The notes beneath the pieces were generated by a model. It worked only from the letters and a program-made list of their open reading frames with translations. It did no database searches and was not told where the DNA came from. Below are positions 1 through 64,000 of a stretch of 64,000 nucleotides of DNA, one piece after another. Numbering within the stretch: the stretch's first letter is position 1; each line of letters opens with the position of its first letter. Made by a program: the position numbers and the translations under genes. This DNA is from Baekduia soli (GTDB taxonomy: Bacteria > Actinomycetota > Thermoleophilia > Solirubrobacterales > Solirubrobacteraceae): contig NZ_CP042430.1 of the NCBI RefSeq assembly GCF_007970665.1, forward strand, positions 5,146,001 through 5,210,000, given 5' to 3'.

Positions 1-1
1 C

Positions 2-1405
2 CGGCAGCCCGAGCTGCTGGGCGGCGGCCTCGACGCGCTGCGCGCCGCGGGCAAGCCGGTCGTGGTGCTCAAGGGCGGCGCGACGGCCGCGGCGGCCCGC
101 GCCAGCGCGGCGCACACCGGCGCGCTGGCCACCGCCGACGACGTCGTCGACGCCTGGCTGCGCCGCCACGGCGCGATCCGCGTCCTGGGCTTCGACGACC
201 TGCTCGACCACGCGGTGGCGCTCGAGCGCCTCGGGCGCACGGAGGGACGCGGCGTGGGGATCCTCTCGACGTCCGGCGGCGCGGGCGTCGTGGCGACGGA
301 GGCGGCCGAGCGCGCCGGCCTGCAGCTGCCCGAGCTCTCGGCGGCGACGCGCGCGCGGCTGGAGGCGACGCTGCCCGACTTCGCGGCGCTCGGCAACCCG
401 GCCGACATGTCGGGGATGTTCTCCGACGACCCCGAGATCTTCCGCCAGTCGCTGCGGGCCTTCACCGAGGCGCCCGAGATCGCGACCGCGATCCTCGTCC
501 TCACCGTCCACCCGCCCGAGCCCTCCGAGCGCCTGGCCGACCTCATCCTCGGCGCCGGCGCCGGCGACCTCGCGGTGCTGTGGACGGCCGGCGCGATGGC
601 GGCGCCCGCGCGCCGGCGGCTCATGGAGGCCGGCGTGGCGTGCTTCGAGGACGCCGGGCGCGCGATGCGGGCGCTCGTGGCCCGCACGCTCGTGCCGGCC
701 GGCGGCGAGGCCGAGCCGATCGCCGCGGCGGCGCTGCCCCCGCTGCCCGCCCGTGGCGCGTTGACCGAGGCCGAGGGGCTCGCGCTGCTGGGCGGCGCCG
801 GCGTGCCGGTGGCCGCGACCCGGCCGGCCCCCGATGCCGCCGCCGCGGTGGCCGCCGCGCAGGCGCTCGGAGGGCCCGTGGTGGTCAAGGCCTCGGCGCG
901 GAACCTGCTGCACAAGAGCGACGCGGGGGCCGTCGTCCTCGGGGTGCGCGGCGACGAGGCCGGCGGCGCCCACGACACGGTCGTGGCGGCGGCACGCGCC
1001 GCCGGCGCGACGCCCGAGGGGTCGATCGTGCAGGCCATGGCGCCGGCCGGGGTCGAGCTCATCGTCGGCGCGACGCGCGACCCGCTGCTGGGGCCGGTCC
1101 TCGTGGTGGGCGCCGGCGGCGTGCTGGCCGAGCTGCTGGGCGGCGTGGCCCGGCGCATGATGCCCCTGCGGGCCGGCGAGGCCCGGGCGATGCTCGGCGA
1201 GGTCGGCGTCGCGCCGCTGCTGGCCGGGCACCGCGGGGCGCCCCCGGCCGACCTCGACGCCGCGGTGACCGCCATCGAGGGCGTGGCCGCCGTCGCGGTC
1301 GCCCTCGGCGAGCGGCTCGAGGCCGTCGAGGTCAACCCGCTGCTCGTGCACCCGGTGGGCCAGGGCGCGACGGCGGTCGACGCGCTCGTGCTGCTGGCGG
1401 GCTGA
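2..1405 (+). CDS. NDP-forming acyl-CoA synthetase, C-terminal part (5' end outside window)
   Basis: The reading frame is open from the first bases of the window, so the N-terminal CoA-binding domain lies to the left. What is visible matches the second half of ADP-forming acetyl-CoA synthetases (acetate--CoA ligase family), which make acyl-CoA from acid, CoA and ATP with NDP release. Early in the visible part is the conserved segment KGGATAAAARASAAHTGALA of the ligase domain. The C-terminal third is an ATP-grasp domain with VVKASARNLLHKSDAGAVVL and the metal/nucleotide segment VEVNPLLVHP near the end. Alpha and beta parts are fused in one chain. It converges with the gene at 1687. The acyl substrate cannot be read from sequence. 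Confidence 0.88.
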   Translation, partial: RQPELLGGGLDALRAAGKPVVVLKGGATAAAARASAAHTGALATADDVVDAWLRRHGAIRVLGFDDLLDHAVALERLGRTEGRGVGILSTSGGAGVVATEAAERAGLQLPELSAATRARLEATLPDFAALGNPADMSGMFSDDPEIFRQSLRAFTEAPEIATAILVLTVHPPEPSERLADLILGAGAGDLAVLWTAGAMAAPARRRLMEAGVACFEDAGRAMRALVARTLVPAGGEAEPIAAAALPPLPARGALTEAEGLALLGGAGVPVAATRPAPDAAAAVAAAQALGGPVVVKASARNLLHKSDAGAVVLGVRGDEAGGAHDTVVAAARAAGATPEGSIVQAMAPAGVELIVGATRDPLLGPVLVVGAGGVLAELLGGVARRMMPLRAGEARAMLGEVGVAPLLAGHRGAPPADLDAAVTAIEGVAAVAVALGERLEAVEVNPLLVHPVGQGATAVDALVLLAG

Positions 1406-1427
1406 GGTCGCCCGGGGGCGCGCCGTC

Positions 1428-1449
1428 CCGGCGCGCGCGAGCGCGCCGG
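1428..1449 (+). terminator. Strong hairpin after the acyl-CoA synthetase
   Basis: A perfect 9-bp stem (CCGGCGCGC / GCGCGCCGG) closes a GCGA tetraloop 23 bases after the stop codon. There is no U-tract, as is common in high-GC actinobacteria. It sits between convergent genes, so it may serve both strands. The rest of 1406-1686 shows no gene. Confidence 0.6.
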
Positions 1450-1686
1450 CGTGGTCCGGAGGCGACGAAGGGAGAACGCGCCCGCGGGGCCCGGCGCCCG
1501 AGGTCGTCCGCCGGCGCCGGGCGGAGCGCGGCGGCCGGTGGCGCGAAGGTGGGCGATGACCACACGTTTGCGCCACCGGCGTCCCGTGCAGGCTCCAGGA
1601 CCCCCGTGGCTGTCACCCTCCTCACCGGCCCCGCGGGCGCCCACGCACCCCACCAGCGCCCGCGTGGGACGCCACCACGCAGGTCC

Positions 1687-2853
1687 CTACACCACCATCG
1701 GCCAGTACAGCGGCAGGTCCCCGGCGCCCATGTGGCCCCATACGCTGGGCACCGGGTGGCCGAGGAGCCCGGGCACGAGGCGCTCGCCGACCGCCACGCA
1801 GTCGTCCATGAGCCGTCGGCCGATGGCGTCGGCGTCGGGGTGCTCGGCGAGGTCGAAGAACGGCTTGAGGTGGTTGGCGAACAGCGGGGCGCCGTAGAGG
1901 ATCTTGTAGGCGTCGTCCCACTGGACGGCCTTCATGAACAGCTCCTCCTGGCCGTCGGCGGCCGCGTGCTGCACGGCCACGATCTCGTCGTCGTCCAGCG
2001 CCCGCAGCGCGCCGTCGGCCCCGCGCGTCAGGACGGCCACGCCGTCGAGGCGGTCGGAGGGGTCGCCGGGCTCGACCCGGATCGACCCGAACATGTCGCA
2101 GGAGACCTGCACGTCGTGGGCGACGTAGGACACCGCGACGTGATCCAGCGGGTTGCGCACCGCCGTCGCCGCCCACGGCAGGTAGTCGTTGCGCAGGTCG
2201 TTGAACTCCTTGAGGTACAGCACGCGGCCGTCGCCCAGCGGGTAGGGCCCGTGGCCGAAGATCCCGTCGCGCTGCTCGCCGTGCAGCATGAACCCGTACA
2301 GCTCGAGCGTGGCCGCCATCCGGCGCACCGCGGTGTAGCGCTCGGTCGCCGGCGGCTGCGCCAGGGACGCCAGGTCGGCGATCACGTCGTCGTCGAGGAT
2401 CGGCAGCGTGGCCCCGGCCTGGCCGGGCACGAGCACGTCGTCGCTGCGGTAGGCGCACTGCAGGCGCATCCAGAAGTCCACGACGGTCGCAAGGTCCTCC
2501 GGCCGCTCCTCGACGAAGCGGTCGCCGGGCGACAGGCCGAGGTCCATCATGCGCTGCTGACGGGCGCCGAGGTAGGTGCACATGACGATGAACGGCTGCA
2601 GCCCGTAGGGCCGGCTGCCCACGGTGCGCATGCGGCGGCCGAGCTCCTCGGGCGTCGTGTGCTGCAGCAGCTCGCGCAGGTAGCCGGCCTCGAGCTCGTA
2701 GAGCACGTGCCAGCCCAGGGAGGACCGGCGCGGGAGGTCGAACAGCACCGACCGCATCGACTCGCGCTTCTCGGCGCGCATCTCGTGCTTCTGGTGCTCG
2801 CCGAACATGTGGATGACGGCGTTGAGGTCGTCGACCGACAGCTCAGGGCTCAT
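1687..2853 (-). CDS. Hypothetical protein, 388 aa, third gene of the LLM operon
   Basis: I do not recognise this family. The product is soluble, with no signal peptide or membrane segment, and rich in aromatic residues. Its middle contains GYPLGDGRVLYLKEF-like text and several conserved-looking Trp, Tyr and His residues. The ATG at 2853 has a GAGGAG ribosome site. Only 10 bases separate it from the end of the DUF7064-like gene, so it is probably cotranscribed with that gene and the LLM oxidoreductase. Its codon use is like its neighbours, so it looks like a real gene. The context suggests a role in the same oxidative pathway, but no reaction can be assigned. Confidence 0.75.
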   Translation of the reverse strand: MSPELSVDDLNAVIHMFGEHQKHEMRAEKRESMRSVLFDLPRRSSLGWHVLYELEAGYLRELLQHTTPEELGRRMRTVGSRPYGLQPFIVMCTYLGARQQRMMDLGLSPGDRFVEERPEDLATVVDFWMRLQCAYRSDDVLVPGQAGATLPILDDDVIADLASLAQPPATERYTAVRRMAATLELYGFMLHGEQRDGIFGHGPYPLGDGRVLYLKEFNDLRNDYLPWAATAVRNPLDHVAVSYVAHDVQVSCDMFGSIRVEPGDPSDRLDGVAVLTRGADGALRALDDDEIVAVQHAAADGQEELFMKAVQWDDAYKILYGAPLFANHLKPFFDLAEHPDADAIGRRLMDDCVAVGERLVPGLLGHPVPSVWGHMGAGDLPLYWPMVV

Positions 2854-2863
2854 GCGCTGCTCC

Positions 2864-3997
2864 TCACGACAGCCCGTAGGGCCGGTAGGGCCGGTAGATC
2901 ATGTGCTCGATCTGGGCCATGCCGCGCTGCCCACCGGGCCCCTCGATCGCCGACGGGTACTCGCAGACGCCGAGGCGGCGCTCGACGGGCACGTGCGCGG
3001 GCCCGGCCACGACCGCGGGGTCGTCGACGCGGAAGCGGTCGGCCTCCACGTGCTCGGCACCGCGCCATGAGCCGGGCGGCAGCCCGTCCTGCCAGCCGCG
3101 CACGTAGCCGAAGCCCTGCGCGCACGCCGGGTCGGCGACGACCTCGAAGGCATAGGCGTGCTCGCCTCCGGCGACGTCGGTCAGCGTGAAGCTCCCGCCC
3201 GTCAGCCGCCGGGTGCCGGGCACGTAGCGGAACGCGTGGCGCGCGCCCGTGAGCGGGATCTCGGTGCCGTCGGCGGTCAGCAGGCGGCCGTCGAAGTCAA
3301 GCACCCGGCCGTCGGCGTCCTCGTGCATCGCGAACATGCCGCGGTGGTCGCCGACCTCGAACGGGATCCAGATGCGCATCGCCCGCGGGTCCCCCGCCGA
3401 GCGCTCGACGCCCTTGACGGGGATCGCCGGGCCCATCGAGTGCCGGATCCCCCAGGAGTGGTCGCGGTCGCCGTACCACGCGTCGACGGCGATCTCCTCG
3501 CCGTCGACGGCCATGACGCCGCTGACGCGCGAGAGCTGCGTGTAGCGCAGCACGTGGTTGATGAGCCGGCCCTGCCGATGGTGGATGTCGGGCGCCTCGA
3601 AGAACGCCGGCGAGCTGGCGGTGACTTCGACGTCGAACGTGACCCCCGTGGCGTTCTCGGCCAGCCGCAGGCGCTGGCGGCGCATGGGCTCCAGGATCTC
3701 CATCGACACCGGGCCCACCTCCAGCACGTCGACGCTCGGGCGCAGCGCGCGCGAGGCGCGTACCGTGCGCTGCTCGCCTCCGGCGATCGCCCCCGCGTAG
3801 CCGTCCATGACGTTCATGTTGGCGTACAGGCGCAGCCCGAGGTACGCGAACCGCCCCGGGGCGAAGAACCCGAAGTAGTACCCGTCGTTGAACCGCGGGT
3901 CCGAGGTCGCGGGCACCGGCAGCGGGGCCGGCGCCTGGTGGAAGGGGTAGTCGTCGACGGCGCTCAGCCCGAGCTCGCCGTCGGGCGGTCCTACCAT
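2864..3997 (-). CDS. DUF7064/DUF7065-like (CrtC/AttH-type beta-barrel) protein
   Basis: The 377-residue product resembles a family of paired beta-barrel, lipocalin-like domains distantly related to hydroxyneurosporene synthase (CrtC/AttH). Marks include YYFGFFAPGRFAYLGLRLYAN, WYGDRDHSWGIRHS and a C-terminal VRGWQDGLPPGSW segment. The Asp/His/Trp cluster DRDHSWG is the most likely functional site. The ATG at 3997 lies inside the 3' end of the LLM gene (7-base overlap), which fixes the start and implies translational coupling. A diverged paralogue lies at 35810-36886, again next to an LLM oxidoreductase. CrtC-fold relatives hydrate or bind hydrophobic isoprenoids, so handling of a terpenoid-like product is possible but unproven. 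Confidence 0.65.
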   Translation of the reverse strand: MVGPPDGELGLSAVDDYPFHQAPAPLPVPATSDPRFNDGYYFGFFAPGRFAYLGLRLYANMNVMDGYAGAIAGGEQRTVRASRALRPSVDVLEVGPVSMEILEPMRRQRLRLAENATGVTFDVEVTASSPAFFEAPDIHHRQGRLINHVLRYTQLSRVSGVMAVDGEEIAVDAWYGDRDHSWGIRHSMGPAIPVKGVERSAGDPRAMRIWIPFEVGDHRGMFAMHEDADGRVLDFDGRLLTADGTEIPLTGARHAFRYVPGTRRLTGGSFTLTDVAGGEHAYAFEVVADPACAQGFGYVRGWQDGLPPGSWRGAEHVEADRFRVDDPAVVAGPAHVPVERRLGVCEYPSAIEGPGGQRGMAQIEHMIYRPYRPYGLS

Positions 3998-5070
3998 CGG
4001 CAGGCCGCCGGGATCGACGGGTGGTCGGGCGCCGGGTACTTCCTGTGGATGGGCTGGACGACCTCCTCGCCGAAGCGCTGGATCTGCTCGCGGGCGGCCT
4101 CCATCGACGGGCCGGTCGGCATCCGGAAGCGTAGGGTGAAGTAGTCGACGCCGAACTCCTCGTGGTAGCGCTCGAGCTGCTCGATGCACTGCTGCGGGCT
4201 GCCCATGATCGTGTGCGGGGCGGCCGCCTCCGGCGTGATGTCGGACTCGCTCTGGAAGTCCGGGTGGTGGGTGAAGATGCCCTGGCGGAAGTAGAAGCGC
4301 ATCTCCTCGACGAAGTGCGTGCCGAACTGCGCCGCGGCGTCCTCGAACGTGTCGGCCACCCAGCCGTCGCGCATGAGCACGATGTAGGGCGTCTTGCCCA
4401 GCTCCTCCGCGCGCTCGCGGTAGGTGCCGACCTGCTGCTCCCAGACCTCCTTCATCAGCGGGAACGGGTCGCACGTCCAGCACTCGCCGTAGTCGGCCGA
4501 GCGCCGGATGGCCGCGGGGACCGCGTTGCCGCCGCCCCAGATCGGCCAGCCGCCCTCCTGGTGGGGCTGGGGCGCGAGGAGGCCCTGCTGGACCTGCCAG
4601 TACTTGCCGTCGAAGTCGAAGCGCTCGCCCGCGAACGCCAGCTGCCAGATCTTGATGGCCTCCTGGAAGCGGCCGAGCATGTGGTCCTGCGGAACGCCGA
4701 ACTGCTGCCAGTACCCGGGGTGGAACCCGCGCGACAGCGTCGTGTACAGCCGGCCCTGCGACAGGTTGTCGATGACCGCGTACTGCTCGGCGGCCTTCAT
4801 GGGGTGCAGGAGCGTGTGGATGTGCGTGAACGTGCCGATCGCGACCCGGTCGGTCTCGCGGGCGAGGATCGTCAGGATCTGCTCCGGGCCGGGGAAGTAG
4901 CACTCCGTGCGCCCGTGGCGGTCGGGCACCTGCAGCGAGTGGAACCCGGCGCGCTCGGCGACGATGCCCTCCTCGATCATCGCCTCCATCGTGTCGTGGG
5001 CGTCCTGCGGGGTGGGCATGGGCTGCTCGTAGCCGCCCTTGTGCAGATCGATCAGGTACCCGATCCTCAT
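3991..5070 (-). CDS. LLM-class flavin-dependent oxidoreductase
   Basis: This is a 359-residue luciferase-like (beta/alpha)8 barrel of the bacterial luciferase / F420-dependent family, which oxidises or monooxygenates small organic substrates with FMN or F420. The N-terminus starts MRIGYLIDLHKGGYEQP. Typical segments follow: ILTILARETDRVAIGTFTHI, the cofactor-region YAVIDNLSQGRLYTTLSRGF, and the C-terminal IVLMRDGWVAD and TIMGSPQQCIEQLERYHEEF. The ATG at 5070 is preferred over an upstream start because GGAGGAG lies just before it. It heads the operon with the DUF7064-like and 388-aa genes. The operator at 5140 lies upstream. It resembles the LLM at 36898, which also pairs with a DUF7064-like gene. 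Confidence 0.88.
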   Translation of the reverse strand: MRIGYLIDLHKGGYEQPMPTPQDAHDTMEAMIEEGIVAERAGFHSLQVPDRHGRTECYFPGPEQILTILARETDRVAIGTFTHIHTLLHPMKAAEQYAVIDNLSQGRLYTTLSRGFHPGYWQQFGVPQDHMLGRFQEAIKIWQLAFAGERFDFDGKYWQVQQGLLAPQPHQEGGWPIWGGGNAVPAAIRRSADYGECWTCDPFPLMKEVWEQQVGTYRERAEELGKTPYIVLMRDGWVADTFEDAAAQFGTHFVEEMRFYFRQGIFTHHPDFQSESDITPEAAAPHTIMGSPQQCIEQLERYHEEFGVDYFTLRFRMPTGPSMEAAREQIQRFGEEVVQPIHRKYPAPDHPSIPAACRW

Positions 5071-5139
5071 CCGTCTCCTCCATCTCCTCGACCATGCGTG
5101 GGGCACCGTGGGACGGGACCCGGGACGGTCGCTCTTCTA

Positions 5140-5151
5140 TCAAGCGTTTGG
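5140..5151. promoter_or_regulatory. KstR2-like operator A
   Basis: TCAAGCGTTTGG matches 9 of the 10 fixed positions of CCAANCGNTTGG. It lies between the divergent LLM operon and the PEP-utiliser pair. On the plus strand a TAGGGT hexamer at 5177-5182 could be the -10, which puts the operator beside the -35. Confidence 0.7.
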
Positions 5152-5211
5152 CAGGTTGTCACGCGATGGCGCGTGCTAGGGTCGCGCCCTCGGAGCCGAC
5201 CAGGAGGGGCT

Positions 5212-5550
5212 GTGACGACCATCGGACAGGGGCAGGTGGCCTTCGCGGGCGCCGTGGAGGGCGTCGTGGCCCACGCCGACGACGTCCAGCAGGTCTTCGG
5301 CCTGATGCAGCGCCCCGACCTCGACGAGGTCATCCTGCTCACCGAGTCGGCCTCGGCCACCGCCGTGGTGCCGCTGCTGGCCAAGGTCCGCGGCGTCATC
5401 TGCCGCTCGGGCGGCATGACGTCGCACCTCGCGCTGGTCTCGCGCGAGTTCGGGCTGCCCTGCATCATGGGCGCCGAGCTCGAGCCCGACGAGGTGCTCG
5501 AGGGCCGCCGGGTGCGCCTGGCCGAGGACGGGACCATCGCGCTTGCCTGA
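5212..5550 (+). CDS. PEP-utilising enzyme mobile (phosphohistidine) domain protein
   Basis: This 112-residue protein is a free-standing version of the swivelling phosphohistidine domain of PEP synthase and pyruvate phosphate dikinase. The signature RSGGMTSHLALVSREFGLPCIMG contains the His that carries phosphate. The GTG start at 5212 has AGGAGGGG at 5202-5209. The next gene encodes the matching PEP-binding barrel and begins 8 bases before this gene ends, so the two are translationally coupled and probably form one enzyme. The nucleotide-binding (ATP-grasp) domain of the full-length enzymes is missing here. Inference: a split phosphotransferase whose third component is elsewhere, or one that transfers phosphate only between PEP and a partner. 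Confidence 0.85.
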   Translation: MTTIGQGQVAFAGAVEGVVAHADDVQQVFGLMQRPDLDEVILLTESASATAVVPLLAKVRGVICRSGGMTSHLALVSREFGLPCIMGAELEPDEVLEGRRVRLAEDGTIALA

Positions 5551-6415
5551 CCGCAGGCCGCGCGTCCTGGTCAACCTCTCGCTGCCCCACCGGGCCGCCG
5601 CGGCCGCGCAGCTGCCGGCCGACGGCGTCGGGCTCATGCGCGCCGAGTTCCTCGCGCTGAGCACCGGCCGCCACCCCGGCGCCCTGCTGGCCGACGGCGG
5701 CCAGGACGTCTTCGTCGCGTTCTTCCGCGACGCGCTGCAGACCGTCGGCGCCGCGTTCCACCCCCGCCCCGTCACGTTTCGCGCCTCGGACCTGAAGTCC
5801 AACGAGTACCGCGGGCTGGAGGGCGGCGAGCGCTTCGAGCCAGCGGAGGCCAACCCGATGCTCGGCCGCCGCGGCGTCTACCGCTATCTCCTGCGCCCGG
5901 AGGAGTTCGCGCTCGAGCTCCAGGCGCTGCGCGAGGTCCGCGAGGGCGGCCTGGACAACCTGCGCCTCATGCTGCCGTTCGTGCGGACCGTGGATGAGCT
6001 GCGCGCCGCGCGCGCCGTCGTCGCGCAGGCCTTCGGCGACGTCCCTCCGCCGCCGGTGTGGGCGATGGCCGAGGTGCCGGCCACCGCGCTGCTGCCCCAG
6101 GCCTTCGCCGCCGAGGTCGACGGGATCTCCATCGGCTCCAACGACCTGGCCCAGCTCGTGCTGGGCATCGACCGCGACTCGCCCGAGCTCAGCGCGCACT
6201 ACGCCGCCGGCGACCCCGCGGTGCTCGAGGCCATGCGCCGCATCGTCGACGGCGCCCACGCGGTCGGGCGTCCCGTGTCGATCTGCGGCGACGCGCCGGC
6301 CCATGACCACGAGCTCCTGCGGGCCCTGGTGGACATGGGCATCGACGCGATCTCGGTGGTCCCCGACGCGGTGGCCGAGACCGTGGCGTTCCTCGACGGG
6401 CAACGCCGGCCCTAG
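5543..6415 (+). CDS. PEP-binding TIM-barrel protein (PpsA C-terminal-like)
   Basis: The 290-residue product matches the C-terminal PEP/pyruvate-binding barrel of PEP synthase. It starts with the typical entry VLVNLSLPHRAAAAAQLPADGVGLMRAEF. It also carries LMLPFVRTVDELRAAR, the Mg-binding EVDGISIGSNDLAQLVLGID, and the active-site Cys in VSICGDAPAHDHELLRALV. The likely start is TTG at 5543, which overlaps the stop of the phosphohistidine gene by 8 bases. A later start would cut into the conserved entry strand. Together with 5212-5550 it forms a two-subunit split of a normally single-chain enzyme. It ends beside a two-sided terminator facing the beta-oxidation operon. Confidence 0.85.
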   Translation: MPDRRPRVLVNLSLPHRAAAAAQLPADGVGLMRAEFLALSTGRHPGALLADGGQDVFVAFFRDALQTVGAAFHPRPVTFRASDLKSNEYRGLEGGERFEPAEANPMLGRRGVYRYLLRPEEFALELQALREVREGGLDNLRLMLPFVRTVDELRAARAVVAQAFGDVPPPPVWAMAEVPATALLPQAFAAEVDGISIGSNDLAQLVLGIDRDSPELSAHYAAGDPAVLEAMRRIVDGAHAVGRPVSICGDAPAHDHELLRALVDMGIDAISVVPDAVAETVAFLDGQRRP

Positions 6416-6433
6416 AGGGCCGGGTTGCCTCAG

Positions 6434-6461
6434 CGGGTGTCGGCCCGGGGGGCCGAACCCG
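6434..6461. terminator. Two-sided hairpin between convergent operons
   Basis: CGGGT-G-TCGGCC pairs with GGCCGA-ACCCG: 11 bp with one bulged G and a 5-base loop. It lies between the ends of the PEP-binding gene and the SnoaL-like gene. A second inverted repeat (6406-6423) overlaps the TAG stop of the PEP-binding gene. Confidence 0.6.
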
Positions 6462-6481
6462 CGGCCGGGAGACCTCCGGCC

Positions 6482-6889
6482 TCAGAACGCCGTGTCCAGC
6501 CCGATGTTGAGGTCGCTGATCCGCCAGGTGCCGTCCTCCAGGACGACCGCGGACGTGTAGACGCCCGTCGCCTTGACCTCGAGCACGCCGTCGGTGATGA
6601 CGTTCAGCGTGAGCGTCGAGGTGACCACGGCGTCGTCGGCCCCCTCGCTGGCGAAGCGCTGGTTGCTGATGACGTGGCGGCGCTGGTCCTGCTGGCCCGA
6701 CACCGTGCTGCGGATGAACTCGACGATCGCGTCGCGGCCGGTGATCGGCTCGATGGCCTGCGTGCCGGCGATGTCGATGGAGAACCCGGCGTCCTGCGTG
6801 AACACGTCACCCAGGAGCTCGAAGTTCCCGCTGTCCATGGCCCAGGCGTACTTGGACAACAGCTCGGCGACGGCGTTGCGGTCTGCCAT
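6482..6889 (-). CDS. SnoaL-like (NTF2 fold) protein
   Basis: This 135-residue protein of the SnoaL-like cone-fold family has the usual opening helix pattern (AVAELLSKYAWAMDSGNFELLGDVFTQDAGF), then GRDAIVEFIRSTV and a C-terminal beta-sheet ending in TWRISDLNIGLD. Family members are small isomerases, cyclases, hydratases or binding proteins in polyketide, steroid and aromatic catabolism, so the reaction cannot be fixed from fold alone. It is the last gene of the thiolase operon, 14 bases after the 3-hydroxyacyl-CoA dehydrogenase. Three other SnoaL-like genes occur in the island (16529, 35298, 46242), each in or beside an operator-linked operon. Confidence 0.75.
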   Translation of the reverse strand: MADRNAVAELLSKYAWAMDSGNFELLGDVFTQDAGFSIDIAGTQAIEPITGRDAIVEFIRSTVSGQQDQRRHVISNQRFASEGADDAVVTSTLTLNVITDGVLEVKATGVYTSAVVLEDGTWRISDLNIGLDTAF

Positions 6890-6903
6890 GTGCGCTCTCT
6901 CTC

Positions 6904-7770
6904 CTAGCTCGACTCGCCGTAGTCGGCGAAGCCGCGACCGGTCTTGCGGCCCAGGTGGCCGCCGTTGACGAGGACCCGAAGGTTCTGCGGGGGCAGGAAG
7001 CGCTCACCGTACTGCTCGCGCATGTTCTCGGCGACGTGCAGCGTGGTGTCCAGACCCGAGAAGTCCATCGTGTCGAGCGGGCCCATGGCGTGGTTGAAGG
7101 CCTTGACGCAGGCGAGGTTGACGTCCTCGGCGCTGGCGATGCCCTCCTCGACGATGCGCATGGCCTCCAGGCCGAGCGTGACGATGAGCCGCGACGTGAT
7201 GAACCCGGGCGTGTCCTTCTGGCAGACGACGGTCCGGCGCCCGTAGCGCTCCGCGAGCTCCAGGGTCGTGGCCAGCGTAGCGTCGGAGGTCTCGACGCCG
7301 CGGATGACCTCGATGAGGTCCATGAGCGGCGGCGGGTTGAACCAGTGCGAGCCGATCACGCGGTCCGGGCGCCCGGTGGCGGCCGCCAGCGTCGAGATCG
7401 AGAACTGCGACGTGTTGGAGGCCAGGATCACGTCGTCGCGGCAGGCCGCGTCGAGCGCCTGCAGCACGCCGCGCTTGATCTCGAGGTCCTCGACGACCGT
7501 CTCGATCGCGTGGTCGGCGCCGGCCGCCGCGCCGGCCAGGTCGGTGCTCATCGCGATGCGGCCCAGCGCCGCGTCGGCGTCGTCCTGGGTGAGCTTGCCG
7601 GACGTGACGAAGCGCCCGAGGCTGCGCTCGATGCGCACCTGCGTCTTGGCCAGAGCGTCCTGCGAGATGTCGACGACGGTGACCTCCAGGCCCGCGGTGG
7701 CCACGACCTGCGCGATCCCGTTGCCCATGATGCCGCCGCCGACGACGACGACCTTCTGGATGCCGGTCAT
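6904..7770 (-). CDS. 3-hydroxyacyl-CoA dehydrogenase
   Basis: A 288-residue single-function enzyme that oxidises L-3-hydroxyacyl-CoA to 3-ketoacyl-CoA with NAD. The Rossmann motif VVVGGGIMGNGIAQVVA is at the N-terminus. The catalytic region ASNTSQFSI...VIGSHWFNPPPLMDLIEVI carries the active-site His and the Glu that orients it. The C-terminal helical domain includes FNHAMGPLDTMDFSGLD. The ATG at 7770 overlaps the stop of the VOC gene (ATGA), so the two are translationally coupled. It forms a continuous operon with thiolase, acyl-CoA dehydrogenase and VOC. A second enzyme of this family at 32707 (also with the His in LHFFNPPQMM) probably handles a different chain or branch. Confidence 0.92.
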   Translation of the reverse strand: MTGIQKVVVVGGGIMGNGIAQVVATAGLEVTVVDISQDALAKTQVRIERSLGRFVTSGKLTQDDADAALGRIAMSTDLAGAAAGADHAIETVVEDLEIKRGVLQALDAACRDDVILASNTSQFSISTLAAATGRPDRVIGSHWFNPPPLMDLIEVIRGVETSDATLATTLELAERYGRRTVVCQKDTPGFITSRLIVTLGLEAMRIVEEGIASAEDVNLACVKAFNHAMGPLDTMDFSGLDTTLHVAENMREQYGERFLPPQNLRVLVNGGHLGRKTGRGFADYGESS

Positions 7771-8243
7771 GCCGAGCCGTCCTCCCACCTGCCGTCGACG
7801 GCCTTGTAGGGCCGCGCGATCTCGACCAGCGTGCCGTGCACGGACTGGGGCAGCACCCAGTTCCACGCCTGCCACGGGAACTTCGGGTCGGTGTTGAGGT
7901 CGCCGGAGACCGCGATGCCCTGCTCGGCCAGGCGGCGCGAGACGTCGGCGGGGTCGTCGACGGTGAAGCAGATGTGGTGCACGTGCTCGCCGTGCTTGGC
8001 CAGGCGCTTGCCCAGGTGCGACTCGGGCGCGGGCTCCATGAGCTGGATCTCGGCGCCGTGGTGGGAGACGAACGTCGCCCAGCGCATGCTGCCCTCCTCG
8101 GCGCCCTCGAACTCGTCGTAGCGCACCAGGGGCTCGTCGAGCTGCTTGGGGTCGACGACCGACAGGATCTTGGTCCAGTCCTCGACCGCGCGGTCGAGGT
8201 CCTCGACCAGCAGGCAGACATGGGCGAACGGGCCGCTCGGCAT
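7767..8243 (-). CDS. VOC family protein (methylmalonyl-CoA epimerase-like)
   Basis: A 158-residue vicinal-oxygen-chelate protein. It starts FAHVCLLVEDLDRAVEDWTKIL and has metal-ligand-like positions in GAEIQLMEP, EHVHHICFTVDD and GTLVEIARPY. The spacing of His and Glu resembles methylmalonyl-CoA epimerase and related CoA-ester isomerases. A close paralogue is encoded at 32099-32587. Each copy lies next to a 3-hydroxyacyl-CoA dehydrogenase gene (same operon here, divergent there), which suggests that both act on a CoA intermediate. It ends ATGA over the start of the dehydrogenase. The exact substrate is unknown, and it may be an isomerase, epimerase or lyase. Confidence 0.78.
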   Translation of the reverse strand: MPSGPFAHVCLLVEDLDRAVEDWTKILSVVDPKQLDEPLVRYDEFEGAEEGSMRWATFVSHHGAEIQLMEPAPESHLGKRLAKHGEHVHHICFTVDDPADVSRRLAEQGIAVSGDLNTDPKFPWQAWNWVLPQSVHGTLVEIARPYKAVDGRWEDGSA

Positions 8244-8289
8244 CAGGTGCTCCTCTCTCGGGGTGGGTGCCCGGACATCGGGCGTGATC

Positions 8290-9429
8290 TCACAGACCCA
8301 GCGACCGGCCGACGATCTCCTTCATGATCTCGGTCGTCCCGCCGTAGATCCGCTGCACGCGGGCGTCGCGCCACATGCGCGCGATCTCGTACTCCTCCAT
8401 GTAGCCGTAGCCGCCGTGCAGCTGCAGGCCGAGGTCGATGACCCGGAACTGCAGCTCGGTCGTCCAGTACTTGCAGCCCGCGGCCTCCTCGGCCGTCAGC
8501 GAGCCGTCGACGGCGGCCTCGATGCAGCGGTCGACGTACACGCGCGCGACCGCGACCTCGGTCGCCGCCTCGGCCAGCGAGAACCGGTTGGCCTGGAAGG
8601 AGCCGATCGGCTTGCCGAACGCGTTGCGGCTGCGCGCGTACTCCAGCGTGATCTCCAGCGCGCGCTCCGCGCTGGCCACCGCGGTCACGGCGATCGAGAG
8701 CCGCTCCTGGGGCAGGTTCTTCATCAGGAGCTGCAGGCCGCGGCCCTGCTCGCCGATGAGGTTCTCCGGGGCCACGGTCACGTCGTCGAAGAACAGCTCG
8801 GCCGTGTCCTGGGCCTTGCGCCCGATCTTGTCGAGCTTGCGCCCGCGCGTGAAGCCCTCGGCACCGGCCTCGACGGCGAACAGGCCCATCCCCTCGACGC
8901 CCTCGCGCTCGATCCGCGCGGCGGCGATGACCAGGTCGGCCTGGATGCCGCTGGTCACGAACGTCTTGGAGCCCGTCAGCGACCAGTGGTCGCCCTTCCA
9001 GGTGGCCTTGGACGCGATCGCGCGCAGGTCCGAGCCCGTGCCGGGCTCGGACATGGCGATGACGGGCACGATGTCGCCGGACGTCACGCCCGGCATCCAC
9101 CGCTCGCGCTGCTCGTCGGTGGTGAGGTCCAGCAGGTAGGGCGCGACGATGTCGTTGACCAGCGCGAACCCGTCGCCGGCGGTCCCGGTGTAGGCCGCCT
9201 CCTCGTCGATGATCGCGTTGAAGCGGAAGTCGTCGATCCCCGCCCCGCCCAGGTCCTCGGGCGCCTGGAAGGCGACGTAGCCCTGCGCGGCGGCCTTGCG
9301 CCAGAAGTCCCGGTCGATGACCCCGGCCGCCTCCCACGCCTCCGTGTGCGGCACGGCCTCCTTGGTCAGGAAGCCGCGGACCGACTCGCGGAAGTCGTCG
9401 TGCTCGGCGGCGAAGATCGTCCGGCGCAT
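8290..9429 (-). CDS. Acyl-CoA dehydrogenase, LCAD type
   Basis: A 379-residue flavoprotein that forms trans-2-enoyl-CoA from acyl-CoA. The FAD/substrate segment MSEPGTGSDLRAI, the strand WSLTGSKTFVTSGIQADLVI and the C-terminal QLHGGYGYMEEYEIARMWRDAR...IYGGTTEIMKEIV are all present. The SCAD-type Glu position near the C-terminus is Gly (YGGT). Instead LPQERLSIA carries the Glu used as catalytic base in long-chain and branched (LCAD/isovaleryl) members. That points to a long or branched substrate. The ATG at 9429 lies 8 bases after the thiolase stop. The gene is in the operator B operon. The 46 bases before the VOC gene contain no promoter that I can see. Confidence 0.92.
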   Translation of the reverse strand: MRRTIFAAEHDDFRESVRGFLTKEAVPHTEAWEAAGVIDRDFWRKAAAQGYVAFQAPEDLGGAGIDDFRFNAIIDEEAAYTGTAGDGFALVNDIVAPYLLDLTTDEQRERWMPGVTSGDIVPVIAMSEPGTGSDLRAIASKATWKGDHWSLTGSKTFVTSGIQADLVIAAARIEREGVEGMGLFAVEAGAEGFTRGRKLDKIGRKAQDTAELFFDDVTVAPENLIGEQGRGLQLLMKNLPQERLSIAVTAVASAERALEITLEYARSRNAFGKPIGSFQANRFSLAEAATEVAVARVYVDRCIEAAVDGSLTAEEAAGCKYWTTELQFRVIDLGLQLHGGYGYMEEYEIARMWRDARVQRIYGGTTEIMKEIVGRSLGL

Positions 9430-9437
9430 CGGCGCGG

Positions 9438-10613
9438 TCAGACCCGCTGGATCAGCGTGGCGGTCCCCAGACCGCCGCCGCAGCACATGGTCACGAGGCC
9501 GAGCTCCTTGTCCTCGTCCTCCATCTCGTGCAGCAGCGTGGTGATCAGGCGGGCGCCGGTGGAGCCGAGCGGGTGGCCGAGGGCCATCGCGCCGCCGCGC
9601 GGGTTGACGCGGTCCATGTCGGGATCCAGCTCGCGCTGGAAGGCGGCGACGACGGGCGCGAAGGCCTCGTTGATCTCGACGAAGTCGATGTCGTCCATGA
9701 CGATCTCGTTGCGCTCGAGGATCTTGCGCGTCGACGGGATCGGGCCCTCGAGCATCTTGACCGGGTCGCAGCCGACGGAGGTGTGGTCGACGACCTTGGC
9801 GCGGGCGGTCAGGCCGAGCTCCTTGGCCTTCTCCTTCGTCATGACGAGCACGGCGGCGGCGCCGTCGGAGATCTGCGAGGAGTTGGCGGCGGTGATGCGC
9901 CCGTCGGGCTTGAAGGCCGGCTTGAGCGTGGAGATCTTCTCCAGCGTCGTGTCGGGGCGGATGCCCTGGTCGGCGACGATGCGCTCCCCGTCGATCTCGA
10001 TCGGCACCATCTCGCGCTCGAAGACGCCCGACTCGGTGGCGGCGGCGGCCTTGCGGTGCGAGGCGACGGCGAGCTCGTCGAGCTCGGAGCGCGGGATCTC
10101 CCACTGCTCGGCGATGAGCTCGGCGCCGATGCCCTGGCCGCGCACGTCGTGCTTCTCGAAGAACTGCTTGGTGAACGGGCTGCCGTAGTCCTTGGCGATC
10201 TGCTCGCCGGCGGCGAACGAGTTGTGGCCCATGTGCTCGACGCCGGACCCGATGGCCACGTCGTGCACGCCGGAGGCCACGAGCGCGACCGCGATGCCGA
10301 CGGCCTGCTGGGCCGAGCCGCACTGCAGGTCGATCGTGCTGGCCGACGCCTCGATCGGGAAGCCCTCCTGCAGCCAGGCGTTGCGCGCCACGTTCATCGA
10401 CTGCTGGCCGAACTGCTGCACGCAGCCGGCGACGACATACTCGACCTCCGCAGGATCGATCCCGCTGCGGGACACGAGCTCCCTGTAGGTCGCCCCGAGC
10501 AGGTCGGCGGGGTGCAGGTCCTTGTAGTAGCCCTTCTCGGGATGGCCGCGCCCGATGGGCGTGCGGACGGCCTCGACGATGACGACTTCCCGGCCCTGCT
10601 GTGCGCTCTTCAT
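9438..10613 (-). CDS. Acetyl-CoA acetyltransferase family thiolase
   Basis: A 391-residue thiolase that cleaves 3-ketoacyl-CoA with CoA. The acyl-carrying Cys is in IDLQCGSAQQAVGIA (about residue 90), the His in GGAMALGHPLGSTGARL, and the second Cys in VTMCCGGGLGTATLIQRV at the C-terminus. All catalytic residues are therefore intact. The ATG at 10613 is preferred over a GTG 9 bases upstream because GGAGG lies at a workable distance only for the ATG. It is the first gene of the operon thiolase / acyl-CoA dehydrogenase / VOC / hydroxyacyl-CoA dehydrogenase / SnoaL-like. The perfect operator at 10645-10656 lies 32 bases upstream. Degradative function is inferred from its partners. Confidence 0.93.
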   Translation of the reverse strand: MKSAQQGREVVIVEAVRTPIGRGHPEKGYYKDLHPADLLGATYRELVSRSGIDPAEVEYVVAGCVQQFGQQSMNVARNAWLQEGFPIEASASTIDLQCGSAQQAVGIAVALVASGVHDVAIGSGVEHMGHNSFAAGEQIAKDYGSPFTKQFFEKHDVRGQGIGAELIAEQWEIPRSELDELAVASHRKAAAATESGVFEREMVPIEIDGERIVADQGIRPDTTLEKISTLKPAFKPDGRITAANSSQISDGAAAVLVMTKEKAKELGLTARAKVVDHTSVGCDPVKMLEGPIPSTRKILERNEIVMDDIDFVEINEAFAPVVAAFQRELDPDMDRVNPRGGAMALGHPLGSTGARLITTLLHEMEDEDKELGLVTMCCGGGLGTATLIQRV

Positions 10614-10644
10614 CCCGACCACGCCTCCGACCTCATGGATTCAA

Positions 10645-10656
10645 CCAATCGTTTGG
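10645..10656. promoter_or_regulatory. KstR2-like operator B (perfect)
   Basis: CCAATCGTTTGG matches all 10 fixed positions and is preceded by an A. It lies 32 bases upstream of the thiolase start, where a repressor would block the promoter of the five-gene beta-oxidation operon. Confidence 0.8.
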
Positions 10657-10685
10657 GAGCGTACCAGCCGCGGCCGGCCGCTCCC
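10655..10685 (-). terminator. Hairpin after the crotonase gene, abutting operator B
   Basis: GGGAGCG (10655-10661) pairs perfectly with CGCTCCC (10679-10685). The loop can fold further through GCCGCGGC. For the minus-strand crotonase gene ending at 10693 this is a terminator. Its far arm shares two bases with operator B. Confidence 0.5.
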
Positions 10686-10692
10686 CGCAAGC

Positions 10693-11448
10693 CTAGAACG
10701 CCGGCGCCCGGCGCTGCGTGAACGCCGCGATGCCCTCGGCGAAGTCGTCGGCGCCCTGCAGCAGCGCGATCGCCTCCGCCGCGTACCCCTGCTGCTCCCA
10801 GGCACCCCGCGCCAGAAATGCCTTGCCGACCGACTGCGCCAGGGGTGAGCGCGTCGCCATCACTCCGGCCAGCCGCTCGGCCTCGGCGAGGTGCTCGCCC
10901 TCGGCCACGACCGTGTTGACCAGGCCGGCGAGGCGCGCCTGCTCGGCGTCGATGGGCAGGCCGGTCAGCACGAGGTACTTCATCCAGTGCAGGTTGACCT
11001 GGGCCCGGCCGCGGACGATGCCGGGCCCGGGCACGAGGCCCACGCTCGTCTCCGGGGTGGCGAACCGCGCGGTGGCGTCGGCGACGACGATGTCGCAGAC
11101 CATCGTCAGCTCGCAGCCCCCGCCCATCGCGTGGCCGTGGACGGCGGCGATCGTCGGCTTGGGGAACTCGTCGACCGCCCGGTAGGCGCCGAGCGCGACG
11201 GCCATGTAGTCGCGGCGGTCGGCCACCCCGCCGATGGTGCCGAAGTCCTCGATGTCGCCGCCGACCGAGAAGCAGCGCCCGGCGCCGGAGAAGACCACCA
11301 CGCGCACGCGGTCGTCGACGGCCAGCGCGGCCATCGCGTCGGTCAGCTCGGAGAAGAACCCGCGGGGCATGGCGTTGAGCTTCTCGGGACGGTCGAGGAC
11401 CAGCCACGCGGTGCTCCCGCGGATCTCCGTCGTCAGCATGCGTGGCAC
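10693..11448 (-). CDS. Enoyl-CoA hydratase/isomerase (crotonase)
   Basis: A 251-residue crotonase. The oxyanion-hole segments GAGRCFSVGGDIEDF and GHAMGGGCELTMVCD and the second acidic segment FATPETSVGLVPG are all present, so both catalytic Glu positions of true enoyl-CoA hydratases (GGCEL and TPET) are kept. The likely reaction is hydration of enoyl-CoA to 3-hydroxyacyl-CoA. The start is GTG at 11448 or ATG at 11439, both with weak upstream AGG. It runs alone on the minus strand, divergent from bioY, with operator C between them. It closely resembles the crotonase at 12146 in the part around the Asp-rich loop. Confidence 0.9.
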   Translation of the reverse strand: MPRMLTTEIRGSTAWLVLDRPEKLNAMPRGFFSELTDAMAALAVDDRVRVVVFSGAGRCFSVGGDIEDFGTIGGVADRRDYMAVALGAYRAVDEFPKPTIAAVHGHAMGGGCELTMVCDIVVADATARFATPETSVGLVPGPGIVRGRAQVNLHWMKYLVLTGLPIDAEQARLAGLVNTVVAEGEHLAEAERLAGVMATRSPLAQSVGKAFLARGAWEQQGYAAEAIALLQGADDFAEGIAAFTQRRAPAF

Positions 11449-11476
11449 GATACCTGGCCCGCAGAACCGCGGTCAA

Positions 11477-11492
11477 CCAACCGCTCGTTTGG
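11477..11492. promoter_or_regulatory. Composite operator C
   Basis: CCAACCGCTCGTTTGG can be read as two 12-bp operators offset by 4 bases (each 8/10), giving CCAA and TTGG half-sites 8 bases apart. It sits between the divergent crotonase and bioY. A TACGGT at 11493-11498 directly after it could be the bioY -10. Confidence 0.65.
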
Positions 11493-11536
11493 TACGGTTC
11501 GCGCCTCGCACTGCAGAACCCAAGGAGCCCCAACCC

Positions 11537-12142
11537 GTGTCCACCGTTGCCCTGAACCCCCGCGCCACCGCCGCCGGCGTCCTCGCCGACATCCTGCCCG
11601 GCACCCGTGTCCGCGACGCGCTGCTCGTCGCCTCGGGGGCGGGCCTGACCGCGCTAGGCGCGCAGATCTCGATCCCCGTCCCGCCCTCCCCCGTCCCGAT
11701 CACCGGCCAGACACTGGCCGTCGTGATCGCCGGCGCCGCGCTGGGCGCGCGCCGCGGGATCGCCTCTCAGCTGCTCTACGTCCTGCTGGGCCTCCTGCTG
11801 CCGGTCTACGCCGACGGCGCCAGCGGCGCGCACGTGGTCTGGGGCAGCTCGGGCGGCTACCTCGTCGGCTTCGTCGTGGCCGCCGGCCTGATCGGCCTGG
11901 CCGCCGAGCACGGCGCCGACCGCCGCCCGCTGCTCGCGGCCCTCACGTTCGCCGCCGGCCAGCTCGCGGTCTTCGCGATCGGCGTGCCGTGGCTGAAGGT
12001 CGCCGCCGACCTCTCGTGGGGCGACGCCATCCACTACGGCTTCACGGTGTTCATCTTCGGCGGCATCGTCAAGGCGGTGCTGGCCGGCGTCGTGACCCCG
12101 AGCGCCTGGCGCCTGGCGCGCCGGGTCGACGGGCGGGGCTGA
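11537..12142 (+). CDS. bioY: BioY-type biotin transporter (ECF S component)
   Basis: A 201-residue membrane protein of the BioY family that binds biotin and brings it into the cell, alone or with an ECF energising module. The conserved opening IPVPPSPVPITGQTLAVVIAGAALGARRG matches the BioY signature, followed by GLLLPVYADGASGAHVVWGSSGGYLVGFVVA and about five or six hydrophobic helices. The GTG at 11537 has AAGGAG 9 bases upstream and matches the expected N-terminal length. The gene lies 3 bases before a crotonase gene and behind composite operator C, so it appears to be induced with the catabolic genes. No bioM/bioN ATPase or transmembrane partner is in the window. Confidence 0.9.
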   Translation: MSTVALNPRATAAGVLADILPGTRVRDALLVASGAGLTALGAQISIPVPPSPVPITGQTLAVVIAGAALGARRGIASQLLYVLLGLLLPVYADGASGAHVVWGSSGGYLVGFVVAAGLIGLAAEHGADRRPLLAALTFAAGQLAVFAIGVPWLKVAADLSWGDAIHYGFTVFIFGGIVKAVLAGVVTPSAWRLARRVDGRG

Positions 12143-12145
12143 GCC

Positions 12146-12898
12146 ATGGCCACCGCCATGGAGACCCTGCGCGTCGAGCGCCGCGACGACGGCACCGCGC
12201 TGGTGACGATCGCCCGGCCCGCGAAGCTCAACGCGATGAACCACGCGTTCTTCCACGAGATCCGTGCGCTCATGGCCGAGCTCGACGACGACGACGGGGT
12301 CTCCGTGGCGGTGATCACCGGCGAGGGCCGGGCGTTCTCAGCCGGCGGCGACCTCGAGGACTTCCACCGCGTGACGGACACGCCGAGCGCGCGCCGGCAG
12401 GTCCGGCTGGCGATCGAGTCCTTCCTGGCCGTCGAGCGCGCGGAGACCGTCGTCATCGGCGCGGTCAACGGGATCGCCTACGGCGGCGGCACGGAGCTGA
12501 CCCTGGCCTGCGATCTCGCGTTCGCCGCGCAGGACGCCCGCTTCGCCTTCCGCGAGATCACGCTCGGCCTCATGCCCGGCTACGGCCTCGTCCGCGGCCC
12601 CGAGATCATCGGCCGCGACTGGACGCACCGCATGGCGCTGACCGGCGACATCCTCGACGCCGACCAGGCCCGGGCGATCGGCCTGGTCCAGGAGGTCCAC
12701 CCGCCCGGGGACCTGGTCGACGCCGCGCTGGCCATCGGCGCGCGCATGGCCGCCCACCCGCAGGTCGCCCTGCGGGCGACCAAGCGCTTCGTCAACCGCC
12801 ACAGCCCGGCCGGGATCGCCGAGACCATCGAGGCCACCGCGCTGCTCATGGCCGGCCCGGAGCGCGTCGAGCGCGTTCGCGCGCTCGTCTCGCGCTGA
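12146..12898 (+). CDS. Enoyl-CoA hydratase/isomerase (crotonase)
   Basis: A 250-residue crotonase with GEGRAFSAGGDLEDFHRV, NGIAYGGGTELTLACDLAF and FAFREITLGLMPGYGLVRG. It retains Glu at both catalytic positions (GGTEL, FREI). It hydrates or isomerises an enoyl-CoA. The ATG at 12146 is 3 bases after the bioY stop, so the two share a transcript from the operator C promoter. The paralogue at 10693 is transcribed away from the same control region, so both crotonases respond to one operator. The gene ends inside a 12-bp inverted repeat that also holds the stop codon of the convergent ligase. Confidence 0.9.
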   Translation: MATAMETLRVERRDDGTALVTIARPAKLNAMNHAFFHEIRALMAELDDDDGVSVAVITGEGRAFSAGGDLEDFHRVTDTPSARRQVRLAIESFLAVERAETVVIGAVNGIAYGGGTELTLACDLAFAAQDARFAFREITLGLMPGYGLVRGPEIIGRDWTHRMALTGDILDADQARAIGLVQEVHPPGDLVDAALAIGARMAAHPQVALRATKRFVNRHSPAGIAETIEATALLMAGPERVERVRALVSR

Positions 12899-12923
12899 GC
12901 GGGCGGGCGGACGCTCAGCGCGA
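12890..12923. terminator. Bidirectional terminator carrying both stop codons
   Basis: TCGCGCTGAGCG (12890-12901) and CGCTCAGCGCGA (12912-12923) form a perfect 12-bp stem with a 10-base loop. The TGA of the crotonase and the TGA of the minus-strand ligase lie opposite each other in the two arms. Confidence 0.8.
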
Positions 12924-14564
12924 GCGGACGGGCTCGAAGACCAGCACGCCGGGCCGGTCCACCCCGGCCTCGGCGAGCTTGTGCTTCTGGACCTTCTCGC
13001 TCGGGCTCTTGGGCAGCTCGGGCAGCAGCTCGAGGTAGCGGGGGACCATGTAGCGCGGCAGCTGCTCGGTCAGCCACGCGTGGTAGGCGGCCGGGTCGAG
13101 GTCGGCCACGCAGCTGACCACGTCGAGCTTGACCTCGTGCTCGCCGAACTCGCCGGGCACGCCGTAGGCCGCGGCCTCGACGATCGCCTCGTGGCCCGAG
13201 GCGATGAACTCCAGCTCGGCGGCGGAGATGTTCTCGCCGCGGCGGCGGATGCGGTCCTGCACGCGCCCGCGGTAGTGGACCCGGCCCTCCTCGTCGATGA
13301 TGCCGACGTCGCCCGTGTGGAACATGAAGTTGCGGAACGCCTCGACGGTCGCCTCGGGGTTCTTGTAGTAGCCGCGCGCCATCGCGTCGGGCAGCCGCGG
13401 GCGGTAGACCAGCTGACCGAGCTCGCCGGGCCCCAGCAGCCGGTCGTGCTCGTCGACGACCCCGTAGTCCATGAACGCGGCGGCGTGGCCGACGGTGTCG
13501 TAGGGCACGCCCTCCTCCATCGTGTGCGACATGGGGTGCGGGTAGACCTCGGTCATCCCGTACCCCTGCCAGAGGATCTTCGTGCGGAAGCGCTCCTCGA
13601 ACTCCTCGCCGCCGGGCGGGAAGGGCAGGCAGAACAGCTTGGCCAGGCGGTGCTCGGGCGCCTCGGGCACCGTCTTGAGCAGGATGGCGGCCAGCGGCCC
13701 GAGCAGGATCGCGAAGGTCGCGCCGTCGCGGGCGATCTCGTCCCAGTACGTGCGGGCCGAGAACTTGGTCTTGAGCACACCGCGGCAGCCGGCGTGCAGC
13801 GCCGAATTGGAGACGATGTGGATCGCAGCTACGTGGAAGAGCGGCAGCGGCGTGGAGAGGACGTCGTCCTCGGTGTGCTCCTGGGCATCGCTGACCAGGG
13901 CCGAGTACAGATAGAAGAAGTGATGCGGGTAGACGACGCCCTTCGAGTTGCCGGTCGTGCCCGAGGTGAACTGGATCATCGCCACCTCGGAGGAGTCGGG
14001 CAGCTCGCGGACCGGCTCGGTGGAGCGGCCCTCGATCCAGGCGTCGAAGGCCACGACCCGCCGTCCGCCCACCTGCGCCGGGAGCGCGCCGGGGTCGGCG
14101 CCCGCGGCGACGATGAGCTCGACCGCCCCGAGGTCGTCGAGCTCGCCCAGGCGGTCGAGCAGGTCGGCGCGCGCGACGAGCACGCTGATCTCGGCCTGGC
14201 CGATGACGCGCTCCAACAGGACCCCCCGGGCGTCGGCGTTCAGCGGCACGGCGACGCCGCCGGAGGCCATCGCGCCGTACAGCGCCGGGAAGAACTCCAC
14301 CTGGTTGCGCAGGAAGATGCCGACGTGGACGGGGTCGCCGAGATCGGTGTGCAGCGCCTGGGCGACCTGGTGGACGCGGTCCTGCGCGGCGCCGAAGGTC
14401 AGCTCGACGGGTGCGCCGTCCTCACCGTCGAAGACGAGCCAGGTGCGGTCGGGATGCTCCTGGGCCCGCGCGCGCAGGACGTGCAGCATCGTGCGCTCCG
14501 GCAGCGGGAACCGCGTCGCGTAGCGCCCGAGCCCGGCCCCCTTGCCCTGCAGCAGCTCGCCCAT
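12915..14564 (-). CDS. AMP-forming acyl-CoA ligase (CaiC/FadD-like)
   Basis: A 549-residue adenylate-forming enzyme that activates a carboxylic acid as acyl-AMP and then acyl-CoA. The P-loop-like IQFTSGTTGNSKGVVYPHH, the GYGMTEVYPHP motif, the HTGDVGIIDEEGRVHYRGR hinge and the C-terminal Lys region PKSPSEKVQKHKL are all present. The nearest general class is the crotonobetaine/carnitine-CoA or medium-chain ligase group. The ATG at 14564 follows the stop of the carboxymuconolactone-decarboxylase-like gene by 2 bases, so the two form an operon under operator D. The first metabolic step of the island may be catalysed here. The acid itself cannot be named. Confidence 0.9.
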   Translation of the reverse strand: MGELLQGKGAGLGRYATRFPLPERTMLHVLRARAQEHPDRTWLVFDGEDGAPVELTFGAAQDRVHQVAQALHTDLGDPVHVGIFLRNQVEFFPALYGAMASGGVAVPLNADARGVLLERVIGQAEISVLVARADLLDRLGELDDLGAVELIVAAGADPGALPAQVGGRRVVAFDAWIEGRSTEPVRELPDSSEVAMIQFTSGTTGNSKGVVYPHHFFYLYSALVSDAQEHTEDDVLSTPLPLFHVAAIHIVSNSALHAGCRGVLKTKFSARTYWDEIARDGATFAILLGPLAAILLKTVPEAPEHRLAKLFCLPFPPGGEEFEERFRTKILWQGYGMTEVYPHPMSHTMEEGVPYDTVGHAAAFMDYGVVDEHDRLLGPGELGQLVYRPRLPDAMARGYYKNPEATVEAFRNFMFHTGDVGIIDEEGRVHYRGRVQDRIRRRGENISAAELEFIASGHEAIVEAAAYGVPGEFGEHEVKLDVVSCVADLDPAAYHAWLTEQLPRYMVPRYLELLPELPKSPSEKVQKHKLAEAGVDRPGVLVFEPVRSR

Positions 14565-14566
14565 GG

Positions 14567-15040
14567 TCAGCGGCTCCCGACGACGGCCTGGTAGGCCGCG
14601 GCCTCTTCGGGGTCGGCCGGACCGAGGGCCATCGTCGCCCCGAAGAGCTGGCCGGCGATCGCCACGAAGCAGACGAAGGCCACGAGCTCGACGATCTCTT
14701 CCTCGCTGAACTCCTCGCGCAGCACGTCGAACTGGGCGTCGGAGATCTGGGTCGGGTCGTCGGCGATGAGCCGCGCGAAGGCGACGGCCAGCGACTCCCG
14801 CGCGTCGTCGGGATTGGGCCGGTACTCGCCCAGCGACTGGCAGTACTCGCAGCCGACCTCGCCGGCGGTGGCGCGCCGGACCGCCTCCTTGAGCGCGGGC
14901 GAGAGCTCCCCGTGGAAGCGCGTGGCCGCGTCGAGGCGCCCGAAGGCCGTGAGGATCTCGGGCCGTCGTCCGAGGACCCGGGCCAGCAGGCTGGTCTGGA
15001 CGGCGTTGCCCTCGAGCGCGGCGGGGGTGATGCGCGACAT
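14567..15040 (-). CDS. Carboxymuconolactone decarboxylase (AhpD-like) family protein
   Basis: A 157-residue all-helical AhpD-like protein. The family signature reads TAGEVGCEYCQSLGEY. The CxxC pair (CEYC) is intact, but the His that normally follows three residues later as proton relay is not present (SLGEY). Family members act as alkylhydroperoxidases or ring-opening decarboxylases, and loss of the His makes a classical peroxidase cycle less certain. The ATG at 15040 has AGGAGAGAG upstream. An upstream ATG (15082) would place the start inside operator D, so it is rejected. It is cotranscribed with the acyl-CoA ligase. Confidence 0.78.
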   Translation of the reverse strand: MSRITPAALEGNAVQTSLLARVLGRRPEILTAFGRLDAATRFHGELSPALKEAVRRATAGEVGCEYCQSLGEYRPNPDDARESLAVAFARLIADDPTQISDAQFDVLREEFSEEEIVELVAFVCFVAIAGQLFGATMALGPADPEEAAAYQAVVGSR

Positions 15041-15078
15041 CGTTCTCTCTCTCCTGTCGGACGACCGTAGCGAACCTA

Positions 15079-15090
15079 CCAAGTGTTTGG
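15079..15090. promoter_or_regulatory. KstR2-like operator D
   Basis: CCAAGTGTTTGG matches 9 of 10 fixed positions (central CG is TG) and is flanked by A and T as in the 14-bp full form. It lies 39 bases upstream of the AhpD-like gene and after the P450 stop, giving the AhpD/ligase operon its own controlled promoter. Confidence 0.75.
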
Positions 15091-15121
15091 TTGTCGCGCC
15101 AGGGCACCGGCCCGCCGGGCC

Positions 15122-16372
15122 TCAGGGCTGCAGGTGCTCGCCCTGCGCGGTCAGCCCGAACGGATCGCGCCCCGCGCGCTGGAACCACAGGTGCAGGCTC
15201 TTGGGCGCGCGGAAGTAGACCGTCTCATAGTGCGTGAAGTCGTTGCGACCGGGCGCGGCACGGATGTCCTGCAGGCGCGTGAACAGCTGCTCGAACGCGA
15301 CGCGCCCCTCGAGCCGCGCGAGCGGGGCGCCGAGGCAGAAGTGGGCGCCGTGGCCCCACCCGACGTGCTTGGCGACGTTCGGGCGCCCGATGTCGAAGTC
15401 GTCGGGGCACGGGAAGCGCGCGGGGTCGCGGTTGGCCGCCGCGTAGACGATGAGCAGGCATGCGCCCTTCGGGATGTCGACGCCGCCGAGCGTCGTGTCC
15501 TGCGTCGCGTAGCGGGGCTGCCACTGGGCCGCGGTCTCCAGGCGCAGCGCCTCCTCGAGCATCCGCGGGATGCGCGCGAAGTCCTCGCGCACCGCCGCGA
15601 GCGCCTCGGGGTGGCGGACGAGCAGCGACATGGCGCTGGCGAAGAGGTGCCCGGACGTCGTCAGGCCGCCGGCGAGCATGACGTTGCTCTCCACGGCCAG
15701 GTAGTCGACGTTGGGCTCGCCGCCGGTGGCCGCCGTGTGGTTGCGCACCAGCTCGCTGATCATGTCGTCGCCAGGGTGGGCGATGCGGTCCAGGACCTGC
15801 TCGCGCAGGTACTGCACCGCCACCGCGCCGTTGGCGTCCTGGATGGCCTGACGCTCGGGCGGGTGGTAGCGGATGCCCTGCGCCTCGAACGGGCCCAGGA
15901 GGCGCTCGAGCCAGCTCGCATCCTCCCGGGGCAGCCCCATGAGCGCCGAGGTCACCCACAGCGACAGCGGATTGGCGAAGGCGGTGCAGAACTCCACCTC
16001 ACCCTTGTCGATGAACCCGTCGATGAGCTCGTCGACGATCCCGCGCACGACCGTCTCGTAGGCGTTGATCTTGGCCGGCGTGAACGAGCGCTGGGCGATC
16101 TTGCGCACCGCGCCGTGCTCTGGCGGATCCTGGGCGATCATCGTCTCGCTCCAGCCCGGCGACCACGGGACGTCGTGCGGCGTGCTCGAGAACAGCTCGG
16201 GGTGCGAGGTGACGTAGACGAGGTCCTCGTGGCGGGTGACGAGGTACTCGTCGTCGCGCCCGGGCACGTGGTAGACCGGGTGCTCCTCGCGCAGCTGCTC
16301 GAAGAGCGGGAAGGGGCACTCCGCGTGCTGCATCGCGGGGTAGACCGGGGCTTCGCTGGTGTGGACGGACAC
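15122..16372 (-). CDS. Cytochrome P450
   Basis: A 416-residue soluble bacterial P450 that hydroxylates or epoxidises a substrate using two electrons and O2. The haem ligand Cys (about residue 346) is in GWGHGAHFCLGAPLARLE. The ExxR pair is in MLEEALRLETAAQWQPR (about 273-277). The I-helix reads MLAGGLTTSGH (about 232-242): the usual acidic residue before the Thr is Leu, although the Thr pair is kept. The ATG at 16372 is supported by GAGGAGAG upstream. The gene stands alone on the minus strand behind operator E1, divergent from the SnoaL/TetR operon. No ferredoxin or reductase is found in the window. Confidence 0.93.
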   Translation of the reverse strand: MSVHTSEAPVYPAMQHAECPFPLFEQLREEHPVYHVPGRDDEYLVTRHEDLVYVTSHPELFSSTPHDVPWSPGWSETMIAQDPPEHGAVRKIAQRSFTPAKINAYETVVRGIVDELIDGFIDKGEVEFCTAFANPLSLWVTSALMGLPREDASWLERLLGPFEAQGIRYHPPERQAIQDANGAVAVQYLREQVLDRIAHPGDDMISELVRNHTAATGGEPNVDYLAVESNVMLAGGLTTSGHLFASAMSLLVRHPEALAAVREDFARIPRMLEEALRLETAAQWQPRYATQDTTLGGVDIPKGACLLIVYAAANRDPARFPCPDDFDIGRPNVAKHVGWGHGAHFCLGAPLARLEGRVAFEQLFTRLQDIRAAPGRNDFTHYETVYFRAPKSLHLWFQRAGRDPFGLTAQGEHLQP

Positions 16373-16434
16373 GCTGGCTCTCCTCGTCGCACCTCGGGTG
16401 GGGCGCCGACGCTAACGCGGCCGGACGATCGCTG

Positions 16435-16454
16435 TCAAACGATCGATCGGTTGG
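16435..16454. promoter_or_regulatory. Composite operator E1 (P450 side)
   Basis: TCAAACGATCGATCGGTTGG is a near-palindrome centred on GATCGATC. It holds two overlapping degenerate copies of the 12-bp operator (7/10 and 8/10). It lies 62 bases upstream of the P450 start. Confidence 0.6.
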
Positions 16455-16495
16455 CGTCCGGACGCAGGCCGGACGATCGGGAGCATCGGAATCTA

Positions 16496-16507
16496 CCAAT
16501 CGCTTGG
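16496..16507. promoter_or_regulatory. KstR2-like operator E2 (perfect, TetR side)
   Basis: CCAATCGCTTGG matches all fixed positions and extends to the full 14-bp ACCAATCGCTTGGT. It lies 21 bases upstream of the SnoaL-like start. TACGTT at 16517-16522 is a plausible -10. It would allow the TetR gene to regulate itself. Confidence 0.82.
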
Positions 16508-16528
16508 TGACTCGGATACGTTGCGCAC

Positions 16529-16936
16529 ATGAGTGAGCAGGAGCGTCACGCCCAGGCCCTGACCGCCTACTTCGACGGCATCAACGGGGAGGACTACGAG
16601 GCCGTGGCGGCCCTGTTCGCCGCCGACGGCGAGCTCATCGCCCCGGGGACCGAGCCGCGCCGCGGTCCGGCGGCCATCGCGGAGTACTTCGCCGCGGCCC
16701 TGGCCCCCTACCCCGAGCACGTCGACGACCCCACCCGCTTCATCCACGCCGGGGACACGGTCACCGTCGAGATCACGTTCACCGGCCGGATGGCCTCGGG
16801 CGCACCGATGAACTTCGACGCCGTCGACGTGTTCGACTTCGACGAGCAGGGCCTCATCCGCCGGCTGTCGTCCTGGTACGACTCCCACGGCGTCCGCGCC
16901 CAGCTGCGTCGCGCCCGCGAGCAGGACACGGCCTGA
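16529..16936 (+). CDS. SnoaL-like (NTF2 fold) protein
   Basis: A 135-residue SnoaL-like protein: HAQALTAYFDGINGEDYEAVAALFAADGELIAPGTE, then RRGPAAIAEYFAAAL and a beta-sheet with VTVEITFTGRMASG and a C-terminal SWYDSHGVRAQL. Family members isomerise or hydrate small polycyclic or acyl substrates. The ATG at 16529 gives a short leader, with the promoter and operator E2 directly upstream. Its stop overlaps the ATG of the TetR gene by one base (TGATG), so regulator synthesis is coupled to this protein. It leads an operon of SnoaL / TetR / SDR / VOC. Confidence 0.8.
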   Translation: MSEQERHAQALTAYFDGINGEDYEAVAALFAADGELIAPGTEPRRGPAAIAEYFAAALAPYPEHVDDPTRFIHAGDTVTVEITFTGRMASGAPMNFDAVDVFDFDEQGLIRRLSSWYDSHGVRAQLRRAREQDTA

Positions 16937-17562
16937 TGGCTGTCGCCCGCGCGGACACCGACCGCCCGCGCCGGCGCGACGTCGAGGTACTGGCCGCGGC
17001 GACCAAGGTGTTCTACGAGCGTGGGTACGCGGACGCGACGGTGCAGGACGTCGCCGACGAGCTCGGCATCCTCAAGGGCAGCCTCTACTACTACATCAAG
17101 ACGAAGGAGGACCTCCTCTTCCGCCTGCTCGACGAGGCCCACGAGCACGTCGAGACGGTCCGGCGCGAGGCGGCGGTCCGCGACGACCTCCCGCCTCTGG
17201 AGAAGCTCACCCGCTACGTCCGCGGCCAGGTCGCCTACAGCGTGGCCAACCTCCCGCGGGTGGCGATCTACTACCAGGACGTCGACCGGCTCAGCGCCCC
17301 CCGGCTGCGCGACATCCACCGCCGCCGCAAGGCCCACGAGGTGTGGGTGGTCGACCTCATCCGGCTCGCGCAGGAGCGCGGGGAGGTCGGCGCCGACCTC
17401 GATCCCGAGCTGCTGGCCAACTGCATGTTCGGCGCGTTGATCTGGCTCTACCGCTGGCACCGGCCCGACAGTGGCAAGGCGCCCGAGGACGTCGTGGACC
17501 ACGTCACGCGCTACGCCCTGGCCGGGATCACGGGAGCGGCCGTCCCGAGGCCGGGGGGCTGA
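16936..17562 (+). CDS. TetR-family repressor, candidate master regulator (KstR2-like)
   Basis: A 208-residue TetR protein. The DNA-binding domain covers about residues 15-62, with the helix-turn-helix in ATVQDVADELGILKGSLYYYIKTKEDLL. The C-terminal part is all-helical, resembling the ligand domain of KstR/KstR2-type regulators that sense CoA thioesters. It is the only TetR gene in the window and lies behind a perfect copy of the island-wide palindrome. I infer that it binds CCAANCGNTTGG and is released by an acyl-CoA pathway intermediate. The link to KstR2 rests on operator geometry and general domain pattern, not on an alignment. Confidence 0.82.
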   Translation: MAVARADTDRPRRRDVEVLAAATKVFYERGYADATVQDVADELGILKGSLYYYIKTKEDLLFRLLDEAHEHVETVRREAAVRDDLPPLEKLTRYVRGQVAYSVANLPRVAIYYQDVDRLSAPRLRDIHRRRKAHEVWVVDLIRLAQERGEVGADLDPELLANCMFGALIWLYRWHRPDSGKAPEDVVDHVTRYALAGITGAAVPRPGG

Positions 17563-17566
17563 GGCC

Positions 17567-18316
17567 GTGACCGCGCAGGGCCGGCGCGTCGCGGTCGTCA
17601 CCGGCGCTGGGCAGGGCATCGGCCGTGGGATCGCTGCCACGCTGGTGGCCCGGGGCCTGCGCGTCGCCGTCGTCGACCGCCATCCCGATCGTGCGCAGGC
17701 GACGGCCGCGGCGCTCGGGCCGGCCGCGGTGCCCGTCGCCGCCGACCTGCTCGACGAGCACGCGGTGGCGGCCATGGCCGCCACGGTGCTCGAGGCGCTC
17801 GGCCGCTGGGACGTGCTGGTCAACAACGCCGGCGCGCTGCGGCTGGGCTCGATCGGCGCCACGACCGTGGCCGACTGGGACGCGGTCTTCGACGGCTGCG
17901 TCAAGACCGCCTGGCTGTGCACGCGCGCGGCGGCGGGACCCCTCGCCGCCTCGGGAGAGGGCAGGATCATCAACGTCAGCTCCGTCGTGGCGCGCGGCGC
18001 CGCGTCGGAGAACCTGATCGCCTACACCGCAGCCAAGGGCGCGGTCGAGGCGCTGACGGTGGCCTGCGCACGCGAGCTCGGCGCCTCCGGGATCACGGTC
18101 AATGCCGTGTGCCCGGGGTCGATCGAGACGCCGGCGTGGGACCGCTTCCCCGACCCCGACGGCCTGCGCCGCGCGCGGGCCGCGGTCGCCGCGGTGGGCC
18201 GGATCGGACGGCCCGAGGAGATCGGCGCCGCCGTGGCCTACCTGGCCTCGCCCGAGGCCGGCTTCGTGACCGGCCAGGTGCTCGTCGTCGACGGCGGTCG
18301 CACCGACAAGCTGTGA
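17567..18316 (+). CDS. SDR family oxidoreductase
   Basis: A 249-residue classical short-chain dehydrogenase. The N-terminal NAD(P) motif is TGAGQGIGRG. The NNAGAL segment, the catalytic Ser in NVSSVVARG and the YTAAK motif (Tyr and Lys) follow, then the C-terminal TGQVLVVDGGR. It reduces or oxidises a hydroxyl/keto group. An Asp-containing stretch (VVDRHPDR) after the second strand favours NAD over NADP. The GTG at 17567 follows the TetR stop by 4 bases. It is the third gene of the operator E2 operon and is followed by a two-domain VOC gene. Confidence 0.88.
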   Translation: MTAQGRRVAVVTGAGQGIGRGIAATLVARGLRVAVVDRHPDRAQATAAALGPAAVPVAADLLDEHAVAAMAATVLEALGRWDVLVNNAGALRLGSIGATTVADWDAVFDGCVKTAWLCTRAAAGPLAASGEGRIINVSSVVARGAASENLIAYTAAKGAVEALTVACARELGASGITVNAVCPGSIETPAWDRFPDPDGLRRARAAVAAVGRIGRPEEIGAAVAYLASPEAGFVTGQVLVVDGGRTDKL

Positions 18317-18345
18317 GCCGCCCACCCACCGAACCGGAGGACCCC

Positions 18346-19353
18346 GTGCCCCCCGAGCCCCAGGTCGTCCAGCTCGCGCTGTGCACGAGCGACCCGATCG
18401 CCACCGTGCGCCGCTACACCGAGGCGCTCGGCTTCGCCGACGCCGGCGGCAACCTCTTCTGGGGCGAGCGCATCAGCGTCCTGCAGGACCTCGACGAGCC
18501 CGACGCCGCCTGTCTCGTATGGTGGCTGGTAGGCCGACAGGACTTCGTCCAGCTCGAGCTCTTCCAGCACTCGCGCCCGCCGCAGCGCCCGCAGGATCCC
18601 GGCCGGCGGCCCAGCGACCACGGCTGGACGCGGTTCGGGATCGCCGTGCCGGACTTCGACGCGGCCCTGGCGGGCATGCGCTCCAGTGGCCTGGAGCCCA
18701 TCACCGAGCCGATGCTCGCCGGGGGGCTGCGCCGGGTCGCGTTCCACGACCCCGAGCTGGCCGTGGTCGTCGAGCTCATGGAGGAGGGCGTCGCGCTGCC
18801 CGGCGGCGTGCGCCCCCGCTTCTACGACCTGGCGCCGGCGCTCGTCTCGGCCACGCTCTCGGTGGCCGATCTGGACCGGGCGCGCACGTTCCTGGTCGAG
18901 ACGCTGGGCCTGGTGCCCGTCCCCGACGTCGTGCTGCACGGCCCCCAGCACGAGGCGCTCTGGGGCCTGGCGGGAGCCCGCCGCGAGGCGTTCGTCGTCC
19001 GTGGCGGCGACGTGTTCCTCGAGGTCGTCCGCTACGACGAGCCGGCCGGACGGGCGCCGGACCCGGGCCGGCGCCTCAGCGACCAGGGGATCATGAACGT
19101 GGCGGTCGGCTTCCGGGAACGGCCCGCGCTCGACGACCTGTACGCGCGGATCGTCGCCGCGGGCCATGTCGTCGCCGACCCGCTCCCGCCGCCGCCGGCC
19201 GGCGGGACCTACCTGCACGACGACCAGGGCACGTCCTGGGAGATCCTCGGCCTCCCGCGCGAATTCGACGCCCAGTACGGCTTCGTGCCCGTCCCCGGCT
19301 GGCAGGTGCAGCCGCGCTGGCCCCAGCCGGCCGTACCGCCGGCCGCGGGCTGA
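18346..19353 (+). CDS. Two-domain VOC (glyoxalase/extradiol-dioxygenase fold) protein
   Basis: A 335-residue protein with tandem VOC modules. Module 1 has VVQLALCTSDPIATVRRYTEALGF and a second half HGWTRFGIAVPDFDAAL...VVVELMEEG. Module 2 starts SATLSVADLDRARTFLVETLGLVPV, with GDVFLEVVRYDEP and the end GGTYLHDDQGTSWEILG. The GTG at 18346 has GGAGG five bases upstream. The size and arrangement resemble extradiol dioxygenase-like proteins, but the metal-ligand set is not clear enough to call ring cleavage. A shortened relative lies at 29845-30351. It closes the TetR operon and converges with the phosphotransferase. Confidence 0.75.
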   Translation: MPPEPQVVQLALCTSDPIATVRRYTEALGFADAGGNLFWGERISVLQDLDEPDAACLVWWLVGRQDFVQLELFQHSRPPQRPQDPGRRPSDHGWTRFGIAVPDFDAALAGMRSSGLEPITEPMLAGGLRRVAFHDPELAVVVELMEEGVALPGGVRPRFYDLAPALVSATLSVADLDRARTFLVETLGLVPVPDVVLHGPQHEALWGLAGARREAFVVRGGDVFLEVVRYDEPAGRAPDPGRRLSDQGIMNVAVGFRERPALDDLYARIVAAGHVVADPLPPPPAGGTYLHDDQGTSWEILGLPREFDAQYGFVPVPGWQVQPRWPQPAVPPAAG

Positions 19354-19373
19354 GACGGCGTCAGAGCCCCGCG
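19344..19373. terminator. Imperfect hairpin between convergent genes
   Basis: CGCGGGCT pairs with AGCCCCGCG with one bulged C and a 13-base loop. It spans the 7-base gap between the stop codons of the VOC gene and the phosphotransferase gene. Confidence 0.4.
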
Positions 19374-20431
19374 CGCCGGGCGGCATGCTCGGCCAGCAGT
19401 ACGACGCCCGGGGCGAATGCCGCGAGGTAGGCGTCGTCGGTGGCGCCCGCCTGCGCGCGGCGGACGTTCCCCTCCATGAGCACCGCGAGCTTCCAGAGCG
19501 CGAGCACCTCGTAGAAGGCGATGCCGGCCGCGGGCGTGCCCGTCTGCTCCTCGTAGCGCACCGCGAGCTGCGCGCGGGTGGCGAACCCGGGGCGCCGCGT
19601 CAGGCCGCCCTGCTCGAACGCGCCGAGCGTCGGGTCGCCCGGCTCCATCCACAACGCGAGCAGGTAGCCGAGGTCGGCCAGCGGATCGCCGATCGTCGAC
19701 AGCTCCCAGTCGAGCACGGCGGCGATGCGCAGTGGCGGGCCGGGGGCGAGGATGACGTTGCCCAGGCGGAAGTCGCCGTGCACGATCGTCGCGGGGCCGC
19801 CGACAGGGCAGCGGTCACGCAGCCAGCGGGCGACGTCGTCGACCAGCGCGAGCGGGCGCGTGCGGTTGCGCTCCCAGAGGCCGGAGAAGCGGCTGAGCTG
19901 GCGCTCGAGATAGCCGTCGGGACGCCCCAGGCCCTCCAGCCCCACGGCGCGCCAGTCGACACGGCCCAGCGCCGCGAGCGCGTCGACGAGGGCCTCGCCG
20001 GCGGCGTGTCGCGCGGCGGCGTCGTCCATCGTCGCGGGCATGTCGGTGGTGACCACCGGACCTGCGACGTGCTCCATCACCACGAACGGGGCGCCGAGCA
20101 CCGACGGGTCCTCGCAGGTGGCCAGCACGCGCGGCACCGGCACCTCCGTGCCGGCCAGCGCCCGCATCACGCGCGCCTCGCGCAGGACGTCGTGCGCGCT
20201 GGGAGGGAGCGGCGGGCGCGGTGGGCGGCGCAGGACGAGCCGCAGCTCGCCGCGCGCCACCAGGTAGGTGACGTTGGAGTGCCCGTCGCCGACCGGGCGC
20301 AGCGTGATCCCCCCCTCGCCCAGTCCCCGCGCGTCGAGGAACCGCCGCAGCGGCTCGAGCACCACGAGCGGCGCGCGGGCACCCGGCGCGACGTCCGCCC
20401 AGCGGCGGACGACGTCGTCCTCGGCGATCAC
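19361..20431 (-). CDS. Aminoglycoside phosphotransferase-fold kinase (ACAD10/11-like)
   Basis: A 356-residue protein with the APH kinase fold. The ATP-binding lobe includes SNVTYLVARGELRLVLRRPP. The catalytic loop IVHGDFRLGNVILAPG (HGDxxxxN) and the metal site VLDWELSTIGDPLADLGYLL are intact. The family member fused to acyl-CoA dehydrogenase in ACAD10/11 phosphorylates 4-hydroxyacyl-CoA, so a kinase for a hydroxylated acyl-CoA fits the island well. That is inference; sugar or drug phosphorylation is the alternative. The GTG at 20431 (after GGGGCAGG) begins the conserved part, and longer starts would cross operator F, 30 bases upstream. Confidence 0.82.
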   Translation of the reverse strand: MIAEDDVVRRWADVAPGARAPLVVLEPLRRFLDARGLGEGGITLRPVGDGHSNVTYLVARGELRLVLRRPPRPPLPPSAHDVLREARVMRALAGTEVPVPRVLATCEDPSVLGAPFVVMEHVAGPVVTTDMPATMDDAAARHAAGEALVDALAALGRVDWRAVGLEGLGRPDGYLERQLSRFSGLWERNRTRPLALVDDVARWLRDRCPVGGPATIVHGDFRLGNVILAPGPPLRIAAVLDWELSTIGDPLADLGYLLALWMEPGDPTLGAFEQGGLTRRPGFATRAQLAVRYEEQTGTPAAGIAFYEVLALWKLAVLMEGNVRRAQAGATDDAYLAAFAPGVVLLAEHAARRAGL

Positions 20432-20460
20432 CGTGCCTGCCCCGGCCCGTTTGACATCAA

Positions 20461-20472
20461 ACAAACGATTGG
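20461..20472. promoter_or_regulatory. KstR2-like operator F
   Basis: ACAAACGATTGG matches 9 of 10 fixed positions. It lies between the divergent phosphotransferase and the EthD/SDR/LLM group. AGTATGAC at 20476-20483 could supply the plus-strand -10. Confidence 0.72.
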
Positions 20473-20512
20473 GGGAGTATGACAGCGACCTTCCCCGATG
20501 GTGAGGAGCGCC

Positions 20513-20777
20513 GTGGCCTACGTCGTCATCAACGAGGTGTACCGCAAGGAGGGCATGACCCCGGGCGAGTTCGCCGACTGCTGGGACACACGCCGTGACG
20601 TCCTCCACCGACGCCTACGACCCGGTGCCCGACGGCTTCACGCTCCCGGAGTTCGCCTCCGAGGAGGACCTCACCGCGGCGATGACCAGCCCCGAGATGG
20701 CCGCCTCGGGGGCCGACGCCGCGGACTTCACGCGCCACTTCGGGCTCTTCACCGTCGAGGCCCGCCCGGTCGTCTGA
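20513..20777 (+). pseudogene. EthD-like domain protein, internally deleted and frameshifted
   Basis: A GTG at 20513 with AGGAG upstream starts a good EthD-type N-terminus (VAYVVINEVYRKEGMTPGEF, then ADCWDTR). The frame then runs into arginine-rich nonsense. A second frame from about 20595 supplies a typical C-terminal half (DGFTLPEFASEEDLTAAMTS, ending FGLFTVEARPVV). The central segment expected in EthD proteins, usually HxPxV and about 25-30 residues, is missing between the frames. This is therefore a deletion plus a frame change, not one base lost in a homopolymer. EthD-like proteins act in ether and polyketide catabolism. It is the first gene after operator F and precedes an intact SDR gene. 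Confidence 0.65.
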
Positions 20778-20824
20778 GGCGCCCGGCCGCCACCAACCCG
20801 CAGTACCCACGACAGGAGGACGCA

Positions 20825-21610
20825 GTGCTCGAGGACAAGGTGTGTGTGGTCACGGGGTCCGGCGGAGGCATCGGCCGGGCCACCGCCGTGGAGATGGGAC
20901 GCCAGGGGGCGAAGGTCGTCGTCACCGACGTCAATGACGAGTTCGGCGCCGAGACGGTCGACCTCGTGCGCGAGACCGGCGCCGAGGCCACCTACGTGCG
21001 CTGCGACGTCCGCAGCGAGGACGAGATCCGCGCGCTCGTCGACACGGCCGTGACGACGTTCGGCGGTCTCGACGTCCTGCACAACAACGCCGGCGTGCAC
21101 GAGACGGACTTCGCCACGTACCCGACGGTCGACACGCTCCCGCTCGACGTGTGGACCAAGGTGTATGAGATCAACCTGCGCGGCGTATGGCTGGCGACGA
21201 AGCACGCCGCACCGCACCTGCGCGCGTCGTATCGCGGACCGGCGATCGTCAACGCCGCGTCGATCGGCGGGCTCGTCGGCTACCCGATGGCCGCCGCGTA
21301 CTGCTCCACCAAGGGCGCCGTGCTCCAGCTGACCAGGGCCACGGCCATCGACCTGGCCCCCGTGCGCTGCAACGCCTACTGCCCGGGCTCGATCGACACG
21401 CCGATGGTCCAGAAGTACGTCGACGCCGCCGACGACAAGGATGCGATCATGCGGGCCTTGACCGGCTCCCACCTCATCCCCCGCCTCGGCCAGCCGGTCG
21501 AGGTCGGCCGGCTCGTCTGCTTCCTGGCGTCCGACGACGCCTCGTTCATCACCGGGTCGGCCTTCACGATCGACGGCGGCTCGCTGGCCTGGCGCGGTGC
21601 CAATGGCTGA
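20825..21610 (+). CDS. SDR family oxidoreductase
   Basis: A 261-residue classical SDR with TGSGGGIGRA, VTDVND after the second strand (NAD-type Asp), HNNAGVHET, an active-site Ser in NAASIGG, YCSTK, and a C-terminal FTIDGGSLAWRG. The GTG at 20825 has AGGAGGA directly upstream. It is strikingly similar along its whole length to the SDR at 46702-47490, including CVVTG, YVRCDVRSEDEI, LHNNAGV, TDxPMVQKY-type and GSLAWRG segments. The two are recent paralogues under two separate operators. Its stop overlaps the LLM start by 8 bases. Confidence 0.9.
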   Translation: MLEDKVCVVTGSGGGIGRATAVEMGRQGAKVVVTDVNDEFGAETVDLVRETGAEATYVRCDVRSEDEIRALVDTAVTTFGGLDVLHNNAGVHETDFATYPTVDTLPLDVWTKVYEINLRGVWLATKHAAPHLRASYRGPAIVNAASIGGLVGYPMAAAYCSTKGAVLQLTRATAIDLAPVRCNAYCPGSIDTPMVQKYVDAADDKDAIMRALTGSHLIPRLGQPVEVGRLVCFLASDDASFITGSAFTIDGGSLAWRGANG

Positions 21611-22568
21611 CGGCGAGGCCGGGCCCCAGCGGCTCAGTGTCCGCATCGGCGTCGGGACCAGCCCGTTCGCGTCCGACGGGCTGGCCGACGGCTCGTTCTG
21701 GGCGCTCATCGAGAGCCTGGAGCGCACGGGCTATGACTCCATCTGGCTCAGCGACACCGCCCACCTGGGCGGCGTCGCGCCGCTGCCGGTGCTCGCCGCG
21801 GTCGCCGCGCGCACCCAGCGACTCAAGCTGGGGACCAACGTCCTCGTCCTGCCGCCGCGCAACCCGGTGCTGCTGGCCCGCGAGCTGGCCACCGTCGACG
21901 CCCTGTCGGGCGGCCGCATGCTGCCGGCCGGCGGCCTGGGCATCGACATCCCGGCCGAGCTCGAGGCCATGGGCGTGCTCAAGGAGGAGCGCACCGCCCG
22001 CCTGGAGGAGTCCATCGGGATCATCAAGGCGCTGTGGACCGGCGAGCCGGTCACGATGCGCGGGCGCTTCTGGTCGCTGACCGACGCCACGCTGTCCCCC
22101 ACGCCCCGGCGCTCCAAGCTCGAGTTCTGGCTCGGCGGCACCGCCCCGGCGGCACTGCGGCGCATCGGGCGCATCGCCGACGGCTGGCTCGCGTCGTTCA
22201 TCGGCCCCGAGGAGTTCGGCGCCAAGGTCGACCTCATCCGCGCCACGGCGGCCGAGCACGACCGCTCCATCGACGAGGACCACTACGGCACGACGGTGTT
22301 CAGCGCGCCGGCGGAGGGGCAGATCTGCGCGCAGGCCGCCGCGCTGCTGGACCGCCGGGAGGGCCTGGCGCGCACCGACCACGTGGCGGTCGGCGTGGAC
22401 GCCACGCGCGAGCTGCTGCAGCGCTTCATCGCGCAGGGCGCGACGAAGTTCGTGCTCATCCCGCTGGCCGACGACCCCGTGGCCTGGCTGGAGGAGCTGT
22501 GGCCGGAGGTCGTCGCGCCGCTGGAGGCCGAGGGCGTGGTCAGGCCGGGATCTCCAGCCCCCCGGTGA
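21603..22568 (+). CDS. LLM-class flavin-dependent oxidoreductase
   Basis: A 321-residue luciferase-like barrel. It has the opening SVRIGVGTSPFASDGLADGSF, the LKLGTNVLVLPPRNPVLLAREL strand, the LSGGRMLPAGGLGIDIPAEL cofactor loop and a late GWLASFIGPEEF. This subclass (F420-dependent, TIGR03619-like layout) differs from the three other LLM proteins here, so it is not a recent duplicate. The ATG at 21603 overlaps the SDR stop by 8 bases, linking it to the operator F transcript. Its 3' end overlaps the convergent SDR (22540) by 29 bases. Confidence 0.87.
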   Translation: MADGEAGPQRLSVRIGVGTSPFASDGLADGSFWALIESLERTGYDSIWLSDTAHLGGVAPLPVLAAVAARTQRLKLGTNVLVLPPRNPVLLARELATVDALSGGRMLPAGGLGIDIPAELEAMGVLKEERTARLEESIGIIKALWTGEPVTMRGRFWSLTDATLSPTPRRSKLEFWLGGTAPAALRRIGRIADGWLASFIGPEEFGAKVDLIRATAAEHDRSIDEDHYGTTVFSAPAEGQICAQAAALLDRREGLARTDHVAVGVDATRELLQRFIAQGATKFVLIPLADDPVAWLEELWPEVVAPLEAEGVVRPGSPAPR

Positions 22569-23316
22569 CCTCGAGCACCTGACCCGTGATGAGGTCGCTG
22601 TCGGGGGAGGCCAGGAAGGCCACCGCGGCGGCGATGTCCTGCGGGCTCGCCGGACGCCCGAACGGGAGCTGGTCGATGACGCGCTGCACGAGCTCGGGCG
22701 GCTTCTCGTCCACCAGCCCCGTGCCGGAGACCAGGCCCGGCGCGACGGCGTTGACGTTGACTCGGCTACGGCCCCACTCGCGCGCGAGCGCGCGCGTCAG
22801 CCCGATGACGCCGGCCTTGGCGGCGGAGTAGTTCGTGGTGCCCGGGGCGCCGTAGACCCCGACGATCGAGCTCATGTTGACCACCTTGCGGTGGTGGGCG
22901 GGCGGCGCGTCGCGGGAGCCGCGCAACGCCGCGGCGCAGGCGCGCGTCATGCAGAACGTGCCCCAGAGCACGACCTCGTGGACGGCGCGCCACTCGGCGT
23001 CGCTCATGCGCTGCAGCGGCACGTCGCGGGTGATGCCGGCGTTGTTGACCAGGATGTCCAGGCCGCCGAAGGCCTCGGTTGCCGTGGCCACGACGCGGTC
23101 GGCGTCCTCGCTGCTGGTCACGTCGCCGTGGGCGCCGACCGCGCGGATCCCCGCGGCCTGCAGCTCCGCCGCCGTCGCCGCGCAGGCGTCCTCGCGCAGG
23201 TCGTTGACGACGATCGCCGCACCCTCGTCGCCCAGGCGCTGCACCAGCGCGCGCCCGATGCCCTGCGCGGCGCCGGTGACCAGGGCGACGCGGCCCTCCA
23301 GGCGGCGGCCGTCCAT
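22540..23316 (-). CDS. SDR family oxidoreductase (FabG-like)
   Basis: A 258-residue classical SDR: TGAAQGIGRAL, VVNDLREDA, NNAGITRDVPLQRMSDAEW, MSSIVGVYG, NYSAAK and the end TGQVLEVTGGLEIP. The NNAGITRD and SDAEW segments are typical of FabG-type 3-ketoacyl reductases and related 3-hydroxyacyl-CoA dehydrogenases. The ATG at 23316 begins 3 bases after the FAD oxidoreductase stop, so the two are cotranscribed. No operator was found before this pair; they may be read from the ABC operon or from an unseen promoter. Its last 29 bases overlap the convergent LLM gene. Confidence 0.88.
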   Translation of the reverse strand: MDGRRLEGRVALVTGAAQGIGRALVQRLGDEGAAIVVNDLREDACAATAAELQAAGIRAVGAHGDVTSSEDADRVVATATEAFGGLDILVNNAGITRDVPLQRMSDAEWRAVHEVVLWGTFCMTRACAAALRGSRDAPPAHHRKVVNMSSIVGVYGAPGTTNYSAAKAGVIGLTRALAREWGRSRVNVNAVAPGLVSGTGLVDEKPPELVQRVIDQLPFGRPASPQDIAAAVAFLASPDSDLITGQVLEVTGGLEIPA

Positions 23317-23318
23317 CG

Positions 23319-24689
23319 CTAGTACCGCACCGTGTCGGCGAAGAACGGCAGGCGCCGGCCGAGCACCGTCTCGGCGGTCGTGATCCCCGACCGCGCGGCC
23401 TTGTCGATGCCGATGCCGCGGGCGCGCGTGGTGTCGCCGGTCAGGTAGAGGCCGTCGATCCCGCGGACGATCGCGTCCGGACGCGCGGCGCCGACCTGCC
23501 CGGGCTTGCAGATCACGCCGTAGGTCGAGACGAGGTGCGGCTTCTTCCACAGCGCGCCCCTGGCCGCGGGCAGCATCTCCTCGATGTCGAGCCAGAGGTC
23601 GTGGAACATGCGGTCGTAGTAGGCGCGGTCGCCGTAGTGGCGCGTGGCGTCGAACGCCGCTCCCACGCACGTCAGGTACTCGCCGGGCGGCGAGACGGAC
23701 GGGTCGTAGCCGGTGAAGTTCAGCGTGTAGCCCGGCAGGCCGGCGCGAGGCGTCGAGAAGAACGAGGCCATCTCGAGCTCGCTCATCGCGATGACCGGCT
23801 CCTCGGCGGCGATCCAGTAGCCGAACCAGCAGGCCTTGTTGCGGTTGTGGGCCAGCGTCGTGATGCGCTCCTGCAGGTCCCAGGGCAGGACGCCGTCGTC
23901 GAAGAGCGCGACGAGGTCCCACACCGGCGCGTTGACGACCACCTCGGCGGCCTCGAGCACCTCACCCGGCGCGTCGGGGTCGTCGGGGTTGCGCAGCTCG
24001 ACGCCACCGACGATACGGTCGGTCACCAGCACGCGCTCCACGGCCGCGGGCTGGATGAGCACCCCGCCGAGCGCTGCGAACGCGTCGGCCATGCGGTGCC
24101 AGAGGGCGTCCCAGCCGCCCATGGGCCAGAAGGAGTACCCGGCGGTGCGCTTGCGCTCGTAGTGCAGCTTGCGGATGAAGAGGTTCTCCGAGGCCGAGTG
24201 CTCCCACGGCTCGAGCGTGATCTGCTCGAGGACCGAGATCGCCTCCCACACCTGGTAGACGCCCTCGTCGGAGGTGTGGCGAGACATCCACTCGCGCAGG
24301 GAGAGGTGGTCGAGCGCGTCGAGCTGCTCGAACGAGGTCTCCTTCAGCGCCTCGATGCAGCGCTTGAGGCCCTGCTTGGCAGCGCCGCCGTAGAACTCCT
24401 GGATCGGCATCCACCGGTCCTTGTCCCAGAACGGCATGGAGTCCGAGCGCCGGGAGTGCTCGAGCGGCACGCCGACGAGGCCGCACGCGCGCGTGAGCGA
24501 GTCGCCGGGGTCCTCGACGAGATGCGAGCTCAGCCCGATCTGGTGGCCGCGGAACCGATGCTCCATCGCCCGGCCCCCGAGGTACGGGTGCTTCTCGACG
24601 AGCGCGACCTTCTTGCCCTCCTTGGCCAGGATGCAGGCCGACACCAGGCCGGCGGTGCCCGCACCGACCACGATCACGTCGTACTTCAT
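23319..24689 (-). CDS. FAD-dependent oxidoreductase (phytoene-dehydrogenase-like)
   Basis: A 456-residue flavoprotein of the NAD(P)/FAD amine oxidase / phytoene desaturase group. The dinucleotide motif VVGAGTAGLVSACILAKEG and LVEKHPYLGGRAMEH form the N-terminal FAD site. The C-terminal FAD segment is GLYLTGDTTRARGIGIDKAARSG. Such enzymes desaturate or oxidise hydrophobic, often isoprenoid, substrates. The middle is rich in Trp and Tyr, which is consistent with a greasy substrate. The ATG at 24689 is the natural start of the Rossmann fold. It forms a pair with the downstream SDR, and a strong hairpin separates it from the ABC genes upstream. Confidence 0.87.
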   Translation of the reverse strand: MKYDVIVVGAGTAGLVSACILAKEGKKVALVEKHPYLGGRAMEHRFRGHQIGLSSHLVEDPGDSLTRACGLVGVPLEHSRRSDSMPFWDKDRWMPIQEFYGGAAKQGLKRCIEALKETSFEQLDALDHLSLREWMSRHTSDEGVYQVWEAISVLEQITLEPWEHSASENLFIRKLHYERKRTAGYSFWPMGGWDALWHRMADAFAALGGVLIQPAAVERVLVTDRIVGGVELRNPDDPDAPGEVLEAAEVVVNAPVWDLVALFDDGVLPWDLQERITTLAHNRNKACWFGYWIAAEEPVIAMSELEMASFFSTPRAGLPGYTLNFTGYDPSVSPPGEYLTCVGAAFDATRHYGDRAYYDRMFHDLWLDIEEMLPAARGALWKKPHLVSTYGVICKPGQVGAARPDAIVRGIDGLYLTGDTTRARGIGIDKAARSGITTAETVLGRRLPFFADTVRY

Positions 24690-24731
24690 GCCTTCGGGCC
24701 CCCTCGGTCGTGACGGCCGCGCCCGCGCGGC

Positions 24732-24754
24732 GACGGCATCGTGATGATGCCGTC
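24732..24754 (-). terminator. Terminator after the ABC transporter operon
   Basis: GACGGCATC and GATGCCGTC form a perfect 9-bp stem with a GTGAT loop. The outer GC-rich flanks can extend the stem. It lies 48 bases beyond the stop of the binding-protein gene in the direction of transcription. Confidence 0.68.
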
Positions 24755-24801
24755 ACCGCGGGCGGGACGTCGAGGAGCGGCCGCGCCGCCCCCGGGTCGG
24801 A

Positions 24802-25961
24802 TCAGCTCACGCCCCAGGCCGTGAGGAACTTCTGCTCGAAGCCCGGCTGGGCGGCGGGCAGCGCGTTGTTGACCGGCTGCGGCGCGTTGTCCTTCGTCCA
24901 CAGGACGACAGGGGCCGTCAACGCGACCGACGTCGCCGGGTCGCCGCCGGTGAACACCCGCGCCAGGCTGTCGACGACGAGGTAGCCCATCTCCGCGAAG
25001 GGATCGGGCAGCAGCGCCGTCTCGGAACCGTCGGCCAGGTTCGGCAGGTTGGCCGCCGTCGGGTAGATACCCACGTTGGAGATGCCCGTGATGCTCGCGC
25101 CCTTCAGCGCGGGCGCCAGGCCGAGGGCGGTCGCGTCCTGGTCGTGGACCAAGACGTTGATGTCCCGGTTGGACCGCAGGAAGTTGACGATCCGCGTCGC
25201 GGAGTCCTTGCCCAGCGAGGTGACCGGCATGTCGAAGGTCTTGACCTTGCAGTCGGGGCAGTAGCCCGCGACGGCCTTGTCGAACGCCGGGTCGATCGTG
25301 TTCTTGTAGATCGGGAACGTCGGCACGGCGATGTGGCCGATGACCGGCTTGCCCTTGCCGGCGACCATCGCCGCGGCGGCTGCGGCCTGCGTCAGCAGGT
25401 CGTAGTGCGACGGGCCGGGGATCACGTAGAAGTCCGGCAGGCTCGGCGTGTCGGTGGTCTGCCAGCCGATCGTCGGGATCTTCTTGTCCTTGAGCGTCTT
25501 GATCTCGGACTGGAAGACCGACGAGTCCAGGCCCTCGAAGACAACGGCGTCCGGGCTGTCCTTGACGGCCTGGTCCATCGCGTTCTTGTTCTGCTCGGGG
25601 GTCAGCCCGCCGTTGATGACCTTGACGCTCCAGCCGAGCTTGGACGCCGCGGCCTTGGTGAACGTCGCGGGGGCAGGCATGCCGCCGGCCCGCACGTAAC
25701 GAAGTCGATGGTCTTGCCCTTGGGCACGGCCTTGCCGATCGCCGGGACGTCACCGAGGCCCTGGGCGGTCTGGAACTTCTTGAAGTCGGCCTGCGCCTTC
25801 GTGTACCCCGCCGAGGCCGAGCCGGCCGACGAAGATGAGCTCGCGCTCGTGGACGACGAGCCGCTGTCCGACGACTTCGAACTCGATCCGCAGGCGGCCA
25901 CGGCCAGCGCCAGCGCAGACAGCGCCAGCACGACCACGAGCCGCATCCGTGATGCCCTCAT
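24802..25961 (-). pseudogene. Sugar-type ABC substrate-binding lipoprotein, single frameshift
   Basis: The ATG at 25961 (GGAGGAG upstream) opens a lipoprotein signal peptide: MRASRMRLVVVLALSALALA, then VAAC with the lipidated Cys, followed by a long Ser-rich linker. The frame then reads KGKTIDFVTCGPAACLP and fails at a run of five G (25669-25673, plus strand). One extra base there restores the downstream frame, which gives a full type-1 periplasmic-binding fold (FTKAAASKLGW through LPDPFAEMGYLVVDSLA to QKFLTAWGVS). Apart from this one base the gene is complete, and it sits in order with an intact permease and ATPase. A sequencing error in the homopolymer is as likely as a true mutation. In type-1 families such proteins bind sugars, autoinducers or, rarely, aromatic and steroid-like ligands. 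Confidence 0.75.
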
Positions 25962-25999
25962 TGCCACTCCTCCTGTTGTTGGTGCGCTGCCAGGCCGCG

Positions 26000-27127
26000 T
26001 CAGCGGGCCGGCACCGCGGTATCCCCATCGCCGGAGCCGCCCTCGCCGGGCACGTCCGTCGCGCCCGCCGTCAGGCCACCGTGCGGTGTCGCCTTGCCGG
26101 CGCGGATCTGCGTGCGCTCGATCCTGGTGAGCGCAAGTGCGGCGAGCAGCACGACGCCCGTGTACATCTGCAGCGTCCAGGCCGCGGCGCCGATCTGCGT
26201 GAGTCCGTTGGTGCCGGCCCCGAGGACGAGCACCGCGATGATCGTGCCCCAGGCGTTGAAGCGCCCGTTGCGGATCTGCGTCGCCCCCAGGAACGCGGCG
26301 GCGAAGGCGTCCAGCAGGTATGAGGGCCCGACGTCGGGCGAGCCGGCGCCGACGCGCGCCACGACCATGATCCCGGCGATGCCGGCGACGAAGGCGGACA
26401 CCAGCAGGCCCATACTGCGCAGGCGCTTGGTGCGCACGCCGGCCAGGCGCGCAGCCTCCGGATTGAAGCCGGTCGCGTAGAGGCGGCGCCCGGTCACCGT
26501 GTGCTCCAGCAGCCACCACAGGACCAGCGCGACCGCGATCGCCACGAGCACCGGAACCTGGATCCCGGCGACGTTGGCCGTCGCGATCTTGCCCAGCTCT
26601 GTGTTGAGGTGCGGGCTGGTGACCGTCTCCTCGTTGCTGATGAGCAGGTTGACGGCCTGGAGGACCGCGCCGCTGCCCAGCGTGGCGATGAAAGAGTCGA
26701 TGCCCACGCCAACGACGATGAGCGCGTTGATCGCGCCGACGCACACGCCCATCGCCACGGCGATGACGAGCGCGAGTCCGATGCCGACGTGCTTCTCGAC
26801 CACCAGCCAGGCCACCGTCACCGTGATGAGCGCGACGACGTTGCCGATCGACAGGTCGAAGACCCCCGTCGACAGCGGGACGACGAGCGCCAGCGCGATG
26901 ATCGCGATCGTCGCGTTCTCGTTCAGGATGGACTTCGCCGTGTCCCAGGTCGGGAACGTGTCCGGCGCCAGCGCGCTGAACAGGACGACGATCGCCACGA
27001 GGACGTACACCGCGCCGAAGCGGTCGACGCGCGACAGGCGCACGAGGTTGCCGACGGTCGAGAGCCGCGGCTCGTCGCCGGCCGCGCCGGGGCCGCCGTG
27101 GGCCGAGGAGGTTGCCACCTCGCTCAT
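26000..27127 (-). CDS. ABC transporter permease, RbsC-like
   Basis: A 375-residue inner-membrane permease of the ribose/xylose/autoinducer family with about 8-10 hydrophobic segments. Typical marks are LVVPLSTGVFDLSIGNVVALI and the coupling region TGRRLYATGFNPEAARLAGV, which docks to the ATPase. Next are GAGSPDVGPSYLLDAFAAAFLG and a Gly-rich cytoplasmic tail. The ATG at 27127 overlaps the ATPase stop (ATGA), so it is coupled to it, and the binding protein begins 38 bases after its stop. It would form a homodimeric pore with the RbsA-like ATPase. The substrate is unspecified; control by the island operator suggests the importer serves this pathway. Confidence 0.9.
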   Translation of the reverse strand: MSEVATSSAHGGPGAAGDEPRLSTVGNLVRLSRVDRFGAVYVLVAIVVLFSALAPDTFPTWDTAKSILNENATIAIIALALVVPLSTGVFDLSIGNVVALITVTVAWLVVEKHVGIGLALVIAVAMGVCVGAINALIVVGVGIDSFIATLGSGAVLQAVNLLISNEETVTSPHLNTELGKIATANVAGIQVPVLVAIAVALVLWWLLEHTVTGRRLYATGFNPEAARLAGVRTKRLRSMGLLVSAFVAGIAGIMVVARVGAGSPDVGPSYLLDAFAAAFLGATQIRNGRFNAWGTIIAVLVLGAGTNGLTQIGAAAWTLQMYTGVVLLAALALTRIERTQIRAGKATPHGGLTAGATDVPGEGGSGDGDTAVPAR

Positions 27128-28704
27128 CGCACGCTCTCCATGACGGACACGATGCGCTCGGGATCGATCTCGGCCCCCTGCATCTCGTCGGCCACCCGTC
27201 CGCGGCGCAGCACGATCACGCGGTCACACATGCTCACGAGGTCCTCCGTGTCGGACGAGGCGAGCAGGATGCTCAGCCCCTCGCGGGCGCGGGCCCGCAG
27301 CAGTTCATAGAGCGATTCGCGGGCCCCGACGTCGACGCCGGCGGTTGGCTCGGCCAGCACGAGGACCTTGGGGTCGGTGTGCAGGCAGCGACCGAACAGC
27401 ACGCGCTGCTGATTGCCGCCGCTCAAGGTCGAGACCGGCCGGTCGGCGACAGCGGTGGGGACGCCGAGCTCGGCCAGCCACTCCTGGGCGGCGCGCAGCT
27501 CGGACCGGCCCCAGATGAACCCGCCGCGCTTGGACCGCAGCGCTGGCAGCGCCCCGAGCGTCAGGTTCTCGCGGACGGTGAACTCGGCGATGAGGCCCTC
27601 CCGGCCACGCTCGGCCGGGACGAGGCCGATGCCGAGGCCGACCGCCGTCGCGGCGGTCGGCGGGTCGATCTGGCGACCCTCGATCCACCAGCCACCGTCG
27701 TCGGTCGTGGGGACGGCGCCTGCGAGCGCGTAGGGCAGCTCGTCGCGGCCCGAGCCCAGCAGGCCGGCCACGCCGAGCACCTCGCCGCGGCGCAGCTCGA
27801 CGTCGACGCCGTCGAGGTACCGGCCGCGCAGGGCCTTGACGGAGAGCACGACGTCATCGCTGCGCTCGGTGACCGTGTGGCCGTGCGCCTGCAGCTCGTG
27901 ACCGGCGATGAGCGTCGCCAGCTGCTCGGGCGTGTGGGCGGCGACCGGTCCCGCGCCGACGACTCGGCCGGCCCGCAGGACCACCACCTCGTCGCCGAGC
28001 TCGAAGATCTCCTCCATGCGGTGCGAGACGTAGACCACCGCATGGCCCGCCGCGCGGACCTCGCGGATGACGGCGAAGAGCCGCGAGACCTCCCGGGAGG
28101 GCAGCGACGCCGTCGGCTCGTCGAGGACGAGGATGCGGGGCCCGCTGTCCCAGTCCCACATGGCACGTGCGATCGCGACACAGGTGCGCTCGACCGGCGA
28201 GGCGTTGGCCAGCGGCAGGGTGACGTCGAAGTCGACACCGAACTTCTGCAGCAGCTCCCGCGTGCGCGCGATCTGCTGACCCTGGTCGATCCGTCCACGC
28301 CGGCGCGAGTAGCCGATCGTCAGCGCAACGTTGTCGACCGCGTTGAGCTCGGGGATCAATCCGAGGTCCTGATGGACGAAGCGCAGGCCCATCGCCGTGG
28401 CGGCCTCGGAGTCGCCGAGGTCCAGCGGCTGCCCATCGACCCAGGCATGGGCCCCGGGGTCGGGCTGGTGGAAGCCCGCCAGGATCTTGATCAGCGTCGA
28501 CTTGCCGGAGCCGTTGTGGCCGAGCAGCGCGAGCACCTCCCCGCGGCGCCCCTCGACCGAGACGTCGTCGAGCGCCCGGGTCCCCGGGAAGGTCTTCGAC
28601 AGGCCCTGGATGCTGAGTCCGCCCAGCGGGCGGGGGCCGGCAACCGACTCCTCTGACATCTGCTCTGACACCTCGCTCCCCGGCGGCTTCGACGCGGTCG
28701 CCAC
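27124..28704 (-). CDS. ABC transporter ATPase, RbsA-like (two nucleotide-binding domains)
   Basis: A 526-residue tandem ATPase. The first domain has Walker A LLGHNGSGKSTLIKIL, signature SPVERTCVAIARAMWD and Walker B ILVLDEPTASLP. In the second domain the Walker A position reads VAGLLGSGRDELP, the degenerate form usual for this family, while signature LSGGNQQRVLFGRCL and LVLAEPTAGVDVG are kept. The canonical signature LSGGxxQ is altered in the first domain (SPVERT), also seen in RbsA relatives. The ATG at 28704 gives a leader peptide-free cytoplasmic protein. It is the first gene of the importer operon, with operators G1 and G2 86-150 bases upstream. Confidence 0.92.
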   Translation of the reverse strand: MATASKPPGSEVSEQMSEESVAGPRPLGGLSIQGLSKTFPGTRALDDVSVEGRRGEVLALLGHNGSGKSTLIKILAGFHQPDPGAHAWVDGQPLDLGDSEAATAMGLRFVHQDLGLIPELNAVDNVALTIGYSRRRGRIDQGQQIARTRELLQKFGVDFDVTLPLANASPVERTCVAIARAMWDWDSGPRILVLDEPTASLPSREVSRLFAVIREVRAAGHAVVYVSHRMEEIFELGDEVVVLRAGRVVGAGPVAAHTPEQLATLIAGHELQAHGHTVTERSDDVVLSVKALRGRYLDGVDVELRRGEVLGVAGLLGSGRDELPYALAGAVPTTDDGGWWIEGRQIDPPTAATAVGLGIGLVPAERGREGLIAEFTVRENLTLGALPALRSKRGGFIWGRSELRAAQEWLAELGVPTAVADRPVSTLSGGNQQRVLFGRCLHTDPKVLVLAEPTAGVDVGARESLYELLRARAREGLSILLASSDTEDLVSMCDRVIVLRRGRVADEMQGAEIDPERIVSVMESVR

Positions 28705-28789
28705 GGTGACGATCGGCGGCGACGCTCTCCTGGATGCTGCGACCGGCTGACCGGCCGCGGCGCGAGCGTAGACGAAGCCCTCGAGAAAA

Positions 28790-28805
28790 GCAACCGGTCG
28801 GTTGG
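28790..28805. promoter_or_regulatory. Composite operator G1 (ABC side)
   Basis: GCAACCGGTCGGTTGG consists of two 12-bp operators offset by 4 bases (8/10 each), the same layout as operator C, with CAA and TTG half-sites 8 bases apart. It lies 86 bases upstream of the ATPase start. Confidence 0.6.
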
Positions 28806-28841
28806 TGGGTTAGCGCCGATGCCGGGGGTTGCGGTATGTGA

Positions 28842-28853
28842 CCGACCGATTGG
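28842..28853. promoter_or_regulatory. KstR2-like operator G2 (SDR side)
   Basis: CCGACCGATTGG matches 9 of 10 fixed positions. It lies 36 bases upstream of the divergent SDR start. TAGGCT at 28877-28882, close to the ATG, could be a -10 for a nearly leaderless transcript. Confidence 0.7.
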
Positions 28854-28889
28854 TTGCTGAGCAGACCATACGGCCGTTAGGCTGGGCCG

Positions 28890-29819
28890 ATGAGCCGGAT
28901 CTCGCTTGAGGGTCAGGTCGCGATCGTCACGGGAGCGGCCCGCGGGCTGGGGCGCACCTACGCCCTCGACCTCGCCGCGCACGGCGCCGCGGTCGTCGTC
29001 AACGACCTGCCCGGCGGGGGGGCCGGCACCGTGGTGGACGAGATCGGGAGCGCGGGTGGCCGAGCGATCGCCGTCGAGCGCGACATCGTCGACCCCGAAG
29101 GCGCCCGCGCCGTCGTGGAGGCCGCGACGGGCCTCGGGCGCCTGGGCATCCTCGTCAACAACGCGGGCATGCTGCGCAACGGCCGCTTCGAGGAGCTCAC
29201 CGCGGAGAAGATCCGCGACATCCTGGCGGTCCACCTGGCAGGAGCCTTCTTCGTCACCCAGCCCGCGTTCGCCGCGATGCGCGACGTCGGCTACGGGCGC
29301 ATCGTCAACGTCAGCTCGAACACGTCGTTCGGGATGGCGGGGCTGGTCAACTACGCCGCGGCCAAGGCCGGCGTGCTGGGCCTGACGACGTCGCTCGCGC
29401 AGGAGGGCGCGCCGCACGGCATCGCGGTCAACAGCGTGCTGCCCAACGGCACGAGCACGATCATGGACGACGACCCGATCCCCGGCTTCGAGGACGACAC
29501 GCGGTTCGTCGCCGCGTTCCAGGGCGTCGCGCACCGGTTCGAACCCGAGCGCACGGCCGCCCTGGTGACGTTCCTGGCCAGCCCGGCCTGCCCGGCCAGC
29601 GGCGAGCACTTCTCATCGCTCGGCGGCCGCTTCGCCCGGGTGCTCTACGCGGTCACCGAGGGCTGGATGAGCCCGGCCGGCGCGCCGGCCGGCGCCGACG
29701 ACGTGGCCGAGCACTTCGCCGAGATCGCCGACGCGGGTCGCATCGCCCTACTGCCCACCAGCATCCGCGACGAGTTCGAGCTGGTGGCGCGGTCCCTGGC
29801 GTCCGATACGCGGGCCTGA
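28890..29819 (+). CDS. SDR oxidoreductase, MFE-2-like hydroxyacyl-CoA dehydrogenase type
   Basis: A 309-residue SDR that is longer than the classical form: TGAARGLGRTYALDLAAHG, VVNDLPGGGAGTVVDEI, NNAGMLRNGRFEELTAEK, NVSSNTSFG and NYAAAK. A roughly 60-residue C-terminal tail continues past the usual end (SLGGRFARVLYAVTEGWMSP). This layout, with VVNDLxG and the NNAGxLRDxxF-type segment, is typical of the dehydrogenase unit of peroxisomal multifunctional enzyme 2. The likely reaction is D-3-hydroxyacyl-CoA to 3-ketoacyl-CoA. It has its own operator (G2). The SDR at 45144 is of the same long type. A truncated VOC copy follows. Confidence 0.85.
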   Translation: MSRISLEGQVAIVTGAARGLGRTYALDLAAHGAAVVVNDLPGGGAGTVVDEIGSAGGRAIAVERDIVDPEGARAVVEAATGLGRLGILVNNAGMLRNGRFEELTAEKIRDILAVHLAGAFFVTQPAFAAMRDVGYGRIVNVSSNTSFGMAGLVNYAAAKAGVLGLTTSLAQEGAPHGIAVNSVLPNGTSTIMDDDPIPGFEDDTRFVAAFQGVAHRFEPERTAALVTFLASPACPASGEHFSSLGGRFARVLYAVTEGWMSPAGAPAGADDVAEHFAEIADAGRIALLPTSIRDEFELVARSLASDTRA

Positions 29820-29844
29820 GGGCCGTGTCGGGGCCGGTCCCACG

Positions 29845-30351
29845 GTGCCGGCGATCCGTCGGGCCCCGGTCGACCGCACCGCCGCCGACCACGGCTGGGC
29901 GGGGTTCGCGGTCGCCGTGCCCGACTTCGACGAGACGCTCGGCCGGCTGCGTGCCGCCGGCGCGACCATCACCGAGCCGCTGCGCCACGATGGCCTGCGC
30001 CGCGTCGCGTTCCGCGACCCGGATCTGGCCCTCGTCGTGGAGATCCTCGAGGAGGGCGCCGCCACGCCCGGCGGGATCCGGCCGCGGCACTACCCGCTCG
30101 CCCCCGCCATCGTGTCGGTCACGCTGTCGGTCGGGGACCTCGAGCGCGCCCGCGCGTCGCTGGCCGGCGTCGTCGGCCTGGTCCCCGTGGAGCGCGAGCT
30201 CCACACCCCGGCTCTCGAGCACCGGCGCGGCCTCGATGACGTGCGCCGCGAGGCCTTCGGGTTCGCGCCGCAGCCGGCGCTGCTGCGCCCCGCGGCCTGG
30301 CCGGCGCCCGCCGTCCCACCGGGCGGCGCCCCTCACCGCAGCGCGGCGTAG
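29845..30351 (+). pseudogene. VOC protein remnant (paralogue of 18346-19353)
   Basis: The frame encodes a recognisable copy of the middle of the two-domain VOC protein: DHGWAGFAVAVPDFDETL, LRRVAFRDPDLALVVEILEE and VSVTLSVGDLERARASL match the paralogue almost segment by segment. The first 70 or so residues of that protein are missing. After RREAFGF the sequence jumps to PQPALLRPAAWPAPAVPPGG, which corresponds to the extreme C-terminus of the paralogue. About 100 residues containing the second metal site are therefore gone, in frame. It is unlikely to be an active enzyme. It follows an intact SDR gene and overlaps the convergent ligase by 19 bases. Confidence 0.68.
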
Positions 30352-32102
30352 AGCGCCTCGATCACCCCTGCGTGGTGGGCGGCGATCTGCTGGCGCCGCA
30401 GCTTCATCGTCGGGGTCAGGAGGCCGTCCTGCGGCGTCCACGGCTGCGGCGCGACGTGGAAGCGCTTGATCTGCTCGACCCGGGCCAGCCGGGCGTTGGC
30501 GCGCTCCACCGCATCGGTCAGCGCCGCGTGCACGGCGGCGTCGCCGGGCGCGGCCTCCGGCCCGAACGTCGCCGCCAGCACGTCGGGGTCCAGCGCGAGC
30601 AGCGCGACGTTGTAGGGCCGCGCGTCGCCGATGACGCAGGCATGGGCGAGCAGCGGCGAGGCCGCCTTGAGCTCGGCCTCGATGAGCGCCGGCGACATGT
30701 TCTTGCCCGCCGAGTTGATGATGATCTCCTTCTTGCGCCCGACGAGGCGGAGGTACCCGTCGTCGTCGAGCGCGCCGAGGTCGCCGGTGTGGAACCAGCC
30801 GTCGGGGTCGATGGCCTCGGCCGTGGCGTCCGGGCGCCCGTGGTAGCCGCGCATGAGCAGCGGGCCGCGGACGAGGATCTCCTGGTCGGCCGCGATCCGC
30901 AGCTCGACACCCGGCGACGGACGACCGACGGTCCCCAGCCGCACCCCGCCCTCCGGGCTGGACGTGCCGCCGCCCGTCGTCTCCGACAGGCCCCACAGCT
31001 CGCCGAGCGGTACGCCGATCGCGTGGAAGAACGCCGCGACGTGGACCGCCATCGGCGCGGCGCCGGTGTGGGCGGCGCGCAGGCGGTCGAGCCCGTGCGC
31101 GCGCCGCAGCACCTCCAGCACGCCGGCGTCCTCCGGGCCGGGGCGCCGAACGCGCAGCGTCCGGCCCGCCCCGGCGTCGGCGATGATCTCCTGCGTCCCC
31201 CGCGCGATCGCGTCGCGGTACGCACGGCGCTCGGGCTCGGGCAGCGCGCTGACCCCGGCCTCGATCCGTGCCTGCAGCTTCTCCCAGATCCGCGGCACGC
31301 CGAACATCCACGACGGGTGCACCTCGGCCGCGAGGTCGTAGATCTGCGCCGGGTCGGGGCAGCAGGTCGTCGTGAAGCCCAGCGCCATCGGCAGGTAGTG
31401 GCTGACGTTGCGCTCGGCGACGTGCGCCATGGGCAGGAACGAGATGACGCGCGTCTCGCCGCGCAGGTCGATGACCTCGGCGAAGGAGCGGGCCGCAGCC
31501 ATGGCGTTGCCGTGGGTCAGCTCGACGCCCTTGGGCGGACCGGTCGTGCCCGAGGTGTAGATCAGCGTCACGACGTCGGAGGCCTGCGGTGCCGGCCACG
31601 GGCCCGGCGGGGGCGGTGCGGGCAGGTCCTCCAAGGCGACGGCGCCGGGCACCGCGCCACCCACGGCGATCACGCCGGGACCCGCAGGGTTCACGAGCAC
31701 CAGGCTGTCCACGACGTCAGCGAAGCGCGGCTCGGTCATCAGCAGCCGCGCACCCGAGTCGTCGAGCAGGCTCTGGATCTGCGGTCGCGAGTACGTCGCG
31801 TAGACGGAGAACGGCACGCCGCCGAGCCGCATCACGGCCGCGTCGGCGACATGGAACTCCGGCCGGTTGGTCAACAGAAGCGCGACCCGGTCCCCGGGGG
31901 CCACGCCGAGCGCGGCGAGCGCCGCAGCGCAGCGCTGCACCTCGGCGTCGTACGCGGCCCACGTGAGGGTTCGGGTGCCGTCGGCCGTCCGGATCGCGAG
32001 CCGGTCGGGCACCCCGCGCACGGTCGCCGCGAAGGCCTCGCACAGCGTCGGCGCCCCGAGCCCGAGCTCCGGGCTGCCCGGCGTCGCCTCAGCCCCGCTC
32101 AC
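30333..32102 (-). CDS. Long-chain-type AMP-forming acyl-CoA synthetase (FadD15-like)
   Basis: A 589-residue adenylate-forming ligase. Its motifs are LIYTSGTTGPPKGVELTHG, LPMAHVAERNVSHYLPM, ELWGLSETTGGGTS, DGWFHTGDLGALDDDGYLRLVGRKKEIIINSAGKNMSP and the C-terminal GLLTPTMKLRRQQI with the catalytic Lys. The FLPMAHVAER and KKEIIINSAGKNMSP segments are typical of the long-chain FadD15/ACSL group, so a fatty or steroid-side-chain-like acid is plausible. The GTG at 32102 overlaps the VOC stop (GTGA). The VOC gene and this ligase form an operon controlled by operator H. It is distinct from the ligase at 12915, so the island can activate two acids. Confidence 0.92.
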   Translation of the reverse strand: MSGAEATPGSPELGLGAPTLCEAFAATVRGVPDRLAIRTADGTRTLTWAAYDAEVQRCAAALAALGVAPGDRVALLLTNRPEFHVADAAVMRLGGVPFSVYATYSRPQIQSLLDDSGARLLMTEPRFADVVDSLVLVNPAGPGVIAVGGAVPGAVALEDLPAPPPPGPWPAPQASDVVTLIYTSGTTGPPKGVELTHGNAMAAARSFAEVIDLRGETRVISFLPMAHVAERNVSHYLPMALGFTTTCCPDPAQIYDLAAEVHPSWMFGVPRIWEKLQARIEAGVSALPEPERRAYRDAIARGTQEIIADAGAGRTLRVRRPGPEDAGVLEVLRRAHGLDRLRAAHTGAAPMAVHVAAFFHAIGVPLGELWGLSETTGGGTSSPEGGVRLGTVGRPSPGVELRIAADQEILVRGPLLMRGYHGRPDATAEAIDPDGWFHTGDLGALDDDGYLRLVGRKKEIIINSAGKNMSPALIEAELKAASPLLAHACVIGDARPYNVALLALDPDVLAATFGPEAAPGDAAVHAALTDAVERANARLARVEQIKRFHVAPQPWTPQDGLLTPTMKLRRQQIAAHHAGVIEALYAALR

Positions 32103-32587
32103 GCCTGCCCGGCGTCGGCAGGCGGCTCCCAGTGCCCGTCGACGGCGACGTAGGGATAGGCGATCTCGACGCGCGCGCCATGTGCCGCATCCTCGGTCAC
32201 GAACGTCCAGCCCTGCCACGGCAGGCGGTCGTCGGTGGCCAGCTCGGTGCTGGTGACCTCCACGCCGGCGGCGTCCAGCGCACGGGCGGCGGCGGCCGGG
32301 TCGGGATGCACGAACGCGATGTGGTCGACGCACTCGCCGTGCTTGGCCAGGTGCTGGGCGCGGCCGCCTTCGCCGAGAGGCTCGACGAGCTGGATCTCGG
32401 CCCCACCCGGGCAGATGAACGTGGCCCAGCGCACGGGGTCGGACTCGGGGCCGAAGCGCGGCATGATCACCGGCGGCTCGAGCAGCTGGTCGGGGTCGAG
32501 CACGGTGAGGATGCGCGTCCAGTCCTCGACCGCCTTGTCGAGGTCGCGCACGAGCAGTGCGATGTGGGCGAGAGCTCCCTGGGCCAT
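32099..32587 (-). CDS. VOC family protein (methylmalonyl-CoA epimerase-like)
   Basis: A 162-residue VOC protein, clearly paralogous to 7767-8243: HIALLVRDLDKAVEDWTRIL, VRWATFICPGGAEIQLVEP, LAKHGECVDHIAFVHPDP, PWQGWTFVTED, VEIAYPYVAVDGHWE. The His and Glu that line the metal site are conserved in both. The ATG at 32587 has AGGAGGAG upstream; a start further out would run through operator H. It is coupled to the acyl-CoA synthetase by a GTGA overlap. Its divergent neighbour is a 3-hydroxyacyl-CoA dehydrogenase, repeating the VOC/dehydrogenase association of the thiolase operon. Isomerisation of a CoA ester is inferred. Confidence 0.8.
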   Translation of the reverse strand: MAQGALAHIALLVRDLDKAVEDWTRILTVLDPDQLLEPPVIMPRFGPESDPVRWATFICPGGAEIQLVEPLGEGGRAQHLAKHGECVDHIAFVHPDPAAAARALDAAGVEVTSTELATDDRLPWQGWTFVTEDAAHGARVEIAYPYVAVDGHWEPPADAGQA

Positions 32588-32634
32588 GACGTGTCTCCTC
32601 CTGCGGGCGATGACCGGACGATCAGGGTCACCTC

Positions 32635-32646
32635 CCAAACGTTGGT
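32635..32646. promoter_or_regulatory. KstR2-like operator H (degenerate)
   Basis: CCAAACGTTGGT keeps the first half-site and the central CG but has one base fewer before TGG, so it scores 8/10. TTACGGT at 32650-32656 may be the plus-strand -10. It lies between the divergent VOC and hydroxyacyl-CoA dehydrogenase genes. Confidence 0.5.
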
Positions 32647-32706
32647 TTGTTACGGTGCGCCGTGAGCTTAGGGGAGCGGTCGGGTCCGGACAACAGGAGC
32701 GTGGCG

Positions 32707-33606
32707 ATGGACACCAACTTGGTCGGCGTGGTCGGGTGCGGGGCGATGGGTCACGGGATCGCCCAGATCACGGCCCAGGCCGGGCTCGGCGTCGTCGTCT
32801 GCGAGCGCGGTCCCGAGCCTCTCGAGGCGGGCCTGGCCCGCATCGACGCCAGCCTGGCGCGGCTCGAGGCCAAGGGCGGCCTGGACGGATCGGCGGCCGA
32901 TGTCCGCGCCCGCATCGCCCCCACGGTCGACGTCGCCGACCTCGCCGACTGCGACCTGGTCATCGAGGCCGTCGACGAGGACCTGGCGACCAAGCTCGGC
33001 GTGTGGCGCGCCGTCGCACCGCTGCTGGGCCCCGACGCGGTGTGCGCGACGAACACCTCGTCGCTGTCGGTCATCGACCAGGCGGTGGTCACCGACCGCC
33101 CCGACCGCTTCATCGGGCTGCACTTCTTCAACCCGCCGCAGATGATGAGCCTGCTGGAGGTCGTCGGCTCGGTCGCCTCGTCCGACGCCGCCGTGGCGGT
33201 CGGGCTCGCCTACGGCCGGCGACTCGGCAGGGACGTGGTGCAGGCGCCCGACCGAGCCGGCTTCCTGGTCAACCGGCTCCTGTTGCCCTACGTCCTGGAT
33301 GCCGTACGGGCGATGGAGGGCGGCTTCGGCACGATCGCCGACATCGACCTCGGCATGCGCAAGGGCACCGGCCACCCCATGGGCCCGTTCACGCTGCTGG
33401 ACTTCGTGGGGCTCGACGTCGTGATGGCCATGACCGACGTCATGTTCGAGGAGTACCACGAGACCCGGTTCTCGGCGCCTCCGACGCTGCGCAAGCTCGT
33501 CGCCGCAGGCTTCACCGGCCGCAAGTCCGGGCGAGGCTTCTACGACTACGCCACCGAGCCGCCGACGCCGCTGGACGCCCCGCGCCCGGCCGGGGCCGCC
33601 GCATGA
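32707..33606 (+). CDS. 3-hydroxyacyl-CoA dehydrogenase
   Basis: A 299-residue enzyme of the same family as 6904-7770: VGVVGCGAMGHGIAQITAQAGL, ATNTSSLSVID, FIGLHFFNPPQMMSLLEVV (catalytic His) and the C-terminal MGPFTLLDFVGLDV and GRKSGRGFYDY. It oxidises an L-3-hydroxyacyl-CoA. The classical SNTSS box is intact here, whereas the copy at 6904 has SNTSQ. The ATG at 32707 is chosen because AGGAG lies 7 bases before it; a GTG at 32701 would be too close. Its stop overlaps the epoxide hydrolase ATG (ATGA), which makes these two a coupled pair with the VOC gene at 34803. Confidence 0.92.
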   Translation: MDTNLVGVVGCGAMGHGIAQITAQAGLGVVVCERGPEPLEAGLARIDASLARLEAKGGLDGSAADVRARIAPTVDVADLADCDLVIEAVDEDLATKLGVWRAVAPLLGPDAVCATNTSSLSVIDQAVVTDRPDRFIGLHFFNPPQMMSLLEVVGSVASSDAAVAVGLAYGRRLGRDVVQAPDRAGFLVNRLLLPYVLDAVRAMEGGFGTIADIDLGMRKGTGHPMGPFTLLDFVGLDVVMAMTDVMFEEYHETRFSAPPTLRKLVAAGFTGRKSGRGFYDYATEPPTPLDAPRPAGAAA

Positions 33607-34775
33607 GCCCAGCGGCGGAGCCCTTCGTCGTCGACGTGCCGGACGCGGTCCTGGAGGACCTCGCCGGGCGCCTGGCCCGCACGCGCTGGCCCATCGACCC
33701 GGAGAACGACGACTGGCGCTACGGCGCACAGCGCGCCTACCTCGAGGACCTCGTCGAGCACTGGCGCATGCGGTATGACTGGCGCGAGCACGAGCGCCGC
33801 ATCAACGCCTACGCCAACTTCCGCACGACGATCGACGACGTGCCGGTGCACTTCATCCACGAGCGGGGGCGCGGGCCGGCGCCGATCCCCCTGATCCTGT
33901 CGCACGGCTGGCCGTGGACGTTCTGGGACTTCCAGCACGTCATCGGCCCGCTCAGCGACCCCGCGGCGCACGGCGGCGACCCGGCCGACGCCTTCGACGT
34001 CGTCGTCCCCTCGCTGCCCGGCTTCGGGTTCTCGACGCCGCTGCGCCGCACGGGCATCAACTTCCACCGCACGGCAGACCTGTGGGTCACCCTCATGCGC
34101 GACGTCCTGGGCTATGACCGCTTCGCCGCGCAGGGCGGGGACTGGGGGCATCTCGTCAGCTCCCAGCTCGGCCATCGATACCCCCAGCACATGATCGGCG
34201 TGCACCTGAGCCTGGCGATGCCGATGGACCTGTTCACCGCCCAGCTGCCTGGCGAGGACGCCTACGAGCCCGACGAGCGCCACTTCTACCACCACACGCA
34301 GGCGCGGATGGCGCACGCCACGACGCACGTCGTCGTCCAGAGCACCGATCCGCAGACGGTCTCCTACGGGTTGCACGACTCGCCGGTCGGGCTGCTCGCC
34401 TGGCTGGTCGACCGCCGGCGCTGGTGGAGCGACTGCGACGGCGACGTCGAGCGGCGGTTCTCCAAGGACGACCTCATCACGACGACGATGCTCTACTGGA
34501 TCACCGAGAGCTACGTGTCCAGCGCGCGGTTCTACTGGGAGGCCAAGCACCATCCGTGGCGGCCCGTCGACGACGCGCGGCCCGTGGTGCGGTCGCCGAC
34601 CGGCGTGGCGATCTTCCCGCAGGAGCTCGCGATCATGCCGCGGGCCTGGCTGCACGAGTACTACAACCTGCAGCGCCTGACCTACATGAAGTCCGGCGGC
34701 CACTTCGCGCCCGCCGAGGAGCCCGAGGCCCTGGTGGAGGACGTCCGCGCGTTCTTCCGCCCGCTCCGCGGCTGA
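33603..34775 (+). CDS. Epoxide hydrolase (EHN-type alpha/beta hydrolase)
   Basis: A 390-residue epoxide hydrolase with the N-terminal EHN domain (FVVDVPDAVLEDLAGRLARTRWP...) followed by the alpha/beta-hydrolase core. The oxyanion HGWPWTFWDF, the nucleophile Asp in AAQGGDWGHLVSS and the catalytic His in KSGGHFAPAEEPE are all present. It opens an epoxide to a diol by a covalent ester intermediate. An epoxide could be made by the P450 or by an LLM oxygenase of the island; that link is inference. The ATG at 33603 overlaps the dehydrogenase stop (ATGA). Juvenile-hormone and microsomal-type enzymes share this architecture, so a bulky terpenoid-like substrate is possible. Confidence 0.92.
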   Translation: MSPAAEPFVVDVPDAVLEDLAGRLARTRWPIDPENDDWRYGAQRAYLEDLVEHWRMRYDWREHERRINAYANFRTTIDDVPVHFIHERGRGPAPIPLILSHGWPWTFWDFQHVIGPLSDPAAHGGDPADAFDVVVPSLPGFGFSTPLRRTGINFHRTADLWVTLMRDVLGYDRFAAQGGDWGHLVSSQLGHRYPQHMIGVHLSLAMPMDLFTAQLPGEDAYEPDERHFYHHTQARMAHATTHVVVQSTDPQTVSYGLHDSPVGLLAWLVDRRRWWSDCDGDVERRFSKDDLITTTMLYWITESYVSSARFYWEAKHHPWRPVDDARPVVRSPTGVAIFPQELAIMPRAWLHEYYNLQRLTYMKSGGHFAPAEEPEALVEDVRAFFRPLRG

Positions 34776-34802
34776 CCGCACCGCCACCGACCCGGAGGAC
34801 CC

Positions 34803-35282
34803 ATGCCCACCGACCAGCTGCACCACTCCGGCATGCTCGTCGCCGACATCGAGCGATCCGCCGCGTTCTACATCGAGGCGCTCGACGCCCGCTACCTGTT
34901 CCGCCCGGCCGTCAACGAGGGTGCCGGGGCGCAGTACGTGCTCGGCGGCGACGACGATGTCGCGTTCACGTTCTGCTACCTCGGCTTCCGCACGGGCGCC
35001 GTCGAGATCATGCAGTTCCTCAGCGGCGCGCCCGACTGGGCAAAGGACCCCGTCCGCGGCCGCCTGCCCCACTTCGCGCTCGTCGTCGACGATGTGGACG
35101 AGACGACCCGGCGCGTCGTGGCCGCCGGCGGCAGCACGCTGTGGCCCGAGCCCATCGACTGGGGCGGCGCGAAGGTCATGTACGTCGCCGACCCCGACGG
35201 CAACCCGATCGAGCTGTTCGACGTCGGGCTGGAGGAGATCGTCTCCCGCACCCTGGACCTGTTCCCCGCCTCGGCACCCTGA
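34803..35282 (+). CDS. VOC family protein
   Basis: A 159-residue VOC protein: LHHSGMLVADIERSAAFYIEAL with the metal-ligand His near the start, GAVEIMQFLSG, LPHFALVVDDVDET with a second His, and the classical end KVMYVADPDGNPIELFDVG. The His/Glu/His/Glu pattern is therefore complete, unlike several other VOC copies here. The fold covers glyoxalases, epimerases, dioxygenases and resistance proteins. Its closest local resemblance is general rather than to the epimerase-like pair. It is the last gene of the hydroxyacyl-CoA dehydrogenase / epoxide hydrolase operon, starting 27 bases after the latter with GGAGG. Confidence 0.78.
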   Translation: MPTDQLHHSGMLVADIERSAAFYIEALDARYLFRPAVNEGAGAQYVLGGDDDVAFTFCYLGFRTGAVEIMQFLSGAPDWAKDPVRGRLPHFALVVDDVDETTRRVVAAGGSTLWPEPIDWGGAKVMYVADPDGNPIELFDVGLEEIVSRTLDLFPASAP

Positions 35283-35301
35283 GCGGACGGGCGGCGCTCA
35301 G
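35279..35301. terminator. Bidirectional terminator carrying both stop codons
   Basis: CTGAGCG (35279-35285) and CGCTCAG (35295-35301) form a perfect 7-bp stem over a 9-base loop. The arms contain the TGA of the VOC gene and the TGA of the minus-strand SnoaL-like gene, as at 12890-12923. Confidence 0.65.
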
Positions 35302-35813
35302 CCCCCGTCGCGCCGCAGCTCGCCGGGCAGCACGCCACGGCCCGTGTGCGAGTGGGGCCAGTCCTCGCCGGCCTGGGCGATCGGGTTCTCCGCCCGGGCC
35401 TGGCCGAACCACAGCAGGTGGCGGCGGTGGTGGAACAGCCAGCGGCCGTCCTGGCGCACGTAGCGGTCCTGGTAGAGGATCGACTGGTCGACGAACTCCT
35501 CGCCGAAGTCCAGCTGCGCCCAGCAGTAGACCGTCCCGTGGGCGTGCTCGGCGTCGTCGAGCTCGATGAGGTGGTTGCCCACGAAGTGCACCGTCGGGCC
35601 CTTGCGAAACCAGCGCTCGTGCTCGCGCCGGACGGTGTGCAGGTCGATGTCGGGGTACTCGGCCGGCTCGTCGACCTCGGCCCACAGTGACAGCAGCAGC
35701 TCGGCGTCGCGGAAGTCCTGGGCGTAGGCGTAGCGCAGCGGCAGCTGGCGGATCTCGGCGTGCGCGAGCAGGAGCTGGGTCGGGTCCATGCCCGCCGGGC
35801 CCAGGCCGCTCAT
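35298..35813 (-). CDS. SnoaL-like (NTF2 fold) protein
   Basis: A 171-residue SnoaL_4-type protein: AEIRQLPLRYAYAQDFRDAELLLSLWAEVDEPAEYP, VHFVGNHLIELDDAEHAHGTVYCWAQLDFGE and the His-rich WLFHHRRHLLWFGQ. The paired HFVGNH and late His are typical of members in aromatic and steroid catabolism gene sets. The start at 35813 overlaps the DUF7064-like stop (ATGA); an internal ATG at 35789 is a weaker alternative. It is the last gene of the six-gene operon that begins with hydantoinase A at 43420. The SnoaL-like protein at 46242 also has HFVGNH and is its nearest relative here. Confidence 0.8.
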   Translation of the reverse strand: MSGLGPAGMDPTQLLLAHAEIRQLPLRYAYAQDFRDAELLLSLWAEVDEPAEYPDIDLHTVRREHERWFRKGPTVHFVGNHLIELDDAEHAHGTVYCWAQLDFGEEFVDQSILYQDRYVRQDGRWLFHHRRHLLWFGQARAENPIAQAGEDWPHSHTGRGVLPGELRRDGG

Positions 35814-36886
35814 CGCGGGCCGCCGTCCTCGGAGGGCAGGTAGCGCGCATGGACGCCCAGCCCCGTCTCCACGTAGCCGTGGCCCGGCTCGCCGTCCAGG
35901 GTGAACACCGTCCCGTGGTCGGTCTGGCCGCGCAGGAAGGCCACGACCGCCGGGTCGGTCAGGTCGTGGCGCTCCCGGCCCGGTCCCTGGCGGACGGGGT
36001 CGGGTGAGTAGCCCACGCCGGAGAGGAACAGCCGGATGCGCGGGTCGATCCCGACGGTCAGCCGGCGGCCGTCGTCGAGGTCGACGCCCAACTGCCCGCC
36101 GGACAGCAGCACGCCGTCGAACGTCAGGTCGTGCTCGATGCCGGTGACCTGGCGCACCGTGCCGGAGCCGTCGACGAGCCAGCCGTCCTGGAGCACGCGG
36201 CGCCCCGACGCCGTCTCGAACAGCAGCATGTACAGGGCCCGGCCGGCGAACTCGGCCATGACGGCCAGGACGAGGCCGCGGCGCGGCGCGCCCTCGTGCT
36301 TTCGGACCCCCCAGCCGCGGTCGCGGAAGCCGTGGCGGCCGCGGACCTCGTGGCGGTTGCCCTCGACCTCCACCCAGCCGTCGTAGACGCCGGACTGGAA
36401 GAAGTTCATGTAGTGGGTGGCCACCGCGCCGTCCTGCTCGATGCGCAGCGGCGTGGTGGGCAGCGGCACGAAGCGCGAGCGGTAGGTGAGCTCCAGCGCG
36501 AGCGACCCGTCGGGGTCGGCGTAGGCCAGCTCGACCTCCTTCAGGGGCGCGACCGACTGCACGCGCACCCCGTCGACGACCGGCTCGTCGGGGTCGTCGC
36601 CCGGCGCGTAGGGCGCGTCGACGCGCACACAGTGCTGCACGGTGCCGGTGCAGGCCCCGAGGAACGCCCGCCGCAGGCCGGCCTGCGGCCACACCGCGCG
36701 CCCCATGTTGAGGATGAGGTCGTCGCCCGCGAAGAGCAGGTGGTAGCAGCGCTCCTGCCAGTTCGGGCTCTCGTGCTCGGTCTGCGTGCGCGGGGCGACG
36801 CGCTGATGGCCGTAGGACTCGTCCAGCGCCGTCACCACCGGCGGGGCCGCGATCTGCGGCCCCGCGCCTGTCTCGGTGTCCGTCAT
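35810..36886 (-). CDS. DUF7064/DUF7065-like (CrtC/AttH-type beta-barrel) protein
   Basis: A 358-residue paralogue, in fold and length, of the protein at 2864-3997. It shares the two-barrel layout: HLLFAGDDLILNMGRAVWPQ, SRFVPLPTTPLRIEQDGAVATHYMNFFQSG, EVRGRHGFRDRGWGVRKHEG (equivalent to DRDHSWGIRH in the first copy) and an acidic C-terminus. The second barrel keeps the RDRGWG / RKHE cluster, the likely functional site. The ATG at 36886 starts 11 bases after the LLM stop. For the second time in the window the family lies next to an LLM oxidoreductase, so the two proteins probably work on the same intermediate. Confidence 0.65.
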   Translation of the reverse strand: MTDTETGAGPQIAAPPVVTALDESYGHQRVAPRTQTEHESPNWQERCYHLLFAGDDLILNMGRAVWPQAGLRRAFLGACTGTVQHCVRVDAPYAPGDDPDEPVVDGVRVQSVAPLKEVELAYADPDGSLALELTYRSRFVPLPTTPLRIEQDGAVATHYMNFFQSGVYDGWVEVEGNRHEVRGRHGFRDRGWGVRKHEGAPRRGLVLAVMAEFAGRALYMLLFETASGRRVLQDGWLVDGSGTVRQVTGIEHDLTFDGVLLSGGQLGVDLDDGRRLTVGIDPRIRLFLSGVGYSPDPVRQGPGRERHDLTDPAVVAFLRGQTDHGTVFTLDGEPGHGYVETGLGVHARYLPSEDGGPR

Positions 36887-36897
36887 GGGAGTGATCC

Positions 36898-37917
36898 CTA
36901 CCGGAAGGCGGGGATGACCTCCTTGCCGAACCGCTCGATGCAGGCCAGCTCCTCTTCGAAGCTCGGGCCGTTGGCCTCCCGGAACGACATGATGAGGTAG
37001 TCCATGTCGAGCTCGTCCTTGAAGTGCTGGACCGACTCGATGCACTGCTCCGGGCTGCCGACGATGAAGCGCTCCTGGTGATGCTGGTCGAAGCGGAAGT
37101 CCGCCTCGCCCTTGATGTCGGCCAGGAACGGCTCGAACTCCTCGACCCAGCGCGGGACCTTCTCGAAGTAGAACCAGTGCTCGGCGCGGATGACCGGCCA
37201 CCACGTCTTCTCGACCTCGGCCATGGAGTCCGCGACCCAGCCGTCGCGCAGCAGCACGACGCTCTGCTTGTCGGCGGTGCCGTACTCGTCGGCCGCGTCG
37301 CGGTACATCTTGGTCCAGTGCTTCATGACCTGGAGGTTGTGCAGCGGGTCGGTCGCCCACGGCAGGCCGAAGCGCGCGGCACGGCGGACGCCGGGCTCGG
37401 ACATCGCGCCCATCCACATCTCGGCGGCGACAGGCAGCGGGCTGATCTTGCCCTTGATGTCGAAGTGCTTGGAGTGGTAGTCGAGGTCCTCGCCGGCCCA
37501 CGCCCGCTGGACGAGCTCGACGCACTGCTCGAAGCGTGAGACCTGGGTCTTCGGGTTCAGGCCGTACAGCTCGAACTCGGCGGGGAAGTTGCCCATGCCG
37601 ACGCCGAGCTTGAGGCGGCCGTTGCTGATGATGTCGACCATCGCCGCGTGCTCGGCGGCGTGGATCGGGTGCTCGAAGGGCAGGAGGTGCACGGTCGTCC
37701 CGATGTCGACCCGCGACGTCGAGGCCGCTAGCGCACCCAACGGGCCCCACGGGGACGGGCAGTAGCCGTCGGGCATCATGTGGTGCTCGGGGATGAACAG
37801 CCCGTCGAAGCCGACGGACTCCGCGAGCTTGCCGGCCTCCAGGAGCTCCTTCCAGCGCAACACGATGTTGCTGGCGTCCGGCGGGTCCTGGGGCTTGAAC
37901 AGCAGTCCGAACTTCAT
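36898..37917 (-). CDS. LLM-class flavin-dependent oxidoreductase
   Basis: A 339-residue luciferase-like barrel beginning MKFGLLFKPQDPPDASNIVL. Typical parts are LFIPEHHMMPDGYCPSPWG, VDIGTTVHLLPFEHPIHAAEHAAMVDIISNGRLKLGVGMG and the late RFIVGSPEQCIESVQHFKDEL. VLLRDGWVADS is shared with the LLM at 3991 (VLMRDGWVAD), so the two are related and both partner DUF7064-like genes. The ATG at 37917 overlaps the upstream LLM stop (ATGA). The gene is fourth in the operon hydantoinase A / B / LLM / LLM / DUF7064-like / SnoaL. It uses FMN or F420; the substrate is unknown. Confidence 0.88.
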   Translation of the reverse strand: MKFGLLFKPQDPPDASNIVLRWKELLEAGKLAESVGFDGLFIPEHHMMPDGYCPSPWGPLGALAASTSRVDIGTTVHLLPFEHPIHAAEHAAMVDIISNGRLKLGVGMGNFPAEFELYGLNPKTQVSRFEQCVELVQRAWAGEDLDYHSKHFDIKGKISPLPVAAEMWMGAMSEPGVRRAARFGLPWATDPLHNLQVMKHWTKMYRDAADEYGTADKQSVVLLRDGWVADSMAEVEKTWWPVIRAEHWFYFEKVPRWVEEFEPFLADIKGEADFRFDQHHQERFIVGSPEQCIESVQHFKDELDMDYLIMSFREANGPSFEEELACIERFGKEVIPAFR

Positions 37918-38939
37918 CGTCGGTCTCCTCTCGGCACCGGTTCCGGCGCCATGGCGTTGGGGACAGCAGCAGGGTGGGTCGGCTCCGCGTCGGCCAGCAG
38001 CGGTGCGAGCCCGCTCGCCAGCAGCTCGACGTGGCGCTCGGCGATCACGTCGGGCATGCCGGCGACACGCTCCCACAGGAAGACGTGCCCGAGGGGCAGC
38101 CTCTGCCCGAGGCTCGTCAGCTCGGCCGCGGCCTGCTCCACGGTGAGGACGCGCACCGGCGGCGGCGCGCCGGCGCCGCGTGCGGCGAACAGGCGCGTGA
38201 GCGGACCCTCGGGCGCGCCCTCGTGTGCGTAGGAGTCGTAGGTCGCCCACTGGTGCTCGGCGTACGGCGCGACGAGCGCGCGGGTGCGCTCGGGGTCGTC
38301 GGCCAGCAGCACCGACAGCGGCCCGGAGACGCGGAGGCCGGCGAGGGGATGCCCGGCCAGGGCGCGCGCCTCGAGGTAGGGCGCCCACAGCTCGGGGTTG
38401 AGACTGAGCAGCCCGGCGCCTGATCGGCCTGCCAGCCGCGCGCCGCGCGCGCCATGGGCGCCGACCCAGATCGGCGGGCGCTCCTGGAGCGGCCCGGGCG
38501 TCACCGCCGCGCCCTCCCACAGCGCGCGCACCTCGACGGCGCGCTGCTCGAGGAGCGCGAAGCGCCGGGCCGGATCGACCCCGAACGCCTCGAACTCGGG
38601 CACGCGGTACCCGGCGCCGAGCCCGAGCTCCAGCCGGCCGCCGCTGAGCTGGTCGACGACCGCGGCCTGCTCGGCGATGTCGATCGCCGGGCGCAGCGGG
38701 GCCAGCAGCACCGCGGTGCCCACACGCACGGTGCGGGTGCGCGCGGCGACGGCCGCGGCGAACACCAGCGGCTGCGGCAGGTAGCCGTCGGCGAACAGGT
38801 GGTGCTCGGACAGCCAGACCGACCGCAGCCCGCGGCGGTCGGCCTCCTCCGCGGCCTCCAGTGCACGGCCGTGGACCCGATCGGTCCCGACCCGCCACGG
38901 CTCCGGGTCGCGCAGGTCGAAGTAGATCCCGAGTTGCAC
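37914..38939 (-). CDS. LLM-class flavin-dependent oxidoreductase
   Basis: A 341-residue luciferase-like barrel, MQLGIYFDLRDPEPWRVGTDR..., with RGLRSVWLSEHHLFADGYLPQPLVFA, VRVGTAVLLAPLRPAIDIAEQAAVVDQLSGGRLELGLGAG and a less conserved C-terminus that ends in a loose Pro/Ala tail. The SEHHLFADGY segment aligns with PEHHMMPDGY of the next gene, so the two tandem LLM proteins could pair as unlike subunits, as in bacterial luciferase. That is inference. The ATG at 38939 lies 6 bases after the hydantoinase B stop, and its end overlaps the next LLM start by 4 bases. Confidence 0.86.
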   Translation of the reverse strand: MQLGIYFDLRDPEPWRVGTDRVHGRALEAAEEADRRGLRSVWLSEHHLFADGYLPQPLVFAAAVAARTRTVRVGTAVLLAPLRPAIDIAEQAAVVDQLSGGRLELGLGAGYRVPEFEAFGVDPARRFALLEQRAVEVRALWEGAAVTPGPLQERPPIWVGAHGARGARLAGRSGAGLLSLNPELWAPYLEARALAGHPLAGLRVSGPLSVLLADDPERTRALVAPYAEHQWATYDSYAHEGAPEGPLTRLFAARGAGAPPPVRVLTVEQAAAELTSLGQRLPLGHVFLWERVAGMPDVIAERHVELLASGLAPLLADAEPTHPAAVPNAMAPEPVPRGDRR

Positions 38940-38945
38940 GCGCTC

Positions 38946-41249
38946 CTAGACCTGGCCTGGCCTCAGGTCCCACCGCGGCGGCGCGCCGTCCACGACGATC
39001 TCGGTCTGGAGCAGCCGGCCCGTCTCCGGGCAGATCACCTCGCGGAACTGCACCTCGTGGTCGGTGTAGATCGCCGGGTCGCGCAGCGTCGGGTTGCCCT
39101 CGTCGAGCGGCATGTCGCGGATGAGCGCCTTGGCCTTGTAGTTGCCCTCGGCCGGCCCGAGATCCACGTCGCCGGCGTGGAACCGCCCGTCGGCGATGTC
39201 GATGTACTCGCTCACGACGCCGTCGGGCGGCACCGTCCCGTCGCCCTCCCCCGCGCAGTCCTCGTCGCCCGTCCACGGCCGGCCCTCGGCCAGGCGCTGC
39301 CCGATGACCGTGGCCCGCCGGGCGGCGGTGGCCTCGGCGTCGACGGCCAGGTCCTCGCCCTCGCCGGTGAGCACCACGCCGTAGGCCTTCAGCCCCCAGT
39401 CGGCGGTCACGCGGCCCAGCAGGACGTCCTCGCGGACCATCTCCGGGTCGCGCTCCAGCGGGTCGCCGTAGCCGCCGGCGCCCGCCCAGCTGAAGATCCA
39501 CAGGTCGTCGCGTTCGGTGAAGCGGTCGAAGGACTTGGCCGGGACCCAGTCGGTCTCGCCCGCCAGCTGCTCGGGTTCGGTCGGCGTGGTGCCGGTGCGC
39601 TCCATGTAGCCGGGCACGTCGGCGCCCTTGATGAGCCGGAACGCGTTGGTCGACGTCGGGTAGCCGCCGAACAGGCCGGGGCCCGGGACGGCGACCTCGG
39701 CGCCCACGGTGACCCAGTTGATGCGGTCGGTCTTGTGGCTGAGCACCGCCCCCTCGCAGCCGTTGCCGCCGCGGAACTTGCCGGCGCCGCCGGAGTTCGC
39801 CACCTCGCGGCGCCACAGGTAGATGATGGGGTAGAAGAGCTCGTTGTCCTCCACGTTGGGGATCGTGGACTGCAGGTCCCACGGCCAGCCGCCCGTGTCC
39901 TGGCCGTCGCGCCAGGGCAGCGCCGCGAGCGCGGCGCCCACGGGATCGTTGAGGAACGAGACGTACTGGCTGCCGCGCTGGTCCAGGCCCGAGATCGCGT
40001 TGACCGGGTAGCCGAGGACGCCCATGCAGCTCATGACCTCCTCGCGCAGGCGCTCGTCGGTCGACGAGAACAGCATCTTGGAGATGACCAGGCCGGCCAT
40101 GCCGATCGAGTGCAGCAGCGTCGTCGGCGGGCCGCCGGAGACCGCCGCCGGCCGCGTCGCACAGCTGATCGTGCCCGGCACGACCTCGAACTCGATGTTC
40201 CGCATGGCGCCCTCCAGCGCGAACATCTGGTCGAAGAGCATCGTCGATGCGAGCATGCTGATGACCGCGCCCTTCCACGCCGCCAGGCACGCATTCAGCG
40301 CGCCCTGCTGCTCGGCCGAGCCCTCGTTGGAGAACACGAGCTTGCCGCCGCGCTTGGTCAGCTTGACCCGGTTGCGGTACAGGCCGCGGTCGCCGGGGAG
40401 CTTGACCTCCATCCAGCCCTCCTCGGTCCACGTGCCGTCCGGGATGCTCTCCAGGCGCTTGGAGAACGCGGCCGCGGAGTCGTCCTGGACCTTGCGCATC
40501 GTCGCCTTGACGGTGCTCGCCCCGTAGCGGGCGACGAGGGCCAGGACGCGGTCACGGGCGACGTTGCATCCGGTCACCTGCGAGCGCAGGTCCAGCGCCA
40601 CGAGGTCGCCCAGGCGCGAGTTGCGCGTGTAGAGCTCCTCGATGTCGCGGCGGATCTCGCCGCCCTCGACGATCTTGACCGGCGGGTAGCAGGGGACCTC
40701 CCAGTAGACGTCCTCGGCCATCGGGTTGAACCCGCCCGGTGCGGTGCCGCCGAGGTCCCATTGGTGCAGCGTGTTGGAGACCCAGCAGAAGAGCTTGCCG
40801 TCGACGAACACCGGGCAGGCGATGACGACGTCGGGCTGGTGCGTCGTCCCGATCCACGGGTCGTTGGTGAGGTACATGTCGCCCTCGTGGATGCCGGGCT
40901 TCTCGGACCGGTACTCGAGCGTCCACTTCACCGCGGTCGCGCTGCTGACCGCCAGGTACAGGTTGTACTTGCCGAAGAAGACGTAGCCGCCCTCCTCGTC
41001 GAGGATCGCCGGGTTGAAGTCGTGCCCGTAGGCGCAGATCGGCGACCCCGACGTGCGGATGATCGACTGCCCGTGCTCGACGTTGACGTTCCAGAGGGCG
41101 TGGCGCAGCACCTCGTGCGTCACGGGGTCGACGGTCTCGTCGGCGTCGGTGTGCAGCTGCAGCGAGGGGTGGATGTCGAGCTGGTCGGGCGCGATGTAGG
41201 GGTAGACGCTGCCGTCCCACTTGATGGTCGTGTCGACGTCGGTGGCCAT
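38946..41249 (-). CDS. Hydantoinase B / acetone carboxylase alpha-like subunit
   Basis: A 767-residue protein of the HyuB family. The conserved opening VTHEVLRHALWNVNVEHGQSIIRTSGSPICAYGHDFN, the metal/substrate core YLTNDPWIGTTHQPDVVI and the late segment WRREVANSGGAGKFRGGNG are typical. Members act with HyuA partners in ATP-dependent hydrolysis of cyclic amides (hydantoin, 5-oxoproline) or ATP-dependent carboxylation of acetone and acetophenone. Its C-terminus carries a single ICPETGR Cys rather than the double Cys pairs of the other copy at 47573. It begins 38 bases after hydantoinase A. Carboxylation of a ketone intermediate fits the island as well as amide hydrolysis does. Confidence 0.9.
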   Translation of the reverse strand: MATDVDTTIKWDGSVYPYIAPDQLDIHPSLQLHTDADETVDPVTHEVLRHALWNVNVEHGQSIIRTSGSPICAYGHDFNPAILDEEGGYVFFGKYNLYLAVSSATAVKWTLEYRSEKPGIHEGDMYLTNDPWIGTTHQPDVVIACPVFVDGKLFCWVSNTLHQWDLGGTAPGGFNPMAEDVYWEVPCYPPVKIVEGGEIRRDIEELYTRNSRLGDLVALDLRSQVTGCNVARDRVLALVARYGASTVKATMRKVQDDSAAAFSKRLESIPDGTWTEEGWMEVKLPGDRGLYRNRVKLTKRGGKLVFSNEGSAEQQGALNACLAAWKGAVISMLASTMLFDQMFALEGAMRNIEFEVVPGTISCATRPAAVSGGPPTTLLHSIGMAGLVISKMLFSSTDERLREEVMSCMGVLGYPVNAISGLDQRGSQYVSFLNDPVGAALAALPWRDGQDTGGWPWDLQSTIPNVEDNELFYPIIYLWRREVANSGGAGKFRGGNGCEGAVLSHKTDRINWVTVGAEVAVPGPGLFGGYPTSTNAFRLIKGADVPGYMERTGTTPTEPEQLAGETDWVPAKSFDRFTERDDLWIFSWAGAGGYGDPLERDPEMVREDVLLGRVTADWGLKAYGVVLTGEGEDLAVDAEATAARRATVIGQRLAEGRPWTGDEDCAGEGDGTVPPDGVVSEYIDIADGRFHAGDVDLGPAEGNYKAKALIRDMPLDEGNPTLRDPAIYTDHEVQFREVICPETGRLLQTEIVVDGAPPRWDLRPGQV

Positions 41250-41287
41250 GGGTTCTCGGTCCTTGTCGGTTGCGGTGGGGCGGGCGG

Positions 41288-43420
41288 TCAGGCGGACGCG
41301 GTGGCGTGGGTGCCGGTGGATCCCGAGCCGGCCTCGGTGCCGACGTCGATGAGGACGCTGCCGAGCTCGTCCAGGCGCGCGGAGGCGCCCGGAGGCACGA
41401 CGACGGTCGTGTCGGGGAACTCGAGGATCGCCGGGCCGTCGACCTCGGCGGCGGGCGAGAGCCGCGAGCCGTCGAAGATGTCGGTCGGCGTGAACGCGCC
41501 GTGCTCGCGCCAGTAGACGTCGCGGCGGCCGACGGGCTCGGTGTCGCTGCGGTCGATCGGCGGCGGCACCGGCGTGCGCACCTTGCCGCGGGCCAGGAGC
41601 TTGAAGAGGCCGATCGACGTGCCGGCCCCGACGAACGCCGAGCCCTTGCCGTAGATCTCCTCGTAGCGGGCGATGAACCGGCCGACCTGCTCCTCGGCGT
41701 CCTGCGCGGTCAGCGTGCCGCCGGGCACCGGGACCTCGACCTGGTGGATCTGCAGCGAGAACTTCATCTCGACCAGGCGGGTCAGCTCGATGTCGGCCTC
41801 GGCGAAGCCCTCGGCCGTCAGCTGCTCGCGCGCGGAGGCCTCCATCTGGGCGAAGACCTCGTTCATGCGTTCGTGCGAGAACGGCGCGATGAGGACCTCG
41901 GAGTGCTCGCGCACGTGCAGGACGTCGGACGTCATGACGCCCAGGGCCGACCAGGTCGAGGCCAGGTCGCCGAGCGGGATGACGACCTGCTGGGCGCCGA
42001 GCTCGCGGGCGAAGGCCACCGCGTGTGCCGCGCCGGCGCCGCCGAACGCGTAGATGACGAAGTCGCGCGGGTCGCGGCCGCGCTCGACGGTCATCTGGCG
42101 CATGAGGTCGGCCATCTGGGATTCGACGATGCGCAGCGCGCCGTCGGCGGCCGCCACCGGCTCCAGGCCGATCCCGGAGGCCACGCGCTCCACGGCGGCC
42201 AGGGCGCCGTCGCGGTCCAGCTCGAGCTCGCCGCCGAGGAAGTTGTCGGGGTTGTAGCGGCCCAGGACCGCGTCGCAGTCGGTGACGGTCGGCTCGGTGC
42301 CGCCGCGGCCGTAGCAGACGGGCCCGGGCAGGGCGCCCGCGCTCTGGGGCCCCACGCGCATCGTCTGGGAGTGGTCGTCGACCCAGAGCAGCGACCCTCC
42401 GCCGGACCCGATGGACTCGATGTCCACCCGCGGCATGAAGAAGGTGTACTGGTTGATCACGGTCTCCGACGAGGTGACCGGGTCACCGTCGACGATGATC
42501 CCCACGTCGAACGACGTGCCGCCCATGTCGCAGGCGATGACGTTGGGGTGGCCCATGCGCTGCGCGAGGTACGCGGCGCCCGCGACGCCGCCGACCGGGC
42601 CGGAGGCGATCGTGAAGAGCGGGTGGCGTGCGGCCTCCTCGGCGTGCACCACGCCGCCCGCGGCCTGCATGATGAGCAGCGGGTTCGTGTAGCCGCGCTC
42701 GGTCGTGACGCGGTCGACCTGCTGGATGTAGCTCGAGGTGGCCGGCCCGATGAAGGCGTTGATGGCCGCCGCGGCGGTGCGCTCGTACTCGCCGGGCTTG
42801 GCGATGAGCTCGTGGGCGCAGGAGATGAGCACCCCGGGGGCGAGCTCCTCGATCATCGCCTTGACCCGCAGCTCGTGGTCGGCGTTGACGAAGCCCCAGA
42901 GGAACGACACGGCGATCGCCTCGACGCCGTCGGCCACGAGCTCGGAGATCGCGGTGCGGACCTCGTCCTCGTTGAGCTCGAGCAGGACGTCTCCGGCCCA
43001 GTCCGTGCGCTCGGAGACCTCCTTGATGCGCGTGCGCGGGACGATCGGCTCGGGCTTCTTGTGGCGCGAGACGTGCAGCAGCTCGTCGATCGTCAGGCCG
43101 GCCGAGCGCCCGGCCGAGCGCATGATGATCAGCGCGTCGCCGTGGCCGCGGGTCGTGATGAGCCCCGTCCTGGCGCCCTTCATCTGCACGAGCGCGTTCG
43201 TGCCCACCGTGGTGCCGTGCAGCAGCAGGTCGGTGGAGCCCAGGAAGTCGGCCGTCGAGAGGCCCAGCCGCCCGGCGACGGTGTCGATCGCGTTGAGGAA
43301 GCCCTCGGCGAAGTTGGGCGGCGTGGAGGACACCTTGGCCAGCGTGATGGCGCCCGTATCGTCGAGGACCACGCAGTCCGTGAACGTCCCGCCGATGTCG
43401 ATCCCGCAGAAGTAGCCCAT
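41288..43420 (-). CDS. Hydantoinase A / acetone carboxylase beta-like subunit
   Basis: A 710-residue ATP-binding subunit of the HyuA family. The N-terminal phosphate-binding GIDIGGTFTDCVVLDDTG is typical of the actin/hexokinase-like ATPase fold. It is followed by LLLHGTTVGTNALVQMKGARTGLITTRGHGD, the second nucleotide segment VIACDMGGTSFDVGIIVDG and IGSGGGSLLWVD. The ATG at 43420 is directly preceded by the family-typical short leader, and operator I lies 25 bases upstream. It is the first gene of the six-gene operon that ends at 35298. Its partner is the hydantoinase B at 38946. Confidence 0.92.
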   Translation of the reverse strand: MGYFCGIDIGGTFTDCVVLDDTGAITLAKVSSTPPNFAEGFLNAIDTVAGRLGLSTADFLGSTDLLLHGTTVGTNALVQMKGARTGLITTRGHGDALIIMRSAGRSAGLTIDELLHVSRHKKPEPIVPRTRIKEVSERTDWAGDVLLELNEDEVRTAISELVADGVEAIAVSFLWGFVNADHELRVKAMIEELAPGVLISCAHELIAKPGEYERTAAAAINAFIGPATSSYIQQVDRVTTERGYTNPLLIMQAAGGVVHAEEAARHPLFTIASGPVGGVAGAAYLAQRMGHPNVIACDMGGTSFDVGIIVDGDPVTSSETVINQYTFFMPRVDIESIGSGGGSLLWVDDHSQTMRVGPQSAGALPGPVCYGRGGTEPTVTDCDAVLGRYNPDNFLGGELELDRDGALAAVERVASGIGLEPVAAADGALRIVESQMADLMRQMTVERGRDPRDFVIYAFGGAGAAHAVAFARELGAQQVVIPLGDLASTWSALGVMTSDVLHVREHSEVLIAPFSHERMNEVFAQMEASAREQLTAEGFAEADIELTRLVEMKFSLQIHQVEVPVPGGTLTAQDAEEQVGRFIARYEEIYGKGSAFVGAGTSIGLFKLLARGKVRTPVPPPIDRSDTEPVGRRDVYWREHGAFTPTDIFDGSRLSPAAEVDGPAILEFPDTTVVVPPGASARLDELGSVLIDVGTEAGSGSTGTHATASA

Positions 43421-43444
43421 GAGCTGCCCCGGTCTCCTCGTCTA

Positions 43445-43456
43445 CCTATCGGTTGG
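43445..43456. promoter_or_regulatory. KstR2-like operator I
   Basis: CCTATCGGTTGG matches 9 of 10 fixed positions. It lies 25 bases upstream of the hydantoinase A start and should control the six-gene hydantoinase/LLM operon. Confidence 0.7.
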
Positions 43457-43539
43457 TTGACCCCGCGGCGCGAGTGTATGGCGAGGCGCGCGACCTCGTC
43501 AAGCCACGGGGCACCCGGAAGGCCGGGCCACGTCATCCA

Positions 43540-43551
43540 CCGGGCGTTTGG
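43540..43551. promoter_or_regulatory. KstR2-like operator J
   Basis: CCGGGCGTTTGG has one perfect half-site and the central CG (8/10). It lies 36 bases upstream of the UGSC-partner gene. CTACT at 43576-43580 is a weak -10 candidate close to the GTG start. Confidence 0.55.
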
Positions 43552-43586
43552 TTGTGTCGCGGACGGACCCATGGTCTACTGGACGC

Positions 43587-44585
43587 GTGGCGAGCGTGCA
43601 GGAGCAGCCCGCAGGCGGGGTCCGCTGGTCGGTGGCCGACGTGGAGGCGCTGCACGCCCGCGGCCTCACCGACGGGCTGCCCGTGATCCCGCCCGCCCCC
43701 GAGCTGGTCGCCGCGTTCGTCGCCGCCTCCGGTCACCCGGGCGACGAGGTCGTCGCGGTCGTGCCGCCGCTGCGCGGCGACGCGACGGTGACCGTCATCG
43801 CCGCCAACGCCGTCATGGCGGGCTGCCGGCCGGAGCACGCCCCGGTCGTGCTGGCGGGCGTGCGCGCCATGTCACGGCCGGAGTTCAACCTCTACGGCGT
43901 GCGGACCTCGCACCACCCGGCCACGCCGCTGTTCATCGTCAGCGGACCCGCCGCGGACACGTTGGGGTTCAACGCGTCCAAGAACCTCTTCGGCCCGGCC
44001 TCGCGGGCCAACGCGGCCGTCGGGCGCGCGCTGAACCTCATCGTGCAGAACGTCGGCGGCGCGACGCCGCAGCTCATCGACCCGTCGGTCATGGGCCACC
44101 CGGGCCGTTACACCTACTGCATCGCCGAGCACGGCGACGGGCCCTGGCCGGCGATGGTGACCGAGGAGGCGGGGCTCGCCCCCGGGGCCAGCGCGATCGG
44201 GTGCTTCGCCGCCGACGCCCCGACGACCATCGTCGACTACGCGAGCAACGCGGCGGCCGACCTCCTCGGCGCCTTCGCGTTCCACGTCGCCAACGTCTGG
44301 CGCAACCCCTTCTACCTGGCCAGCGAGATCCTCGTGCTCGCCAGCCCCGCCCACGCGCGGGTGCTGGCCCAGGGCGGTGCGGACCGCGCGACCGTGCTGG
44401 CCCGGCTGGCCGCGGCGGCCCGGGCGATCACGGGCCCGCTGGTGCTCGACGAACACGGCTTCGACTACGCCGGGGGCCTGCGCCTCGCGGTGGCCGGCGG
44501 CCCCGACGGCCAGTACTCCGCGCTCGTCAACGGCTGGGTCGGCGGCGACATCGGCAGCGTCATGACCATCGAGGAGATCACGTGA
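43587..44585 (+). CDS. UGSC-associated protein, 332 aa
   Basis: I do not know the reaction of this 332-residue protein. It is soluble and Ala/Gly-rich: VIPPAPELVAAFVAASG, LRGDATVTVIAANAVMAGCRPEHAPVVLAGVRAM, GPASRANAAVGRALNLIVQNVGGATPQLIDPSVMGHPGRYTYCIAE. The Cys in AGCRPEH and the many Asn/His residues suggest a catalytic role. The gene is coupled to the UGSC-like gene by a GTGA overlap, and the two probably form one complex. The GTG at 43587 lies close to the promoter, so the transcript may be almost leaderless. Divergent operators I and J link it to the hydantoinase operon. Confidence 0.6.
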   Translation: MASVQEQPAGGVRWSVADVEALHARGLTDGLPVIPPAPELVAAFVAASGHPGDEVVAVVPPLRGDATVTVIAANAVMAGCRPEHAPVVLAGVRAMSRPEFNLYGVRTSHHPATPLFIVSGPAADTLGFNASKNLFGPASRANAAVGRALNLIVQNVGGATPQLIDPSVMGHPGRYTYCIAEHGDGPWPAMVTEEAGLAPGASAIGCFAADAPTTIVDYASNAAADLLGAFAFHVANVWRNPFYLASEILVLASPAHARVLAQGGADRATVLARLAAAARAITGPLVLDEHGFDYAGGLRLAVAGGPDGQYSALVNGWVGGDIGSVMTIEEIT

Positions 44586-45118
44586 CCGACCAGACCACAT
44601 CCGCCTGCCCGATCATCGACCCGCTGGGAACGTCGAGCACCGCGCCGGTCGAGCCCGTCCCCGGCCTGGGCGATGTCGGCGGCGCGCAGGTCGCCGTGCT
44701 GGACATCTCCAAGGTGCGGTCCGACGTGTTCGCCGGTGAGCTGGCCCGCGGCCTCGCCGACGATCACGGCGCCCAGGTCCGCCGCGGCCTGGCCCCCGGC
44801 TCGCAGGCCATGGCCGACGACGAGCTGCGTGAGCTCGGCGCCGCGTGCGACGGCGCCGTGCTGGCGCTGGCCGACTGCGGGACCTGCTCGTCGTGGACGC
44901 TGTACGACGCGATCGAGCTGCACCGCCACGGGTGCCGCGCCATGCTGGTGACGACGACGGCGCAACGGCCCATGGTCGAGGCGATGGTGGCCCGTCTGGG
45001 CCTGGCCGACCTGCCGCTCGTCGAGGTCGCCGAGCCCAACCGCGACCAGTACGCCGACGCCATCACGGCCACGGCACGCGCGGCGACCGCGGCCGTCGCC
45101 GCCGCGCTGCGCGGGTAG
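44582..45118 (+). CDS. UGSC-like thiol protein (Cys form)
   Basis: A 178-residue protein whose centre reads LADCGTCSSWTLYDAIELH, with Cys 99 and Cys 102 in a CGTC motif. The motif, the flanking hydrophobic strand and the following TLYDAIELHRHG helix resemble the UGSC family, in which some members place selenocysteine at the first position. Here the codon is an ordinary Cys codon. No TGA lies inside the motif, so this is not a selenoprotein. The motif is CxxC-like and suggests a thiol/disulfide or thioether reaction. It overlaps the 332-aa gene by 4 bases and converges with the SDR at 45144. Family assignment is from memory of the motif. Confidence 0.5.
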   Translation: MTDQTTSACPIIDPLGTSSTAPVEPVPGLGDVGGAQVAVLDISKVRSDVFAGELARGLADDHGAQVRRGLAPGSQAMADDELRELGAACDGAVLALADCGTCSSWTLYDAIELHRHGCRAMLVTTTAQRPMVEAMVARLGLADLPLVEVAEPNRDQYADAITATARAATAAVAAALRG

Positions 45119-45143
45119 CGCGGCGCGGTCGGCGCGGGTCCGC

Positions 45144-46088
45144 TCAGACCGAGGCCGGCTCCGGCACCCGCTCCATGAAGAACGTCGTGTACACCGTGAT
45201 GTCCTCGGGGACGTAGTAGTCGCGCTCGTCGCAGATCTGCCCGATGTTCGCGGCGATGTCCTCCGGCGTGACGTCGGCCTTGCCGTAGCCCTGCGTCTCG
45301 GCGAAGAAGATCCGGGCCACCCGCCCACCGCCGCAGGACAACACCTCCCCCGTCAGCTCGCAGGACTCGTGGGCGAGGAAGGCCACCACCGCGGAGATGT
45401 TCTCCGGGAGCAGCCGGTCGAAGACCGTCGGCCCCTCGTCGGCCACCACCTCGGTGCGGGCGCCTTCGTTGACGTCGATATCGGGATCGGCCATGCGCGT
45501 CTTGGCGTAGGGCGCGATGAGGTTGACCTTGATGCCGTGCTCGGCGCCGGCGCCGGCGAGGTTGCGCCCCAGGCCGATGAGGCCGCCCTTGGCCGCGCCG
45601 TAGGCGACCAGGAACGGCGAGCCGAACAGCGCGCACGACGTCGTCAGGACAACGCGCGCGGCCGGGCTCTTCACGAGGTGGGGCCACGCGGCGCGCGTGA
45701 CGTTGAACGAGCCACCGAGGTGGACCGAGAGGTTGCGGTCGAGGTCCTCGGCGCCGGTGTCGGGGAACGTGTGCGGCGTGAGGATGCCGGCGTTGTTGAT
45801 GACGATGTCCACGCCGCCGAAGGCCTCGACGGCCGTGGCGACGATCGCCTCGGCGCCCTCGGTCGTGGCGACCGAGGAGGTGTCGGCGACCGCGGTGCCG
45901 CCGGCGGCGCGGATCTCGTCGACGACCGCCTGCGCGGGACCCGCGTCGGCCCCGGTGCCGTCCATCGCGCCCCCGAGGTCGTTGATGACGACCCTGGCGC
46001 CGCGGGAGGCGAGCAGCAGCGCGTGCGTGCGGCCCATCCCGCGGCCGGCCCCGGTCACGATGGCGGTGCGACCTTCGAACTCGAGCAT
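45144..46088 (-). CDS. SDR oxidoreductase, MFE-2-like hydroxyacyl-CoA dehydrogenase type
   Basis: A 314-residue long SDR: TGAGRGMGRTHALLLASRGARVVINDLGGAMDGTGAD, NNAGILTPHTFPDTGAEDLDRNLSVHLGG, VVLTTSCALFG, AYGAAK and a C-terminal extension (CGGGRVARIFFAETQGYGKAD...). The VVINDLGG segment and the extended tail place it with the 3-hydroxyacyl-CoA dehydrogenase unit of multifunctional enzyme 2, like the SDR at 28890. The ATG at 46088 has GAGGAGAC upstream; a more distal ATG would cross operator K. It stands alone on the minus strand, divergent from a SnoaL-like gene, with operator K between them. Confidence 0.86.
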   Translation of the reverse strand: MLEFEGRTAIVTGAGRGMGRTHALLLASRGARVVINDLGGAMDGTGADAGPAQAVVDEIRAAGGTAVADTSSVATTEGAEAIVATAVEAFGGVDIVINNAGILTPHTFPDTGAEDLDRNLSVHLGGSFNVTRAAWPHLVKSPAARVVLTTSCALFGSPFLVAYGAAKGGLIGLGRNLAGAGAEHGIKVNLIAPYAKTRMADPDIDVNEGARTEVVADEGPTVFDRLLPENISAVVAFLAHESCELTGEVLSCGGGRVARIFFAETQGYGKADVTPEDIAANIGQICDERDYYVPEDITVYTTFFMERVPEPASV

Positions 46089-46140
46089 GACGCTGTCTCC
46101 TCTCCCTGCCGGGCCGTCGCGGGCGGCGACGGCCAGACAA

Positions 46141-46152
46141 CCAACCGATTGC
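46141..46152. promoter_or_regulatory. KstR2-like operator K
   Basis: CCAACCGATTGC matches 9 of 10 fixed positions. A further CTTG TTTG follows at once. It lies 53 bases upstream of the SDR start and between it and the divergent SnoaL-like gene at 46242. Confidence 0.7.
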
Positions 46153-46241
46153 TTGTTTGATGACTCTGCGGACACTAGCCTCTGGCCCGCCGCCGATCAA
46201 GACGGCCCGCCGTGCGACGGCGACCGAACGAGAGGACGCCC

Positions 46242-46694
46242 GTGCCCCACGCCGATGACCGGACCCTGCTGCGCGAGCTGGCCGAGGCCTATGCCTCCGC
46301 GGCCGACCGCCGCGACGACGACGCGTTCGTCGCCCTGTTCACGCCGACCGCCACGCTGACGATCCGCCAGGGCGGCGCGGTCCTGGGCACGTTCACCGGG
46401 CGCGACGGCCTGTGCGGGGCGACCGCCCCGCTGGACGCCTATAGCGCGACGATGCACTTCGTCGGCAACCACGCCTGTGCCGTGGACGGCGACGCGGCGA
46501 CCGCCACGACCTACTGCCTGGCCAACCACCTGCGCCCCGCCGGCGACGGCGGCGTCGAGAACCTCCGGATGGTCATCCGCTACGACGACCGCTGCGTCCG
46601 GGGCGCCGACGGCCGCTGGCGCTACGCGGCGCGCGACCTCGACATCCTGTGGACCGAGGTCGCGCCGGCCAGCGTCGCGCCGCTGGCGCTCTGA
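46242..46694 (+). CDS. SnoaL-like (NTF2 fold) protein
   Basis: A 150-residue SnoaL_4-type protein: RTLLRELAEAYASAADRRDDDAFVALFTPTATLTIRQGG, TMHFVGNHACAVDGDAATATTYCLANHL and the end WRYAARDLDILWTEV. The HFVGNH motif also occurs in the SnoaL-like protein at 35298, so those two are the closest pair among the four. The GTG at 46242 has AGAGGA 5-6 bases upstream. It is a single gene on the plus strand, regulated from the K control region, and ends in a small stop-containing hairpin shared with the convergent SDR. Confidence 0.8.
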   Translation: MPHADDRTLLRELAEAYASAADRRDDDAFVALFTPTATLTIRQGGAVLGTFTGRDGLCGATAPLDAYSATMHFVGNHACAVDGDAATATTYCLANHLRPAGDGGVENLRMVIRYDDRCVRGADGRWRYAARDLDILWTEVAPASVAPLAL

Positions 46695-46705
46695 GCGGCG
46701 CTCAG
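46691..46705. terminator. Small hairpin carrying both stop codons
   Basis: CTGAGC and GCTCAG form a 6-bp stem with a GGC loop. The TGA of the SnoaL-like gene and the TGA of the minus-strand SDR lie opposite each other in the arms, the third case of this layout. Confidence 0.45.
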
Positions 46706-47490
46706 CCGTTGGACCCGCGCCAGGCCAGCGATCCGCCGTCGATCGTGATCGCCGCGCCGTTGATGAACGACGCCTCATCGGAGGCCAGGAAGCAGACGAG
46801 GCTGGCGATGTCGGACGGCTCGCCGAGGCGCGGGACGAGGTGGGAGCCGATGAGCGCGGCGCGCAGGGCGTCCTCGTCGGGCGCCATCGCGAAGTACTTC
46901 TGCACCATCGGGGTGTCGACCGCCGCCGGGCAGTAGCAGTTGCAGCGGATCGTCGGGGCGAGGTCGATGGCCGTGGCCTTCGTGAGCTGGATCACCGCGC
47001 CCTTCGTGGCGTTGTAGGCCGGGCAGCCCGGGTAGCCGGTCAGGCCGCCCGTCGAGGACGCGTTGACGATCGCCGGGCCGCGGGTGGAGCGGCGCAGGAA
47101 CGGGGCGGCGTGCTTCGTGGCCAGCCACACCGCGCGCAGGTTGATCTCGTAGACCGCGTCCCAGACCTCGTTGGGCAGCGTGTCCACGGCGCTCTCCGTG
47201 CCGAAGTCGGCCTCCTGGACGCCGGCGTTGTTGTGCAGGACGTCGATGCCCCCGAAGTGGTCGGCGGCCGCCGCCATGAGCGCGACGATGTCGTCCTCGG
47301 AGCGCACGTCGCAGCGCACGTACACCCCGCTGCCGCCCTCGCCCGCGACGAGGTCGACGGTCCCCTGGCCCTCGGCGTCCTTGACGTCGGAGACCACGAC
47401 CTTCGCGCCGCGGCGCGCCATCTCCAGCGCGGTCTCGCGCCCGATCCCCTGGGCCGCCCCGGTGACCACGCACACCTTGTCCTGCAGCAC
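46702..47490 (-). CDS. SDR family oxidoreductase (paralogue of 20825-21610)
   Basis: A 262-residue classical SDR with TGAAQGIGRETALEMARRG, VVSDVKDAEG (NAD-type Asp), YVRCDVRSEDDIVALM, LHNNAGVQE, active-site Ser in NASSTGG, AYNATK and GGSLAWRGSNG. It is nearly colinear with the SDR at 20825 and clearly the product of a recent duplication. The GTG at 47490 (rich AGGAGGAGGAG upstream) is chosen over an ATG at 47538 that would lie inside operator L. It follows hydantoinase B on the same strand but has its own promoter with the operator. Confidence 0.9.
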   Translation of the reverse strand: MLQDKVCVVTGAAQGIGRETALEMARRGAKVVVSDVKDAEGQGTVDLVAGEGGSGVYVRCDVRSEDDIVALMAAAADHFGGIDVLHNNAGVQEADFGTESAVDTLPNEVWDAVYEINLRAVWLATKHAAPFLRRSTRGPAIVNASSTGGLTGYPGCPAYNATKGAVIQLTKATAIDLAPTIRCNCYCPAAVDTPMVQKYFAMAPDEDALRAALIGSHLVPRLGEPSDIASLVCFLASDEASFINGAAITIDGGSLAWRGSNG

Positions 47491-47534
47491 GGCGCTCCTC
47501 CTCCTGCTCGACGGTCGAAGGGCGCGAGTATCGA

Positions 47535-47546
47535 CCAAACGATCGG
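47535..47546. promoter_or_regulatory. KstR2-like operator L (right-most copy)
   Basis: CCAAACGATCGG matches 9 of 10 fixed positions and lies 45 bases upstream of the SDR start, in the 82-base gap after the hydantoinase B stop. It is the last copy in the window; the genes to the right lack it. Confidence 0.7.
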
Positions 47547-47572
47547 CAGGGGCAAGCCCCGGGGGTCCTGGG

Positions 47573-49771
47573 TCAGAAGGCCTCCCCGGGCTCGTCGCGC
47601 GTCTCGCCCAGCCGGATGTCGTGGCCGGGCTCCTCCCCCGCCTCGTAGTTCTCGACCTCGAGCATCGAGCCGCACGACGGGCAGGCGAACTCCCACGTCG
47701 TGAGCTGGAGGACCGACGCCTCGCGGACCTTGGCGCCCAGGTGGGCGGCGCGCTCGTGCAGCGGCCAGCTGCGCGTCGCCGCGTGGGCCTTCCAGTTCTC
47801 GGTGACCGGCCCGATAGGCTGGTCGCAGTGGCTGCAGCAGAAGCTGCGCACGCCCTCGGCGTCGGCGACCTTCAGCGGGGCGCGGTACTCGAGCATCTCG
47901 GCCGGCTCGTGGCTGGGCTCGCGGCCGAGGCGTTCGGCGCGCAGCTCACGCCGGCGGGCCGCGGTGGCCGCGTCGTCCGGCGTGCCGTCGGCCGTGAGGA
48001 CCACGCCGTAGACGTCGGGCACGACGTCGGCGGTGATCATCCCGTTCTCGAGGTCCTCGGCCACCCGCCACGGCTCGCGGAACAGCGGGTCGCCCAGGCC
48101 CGAGCCGCCGGCCCCGAACGTCCGGGTGATGTCGTCGGCGGCGATCTGCAGGTTCGTCGCGTGCGACGGGGGCAGCGTGCTGCCCTCCGTCAGGTCCTCG
48201 GCGATGAACCGCGCGCCGAGGTCGGTCGGCGAGCCGGCCTCCACCCCGCCCTTGAAGATGAGGTTGCCGGTCCCGCCGCCCGGGTACCCGCCGCCCGGCG
48301 CCCGCGAGGGCACGCGCGTGACGTTGGAGAACACCGTCATCTGGGCGCCGGAGGACATGCCCGCCAGCTTCCAGGCCGTGTCGATGCCCATCCCCCCGCG
48401 GCGGAACCCGTGGCCGCCCGAGTTGGGGCACAGGCGCCGGAAGTAGTGCAGCGCGGGCGCGGTCTCCTCGAGCTCGATGTCGAGCATGCGCGAGCCGGTC
48501 ATGTCCTCGTAGCAGCCGCAGTCGCGGCCGTCGACGTTGGACTGCGCGCCCAGGCCGGTGCCCAGCGAGTCGAAGGACACCCACATCGTCGGGCCGCCGG
48601 CGTCGGTGATCCCGAAGACGACGTTGTGCGGCGCGACGTTGGCGCCGCAGCCCGCCGAGCGGGCGCGGATCGCCGGGTTCTCGCTCAGGCCGACGGCCTT
48701 CTGCAGCGCGGAGTGGAACGCGCGCAGCACCTTGGTGCCCGACTCCATGTGGCCGGCCGAGGTCGCCGCGTTGATGCTCGGGTTGAGCATCGTGCCCGGC
48801 GCCGACTTGATGATCTTCAGCGGCCGCGTCACGCCCGCGTTGATCGGCAGGTCGGGCATGAGCGTGCGGATCACGTCGCCGACCACCCAGCCCAGCAGGG
48901 CGGCCCGGGTGGCGTTGATGAAGCAGTTGGCCTCCGGCGGCGAGTCGGAGAGGTCGATGAGCAGCTCGTCGCCGCGCACGGTGACCGACACCGACAGGCG
49001 CGACAGCGTCTCCACGCCGTGGCCGTCGTACTCGACCCAGTCGTGGGCGGTGAACGTGCCGTCGGGCAGCTCGGCGATGCGCTGGCGCGCGTGCTGCTCG
49101 CTGAGCTCGATGTTGTACTCCGCGTACTCCTTGACGGTCTGCGCGCCGTAGCGCTCGAAGACCTCCTGCAGGCGCGAGTAGGTGGTGTTGTTGGCCGCCA
49201 CGCACGAGCGCAGGTCGTTCAGCGACTCGGCCATCCGGACGTTGGCCAGGTAGAGCTTGACGAACTGCTCGTCCCAGACGCCCTCGGAGACGACCTTGGT
49301 CAGCGGGAAGATGAAGCCCTCGCCGTAGCGGTCCCATGAGCCCGGGATCCAGCCGCCGGGCGTCAGGCCGCCGATGTCGAGGACGTGCACCGACGAATAG
49401 GCCCACGCCATGAGCTCGTCGCCGGCGAAGACCGGGGTGATCACGCTGGGGTCGGCGGCGTGCAGCGGCTGCGCGGTGTACGGGTCGTTGGCGGCGAAGT
49501 GGTCGCCGGGGCGCACCGTCGAGAGGTCGACGTTGGCCAGGATGTCGCGCAGGGCGTTGACGGCCGAGACGAAGTGCGGCGGCAGGTAGCTCGTGAAGGC
49601 GATGACCTCGCCCTTGGCCGACACCAGCGACGTGGAGAAGTCATTGGCCTCGGTCACGATCGGCGAGCCCGACGTGCGGTTCAGCGTGATGGCGGCCTCC
49701 TCGCAGGCGGCCTCCATGCGGCGGTGGATGACCTTGGCGAGGATCGGGTCGTACGTGGTGGTGGTGCTCAC
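47573..49771 (-). CDS. Hydantoinase B-like subunit with C-terminal cysteine-pair domain
   Basis: A 732-residue HyuB-family protein: IHRRMEAACEEAAITLNRTSGSPIVTEANDFSTSL, HFAANDPYTAQPLHAADPSVITPVF, and the late SGGHGFRRGGMGIDTAWKL and TFGAGGSGLGDPLFREPW. From about residue 640 a domain of about 90 residues follows with CCSHC (Cys 646, Cys 649) and CPSC (Cys 697, Cys 700), a likely zinc site. This resembles a fused acetone carboxylase gamma-type subunit and is absent from the copy at 38946. The GTG at 49771 has AAGGAG upstream. Together with the A subunit at 49811 it looks like an acetone-carboxylase-like system rather than a plain hydantoinase. The ketone is unknown. Confidence 0.88.
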   Translation of the reverse strand: MSTTTTYDPILAKVIHRRMEAACEEAAITLNRTSGSPIVTEANDFSTSLVSAKGEVIAFTSYLPPHFVSAVNALRDILANVDLSTVRPGDHFAANDPYTAQPLHAADPSVITPVFAGDELMAWAYSSVHVLDIGGLTPGGWIPGSWDRYGEGFIFPLTKVVSEGVWDEQFVKLYLANVRMAESLNDLRSCVAANNTTYSRLQEVFERYGAQTVKEYAEYNIELSEQHARQRIAELPDGTFTAHDWVEYDGHGVETLSRLSVSVTVRGDELLIDLSDSPPEANCFINATRAALLGWVVGDVIRTLMPDLPINAGVTRPLKIIKSAPGTMLNPSINAATSAGHMESGTKVLRAFHSALQKAVGLSENPAIRARSAGCGANVAPHNVVFGITDAGGPTMWVSFDSLGTGLGAQSNVDGRDCGCYEDMTGSRMLDIELEETAPALHYFRRLCPNSGGHGFRRGGMGIDTAWKLAGMSSGAQMTVFSNVTRVPSRAPGGGYPGGGTGNLIFKGGVEAGSPTDLGARFIAEDLTEGSTLPPSHATNLQIAADDITRTFGAGGSGLGDPLFREPWRVAEDLENGMITADVVPDVYGVVLTADGTPDDAATAARRRELRAERLGREPSHEPAEMLEYRAPLKVADAEGVRSFCCSHCDQPIGPVTENWKAHAATRSWPLHERAAHLGAKVREASVLQLTTWEFACPSCGSMLEVENYEAGEEPGHDIRLGETRDEPGEAF

Positions 49772-49810
49772 GGTTCTTGGCTCCTTGAGGCGGCGCGGGG
49801 GCGGCGGGCG

Positions 49811-51934
49811 TCAGCCCGGCAGGCCGGCGGGATCGGCGACGGCGGCGGGCGGTGCTGCCGCGGGTGCGGCGACGTCGATGGTGAACACGTAGTTGCGCAG
49901 CCCGTCGACCTCCAGCCGGGCCCCGGGCGGGACCAGCAGCGTGGTGTCGACGTCGTCGACGAGCGCGGGGCCGTCGACGACCGCCCCGGGGGCGAGGGCC
50001 GGCCCGTCGTGGACGGCGGCCTGGATCGTCGTGTCGCCCAGGCGCACCTCGCGGTGGGCGGAGGGCTCGGGGACGCTGGTGGCCAGGTCGTCGCCGGCCG
50101 ACGGCGTCGGCGGCTTGGGCGTGATGCCCGAGGCCACGACGCGGGCGGTGTGCAGCTCGATCGGGAAGCCGTCCCACGCGCTGCCGGGGCCGTAGACCCG
50201 CTCGTACTCCTGCACGAACCGGGTCGAGAGGTCCTCGCGGTCCTCGTCGCGGACCTCCTCCCCGGGCCATGTCATCGAGATCTCGAAGGCCTGCCCGGCG
50301 AACTTCACGTCGGCCTCCCGGCGCACGACGATGTCGTCGTCGGAGAAGCCCTCGTGGCGCAGGGCGGCGACCGCCCGCTCCTCCAGCCCGTCGTAGAGCT
50401 CGTTGATCGTGGCGGTCTCGCCCGCCGAGAAGATCCACTGCGCGGTCGTCGACTCGGCGTGGATCGCGTCGGCGAACAGCAGCCCGTAGGCCGAGAACGT
50501 CGCCGCCGCGCCCGGCATGACCAGGCGGCGGATCCCGAGGTCGCGGCAGACCTCGCCCAGGAACAGGCCCGAGCCGCCGCCGTAGCCCACGACGGTGAAG
50601 TCGCGCGGGTCGTAGCCGCGGCCGAGGGAGACCTTCTCGATCGCGGTGCCCATCTGGGTCACGGCGATGTGGTGGAAGCCCGCGGCGACCTCCATGAGGT
50701 CCTGGCCCAGCTGGTCGGCCAGCGGCTGCAGCGCCGCCTTGGCCGCGTCGACGTCGAGGGTCACCGTGCCGCCCCAGAACTTCAGCGGGTCGATGAGGCC
50801 GAGCACGAGGTTGGCGTCGGTGATGGTGGGCGCGGTGCCGCCGTTGCCGTAGCAGGCCGGCCCGGGGTAGCCGCCCGCGCTGTGCGGGCCCATCTGCGGC
50901 AGGCCGCGGTCGTCGATCCAGCAGATGGAGCCGCCGCCCGCGCCGATGGCGTGGATGTCGATGATCGACAGGCCGGTGAGCAGCCGGTTGATCGTCGTGC
51001 GGTGCGCATAGGCCGGCCGGCCCTCGCGGATCAGCGCGGTGTCGAAGCTCGTGCCGCCAAGGTCGGCGGTGATGATGTTGCCCTCGCCCAGGACCTTGGC
51101 GAAGTGGGTGGCGGCGACGACGCCGCCGACCGGGCCGGAGTGGCTGAGGTGGATCGGCTCGGCCATCGCCTCCGTCGGGCTGATGTGGCCGCCCATGGAC
51201 TGCATGAACGAGATGCGCCCCTCGCGCAGGCCCAGCTCCTGGGTGCGCGCGGTGAGCTTGCCGATGTAGGTCTCGGCGCCCTCGGAGACGAACGCGTTGA
51301 GCAGCGCCGTGTTCATCCGCTCGTACTCGCGGATGCGCGGGTAGATGTCGCAGGAGAGCGTGACGAACAGGTCGGGGTACAGCTCGGCGATGATCTCGCC
51401 GGCGCGGCGCTCGTGGACGGGGTGGCGGAAGGACCACAGGAAGCAGACGGCGATCGCGTCGACCCCCTGCTCGACGAGGCGCGCGACCTCGCGGCGGACG
51501 TCGTCCTCGTTGAGCTCGACGAGCACCTCGCCGCTGCGGCTGACGCGCTCGTCGATCTCGGCGACGTGGCGCTGGCGCACGATGTCGGGCGGCCGCGTCT
51601 CCTTCTGGAGGTCGAGCTGGATCTCGCGGATGCCGCGGTGGATGTAGATCGACTGCTTGAAGCCCCGGGTGGTGAGCAGGCCGACGTTGCGGCCCTTGCC
51701 CTGGGCGATGCTGTTCGTGACGACGGTCGTGCCGTTGACGAACGCGTCGCACTCGGCCATGAGCGCCTCGAGCGACGTGCCCAGCTCGCCGGCCGCGTTG
51801 GAGACCGCGGCGGTGACGCCCTCCGTGTAGTCCTTCGGCGTCGTCAGGGCCTTGGCCCGGACGATGCCGCCCGCCTCGTCTGCGACGACGACGTCGGTGA
51901 AGGTTCCGCCGATGTCCACTCCGACTCGATACAT
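49811..51934 (-). CDS. Hydantoinase A-like ATP-binding subunit
   Basis: A 707-residue HyuA/acetone carboxylase beta-type protein: MYRVGVDIGGTFTDVVVADEAG, AFVNGTTVVTNSIAQGKGRNVGLLTTRGFK, IITADLGGTSFDTALIREG and IGAGGGSICWIDDRGLPQMGPHSAGGYPGPACYG. All nucleotide-binding segments are kept. The ATG at 51934 has GGGAAGGGC upstream; the longer frame (to 52036) has no ribosome site and unlike composition, so it is rejected. It is cotranscribed with the hydantoinase B copy 39 bases downstream. The 201 bases before it hold no copy of the island operator. The LuxR regulator gene upstream may control it. Confidence 0.9.
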   Translation of the reverse strand: MYRVGVDIGGTFTDVVVADEAGGIVRAKALTTPKDYTEGVTAAVSNAAGELGTSLEALMAECDAFVNGTTVVTNSIAQGKGRNVGLLTTRGFKQSIYIHRGIREIQLDLQKETRPPDIVRQRHVAEIDERVSRSGEVLVELNEDDVRREVARLVEQGVDAIAVCFLWSFRHPVHERRAGEIIAELYPDLFVTLSCDIYPRIREYERMNTALLNAFVSEGAETYIGKLTARTQELGLREGRISFMQSMGGHISPTEAMAEPIHLSHSGPVGGVVAATHFAKVLGEGNIITADLGGTSFDTALIREGRPAYAHRTTINRLLTGLSIIDIHAIGAGGGSICWIDDRGLPQMGPHSAGGYPGPACYGNGGTAPTITDANLVLGLIDPLKFWGGTVTLDVDAAKAALQPLADQLGQDLMEVAAGFHHIAVTQMGTAIEKVSLGRGYDPRDFTVVGYGGGSGLFLGEVCRDLGIRRLVMPGAAATFSAYGLLFADAIHAESTTAQWIFSAGETATINELYDGLEERAVAALRHEGFSDDDIVVRREADVKFAGQAFEISMTWPGEEVRDEDREDLSTRFVQEYERVYGPGSAWDGFPIELHTARVVASGITPKPPTPSAGDDLATSVPEPSAHREVRLGDTTIQAAVHDGPALAPGAVVDGPALVDDVDTTLLVPPGARLEVDGLRNYVFTIDVAAPAAAPPAAVADPAGLPG

Positions 51935-52135
51935 GTGCCCTTCCCGGGGTCCTGGTGGTCTCTGGGCGCGGCTCGACAGCCACCTGGCCGGCCCGCTGCC
52001 CATCGTGCTCCGCGGGCGCGCCGCTGACCACCGCACGTTCGGAGGTGCCCAGCCCGTCCGTTCGGAGGGTCTCGGGCCGCGCGGGCGCCGGCGGCCTCCA
52101 TGGCGGCGCGCCCCGGACGGCGCGCGCGGCGCGTC

Positions 52136-53233
52136 CTACGCCCCGGCGAGGAAGTCCAGCAGACCCTGGCGGCGCGCCTCGTAGACGGCCTCCGAGCGGG
52201 AGTGCGCGTCGAGCTTGGCGAACAGGTTGCGGGCGTAGCCCTTGGCCGTGGACTCCGTGATGTGCATGTCGGCCGCGATCTGCTTGAAGCGCAGCCCGCG
52301 CTCGAGCAGGACGAGCACGTTGCGCTCCTGGGGCGTGAGGTGGGGCAGCGTGCCGTCGGCGTCGGGCTCGAGGTCGGGGGCGGCCCCCTCGTCGCCGGCC
52401 ACCAGGGAGCGCACCGCGCTGGCGATCGCCGCGCTCCCGGCGCTGCCGGCGACGTAGCCCGTCGCCCGGCTCCGGGCGGCCAGCGTGCGGCTCATGGGCG
52501 TGTCGCGGGTCGCGATGACCAGCGCGGGCACCGGGCGCCGCGGGTCGCCCGCATCGAGGTCGGCCAGGAGCGAGGCGATCGGCCGGCCGTCGAACGTCGC
52601 GTCGCAGATGATCGCCTCGTAGCGCGCCGGCGGCAGGCTGAGCGCGTCGTCGCGCGTCGCGCACAGCTCGGCGCGCGCGCCGATCGACCGCTCGACGATC
52701 CTCGCCACGCCCTCGGCGAACAACTCGTCGTCGGCGCACACCAGGATCCGCGGCGCAGTCGTGCGCGCCCCGCGGAACGCCTCGGTGACGACGACCGACA
52801 CGTCGTGCATCGCGTCGAGCACCGCGTCGCAATCCAGGTGCGGGTCGCGCGAGCTCGCGCACAGCGCCCCGACGGGCCGGCTGCCGACGAACAGCGGGAT
52901 CGAGCAGCCCGACCGGTAGCCCATGTCGACCACGAGGTGGTCCAGCGAGCGGTCGAAGGACTCCGCGTCGCCGAACGAGGCGTGGCGGAAGACGTCGCCG
53001 CCGGCGGGCACGGCGACCTGCGTCGAGGTCTCCAGCGGCAGCTCGGTGCCCGGAGCCAGGATCTGCCCGCCGCCGCCGGCCACCACGCGGAACGAGCCGC
53101 GGCCCGGGTCGACCGCGTGCAGCGAGAAGCGATCGACCTGCAGCTCCTCGCACAGCAGCCGCAGCGCCGCCTCGATGCGCGACTCGTTGATCTGCTCTCC
53201 CAGGCACGACGCGACCGCGTCGCTCAGCTGCAT
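52136..53233 (-). CDS. LuxR-family regulator with GAF and receiver-like domains
   Basis: A 365-residue regulator. The N-terminal part (about 1-165) is a GAF-like sensor: LLCEELQVDRFSLHAVD and YRSGCSIPLFVGSRPVGALCAS. A receiver-like domain follows (ILVCADDELFAEGVARIVERS, AIICDATFDG); the usual late Lys is replaced in GYVAGSAGS, so phosphorylation switching may be altered. The end is a LuxR helix-turn-helix: LTPQERNVLVLLERGLRFKQIAADMHITESTAKGYARNLFAKLDAHSR. The ATG at 53233 is preferred to 53278. It lies 201 bases upstream of the hydantoinase A gene on the same strand, and is divergent from a MaoC gene. It may respond to a small ligand through GAF. Confidence 0.87.
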   Translation of the reverse strand: MQLSDAVASCLGEQINESRIEAALRLLCEELQVDRFSLHAVDPGRGSFRVVAGGGGQILAPGTELPLETSTQVAVPAGGDVFRHASFGDAESFDRSLDHLVVDMGYRSGCSIPLFVGSRPVGALCASSRDPHLDCDAVLDAMHDVSVVVTEAFRGARTTAPRILVCADDELFAEGVARIVERSIGARAELCATRDDALSLPPARYEAIICDATFDGRPIASLLADLDAGDPRRPVPALVIATRDTPMSRTLAARSRATGYVAGSAGSAAIASAVRSLVAGDEGAAPDLEPDADGTLPHLTPQERNVLVLLERGLRFKQIAADMHITESTAKGYARNLFAKLDAHSRSEAVYEARRQGLLDFLAGA

Positions 53234-53364
53234 GGTGCGATGACCCTCCTCTGAGGCGGACCTCGACGACCTCTCCATTGTCTCGGCTGGCGGCCAATCG
53301 CGCGCCGGACTGTCACAACCGCCAGCACCCGGGGGCGCGGAGCGTCCGTGCCATAGTGCCCGGC

Positions 53365-53799
53365 GTGCTCTTCGCGGAGGACCTCCACGTCGGCAGGACC
53401 TTCGCGCTGGGATGCCGCGAGGTCACCGCCGCCGACATCATGGCCTTCGCCGGCGACTGGGACCCGCTGCCGATGCACGTCGACGAGGCCGCGGCCGACC
53501 GCGGCGCGTTCGGGGGCCTCATCGCCAGCGGCCTGCACACGCTGGCCATCGCGGTGCGGCTGACCGTCGACGCCCTCGTGTCCCACACGGCGGTCTACGC
53601 GGGGCGCGAGATCCGCTCGGTGCGCATGCACCGCCCGGTGCGCCCGGGCATGACGCTGACGGGCACGGTGACGATCGTCGAGCAGCGCCTGCGCGACGAC
53701 GGGCGCGGCGTCGTGGTCTGGGAGATCGCGCTCGTCGACGACGCGGGCGGGCCCGTGCTCACCATGGCCACCGACTCGCTCGTCGACCGCCGGCCCTGA
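53365..53799 (+). CDS. MaoC-like hot-dog dehydratase
   Basis: A 144-residue hot-dog-fold protein of the MaoC/(R)-enoyl-CoA hydratase family. The hydratase motif reads FAGDWDPLPMHVDEAAA, with the Asp and His that activate water, followed by GLIASGLHTLAIAVRL. It hydrates a trans-2-enoyl-CoA to an (R)-3-hydroxyacyl-CoA, or acts in a related dehydration. The exact spacing DWDPLPMHVD is a little unusual because the motif is normally D.NPLHxD. The start is GTG at 53365; GTG 53356 is an alternative. It is divergent from the LuxR regulator, which could control it. No operator of the island type is convincing here. Confidence 0.86.
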   Translation: MLFAEDLHVGRTFALGCREVTAADIMAFAGDWDPLPMHVDEAAADRGAFGGLIASGLHTLAIAVRLTVDALVSHTAVYAGREIRSVRMHRPVRPGMTLTGTVTIVEQRLRDDGRGVVVWEIALVDDAGGPVLTMATDSLVDRRP

Positions 53800-53810
53800 C
53801 GGCGGCGGGG

Positions 53811-54008
53811 CTAGTCCTCGCCCGGCGCCTCGGTGTCGTCGATCGGCGGATCGTGGGCGTCGGGATCGTCGAGGTCGACCTCGCGGTCGTCCAGGTCGGC
53901 CGGCTCGTGGTCGGTCCCCCGGGCGGGCACACCCGAGAGGGCGTCCTCGGGCTCGGGCAGGTCGACGTCGGCGGCTTCGGGGTGGTGCTCGGGCATGTCG
54001 TCCTCCAT
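53811..54008 (-). CDS. Small acidic protein, 65 aa
   Basis: I do not recognise this family. The 65-residue product is extremely acidic: EDDMPEHHPEAADVDLPEPED and DDREVDLDDPDAHDPPID account for most of it, with few hydrophobic residues, so it is probably disordered. The ATG at 54008 has GGAG upstream; an internal ATG at 53996 is possible. It converges with the MaoC gene with a 12-base gap. Short acidic disordered proteins of this kind often bind metals or buffer charge, but nothing in the sequence proves a role. Confidence 0.5.
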   Translation of the reverse strand: MEDDMPEHHPEAADVDLPEPEDALSGVPARGTDHEPADLDDREVDLDDPDAHDPPIDDTEAPGED

Positions 54009-54084
54009 GGTCGGTGCTCCGACACCGATCCTCTCACGATCGCCTGGGGCGGGCGGACCGCCCCCGCCCGCCACCCACCTCGGC

Positions 54085-54113
54085 TTGCACGCCGCGGGCG
54101 CGGCGGCTACCGT
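54085..54113 (+). promoter_or_regulatory. Promoter of the fluoride operon
   Basis: TTGCAC (54085-54090) and TACCGT (54108-54113) are separated by 17 bases, the standard spacing of a housekeeping promoter. Transcription would start near 54120, just before the riboswitch. Confidence 0.6.
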
Positions 54114-54141
54114 CCCGCCCGTCGCCGGGCTCCCCGGCGTC

Positions 54142-54193
54142 GAGTGGTGAGGCCCGCTCCAGAACCGCGGCTGCGACCGCCGATGGCTTCTAC
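54142..54193 (+). ncRNA. Fluoride (crcB) riboswitch
   Basis: The segment aligns end to end with the known aptamer of Thermotoga petrophila. It has GTGAGGCCCGCTC in the first loop and stem, AACCGC before the small hairpin, and CGATGGCTTCTAC at the 3' side. The loop GAGGCC can pair with GGCTTC (one G-U) to make the conserved pseudoknot. Next, CTACG (54190-54194) is complementary to CGTAG (54213-54217), which overlaps the AGGAG ribosome site at 54216-54220. Fluoride binding would keep CTAC in the aptamer and free the ribosome site. It lies 99 bases upstream of crcB. Confidence 0.85.
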
Positions 54194-54227
54194 GCCCCGT
54201 CGACCGACGCCACGTAGGAGACCCCGG

Positions 54228-54293
54228 ATGGAGCCCGACCCGACCACGACCGACCCCGACCGCGAGCGTGACGGCGCGGGACGCCGGGGCTGA
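54228..54293 (+). CDS. 21-codon leader ORF of the fluoride operon
   Basis: ATG at 54228 follows AGGAG by 7 bases and opens a 21-residue frame (Asp/Arg/Pro-rich, beginning [10 protein letters not shown]). It ends TGA at 54291-54293, one base inside the crcB ATG (TGATG). crcB itself has no ribosome site, so ribosomes probably reach it by finishing this leader. Control of the AGGAG by the riboswitch would therefore govern the whole operon. The peptide itself has no sign of function. Confidence 0.6.
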
Positions 54294-54688
54294 TGGCGCG
54301 CCTCGACGCACGCGAGCTGGCGGCGGTGTTCGCCGGGGGCGCGGTGGGGGCCGTGGCCCGCGGCGAGCTCGCCGAGGCCCTGGGCCACGGCGGCGGCTGG
54401 CCGTGGGCCACGTTCCTGGTCAACGTCGCCGGCGCGTTCGTCCTCGGCTACGCGACGACGCGCCTGCAGGAGCGCCTTCCCCTGTCGAGCTACCGGCGCC
54501 CGCTCGTGGGCACCGGCTTCTGCGGCGGGCTGACGACGTTCTCGACGATGCAGCTCGAGCTGCTGCGGATGCTCGACGACGGCCGGCTCGGGCTCGCCGC
54601 GGGCTACGCGGCCGCCGGCCTCGTGGCGGGGTTCGCCGCCGTCCTGGTGGCCACGAACCTCGTGCGCCGGGTGGGGTGGGCACGGTGA
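54293..54688 (+). CDS. crcB: Fluoride exporter CrcB (Fluc), first subunit
   Basis: A 131-residue four-helix membrane protein of the CrcB/Fluc family that lets fluoride leave the cell down its gradient. Signature segments are [39 protein letters not shown] (the Asn of the ion path) and [21 protein letters not shown] (the Phe/Thr/Ser lining). The start overlaps the leader stop. Actinobacteria and Bacilli often encode two unlike copies that assemble as an antiparallel heterodimer; the second follows at once. Control by the upstream fluoride riboswitch supports the function strongly. Confidence 0.95.
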
Positions 54689-55050
54689 GCGCGGCGGTGG
54701 TGGCCGGGATCGCGCTGCTCGGCGGCCTCGGCGCGGTCGCGCGCCTCCTGCTCGACGGCGCGGTGTCGCGGCGCCTCGCCGGGTCCTTCCCCCTCGGCAC
54801 CCTCGCGGTCAACCTCACGGGCGCGGTCGCGCTCGGCGTGCTCGCCGGGGCGGGCGTCTCCGGCGACCGCTCCATGCTGTGGGGCGTCGGGCTCATCGGC
54901 GCCTTCACGACGTTCAGCACGTGGATGCTCGAGAGCCACCGCCTCGCCGAGGAGGGCCGGGGCCGCGTCGCGGCGGCCAACGTGGCCGTCAGCCTCGTGG
55001 CGGGCGTCCTGGCCGTCCTGGCCGGCCGGTACCTGGGGGCCGCGCTGTGA
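54685..55050 (+). CDS. crcB: Fluoride exporter CrcB (Fluc), second subunit
   Basis: A 121-residue paralogue: [62 protein letters not shown]. It keeps the NxTG and FTTFST pore residues. The GTG at 54685 overlaps the stop of the first crcB (GTGA), so the two are made in a fixed ratio, as needed for a heterodimeric channel. Its own stop overlaps the GTG of the DUF190 gene, so all three genes are coupled. It is four helices long, the normal family size. Confidence 0.95.
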
Positions 55051-56120
55051 GCGACGACGCCCTCAAGCTGACGGTCCACTTCGGCGAGCGCGCGCGGGCC
55101 GGCCGGGCGTTCCTGGCCGATGCGCTCGTCGACGTCTACGCCCGCCACGGGCTGCGGGCGAGCGTCGTGCTGCGGGCCATGGAGGGCTTCGGGGCCGCGC
55201 AGCGCGTGCGGACCGACCGGCTGCTGAGCCTCTCCGAGGACCTCCCGCTCGTCGCGGTCGCCGTCGACGAGCGCCCGCGGATCGAGGCCGCGCTGGCCGA
55301 CGTCCGCGCGCTGCCCGGCTTCACCGGCCTGGTCACGCTCGAACGCGCACGAGTGCTCACCGATGGACGGGGCGCGTCGCCGGCCGCCGGCGAGGCCGCG
55401 AAGCTCACGGTGTACGTCGGGCGGCGGGAGCGCGCGGGCCGCCGGGCGGCGGCGCCCGCGGTCGTCGACCTGCTGCGCCGCCACGGCGTGGACGGCGCGA
55501 CCGTCCTGCTCGGCGTCGACGGCACCGTCCGCGGGCAGCGGCGGCGCGCGCGGGTGCTGCACCGCAATGCGGCGGTCCCGATGATGATCGTCGCCGTCGG
55601 CGACGGCCCGCCGATCGCGGCCGCGCTGGGCGAGCTGGCCGGCGTGCTCGCCGAGCCCCTGGCGACGCTGGAGCGCGTGCGGATCGTCAAGCGCGACGGC
55701 CGCGTGGTCGGCCGACCGCACGCGGTCGCCGACACCGACCCGTACGGGCTGGGCGTCTGGCAGAAGCTGACGGTCATCACCTCGGAGGCCGCGACCCACG
55801 AGGGCCGGCCGCTCCACCACGGCCTCCTGCGGGAGCTGCGCGCGGCCGGGGCGGCCGGGGCGACCACGCTGCGCGGCATCTGGGGCTACCACGGCGACCA
55901 CGCGCCGCACGGCGACGTGCTGCTGCAGCTTCGCCGCCGGGTCCCCGTCGTGCTCTCCGTCGTCGACGCGCCGTCGGCCACGGAGCGCTGGCTGGCGATC
56001 GTCGACGACGTCACGCACAGCACCGGCCTGGTGACGAGCGAGCTGGTGCCCGCCCTGCGCGCGACCGACGGCCGGCACGGCCACGGCGGGCTGCGGCTCG
56101 CCCGCCGTGCCGCGCCCTGA
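55047..56120 (+). CDS. Triple DUF190 protein of the fluoride operon
   Basis: A 357-residue protein with three consecutive DUF190 repeats, starting LKLTVHFGERARAGRAF, AKLTVYVGRRERAGRRA and QKLTVITSEAATHEGRP. Each has the ALVDVYARHGLRASVVLRAMEGFG-type helix (HGVDGATVLLGVDG and AAGAAGATTLRGIWGYHGD in the other two) and a PLVAVAVDERPRIEAAL-type strand. DUF190 normally occurs as one ferredoxin-like unit of about 110 residues beside crcB; its fold resembles PII proteins. A built-in trimer is thus likely. The GTG overlaps the crcB stop (GTGA). The role beside fluoride export is not known, but sensing or gating is plausible. Confidence 0.9.
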   Translation: MSDDALKLTVHFGERARAGRAFLADALVDVYARHGLRASVVLRAMEGFGAAQRVRTDRLLSLSEDLPLVAVAVDERPRIEAALADVRALPGFTGLVTLERARVLTDGRGASPAAGEAAKLTVYVGRRERAGRRAAAPAVVDLLRRHGVDGATVLLGVDGTVRGQRRRARVLHRNAAVPMMIVAVGDGPPIAAALGELAGVLAEPLATLERVRIVKRDGRVVGRPHAVADTDPYGLGVWQKLTVITSEAATHEGRPLHHGLLRELRAAGAAGATTLRGIWGYHGDHAPHGDVLLQLRRRVPVVLSVVDAPSATERWLAIVDDVTHSTGLVTSELVPALRATDGRHGHGGLRLARRAAP

Positions 56121-56157
56121 CGACGCGCGCCGCCCCCGTCCGCGTACGGTCCCGTCC

Positions 56158-57603
56158 ATGGCCGGAGATACCGAGCCCCTCGTCGACGTCGCGGTGCGGC
56201 CCACGCCGCCCTCGGCGCTGGAGGCGGTGCTGGACGCCACGGGACGCGCCCGGCTGCATGCGGCGGTCGCGCGCGCCGCGCCCGTGTTCGCCGGGCAAGC
56301 CGTCTGGTGCGTGAACTCCACGGCGCGGGGCGGCGGCGTCGCCGAGCTGCTCGCGGCGCTCATGCCGCTGGCGCGAGGCGCCGGCGTCGATGCGCGCTGG
56401 CTCGTAGTGCGGGGCGACGGCGCGTTCTTCGCCCTGACCAAGCGGCTGCACAACCACCTGCACGGCGCCGAGGGCGACGGCGGGGGGCTGGGCCCCGCCG
56501 AGCGCGACCGCTACGCCGCGGCCCTGGCGCCCGCGGCCGAGGCGCTGGCCGGCCGCGTGCGGCCCGGCGACGTCGTGCTGCTGCACGACCCGCAGACCGC
56601 CGGGCTGATCCCGGGCCTGGCCGCCCACGGGATCCCGGTCGTCTGGCGCGTGCACGTCGGCGCCGACCGGCCCAACGCCGCCGTCCGCGCCGCCTGGGAC
56701 TTCCTGGAGCCCTTCGTCCGGCACGCCGACGTGTGCGTGTTCTCGCGGCCCGCCTACGCCTGGGACACGATCCCCGAGGCGCGGCGGGCGGTCATCGCGC
56801 CGTCCATCGATCCGCTGAGCCCGAAGAACGCCGACCTCGACGATGCGACCGTCGCCGCGATCCTCGCCGCCGCGGGCCTCGCCGACGCCGGGGCGGCCGA
56901 CCCGCCGCCGGCGTTCACGCGGGCCGACGGGACGCCCGGCGTCGTTCGCCGCCGCGCCGCGGTGGACCGCGCGCGCCCGCTGGGCCGCCGCGAGCCGTTC
57001 GTCCTGCAGGTGTCGCGCTGGGACGCGCTGAAGGACCCCGTCGGGGTCATCGAGGGCTTCGCGGCCCACGTCGCCCCGGCGTGCGACGCGCACCTGGTCT
57101 ACGCCGGGCCGCCGGCCGACGGCGTCAGCGACGACCCCGAGGCCGGCGCCGTCCTCGAGCAGGCGCGCGCGTGCCGCGACCGGCTGCCGACCGAGGTCCG
57201 CGACCGCGTGCACCTCGCGCAGATCCCGATGGACGACCCGGAGGAGAACGCCGCCGTCATCAACGCCCTGCAGCGGCGGGCCGCGGTCGTCGTGCAGAAG
57301 AGCCTGGCCGAGGGCTTCGGGCTGACGGTCGCCGAGGCGATGTGGAAGGCCCGGCCCGTCGTGGCCAGCGCTCTCGGCGGCCTGCAGGACCAGATCGAGC
57401 ACGGCCGCAGCGGGCTGCTGCTCGACGACCCGCGCGACGGCGCGGCGCTCGGGGCGGCGGTGCTCGAGCTGCTCGGCGACCCCGCCCGTGCGGCGGCGAT
57501 GGGGCGTGCCGCACGCGAGCGGGTCCGCCACGAGTTCCTCAGCGACCGCTCGCTCGTGGACTACCTCGGGCTGCTCGGGCCGCTCGCCGGCGCCGGGGAC
57601 TGA
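56158..57603 (+). CDS. GT4-family glycosyltransferase, trehalose-synthase (TreT)-like
   Basis: A 481-residue retaining glycosyltransferase of two Rossmann domains. The N-terminal part has VWCVNSTARGGGVAELLAALMPLARGAGVDARWLVV and LLHDPQTAGLIPGL...WRVHVGAD. The C-terminal part has VLQVSRWDALKDPVGVIEGF and the nucleotide-sugar motif VQKSLAEGFGLTVAEAMWKARPVVAS (the E-x7-E pair). This pattern is typical of TreT, which makes trehalose from NDP-glucose and glucose. A related clock-associated subfamily also exists. The start is ATG at 56158, 38 bases after the DUF190 stop. It is probably unrelated to fluoride but may share the transcript. Confidence 0.85.
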   Translation: MAGDTEPLVDVAVRPTPPSALEAVLDATGRARLHAAVARAAPVFAGQAVWCVNSTARGGGVAELLAALMPLARGAGVDARWLVVRGDGAFFALTKRLHNHLHGAEGDGGGLGPAERDRYAAALAPAAEALAGRVRPGDVVLLHDPQTAGLIPGLAAHGIPVVWRVHVGADRPNAAVRAAWDFLEPFVRHADVCVFSRPAYAWDTIPEARRAVIAPSIDPLSPKNADLDDATVAAILAAAGLADAGAADPPPAFTRADGTPGVVRRRAAVDRARPLGRREPFVLQVSRWDALKDPVGVIEGFAAHVAPACDAHLVYAGPPADGVSDDPEAGAVLEQARACRDRLPTEVRDRVHLAQIPMDDPEENAAVINALQRRAAVVVQKSLAEGFGLTVAEAMWKARPVVASALGGLQDQIEHGRSGLLLDDPRDGAALGAAVLELLGDPARAAAMGRAARERVRHEFLSDRSLVDYLGLLGPLAGAGD

Positions 57604-57608
57604 GCGCG

Positions 57609-58469
57609 GTGCTCGGCCCATCGGTCCTGCGGCTGGCCGACCCGGCGAGGGTGGACCGCGTCCTGGACGCGATCCTCGCCGACCGCCGGCGCGCGAGGCC
57701 CGCACACCCCCTGCCCGTCGTCGTGCGCCTGGATCCGCGCGGCGTGCCGGAGCCCGGCGCGCCCTCCCCGAAGGCGCTCGCGCGGGCGCGCGAGCTCATC
57801 GTCGTGGCGACCGGCGCCGACCGCGCCGAGGCCCTGCACGCCCTGCTGGCCGGGCCCGGCGGCGACGTCGCGACGGTCGTGCGCGCCCATCCGGAGGCGC
57901 TCGTGCTCTGCGACCGCGCCGCCGCTGCGCGCCTGGACCCGGAGGCCGGCGACGACGACGGCCGGGTGGTGGTCGTGCTCGGGCATCGCGAGCCCGGCGT
58001 CAGCGCCGAGCACCGCATCTCCTCCCACACGCGGGCGCGCCTGTACCGCGCGCAGGAGCTCTGCCTGCAGACGCCGGTGCGCGCGGCGATCCTCACGGGC
58101 TGGACGCACACCGACGGGCTGTCGGAGGCCGAGCAGATGGCCCGCGAGTGGACGCTGCCCGGCGTGCCGGTGCTGTTGGAGGTCGCGGGCCGCGACACGG
58201 CCGAGAACGCGTCGTGCTCCCTGGGCCTGGTGCTCGCGCTGGGCGGCGCGCGCCGCGTCACCGTCGTCACGTCGCGCTGGCACGTGCGCACGCCGCTGTT
58301 CTTCGCGCCCTATCGCGATCACGGACTGGCCGTCGACGTCGTCTGGGCGCGCCCGCTGCGCCACTGGGCGCACCTGCTGGCCCACGAGCTGCGGTCGCTG
58401 CCGCGGGTGCCGGCACAGCGCCGCGCGGCGATGGCCGCGGTCGCGGAGGTGGCGGGCTCCGGCTCCTAG
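57609..58469 (+). CDS. DUF218 (SanA/YdcF-like) protein with NagB-like N-terminal segment
   Basis: A 286-residue fusion. The first 110 residues end ELIVVATGADRAEALHALLAGPGGDVATVVRAHPEALVLCDRAAAARL, which resembles the C-terminal end of glucosamine-6-phosphate deaminase (sugar-binding helix and Asp). The rest is a complete DUF218 domain: RVVVVLGHREPGVSAEHRISSHTRARLYRAQEL, ILTGWTHTDGLSEAEQMAREW, AGRDTAENASCS and VTVVTSRWHVRTPLFFAPY. DUF218 proteins act in envelope or vancomycin-tolerance functions with unknown substrate. The GTG at 57609 gives this length. It shares its CTAG stop with the convergent stress gene. Confidence 0.72.
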   Translation: MLGPSVLRLADPARVDRVLDAILADRRRARPAHPLPVVVRLDPRGVPEPGAPSPKALARARELIVVATGADRAEALHALLAGPGGDVATVVRAHPEALVLCDRAAAARLDPEAGDDDGRVVVVLGHREPGVSAEHRISSHTRARLYRAQELCLQTPVRAAILTGWTHTDGLSEAEQMAREWTLPGVPVLLEVAGRDTAENASCSLGLVLALGGARRVTVVTSRWHVRTPLFFAPYRDHGLAVDVVWARPLRHWAHLLAHELRSLPRVPAQRRAAMAAVAEVAGSGS

Positions 58470-59361
58470 TGGGCGGCCGAGGCGGCCTGCGGCGGCGCGG
58501 CGGCGGCCGGGTCGGCGCCGTCGGCCGGGCGCGGGACGACGAGCACGGGGCAGGCGGCGTGGTGGACGAGCCAGTCCGACGTGGATCCCAGCGCGACGCG
58601 GCGCGCCGTGCCCCAGCCGCGGGAGCCGACGACGAGGAGGTCGTGGCGGGAGGCGATCGCCTCGAGCTCGATGCGCGGCCGGCCGTTGAGGACCTTGCCC
58701 GCCGTGGCGCCCGGCAGGCGCGCGAGCGTCTCCTCGAGCGTCTCCTCGGCCCATCGGCGGCGTTCGGGCAGGCCCTGGGAGACGTAGGCGGGCGCCCCCG
58801 GGGCGCCCGTGACCGGCACCACGGGCGCCTCCCACACGACATAGACGGTGAGCGCCCCGCCGTGGGTCGCGACGAGGTCGCGCGCGGCGTCGACGGCCGC
58901 CTGCGACTCCGGCGTGCCGTCGCAGCCGACGGCGACCTGGCGCGGTGCGGCGCCGTCGAAGTCCTTGGGGGCGACGGCGACAGGGCACGGCGCGTCGTGC
59001 AGGACGACGCGGCCGACGTCCCCGAGCACGATCCGCCCGACGGCGCCGTGGTGGGCCGATCCGACGACGATGAGGTCGGCCTCGCGCTCCTGGGCGACCT
59101 GCTGCAGCGCCCGCGCCGGTGAGGCGTCGGCCACCGTCACGAGCTCGGCGTCGGCGCCCAGGGCCACGCGCGCGGCCTCGAGCAGGCGCCGGGCCGCGTC
59201 GCGGTCGGCCTCGGGGTCGGGATGCCCCGCGGGCCAGGGATGGCGGTCGGGGCGGTGGGCGTGGACGAGCGTGAGCCGCTCGGGGCAAGCGCCCGGGCGA
59301 GCGCGACCGCGTCGCGTCCTCCGCCGGAGCCGTCGACGCCCACGAGGCCGTGTCGGAACAT
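58466..59361 (-). pseudogene. Tandem universal stress protein (UspA x2), single frameshift
   Basis: An ATG at 59361 starts a UspA domain (MFRHGLVGVDGSGGGRDAVALARALAP). The frame fails at a run of four G (59282-59285, plus strand). Adding one C to the coding strand restores ERLTLVHAHRPDRHPWP and the rest of the first domain (LIVVGSAHHGAVGRIVLGDVGRVVLHDAPCPVAVA), then a complete second domain ending VVGSRGWGTARRVALGSTSDWL and CPVLVVPRP. Both ATP-binding G-x2-G-x9-G(S/T) patterns are present. The error in a homopolymer may be technical. Universal stress proteins protect cells under starvation or oxidative stress. Confidence 0.75.
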
Positions 59362-59715
59362 GACCGCGACGCTAGGGACGCAGGGCCGCCGGGCCATCCG
59401 GGGCGCGCCGCCGACGGGCTCCGTAGTCCACCGCCCGGGCCCGGAACGACGAGCGGCCGCCCCCACGGCGGCCGCCCATCAGCGCCGGCCCCTGGGCAGC
59501 GCAACCTGATTCCAACGCGTCCCTTCGGGAAGCTCCGCGTTGTCGCCCCGGTGATCGGCGGTGGGGCGCGCCGGTTGAGCCCGTGGTGTCCGCGCGGATG
59601 CTCGATGCGTGCGCACGCGCCTGGGCGCCGGGCACGGCGCGCGGAGGGCTCTCCGAGCGGAGGTCGAACGGCAAACCCATGATAGAGACGCGGCCCGATC
59701 GGGCACGGCCACGGC
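59362..59715. other. 354-bp intergenic region between divergent genes
   Basis: This stretch separates the stress-protein gene (leftward) from the YihY gene (rightward). I see no open frame with a good ribosome site, no tRNA-like fold and no copy of the island operator. It is less GC-rich than the genes near 59500-59530 (TGATTCCAACGCG). A TTGAGC at 59575-59580 and CATGATAGAG near 59680 could be parts of a rightward promoter, but the spacing is not convincing. Confidence 0.4.
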
Positions 59716-60729
59716 ATGGCGAGAGAGACCTCCGAACGGCGCTTCGTGCGCGACGACGACGCGCGAGCCGGGCGCGAGGCGGCCCCGGGGCCGGACGACG
59801 ACCGCAGCCCCCACAGCCCGACCGACCTGCCCGCGCGCTCCTGGACGGGGGTGCTGAAGCGCACGGTCTCGGAGTTCAAGGACGACAACCTGACCGACTG
59901 GGCCGCGGCGCTGACCTACTACGGCGTGCTGGCGATCTTCCCCGCGCTCATCGCGCTCGTGTCGATCATCGGGCTCGTCGGGCCCTCGGCCACCCAACCC
60001 GTCCTGGACAACCTGGCGGCGCTGACGCCCGGGCCGGCCAACGACATCCTCTCGGGCGCGGTGAAGCAGATCGCCGGCAGCCGCGGCGGCGCGGGCATCG
60101 CGTTCGTGGCGGGCATCGCCGCCGCGATCTGGAGCGCCTCGGGCTACGTCGGCGCGTTCGCCCGGGCCTCCAACGCGATCTACGAGGTGCCCGAGGGCCG
60201 GCCGTTCTGGAAGCTGCGCCCGATGCAGCTCATCGTGACCACGATCATGGTCCTGCTGCTGGCCGCCAGCGCCGTCGCCGTGGTGGTCACCGGTCCGGTG
60301 GCCGACCAGCTCGGCAGCGTCGTCGGCGCGGGCTCGGCGGCCGTGACGGCCTGGGACATCGCCAAGTGGCCGGCCATCGCGGCCGTCGTCAGCGTCATGT
60401 TCTCCATCCTGTACTACGCCGCGCCCAACGTGAAGCAGCCCGCGTTCCGCTGGATCACCGTCGGCGGCATGCTCGCGCTCGTCGTCCTGCTGGCCGCCTC
60501 GGCCCTCTTCGCGATCTACGTGGCGAACTTCTCGTCCTACAACAAGACCTACGGCACGCTGGGCGGCGTGGTCGCCTTCCTGGTGTGGCTGTGGATCTCG
60601 AACATCGCCGTCCTCCTCGGGGCCGAGCTCAACGCCGAGCTCGAGCGCGGGCGCGAGCTCGAGGCCGGCCTGCCGGCCCAGGACGAGCTGCAGCTGCCGC
60701 TGCGCGACGACCGCAAGCTCAAGGACTGA
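59716..60729 (+). CDS. YihY/BrkB-family membrane protein
   Basis: A 337-residue inner-membrane protein. A charged N-terminal tail of about 45 residues leads to the typical helix DDNLTDWAAALTYYGVLAIFPALIALVSIIGL, then IAFVAGIAAAIWSASGYVGAFARASNAIYEV, LIVTTIMVLLLAASAVAVVV, and YNKTYGTLGGVVAFLVWLWISNIAVLLGAELNAELER. The final GAELNAELER is a family hallmark. About six membrane helices are visible. YihY proteins (once called ribonuclease BN) have no proven activity; transport or stress protection has been suggested. The ATG at 59716 has no clear ribosome site. Its end overlaps the convergent glycerate kinase by 11 bases. Confidence 0.93.
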   Translation: MARETSERRFVRDDDARAGREAAPGPDDDRSPHSPTDLPARSWTGVLKRTVSEFKDDNLTDWAAALTYYGVLAIFPALIALVSIIGLVGPSATQPVLDNLAALTPGPANDILSGAVKQIAGSRGGAGIAFVAGIAAAIWSASGYVGAFARASNAIYEVPEGRPFWKLRPMQLIVTTIMVLLLAASAVAVVVTGPVADQLGSVVGAGSAAVTAWDIAKWPAIAAVVSVMFSILYYAAPNVKQPAFRWITVGGMLALVVLLAASALFAIYVANFSSYNKTYGTLGGVVAFLVWLWISNIAVLLGAELNAELERGRELEAGLPAQDELQLPLRDDRKLKD

Positions 60730-61731
60730 CGGCCGCCGCGGCGATCGCCTCACCCGCCGCCGTGATCGCCTCCAGGGTCGGCGCCTCGCGCACCGAGGCG
60801 GCGCCGAGGCGCCGGCGCTCGGGGCCGCGGAGGCCGTCGCGGCCGGCGACGACGTGCAACGGCACCCCCGCGGCGCGGGCGCGGGCGGCGATCTCCCCCA
60901 CGATCTTGCCGCCCAGGCTCTGGCCGTCGACGGAGCCCTCCCCGGCCACCACGGCGGCCGCCGCGCGCAGGCGCGCGTCGAAGCCGACGGCGTCCAGGAC
61001 CGCGGCCGCGCCCGGGCGCAGCTGCGCGCCGAAGGCCGCCCACAGCCCGCCCGACAGCCCGCCCGCGGCGCCGGTCATCGGCACGCCGCGCGGGTCGCGC
61101 TCCAGCTCGCGTGCCCGAGCGTCCAGGCGGCGCGTCAGCCGCCGCACCGCGTCCTCGTCGGCTCCCTTCTGGGGCCCGAAGACGCGGGCGGCGTCCTCGT
61201 AGGGCGTCGTGACGTCGCACAGCACGACGAGCTCGGCGTCGCCGAGGCCGCCGGCGGCCCGCAGCGCCCGCACCGCCCCCAGGCCGCCGTCCGTCGTCGC
61301 GCTGCCGCCCACGGTGACCAGCACGCGGCGGGCCCCGGCCGCCAACGCCGCGGCCAGCAGCTCGCCCGTGCCCGTCGTGGAGGCGGCCTCGGCGTCGCGG
61401 TCGGCCTCGGCCACGAGCGCGAGCCCGGACGCCTGTGCCGACTCGACGACCGCCGTGCGGCCGTCGGCCAGCAGGGCGTAGCGCGCCGTCACGGGGCGGC
61501 CGAGCGGGTCGTGGACGTCGGCGTGGGCGACGGTGCCGCCCAGCCGGCCAGCAGCACGTCCATCGTGCCCTCGCCGCCGTCGGCCACCGGGCAGCGGTCG
61601 GGCCGCGCCCCGGCGGCCCGCACGCCCGCGGCCAGCGCCTCGGCCACCTCGCGCGCCGTGAACGTGCCCTTGAACGAGTCGGGCGCCAGCAGGATCGTCG
61701 GCGCGGCCGCCCCTAGGACCCGGTGCGCCAC
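60719..61731 (-). pseudogene. Glycerate kinase, single frameshift
   Basis: The upstream frame supplies the N-terminus (ILLAPDSFKGTFTAREVAEA, then PVADGGEGTMDVLLAGW). The frame then changes near 61540-61546, and the rest is read one base off (GGTVAHADVHDPLGRPV, LVTVGGSATTDGGLGAVRAL, VFGPQKGADEDAVRRL, PGAAAVLDAVGFDARL, VAGEGSVDGQSLGGKIVGE). Together they form a full GlxK/GckI-type kinase that phosphorylates glycerate. One C added in GCCGGCTGGG repairs the gene. The start is uncertain; GTG at 61731 is one choice. The location in a stretch with many such breaks argues for base-calling errors. Confidence 0.75.
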
Positions 61732-61987
61732 GCGAGCGGGGTCGGATGGCCCACGAGGCGGCGGGTGGACCGGCGGCAGCCGGTGTCGCACGGCACTCGC
61801 GCATCGGCACAGCTGACCACATCGGGCGACGCCGTCGCAAGGGGCCCCGCGCGACAGGACCACCGGGCGGCCCGTCTCCGCCCCGGCCGGTCGGGACCCA
61901 CGGGGCCGGCGGGCTGGCACGATCGCGGCCCGACCTCGGCGCCCTGCACGCGGACCCCGATGCGCGTGCTCGAGACGGAGGCCGGCC

Positions 61988-62731
61988 TCAGAACACCCGC
62001 GCGGCGCCTGGGGCACCTGCGCCCAGGCCACGGGGTCGTGGCCGAAGACGAGCCGCGCACCACGGTCGCGGTGCCCGCGCAGCACGTCCACGGACCGCCG
62101 CTCCTGCTCGCGGTCCAGGTCCATGCGGGAAGCGCCCGGTGTCCAGCCAGTCGGCGAAGTAGCACGCGTCGCCGCACAGCAGCACGGACGGCCCGTCGCC
62201 GGCGTCAGCAGCACGGACTGGTGGCCGCCGAGTGGCCGGGCGTCGGGACGAGCAGGACCTGCCCGTCGCCGAAGAGGTCGTGGCCGCCGTCGAGCAGGTG
62301 CACCGTGCGGTCCTGGGCGTAGTCGGCGGGCACGTAGGCGTGGGTCGCGATCGCCTCGGGGTCGCGGCCGGCCTCCCACTCGCGGGCCTGGACGTAGAGC
62401 GGCACGCCGGGCGGCACGACGCAGCCGCCGGCGTGGTCGTAGTGCAGGTGGGTGAGCACGAGCGCGTGCAGGCCGGCGGGGTCGACCCCGAGCGCGGCGA
62501 GCCGGCCGCCGACGTCCTCGCCCGGGCCCAGCGCGAAGGAGAAGGCCTTGGCCAGGCCGCCGATGCGCGACGCCGGGTCGTGCCCCATCGCGGGGTGCAG
62601 GCCCGTGTCGACGAGCACGCGGCCCTGCGGGTGCTCGATGAGGAACACGGCGTGGGAATCGTCAGCGGGTCGGCGTCGCGGCCGCGGAAGCGACCGGTCT
62701 GGCGGCCGCAGGACAGGGCGTGGAGGTGCAT
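61988..62731 (-). pseudogene. Metallo-beta-lactamase-fold hydrolase, several frameshifts
   Basis: Pieces in three frames, all in the right order, build an N-acyl-homoserine-lactonase-like metallohydrolase. They run from the start MHLHALSCGRQTGRFRG (ATG at 62731) through FLIEHPQGRVLVDTGLHPAMG and LVLTHLHYDHAGGCVVPP (the HxHxDH zinc motif). Next come LLVPTPGHSA, LLCGDACYFADWLDTG and FGHDPVAWAQVPQAPR. Breaks are visible near 62655, 62220, 62130 and 62000. Each is explained by one base. The zinc motif is intact, so the true gene is probably active. Lactonase or other hydrolase function cannot be separated without the substrate pocket. Confidence 0.65.
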
Positions 62732-62783
62732 CGGGTGCCGGCCAACCCTACGCCCTGCGGCGCACGGGCTAGGGTCCGCGGCC

Positions 62784-63522
62784 ATGTCGGATGACCTCAC
62801 GCTCGAACGCCGCGACGGCATCGCCGTCCTCACGCTGCGCCCCCCAGCGGCGCAACGCGCTCACGCCCGCGATGGCGGGCCATGACGGAGGCCTGCGAGG
62901 AGATCGACGCCGACGCGTCGATCGGCGCCGTGGTCGTCGCCGGCGAGGGCCCCTACTTCTGCGCCGGCGGCGACCGCCCGACGCTGGCCGCGGCCGGCCG
63001 CGACCCCTCCGACCCGCAGGTCTACCGCGACATGGCGCGATCTACGGCGCGTTCGTCGCGTCGGCGCGCTGGAGCCGCCGACGATCGCCGCCATCCGCGG
63101 CGGCGCGGTCGGTGCGGGCCTGAACCTCGCGCTGGCCACCGACCTGCGCGTCGTCGCCGACGACGCCAAGCTGCTGTCGGGCTTCCTGCCCATCGGCCTG
63201 CACCCGGGCGGCGGGCACTCCGCCCTGCTGGCCCGCGGGGTCGGGCGCGAGACGGCCAACGCCATGCAGCTGTTCGGCGCGACGGTCGTGGGCGCGCAGG
63301 CCGTCGAGCTCGGACTCGCCTGGGCCGCGGTCCCGGCCGCCGACGTCGACGCCACGGCGCTGGCGCTGGCCGCCACCCCCGCGCCGACCCCGAGCTCGCC
63401 CGCCGCACCGCGCGGTCGATGCGCACGGTCGCCGGGCCGCCGGCGCTCCCTGGTCCGCCGCGCTCGAGCTCGAGCGCGCCTCGCAGATGTGGTCCATGCG
63501 GCGCAAGGATCTCGCGGGCTAG
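62784..63522 (+). pseudogene. Enoyl-CoA hydratase (crotonase), several frameshifts
   Basis: ATG at 62784 opens MSDDLTLERRDGIAVLTLRPP. The remaining crotonase text is spread over the three forward frames: QRRNALTPAM, then EEIDADASIGAVVVAGEGPYFCAGGD, TIAAIRGGAVGAGLNLALATDLRVVADDAKLLSGF, PIGLHPGGGHSALLARGVG, and the end WSAALELERASQMWSMRRKDLAG (stop at 63522). At least five one-base breaks are needed. In the second Glu region GAGLNLALATD lacks the usual Glu (GGGCEL in hydratases), so the intact enzyme may be an isomerase or hydrolase-type crotonase. Confidence 0.65.
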
Positions 63523-63776
63523 CGCTCATGCGGCAACGCCCACGCCCGGCGCTCCACGCCGGGACGCCGGTCAGGTTGTCGGCGTTGGGCACCGCGGGCG
63601 CCGGCAGCAGGTTGACGTACATCCAGCGCCTCGATTCGGGGCCCAGCGTGGCGTCGAGGTCGGCCTCGCGGCGGCGCACCTCCTCCGGGTGCCGGGTACA
63701 GGCCGCCCGCCCCCACGCCGGTCGGCCCGGGTGATGGGGATCGTGATGAGCCGGGCCGGCCGCCTCGGGGGCGAGC
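63523..63776. other. Coding remnant, minus strand, family unknown
   Basis: The minus strand carries a short stretch that looks like protein (VRRREADLDATLGPESRRWMY followed by VNLLPAPAVPNADNL), with no start or stop in a single frame. I do not recognise the family. The frame breaks resemble those in the neighbouring genes, so this may be the 3' part of a small gene that cannot be reconstructed by eye. Confidence 0.35.
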
Positions 63777-64000
63777 CTAGTCCCCCTTTCCCGGGTCGCC
63801 CAGCGAGACGTTGCCCAGGTGCGCGCCCCCGTCGATGATGATCGACTGCGCCGTGACGAACCGGCCTCGGGGAGGCGAGGTAGGCCATGAGCCCGGCGAC
63901 CTCCTCGGGCTCGCCGTGCCGGCCGCCGGGCATGAAGCGGTCGCGGACGCGCTCGACGACCTCGGGCGGCATCGCGAGCACCTTCGGCGTGGCGATCGTC
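63777..64000 (-). pseudogene. SDR oxidoreductase, 3' part only (start outside window), frameshifted
   Basis: The minus strand encodes the C-terminal part of a classical SDR. It has PPEVVERVRDRFMPGGRHGEPEEVAGLMAYLAS, and after a one-base break near 63865, FVTAQSIIIDGGAHLGNVSLGDPGKGD with the stop at 63777-63779. The EPEEVAGLMAYLAS and IIIDGGAH segments are typical for this fold. The NAD motif and catalytic Tyr/Lys lie beyond the window. It is the last of a run of broken genes at the right edge. Confidence 0.65.

Follow-up and report, generated by a model that had tools for sequence, protein, structure and literature searches.

The window, a 64,000-nucleotide stretch of the Baekduia soli genome, carries two overlapping plus-strand genes that each encode a single domain. 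The product of the first, P0001 (5212..5550), is a lone phosphohistidine swivel domain of 112 aa with the motif GGMTSH (PF00391, E 1.4e-14), and that of the second, P0002 (5543..6415), is a lone PEP/pyruvate-binding barrel of the PEP synthase type, 290 aa long and with a Cys at residue 248 (PF02896, E 6.7e-63). The genes overlap by 8 bp and Pfam finds no further domain in either product, which confirms a preliminary description of the two domains as residing on separate, overlapping genes. Translation of the barrel starts at TTG and that of the swivel at GTG, with AGGAGGGG ahead of it; since the swivel frame is open far upstream, forming an ORF of 462 aa, its start was assigned from the ribosome-binding site and from homologues.

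The best solved relative of P0002 among PDB sequences is the PEP synthase 9dae (E 1.3e-67). Its match to TIGR01418 (E 9.6e-82) far exceeds that to the enzyme I family (5.2e-33), which places the barrel with PEP synthases. Four PEP synthase blocks are retained in the alignment with 9dae, RASDLKSNEYRGL, NPMLGRRGVYRY, GSNDLAQ and SICGD, the last of which contains the Cys. In PEP synthase, blocks of this kind act in the binding of PEP and in acid catalysis. P0002 also fits what we take to be the PROSITE-type pattern of PEP enzymes (DGISIGSNDLAQLVLGIDR).

Divergent from the swivel gene, on the minus strand, lies a luciferase-like monooxygenase gene (LLM, 3991..5106; PF00296, E 5.8e-43), followed on the same strand by a gene for a DUF7065-like protein (2867..3961), whose weak PF23213 match is below the cut-off, and by P0006 (1687..2853), which encodes a 388-aa orphan protein, hereafter P6. 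The surrounding cluster further encodes SnoaL-like, 3-hydroxyacyl-CoA dehydrogenase, acyl-CoA dehydrogenase, thiolase, CoA ligase and P450 proteins. Two hydantoinase A/B pairs lie at 38946-43420 and 47573-52036.

A candidate operator, ATCAAGCGTTTGGC (5139..5152), occupies the divergent promoter region between the LLM and swivel genes, with two mismatches to the palindrome ACCAANCGNTTGGT. Palindromes within 3 mismatches of ACCAAnCGnTTGGT occur 31 times in the window against a mean of 10.0 in shuffled sequences, and none of 100 shuffles reached 31. It was the looser patterns that yielded this excess, the exact intergenic 14-mer matching only itself. Sites at 5139, 10644, 15078 and 16495 (exact), among others, lie near several gene starts. 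Because a good number of these sites fall within genes or represent other palindromes, a regulon governed by the palindrome is suggested rather than shown; of the "Operator A" regulon proposed earlier, the palindrome excess and the site at 5139-5152 hold, and membership in a regulon stays at the level of a suggestion. The exact palindrome at 16495 is close to a TetR gene (16936-17562).

The preliminary description had also observed that the ATP-grasp part of such enzymes is missing nearby, and no PPDK_N (PF01326) partner indeed lies inside the window; the ATP-grasp_5 domain of an acyl-CoA synthetase (62-1405) belongs to a different family. Genome-wide, PPDK_N occurs in three long proteins only, all encoded outside the window: a PpsA-like protein near C1:4342 kb, an RPH-like protein near C1:75 kb and a complete PPDK near C1:3699 kb. 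The whole-genome search for a lone PPDK/PPS N-terminal domain that had been proposed as a check thus turned up neither a lone PPDK_N gene nor an HpeI-like one. In the PpsA-like gene (L041 / G000:C1:4341249-4342138) the barrel is spread over two reading frames, so that the gene is frameshifted in this assembly; the frameshift may be real or a sequencing error.

Conservation of the split pair

The same split is found in another genus of the family, in a metagenome-assembled genome of 83% completeness (G167), where the swivel is 62.5% and the barrel about 64.1-65% identical to those of the window. The genes are ordered LLM (minus strand), swivel, barrel and two P6 genes, all codirectional from swivel through P6, and the barrel stop and P6 start overlap by 1 bp. 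The LLM is 83.8% identical to its window counterpart and takes the same divergent position, and the P6 homologues directly behind the barrel are 36% and 57% identical to the window P6. The G167 barrel deviates from the PROSITE-type pattern of PEP enzymes that P0002 fits.

The pair is rare. Of 399 genomes of the class, 4 contain a match to the window swivel at E <= 1e-20; homologues occur in G167, in G113 and in a 78% complete MAG, G180, and a scan of genome contigs with the swivel alignment returned a single locus (L047). For the barrel, G167 holds the sole other lone copy among 201 genomes of the order, and across 396 genomes of the phylum (matches at E <= 1e-75) a short-frame barrel occurs in the window's own genome (G000) alone. 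Within the family, 2 of 146 genomes have lone barrels if the short frames of G445 (424 aa) and G450 (426 and 238 aa) are left aside; these score like PEP synthase barrels, and the 424-aa and 426-aa frames start less than 400 bases from a contig start. A short barrel in G020 (frame of 259 aa) was rejected as a PEP synthase broken by a frameshift in that assembly. The PF02896 matches of G113 fall in one frame of 1131 aa and another of 716 aa, with no lone barrel among them.

That the two genes are decayed, functionless pieces of an old PEP synthase was the concern attached to the preliminary description, which named as grounds for it a full-length partner elsewhere or absence of the pair from relatives. 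A full-length PpsA-like gene does exist in the genome, albeit frameshifted in this assembly. A tree of 31 barrels unites the two lone copies with 100/99 support and a branch of 1.21; the barrel of the genome's own PpsA groups with the other sampled PEP synthases, apart from that clade. Between the window and G167, codon positions 1 and 2 are 76% identical in both genes, against 45% and 54% at position 3, a contrast that reads as the mark of purifying selection. The motifs are intact, and every one of the 31 swivels inspected retains the His, as judged by pattern for 29 and by eye for L081 and L094. Since the lone barrels form a clade of their own and another genus shares the split, simple decay is highly improbable.

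P6 and the donor modules of its loci

The preliminary description, confined to the swivel and barrel, missed both P6 on the other strand, which is the likely acceptor protein, and those relatives in which an ATP-grasp protein stands in place of the barrel. P6 matches nothing above the cut-off in Pfam (the best, VMAP-M0 at E 0.014, is below its own), nothing in NCBIfam, no PDB sequence under E 0.3 and nothing in viral contigs; its family is not described in the libraries searched. Two AlphaFold2 models, built from three sequences, are of low confidence (pLDDT 68.5 and 66.9; pTM 0.71 and 0.68). Foldseek with the first returned no match at E <= 0.001, and VIA-align 2 with these low-confidence models gave a best Z of 5.0 (73 residues, rmsd 3.9) and one of 4.1 (89 residues, rmsd 4.9), RPH and PEP synthase not being among the VIA-align 2 matches shown. 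Aligned by hhalign with one RPH-like protein, the family scored a probability of 0.07%. Ser35, Arg98, Arg195 and Gly-Pro-Tyr 202-204 are invariant in all 22 aligned members, and Arg130 is retained in at least 90% of them; the invariant residues would suit a phosphate site.

Searching with P6 alone detected it in 15 of the 146 family genomes, in 6 of the 396 phylum genomes and in seven plasmid records, of which six are from Rhodococcus and the seventh is from Novosphingobium. Thirty loci found in this manner were compared (L054, L064, L078, L080-L101 and L108-L112); the window, L049 and L050, which were given or found by the swivel, were excluded, and plasmid matches H5 and H6 fall outside the set. 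Several loci are on short contigs, and since some genomes yield two or three, the 30 cannot be counted as independent lineages. With swivel and P6 profiles built from members of the same loci, 28 of the 30 show a swivel that is not part of an ATP-grasp frame; the gap is below 1 kb in 27, and in 9 the two are fused in one frame. No swivel is seen in L054 and L083, whose contigs measure 3.2 and 5.9 kb, and that of L100 is 8.1 kb from P6. With 4 PF00391 domains across the 5.2 Mb of the window's genome, chance adjacency should be rare. In G113 the P6 homologue directly follows the swivel, with no barrel in between. The window likewise holds swivel (5212-5550) and P6 (1687-2853) in one locus, here 2.4 kb apart and with P6 in a divergent operon instead of adjoining the swivel. 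The DUF7065-like protein, detected by its own profile, recurs in 10 of the 30 loci. Two of the loci, L098 and L101, are Rhodococcus plasmids that each bear three swivel-P6 pairs (one fused) and one PPDK.

What accompanies the swivel and P6 varies. In 15 of the 30 loci it is a PPDK-type ATP-grasp protein, termed here a truncated PPDK when ATP-grasp is found and a barrel is not found by its own profile in the locus. In one of these, L095 (G438), Pfam weakly detects part of a barrel on the same contig and frame (30.1 bits); the ATP-grasp match of L100 is partial, and the C-terminal part of the 856-aa ATP-grasp frame of L112 has no identification. Another locus, L054, carries a lone ATP-grasp of the PEP-synthase/RPH type, as does the genome G180. 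An ATP-grasp donor is thus in view in 16 of the 30 loci, no donor in 14, and a lone barrel in none. Near the window's swivel and P6 the candidate donor module is the PEP barrel, in the place of the ATP-grasp, and this version occurs in the window and G167 only. No truncated PPDK was found in these two genomes; PPDK_N in G167 is confined to a full-length PPDK with its barrel in the same 923-aa frame. At the level of gene content, therefore, the donor has been exchanged.

In a P6 tree of 30 domains selected from all copies, the window P6 pairs with one G167 copy (90/76) and then with G180 (100/100), and this group sits inside an eight-row clade with copies from truncated-PPDK systems (R008, G113). 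The simplest history would be that the ATP donor was lost and a module derived from PEP synthase took over, an ATP-grasp in G180 and a barrel in the window and G167. Absences in G167 and G180 are provisional, since both MAGs are incomplete.

A further family of about 200 aa, X200, adjoins the truncated PPDK and is fused behind P6 in several proteins (examples are L049:1939-2604, L097:13463-14059 and L101:20717-21325). The members tested have no match in Pfam or NCBIfam. X200 occurs in 16 of 20 P6 genomes and is absent from G000, G167, G180 and G449.

A proposed PEP-fed phosphotransferase and its alternatives

Several known enzymes share parts with the window pair. According to PMC12167813, PpsAB, CreHI and HpeHI comprise an ATP-grasp subunit and a subunit with a substrate domain and the swivel, these two-component phenol kinases lack the second substrate domain of PEP synthase and PPDK, and in RPH and HpeHI the swivel travels between donor and acceptor domains. 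The proposed system would resemble them in the use of a swivel His to carry phosphate to a small molecule within a catabolic cluster, and it does resemble them in its separate genes and in the carboxylase and phosphatase genes that accompany related P6 systems. They draw on ATP through the ATP-grasp subunit, however, and their swivel shares a chain with an RPH-type substrate domain, whereas the window has a PEP barrel and a 112-aa swivel gene with PF00391 alone, and P6 shows no detectable similarity to the one RPH-like protein tested. With no ATP-grasp subunit and a solitary swivel, the pair is not an HpeHI-type phenol kinase, and the phenylphosphate synthase relationship raised earlier is not supported as an assignment. 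RPH itself, similar in its phosphorylation of a small molecule via a swivel as proposed here, is a single chain with an ATP-grasp donor, and the RPH-like protein of this genome is encoded by a separate gene. PEP synthase has a barrel of the same type and a PF00391 swivel of the same superfamily, but the pair lacks ATP-grasp and is therefore not a PEP synthase; its domains are on two genes and its barrel is in a separate clade. Enzyme I of the PTS is likewise the model for a PEP barrel that would charge a swivel His without ATP, but the absence of its HPr-binding N-terminal domain means that the pair is not enzyme I, and the barrel is nearer to PEP synthase.

It is proposed that the pair works like swivel kinases, as part of a modular phosphotransferase of donor, swivel and acceptor protein in which the ATP donor is replaced by PEP, a reading to which we give about even weight. 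The replacement is proposed because the swivel and P6 of relatives adjoin an ATP-grasp protein. By analogy with RPH and HpeHI, the P0002 barrel would bind PEP and hand its phosphate to the His of the free swivel P0001, with release of pyruvate. The charged swivel would then dock on P6 and deliver its phosphate to an intermediate bound there, a compound of the surrounding catabolic pathway that bears a hydroxyl or enol group. As P6 has no recognisable fold, acceptor binding is assigned to it solely from its linkage to the swivel. Use of PEP would render the step irreversible and cost one PEP, where dikinases spend two ATP phosphate bonds. The comparison with relatives supports the earlier suggestion that the pair draws its phosphate solely from PEP and acts in catabolism, PEP being the presumed donor.

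Slightly short of even is the chance of the fuller form of this proposal, a PEP-driven small-molecule phosphotransferase of three free proteins: a lone barrel, a lone swivel and an acceptor from an undescribed family. It would be a PEP-fed counterpart of the ATP dikinases, with the donor module exchanged and swivel and acceptor kept, and P6 would found a kinase family in actinobacterial and some other catabolic clusters. In the open literature, preprints left aside, neither a swivel-P6 system nor a small-molecule swivel kinase driven by PEP was found to be described, which is weak evidence of novelty. If the proposal is true, swivel kinases are built from exchangeable parts, PEP can stand in for ATP as phosphate source with the acceptor unchanged, and the P6 family, which recurs next to swivels or in fusion with them in clusters for degradation, those of Rhodococcus plasmids included, gains a role; why degraders phosphorylate their substrates becomes testable in a new set of enzymes.

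Against the modular phosphotransferase stand the 2.4 kb and the divergent operon that set the window P6 apart from the swivel, the restriction of the barrel version to two genomes, one of them the incomplete G167 with its deviating barrel, and the lack of a recognisable fold in P6. The two P6 loci without a swivel, the distant swivel of L100 and the 14 loci with no donor in view also count against it, and the PpsA-like, RPH-like and PPDK proteins of the genome could charge the swivel in trans. A rather improbable alternative is a PEP synthase in pieces, whose swivel and barrel would convert pyruvate to PEP with the help of the ATP-grasp domain of the cell's PpsA or PPDK. The PEP-synthase type of the barrel, the ATP-grasp proteins elsewhere in the genome and the lone PEP-synthase/RPH-like ATP-grasp of the related G180 system would suit it. 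Yet a complete PPDK is already available for PEP synthesis, the swivel's relatives do without a barrel, and the genes belong to a catabolic cluster and follow P6, which would have no role in making PEP.

A regulatory phosphorelay like that of enzyme I, in which the PEP-charged swivel phosphorylates P6 or another protein and so reports the PEP/pyruvate state, is unlikely. A swivel and a PEP barrel do form the core of enzyme I, and none is seen in G000 or G167, since every PF02896 match in the two genomes belongs to PPDK, PpsA pieces or the lone barrel. But Pfam finds no enzyme I N-terminal domain on the swivel gene, the neighbours are degradation enzymes, and what P6 conserves is Arg and large catalytic-looking motifs, not a His. 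The system could also run in reverse, moving phosphate from a phosphorylated pathway intermediate to pyruvate and saving it as PEP, in line with the dephosphorylation once considered for this pair. PEP has one of the highest phosphate transfer potentials, too high for such a reaction to be driven by an ordinary phosphate ester; only an enol- or acyl-phosphate would serve. HpeH alone can take phosphate back from 4-phosphoacetophenone (PMC12167813); reverse use is nevertheless quite improbable here.

Phosphatases and carboxylases recur beside swivel-P6 systems (G180, pRB98 and G449). In G449 the swivel gene shares 4 bp with a hydantoinase B gene, and on the Rhodococcus plasmid pRB98 the swivel and P6 are followed by genes annotated as PPDK, biotin carboxylase, carboxyltransferase, thiolase and tyrosine-protein phosphatase. 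Such a succession of kinase, carboxylase and phosphatase is reminiscent of the Hpe pathway, in which, according to PMC9618137, the phenol of a ketone is phosphorylated, carboxylated and then dephosphorylated. Given that pathway and the hydantoinase, carboxylase and phosphatase neighbours, a phenolic or enolisable ketone would be a reasonable first guess for the substrate. In G180 a histidine phosphatase gene (PF00300, His_Phos_1; L048:1-525) has a 4 bp overlap with the swivel gene. The B subunit of the second hydantoinase pair in the window (47573-52036) ends in an acetone carboxylase gamma-like domain, and about 4 kb upstream of the window start there is a second LLM gene (L040:2752-3827), which lies in two frames and is possibly frameshifted.
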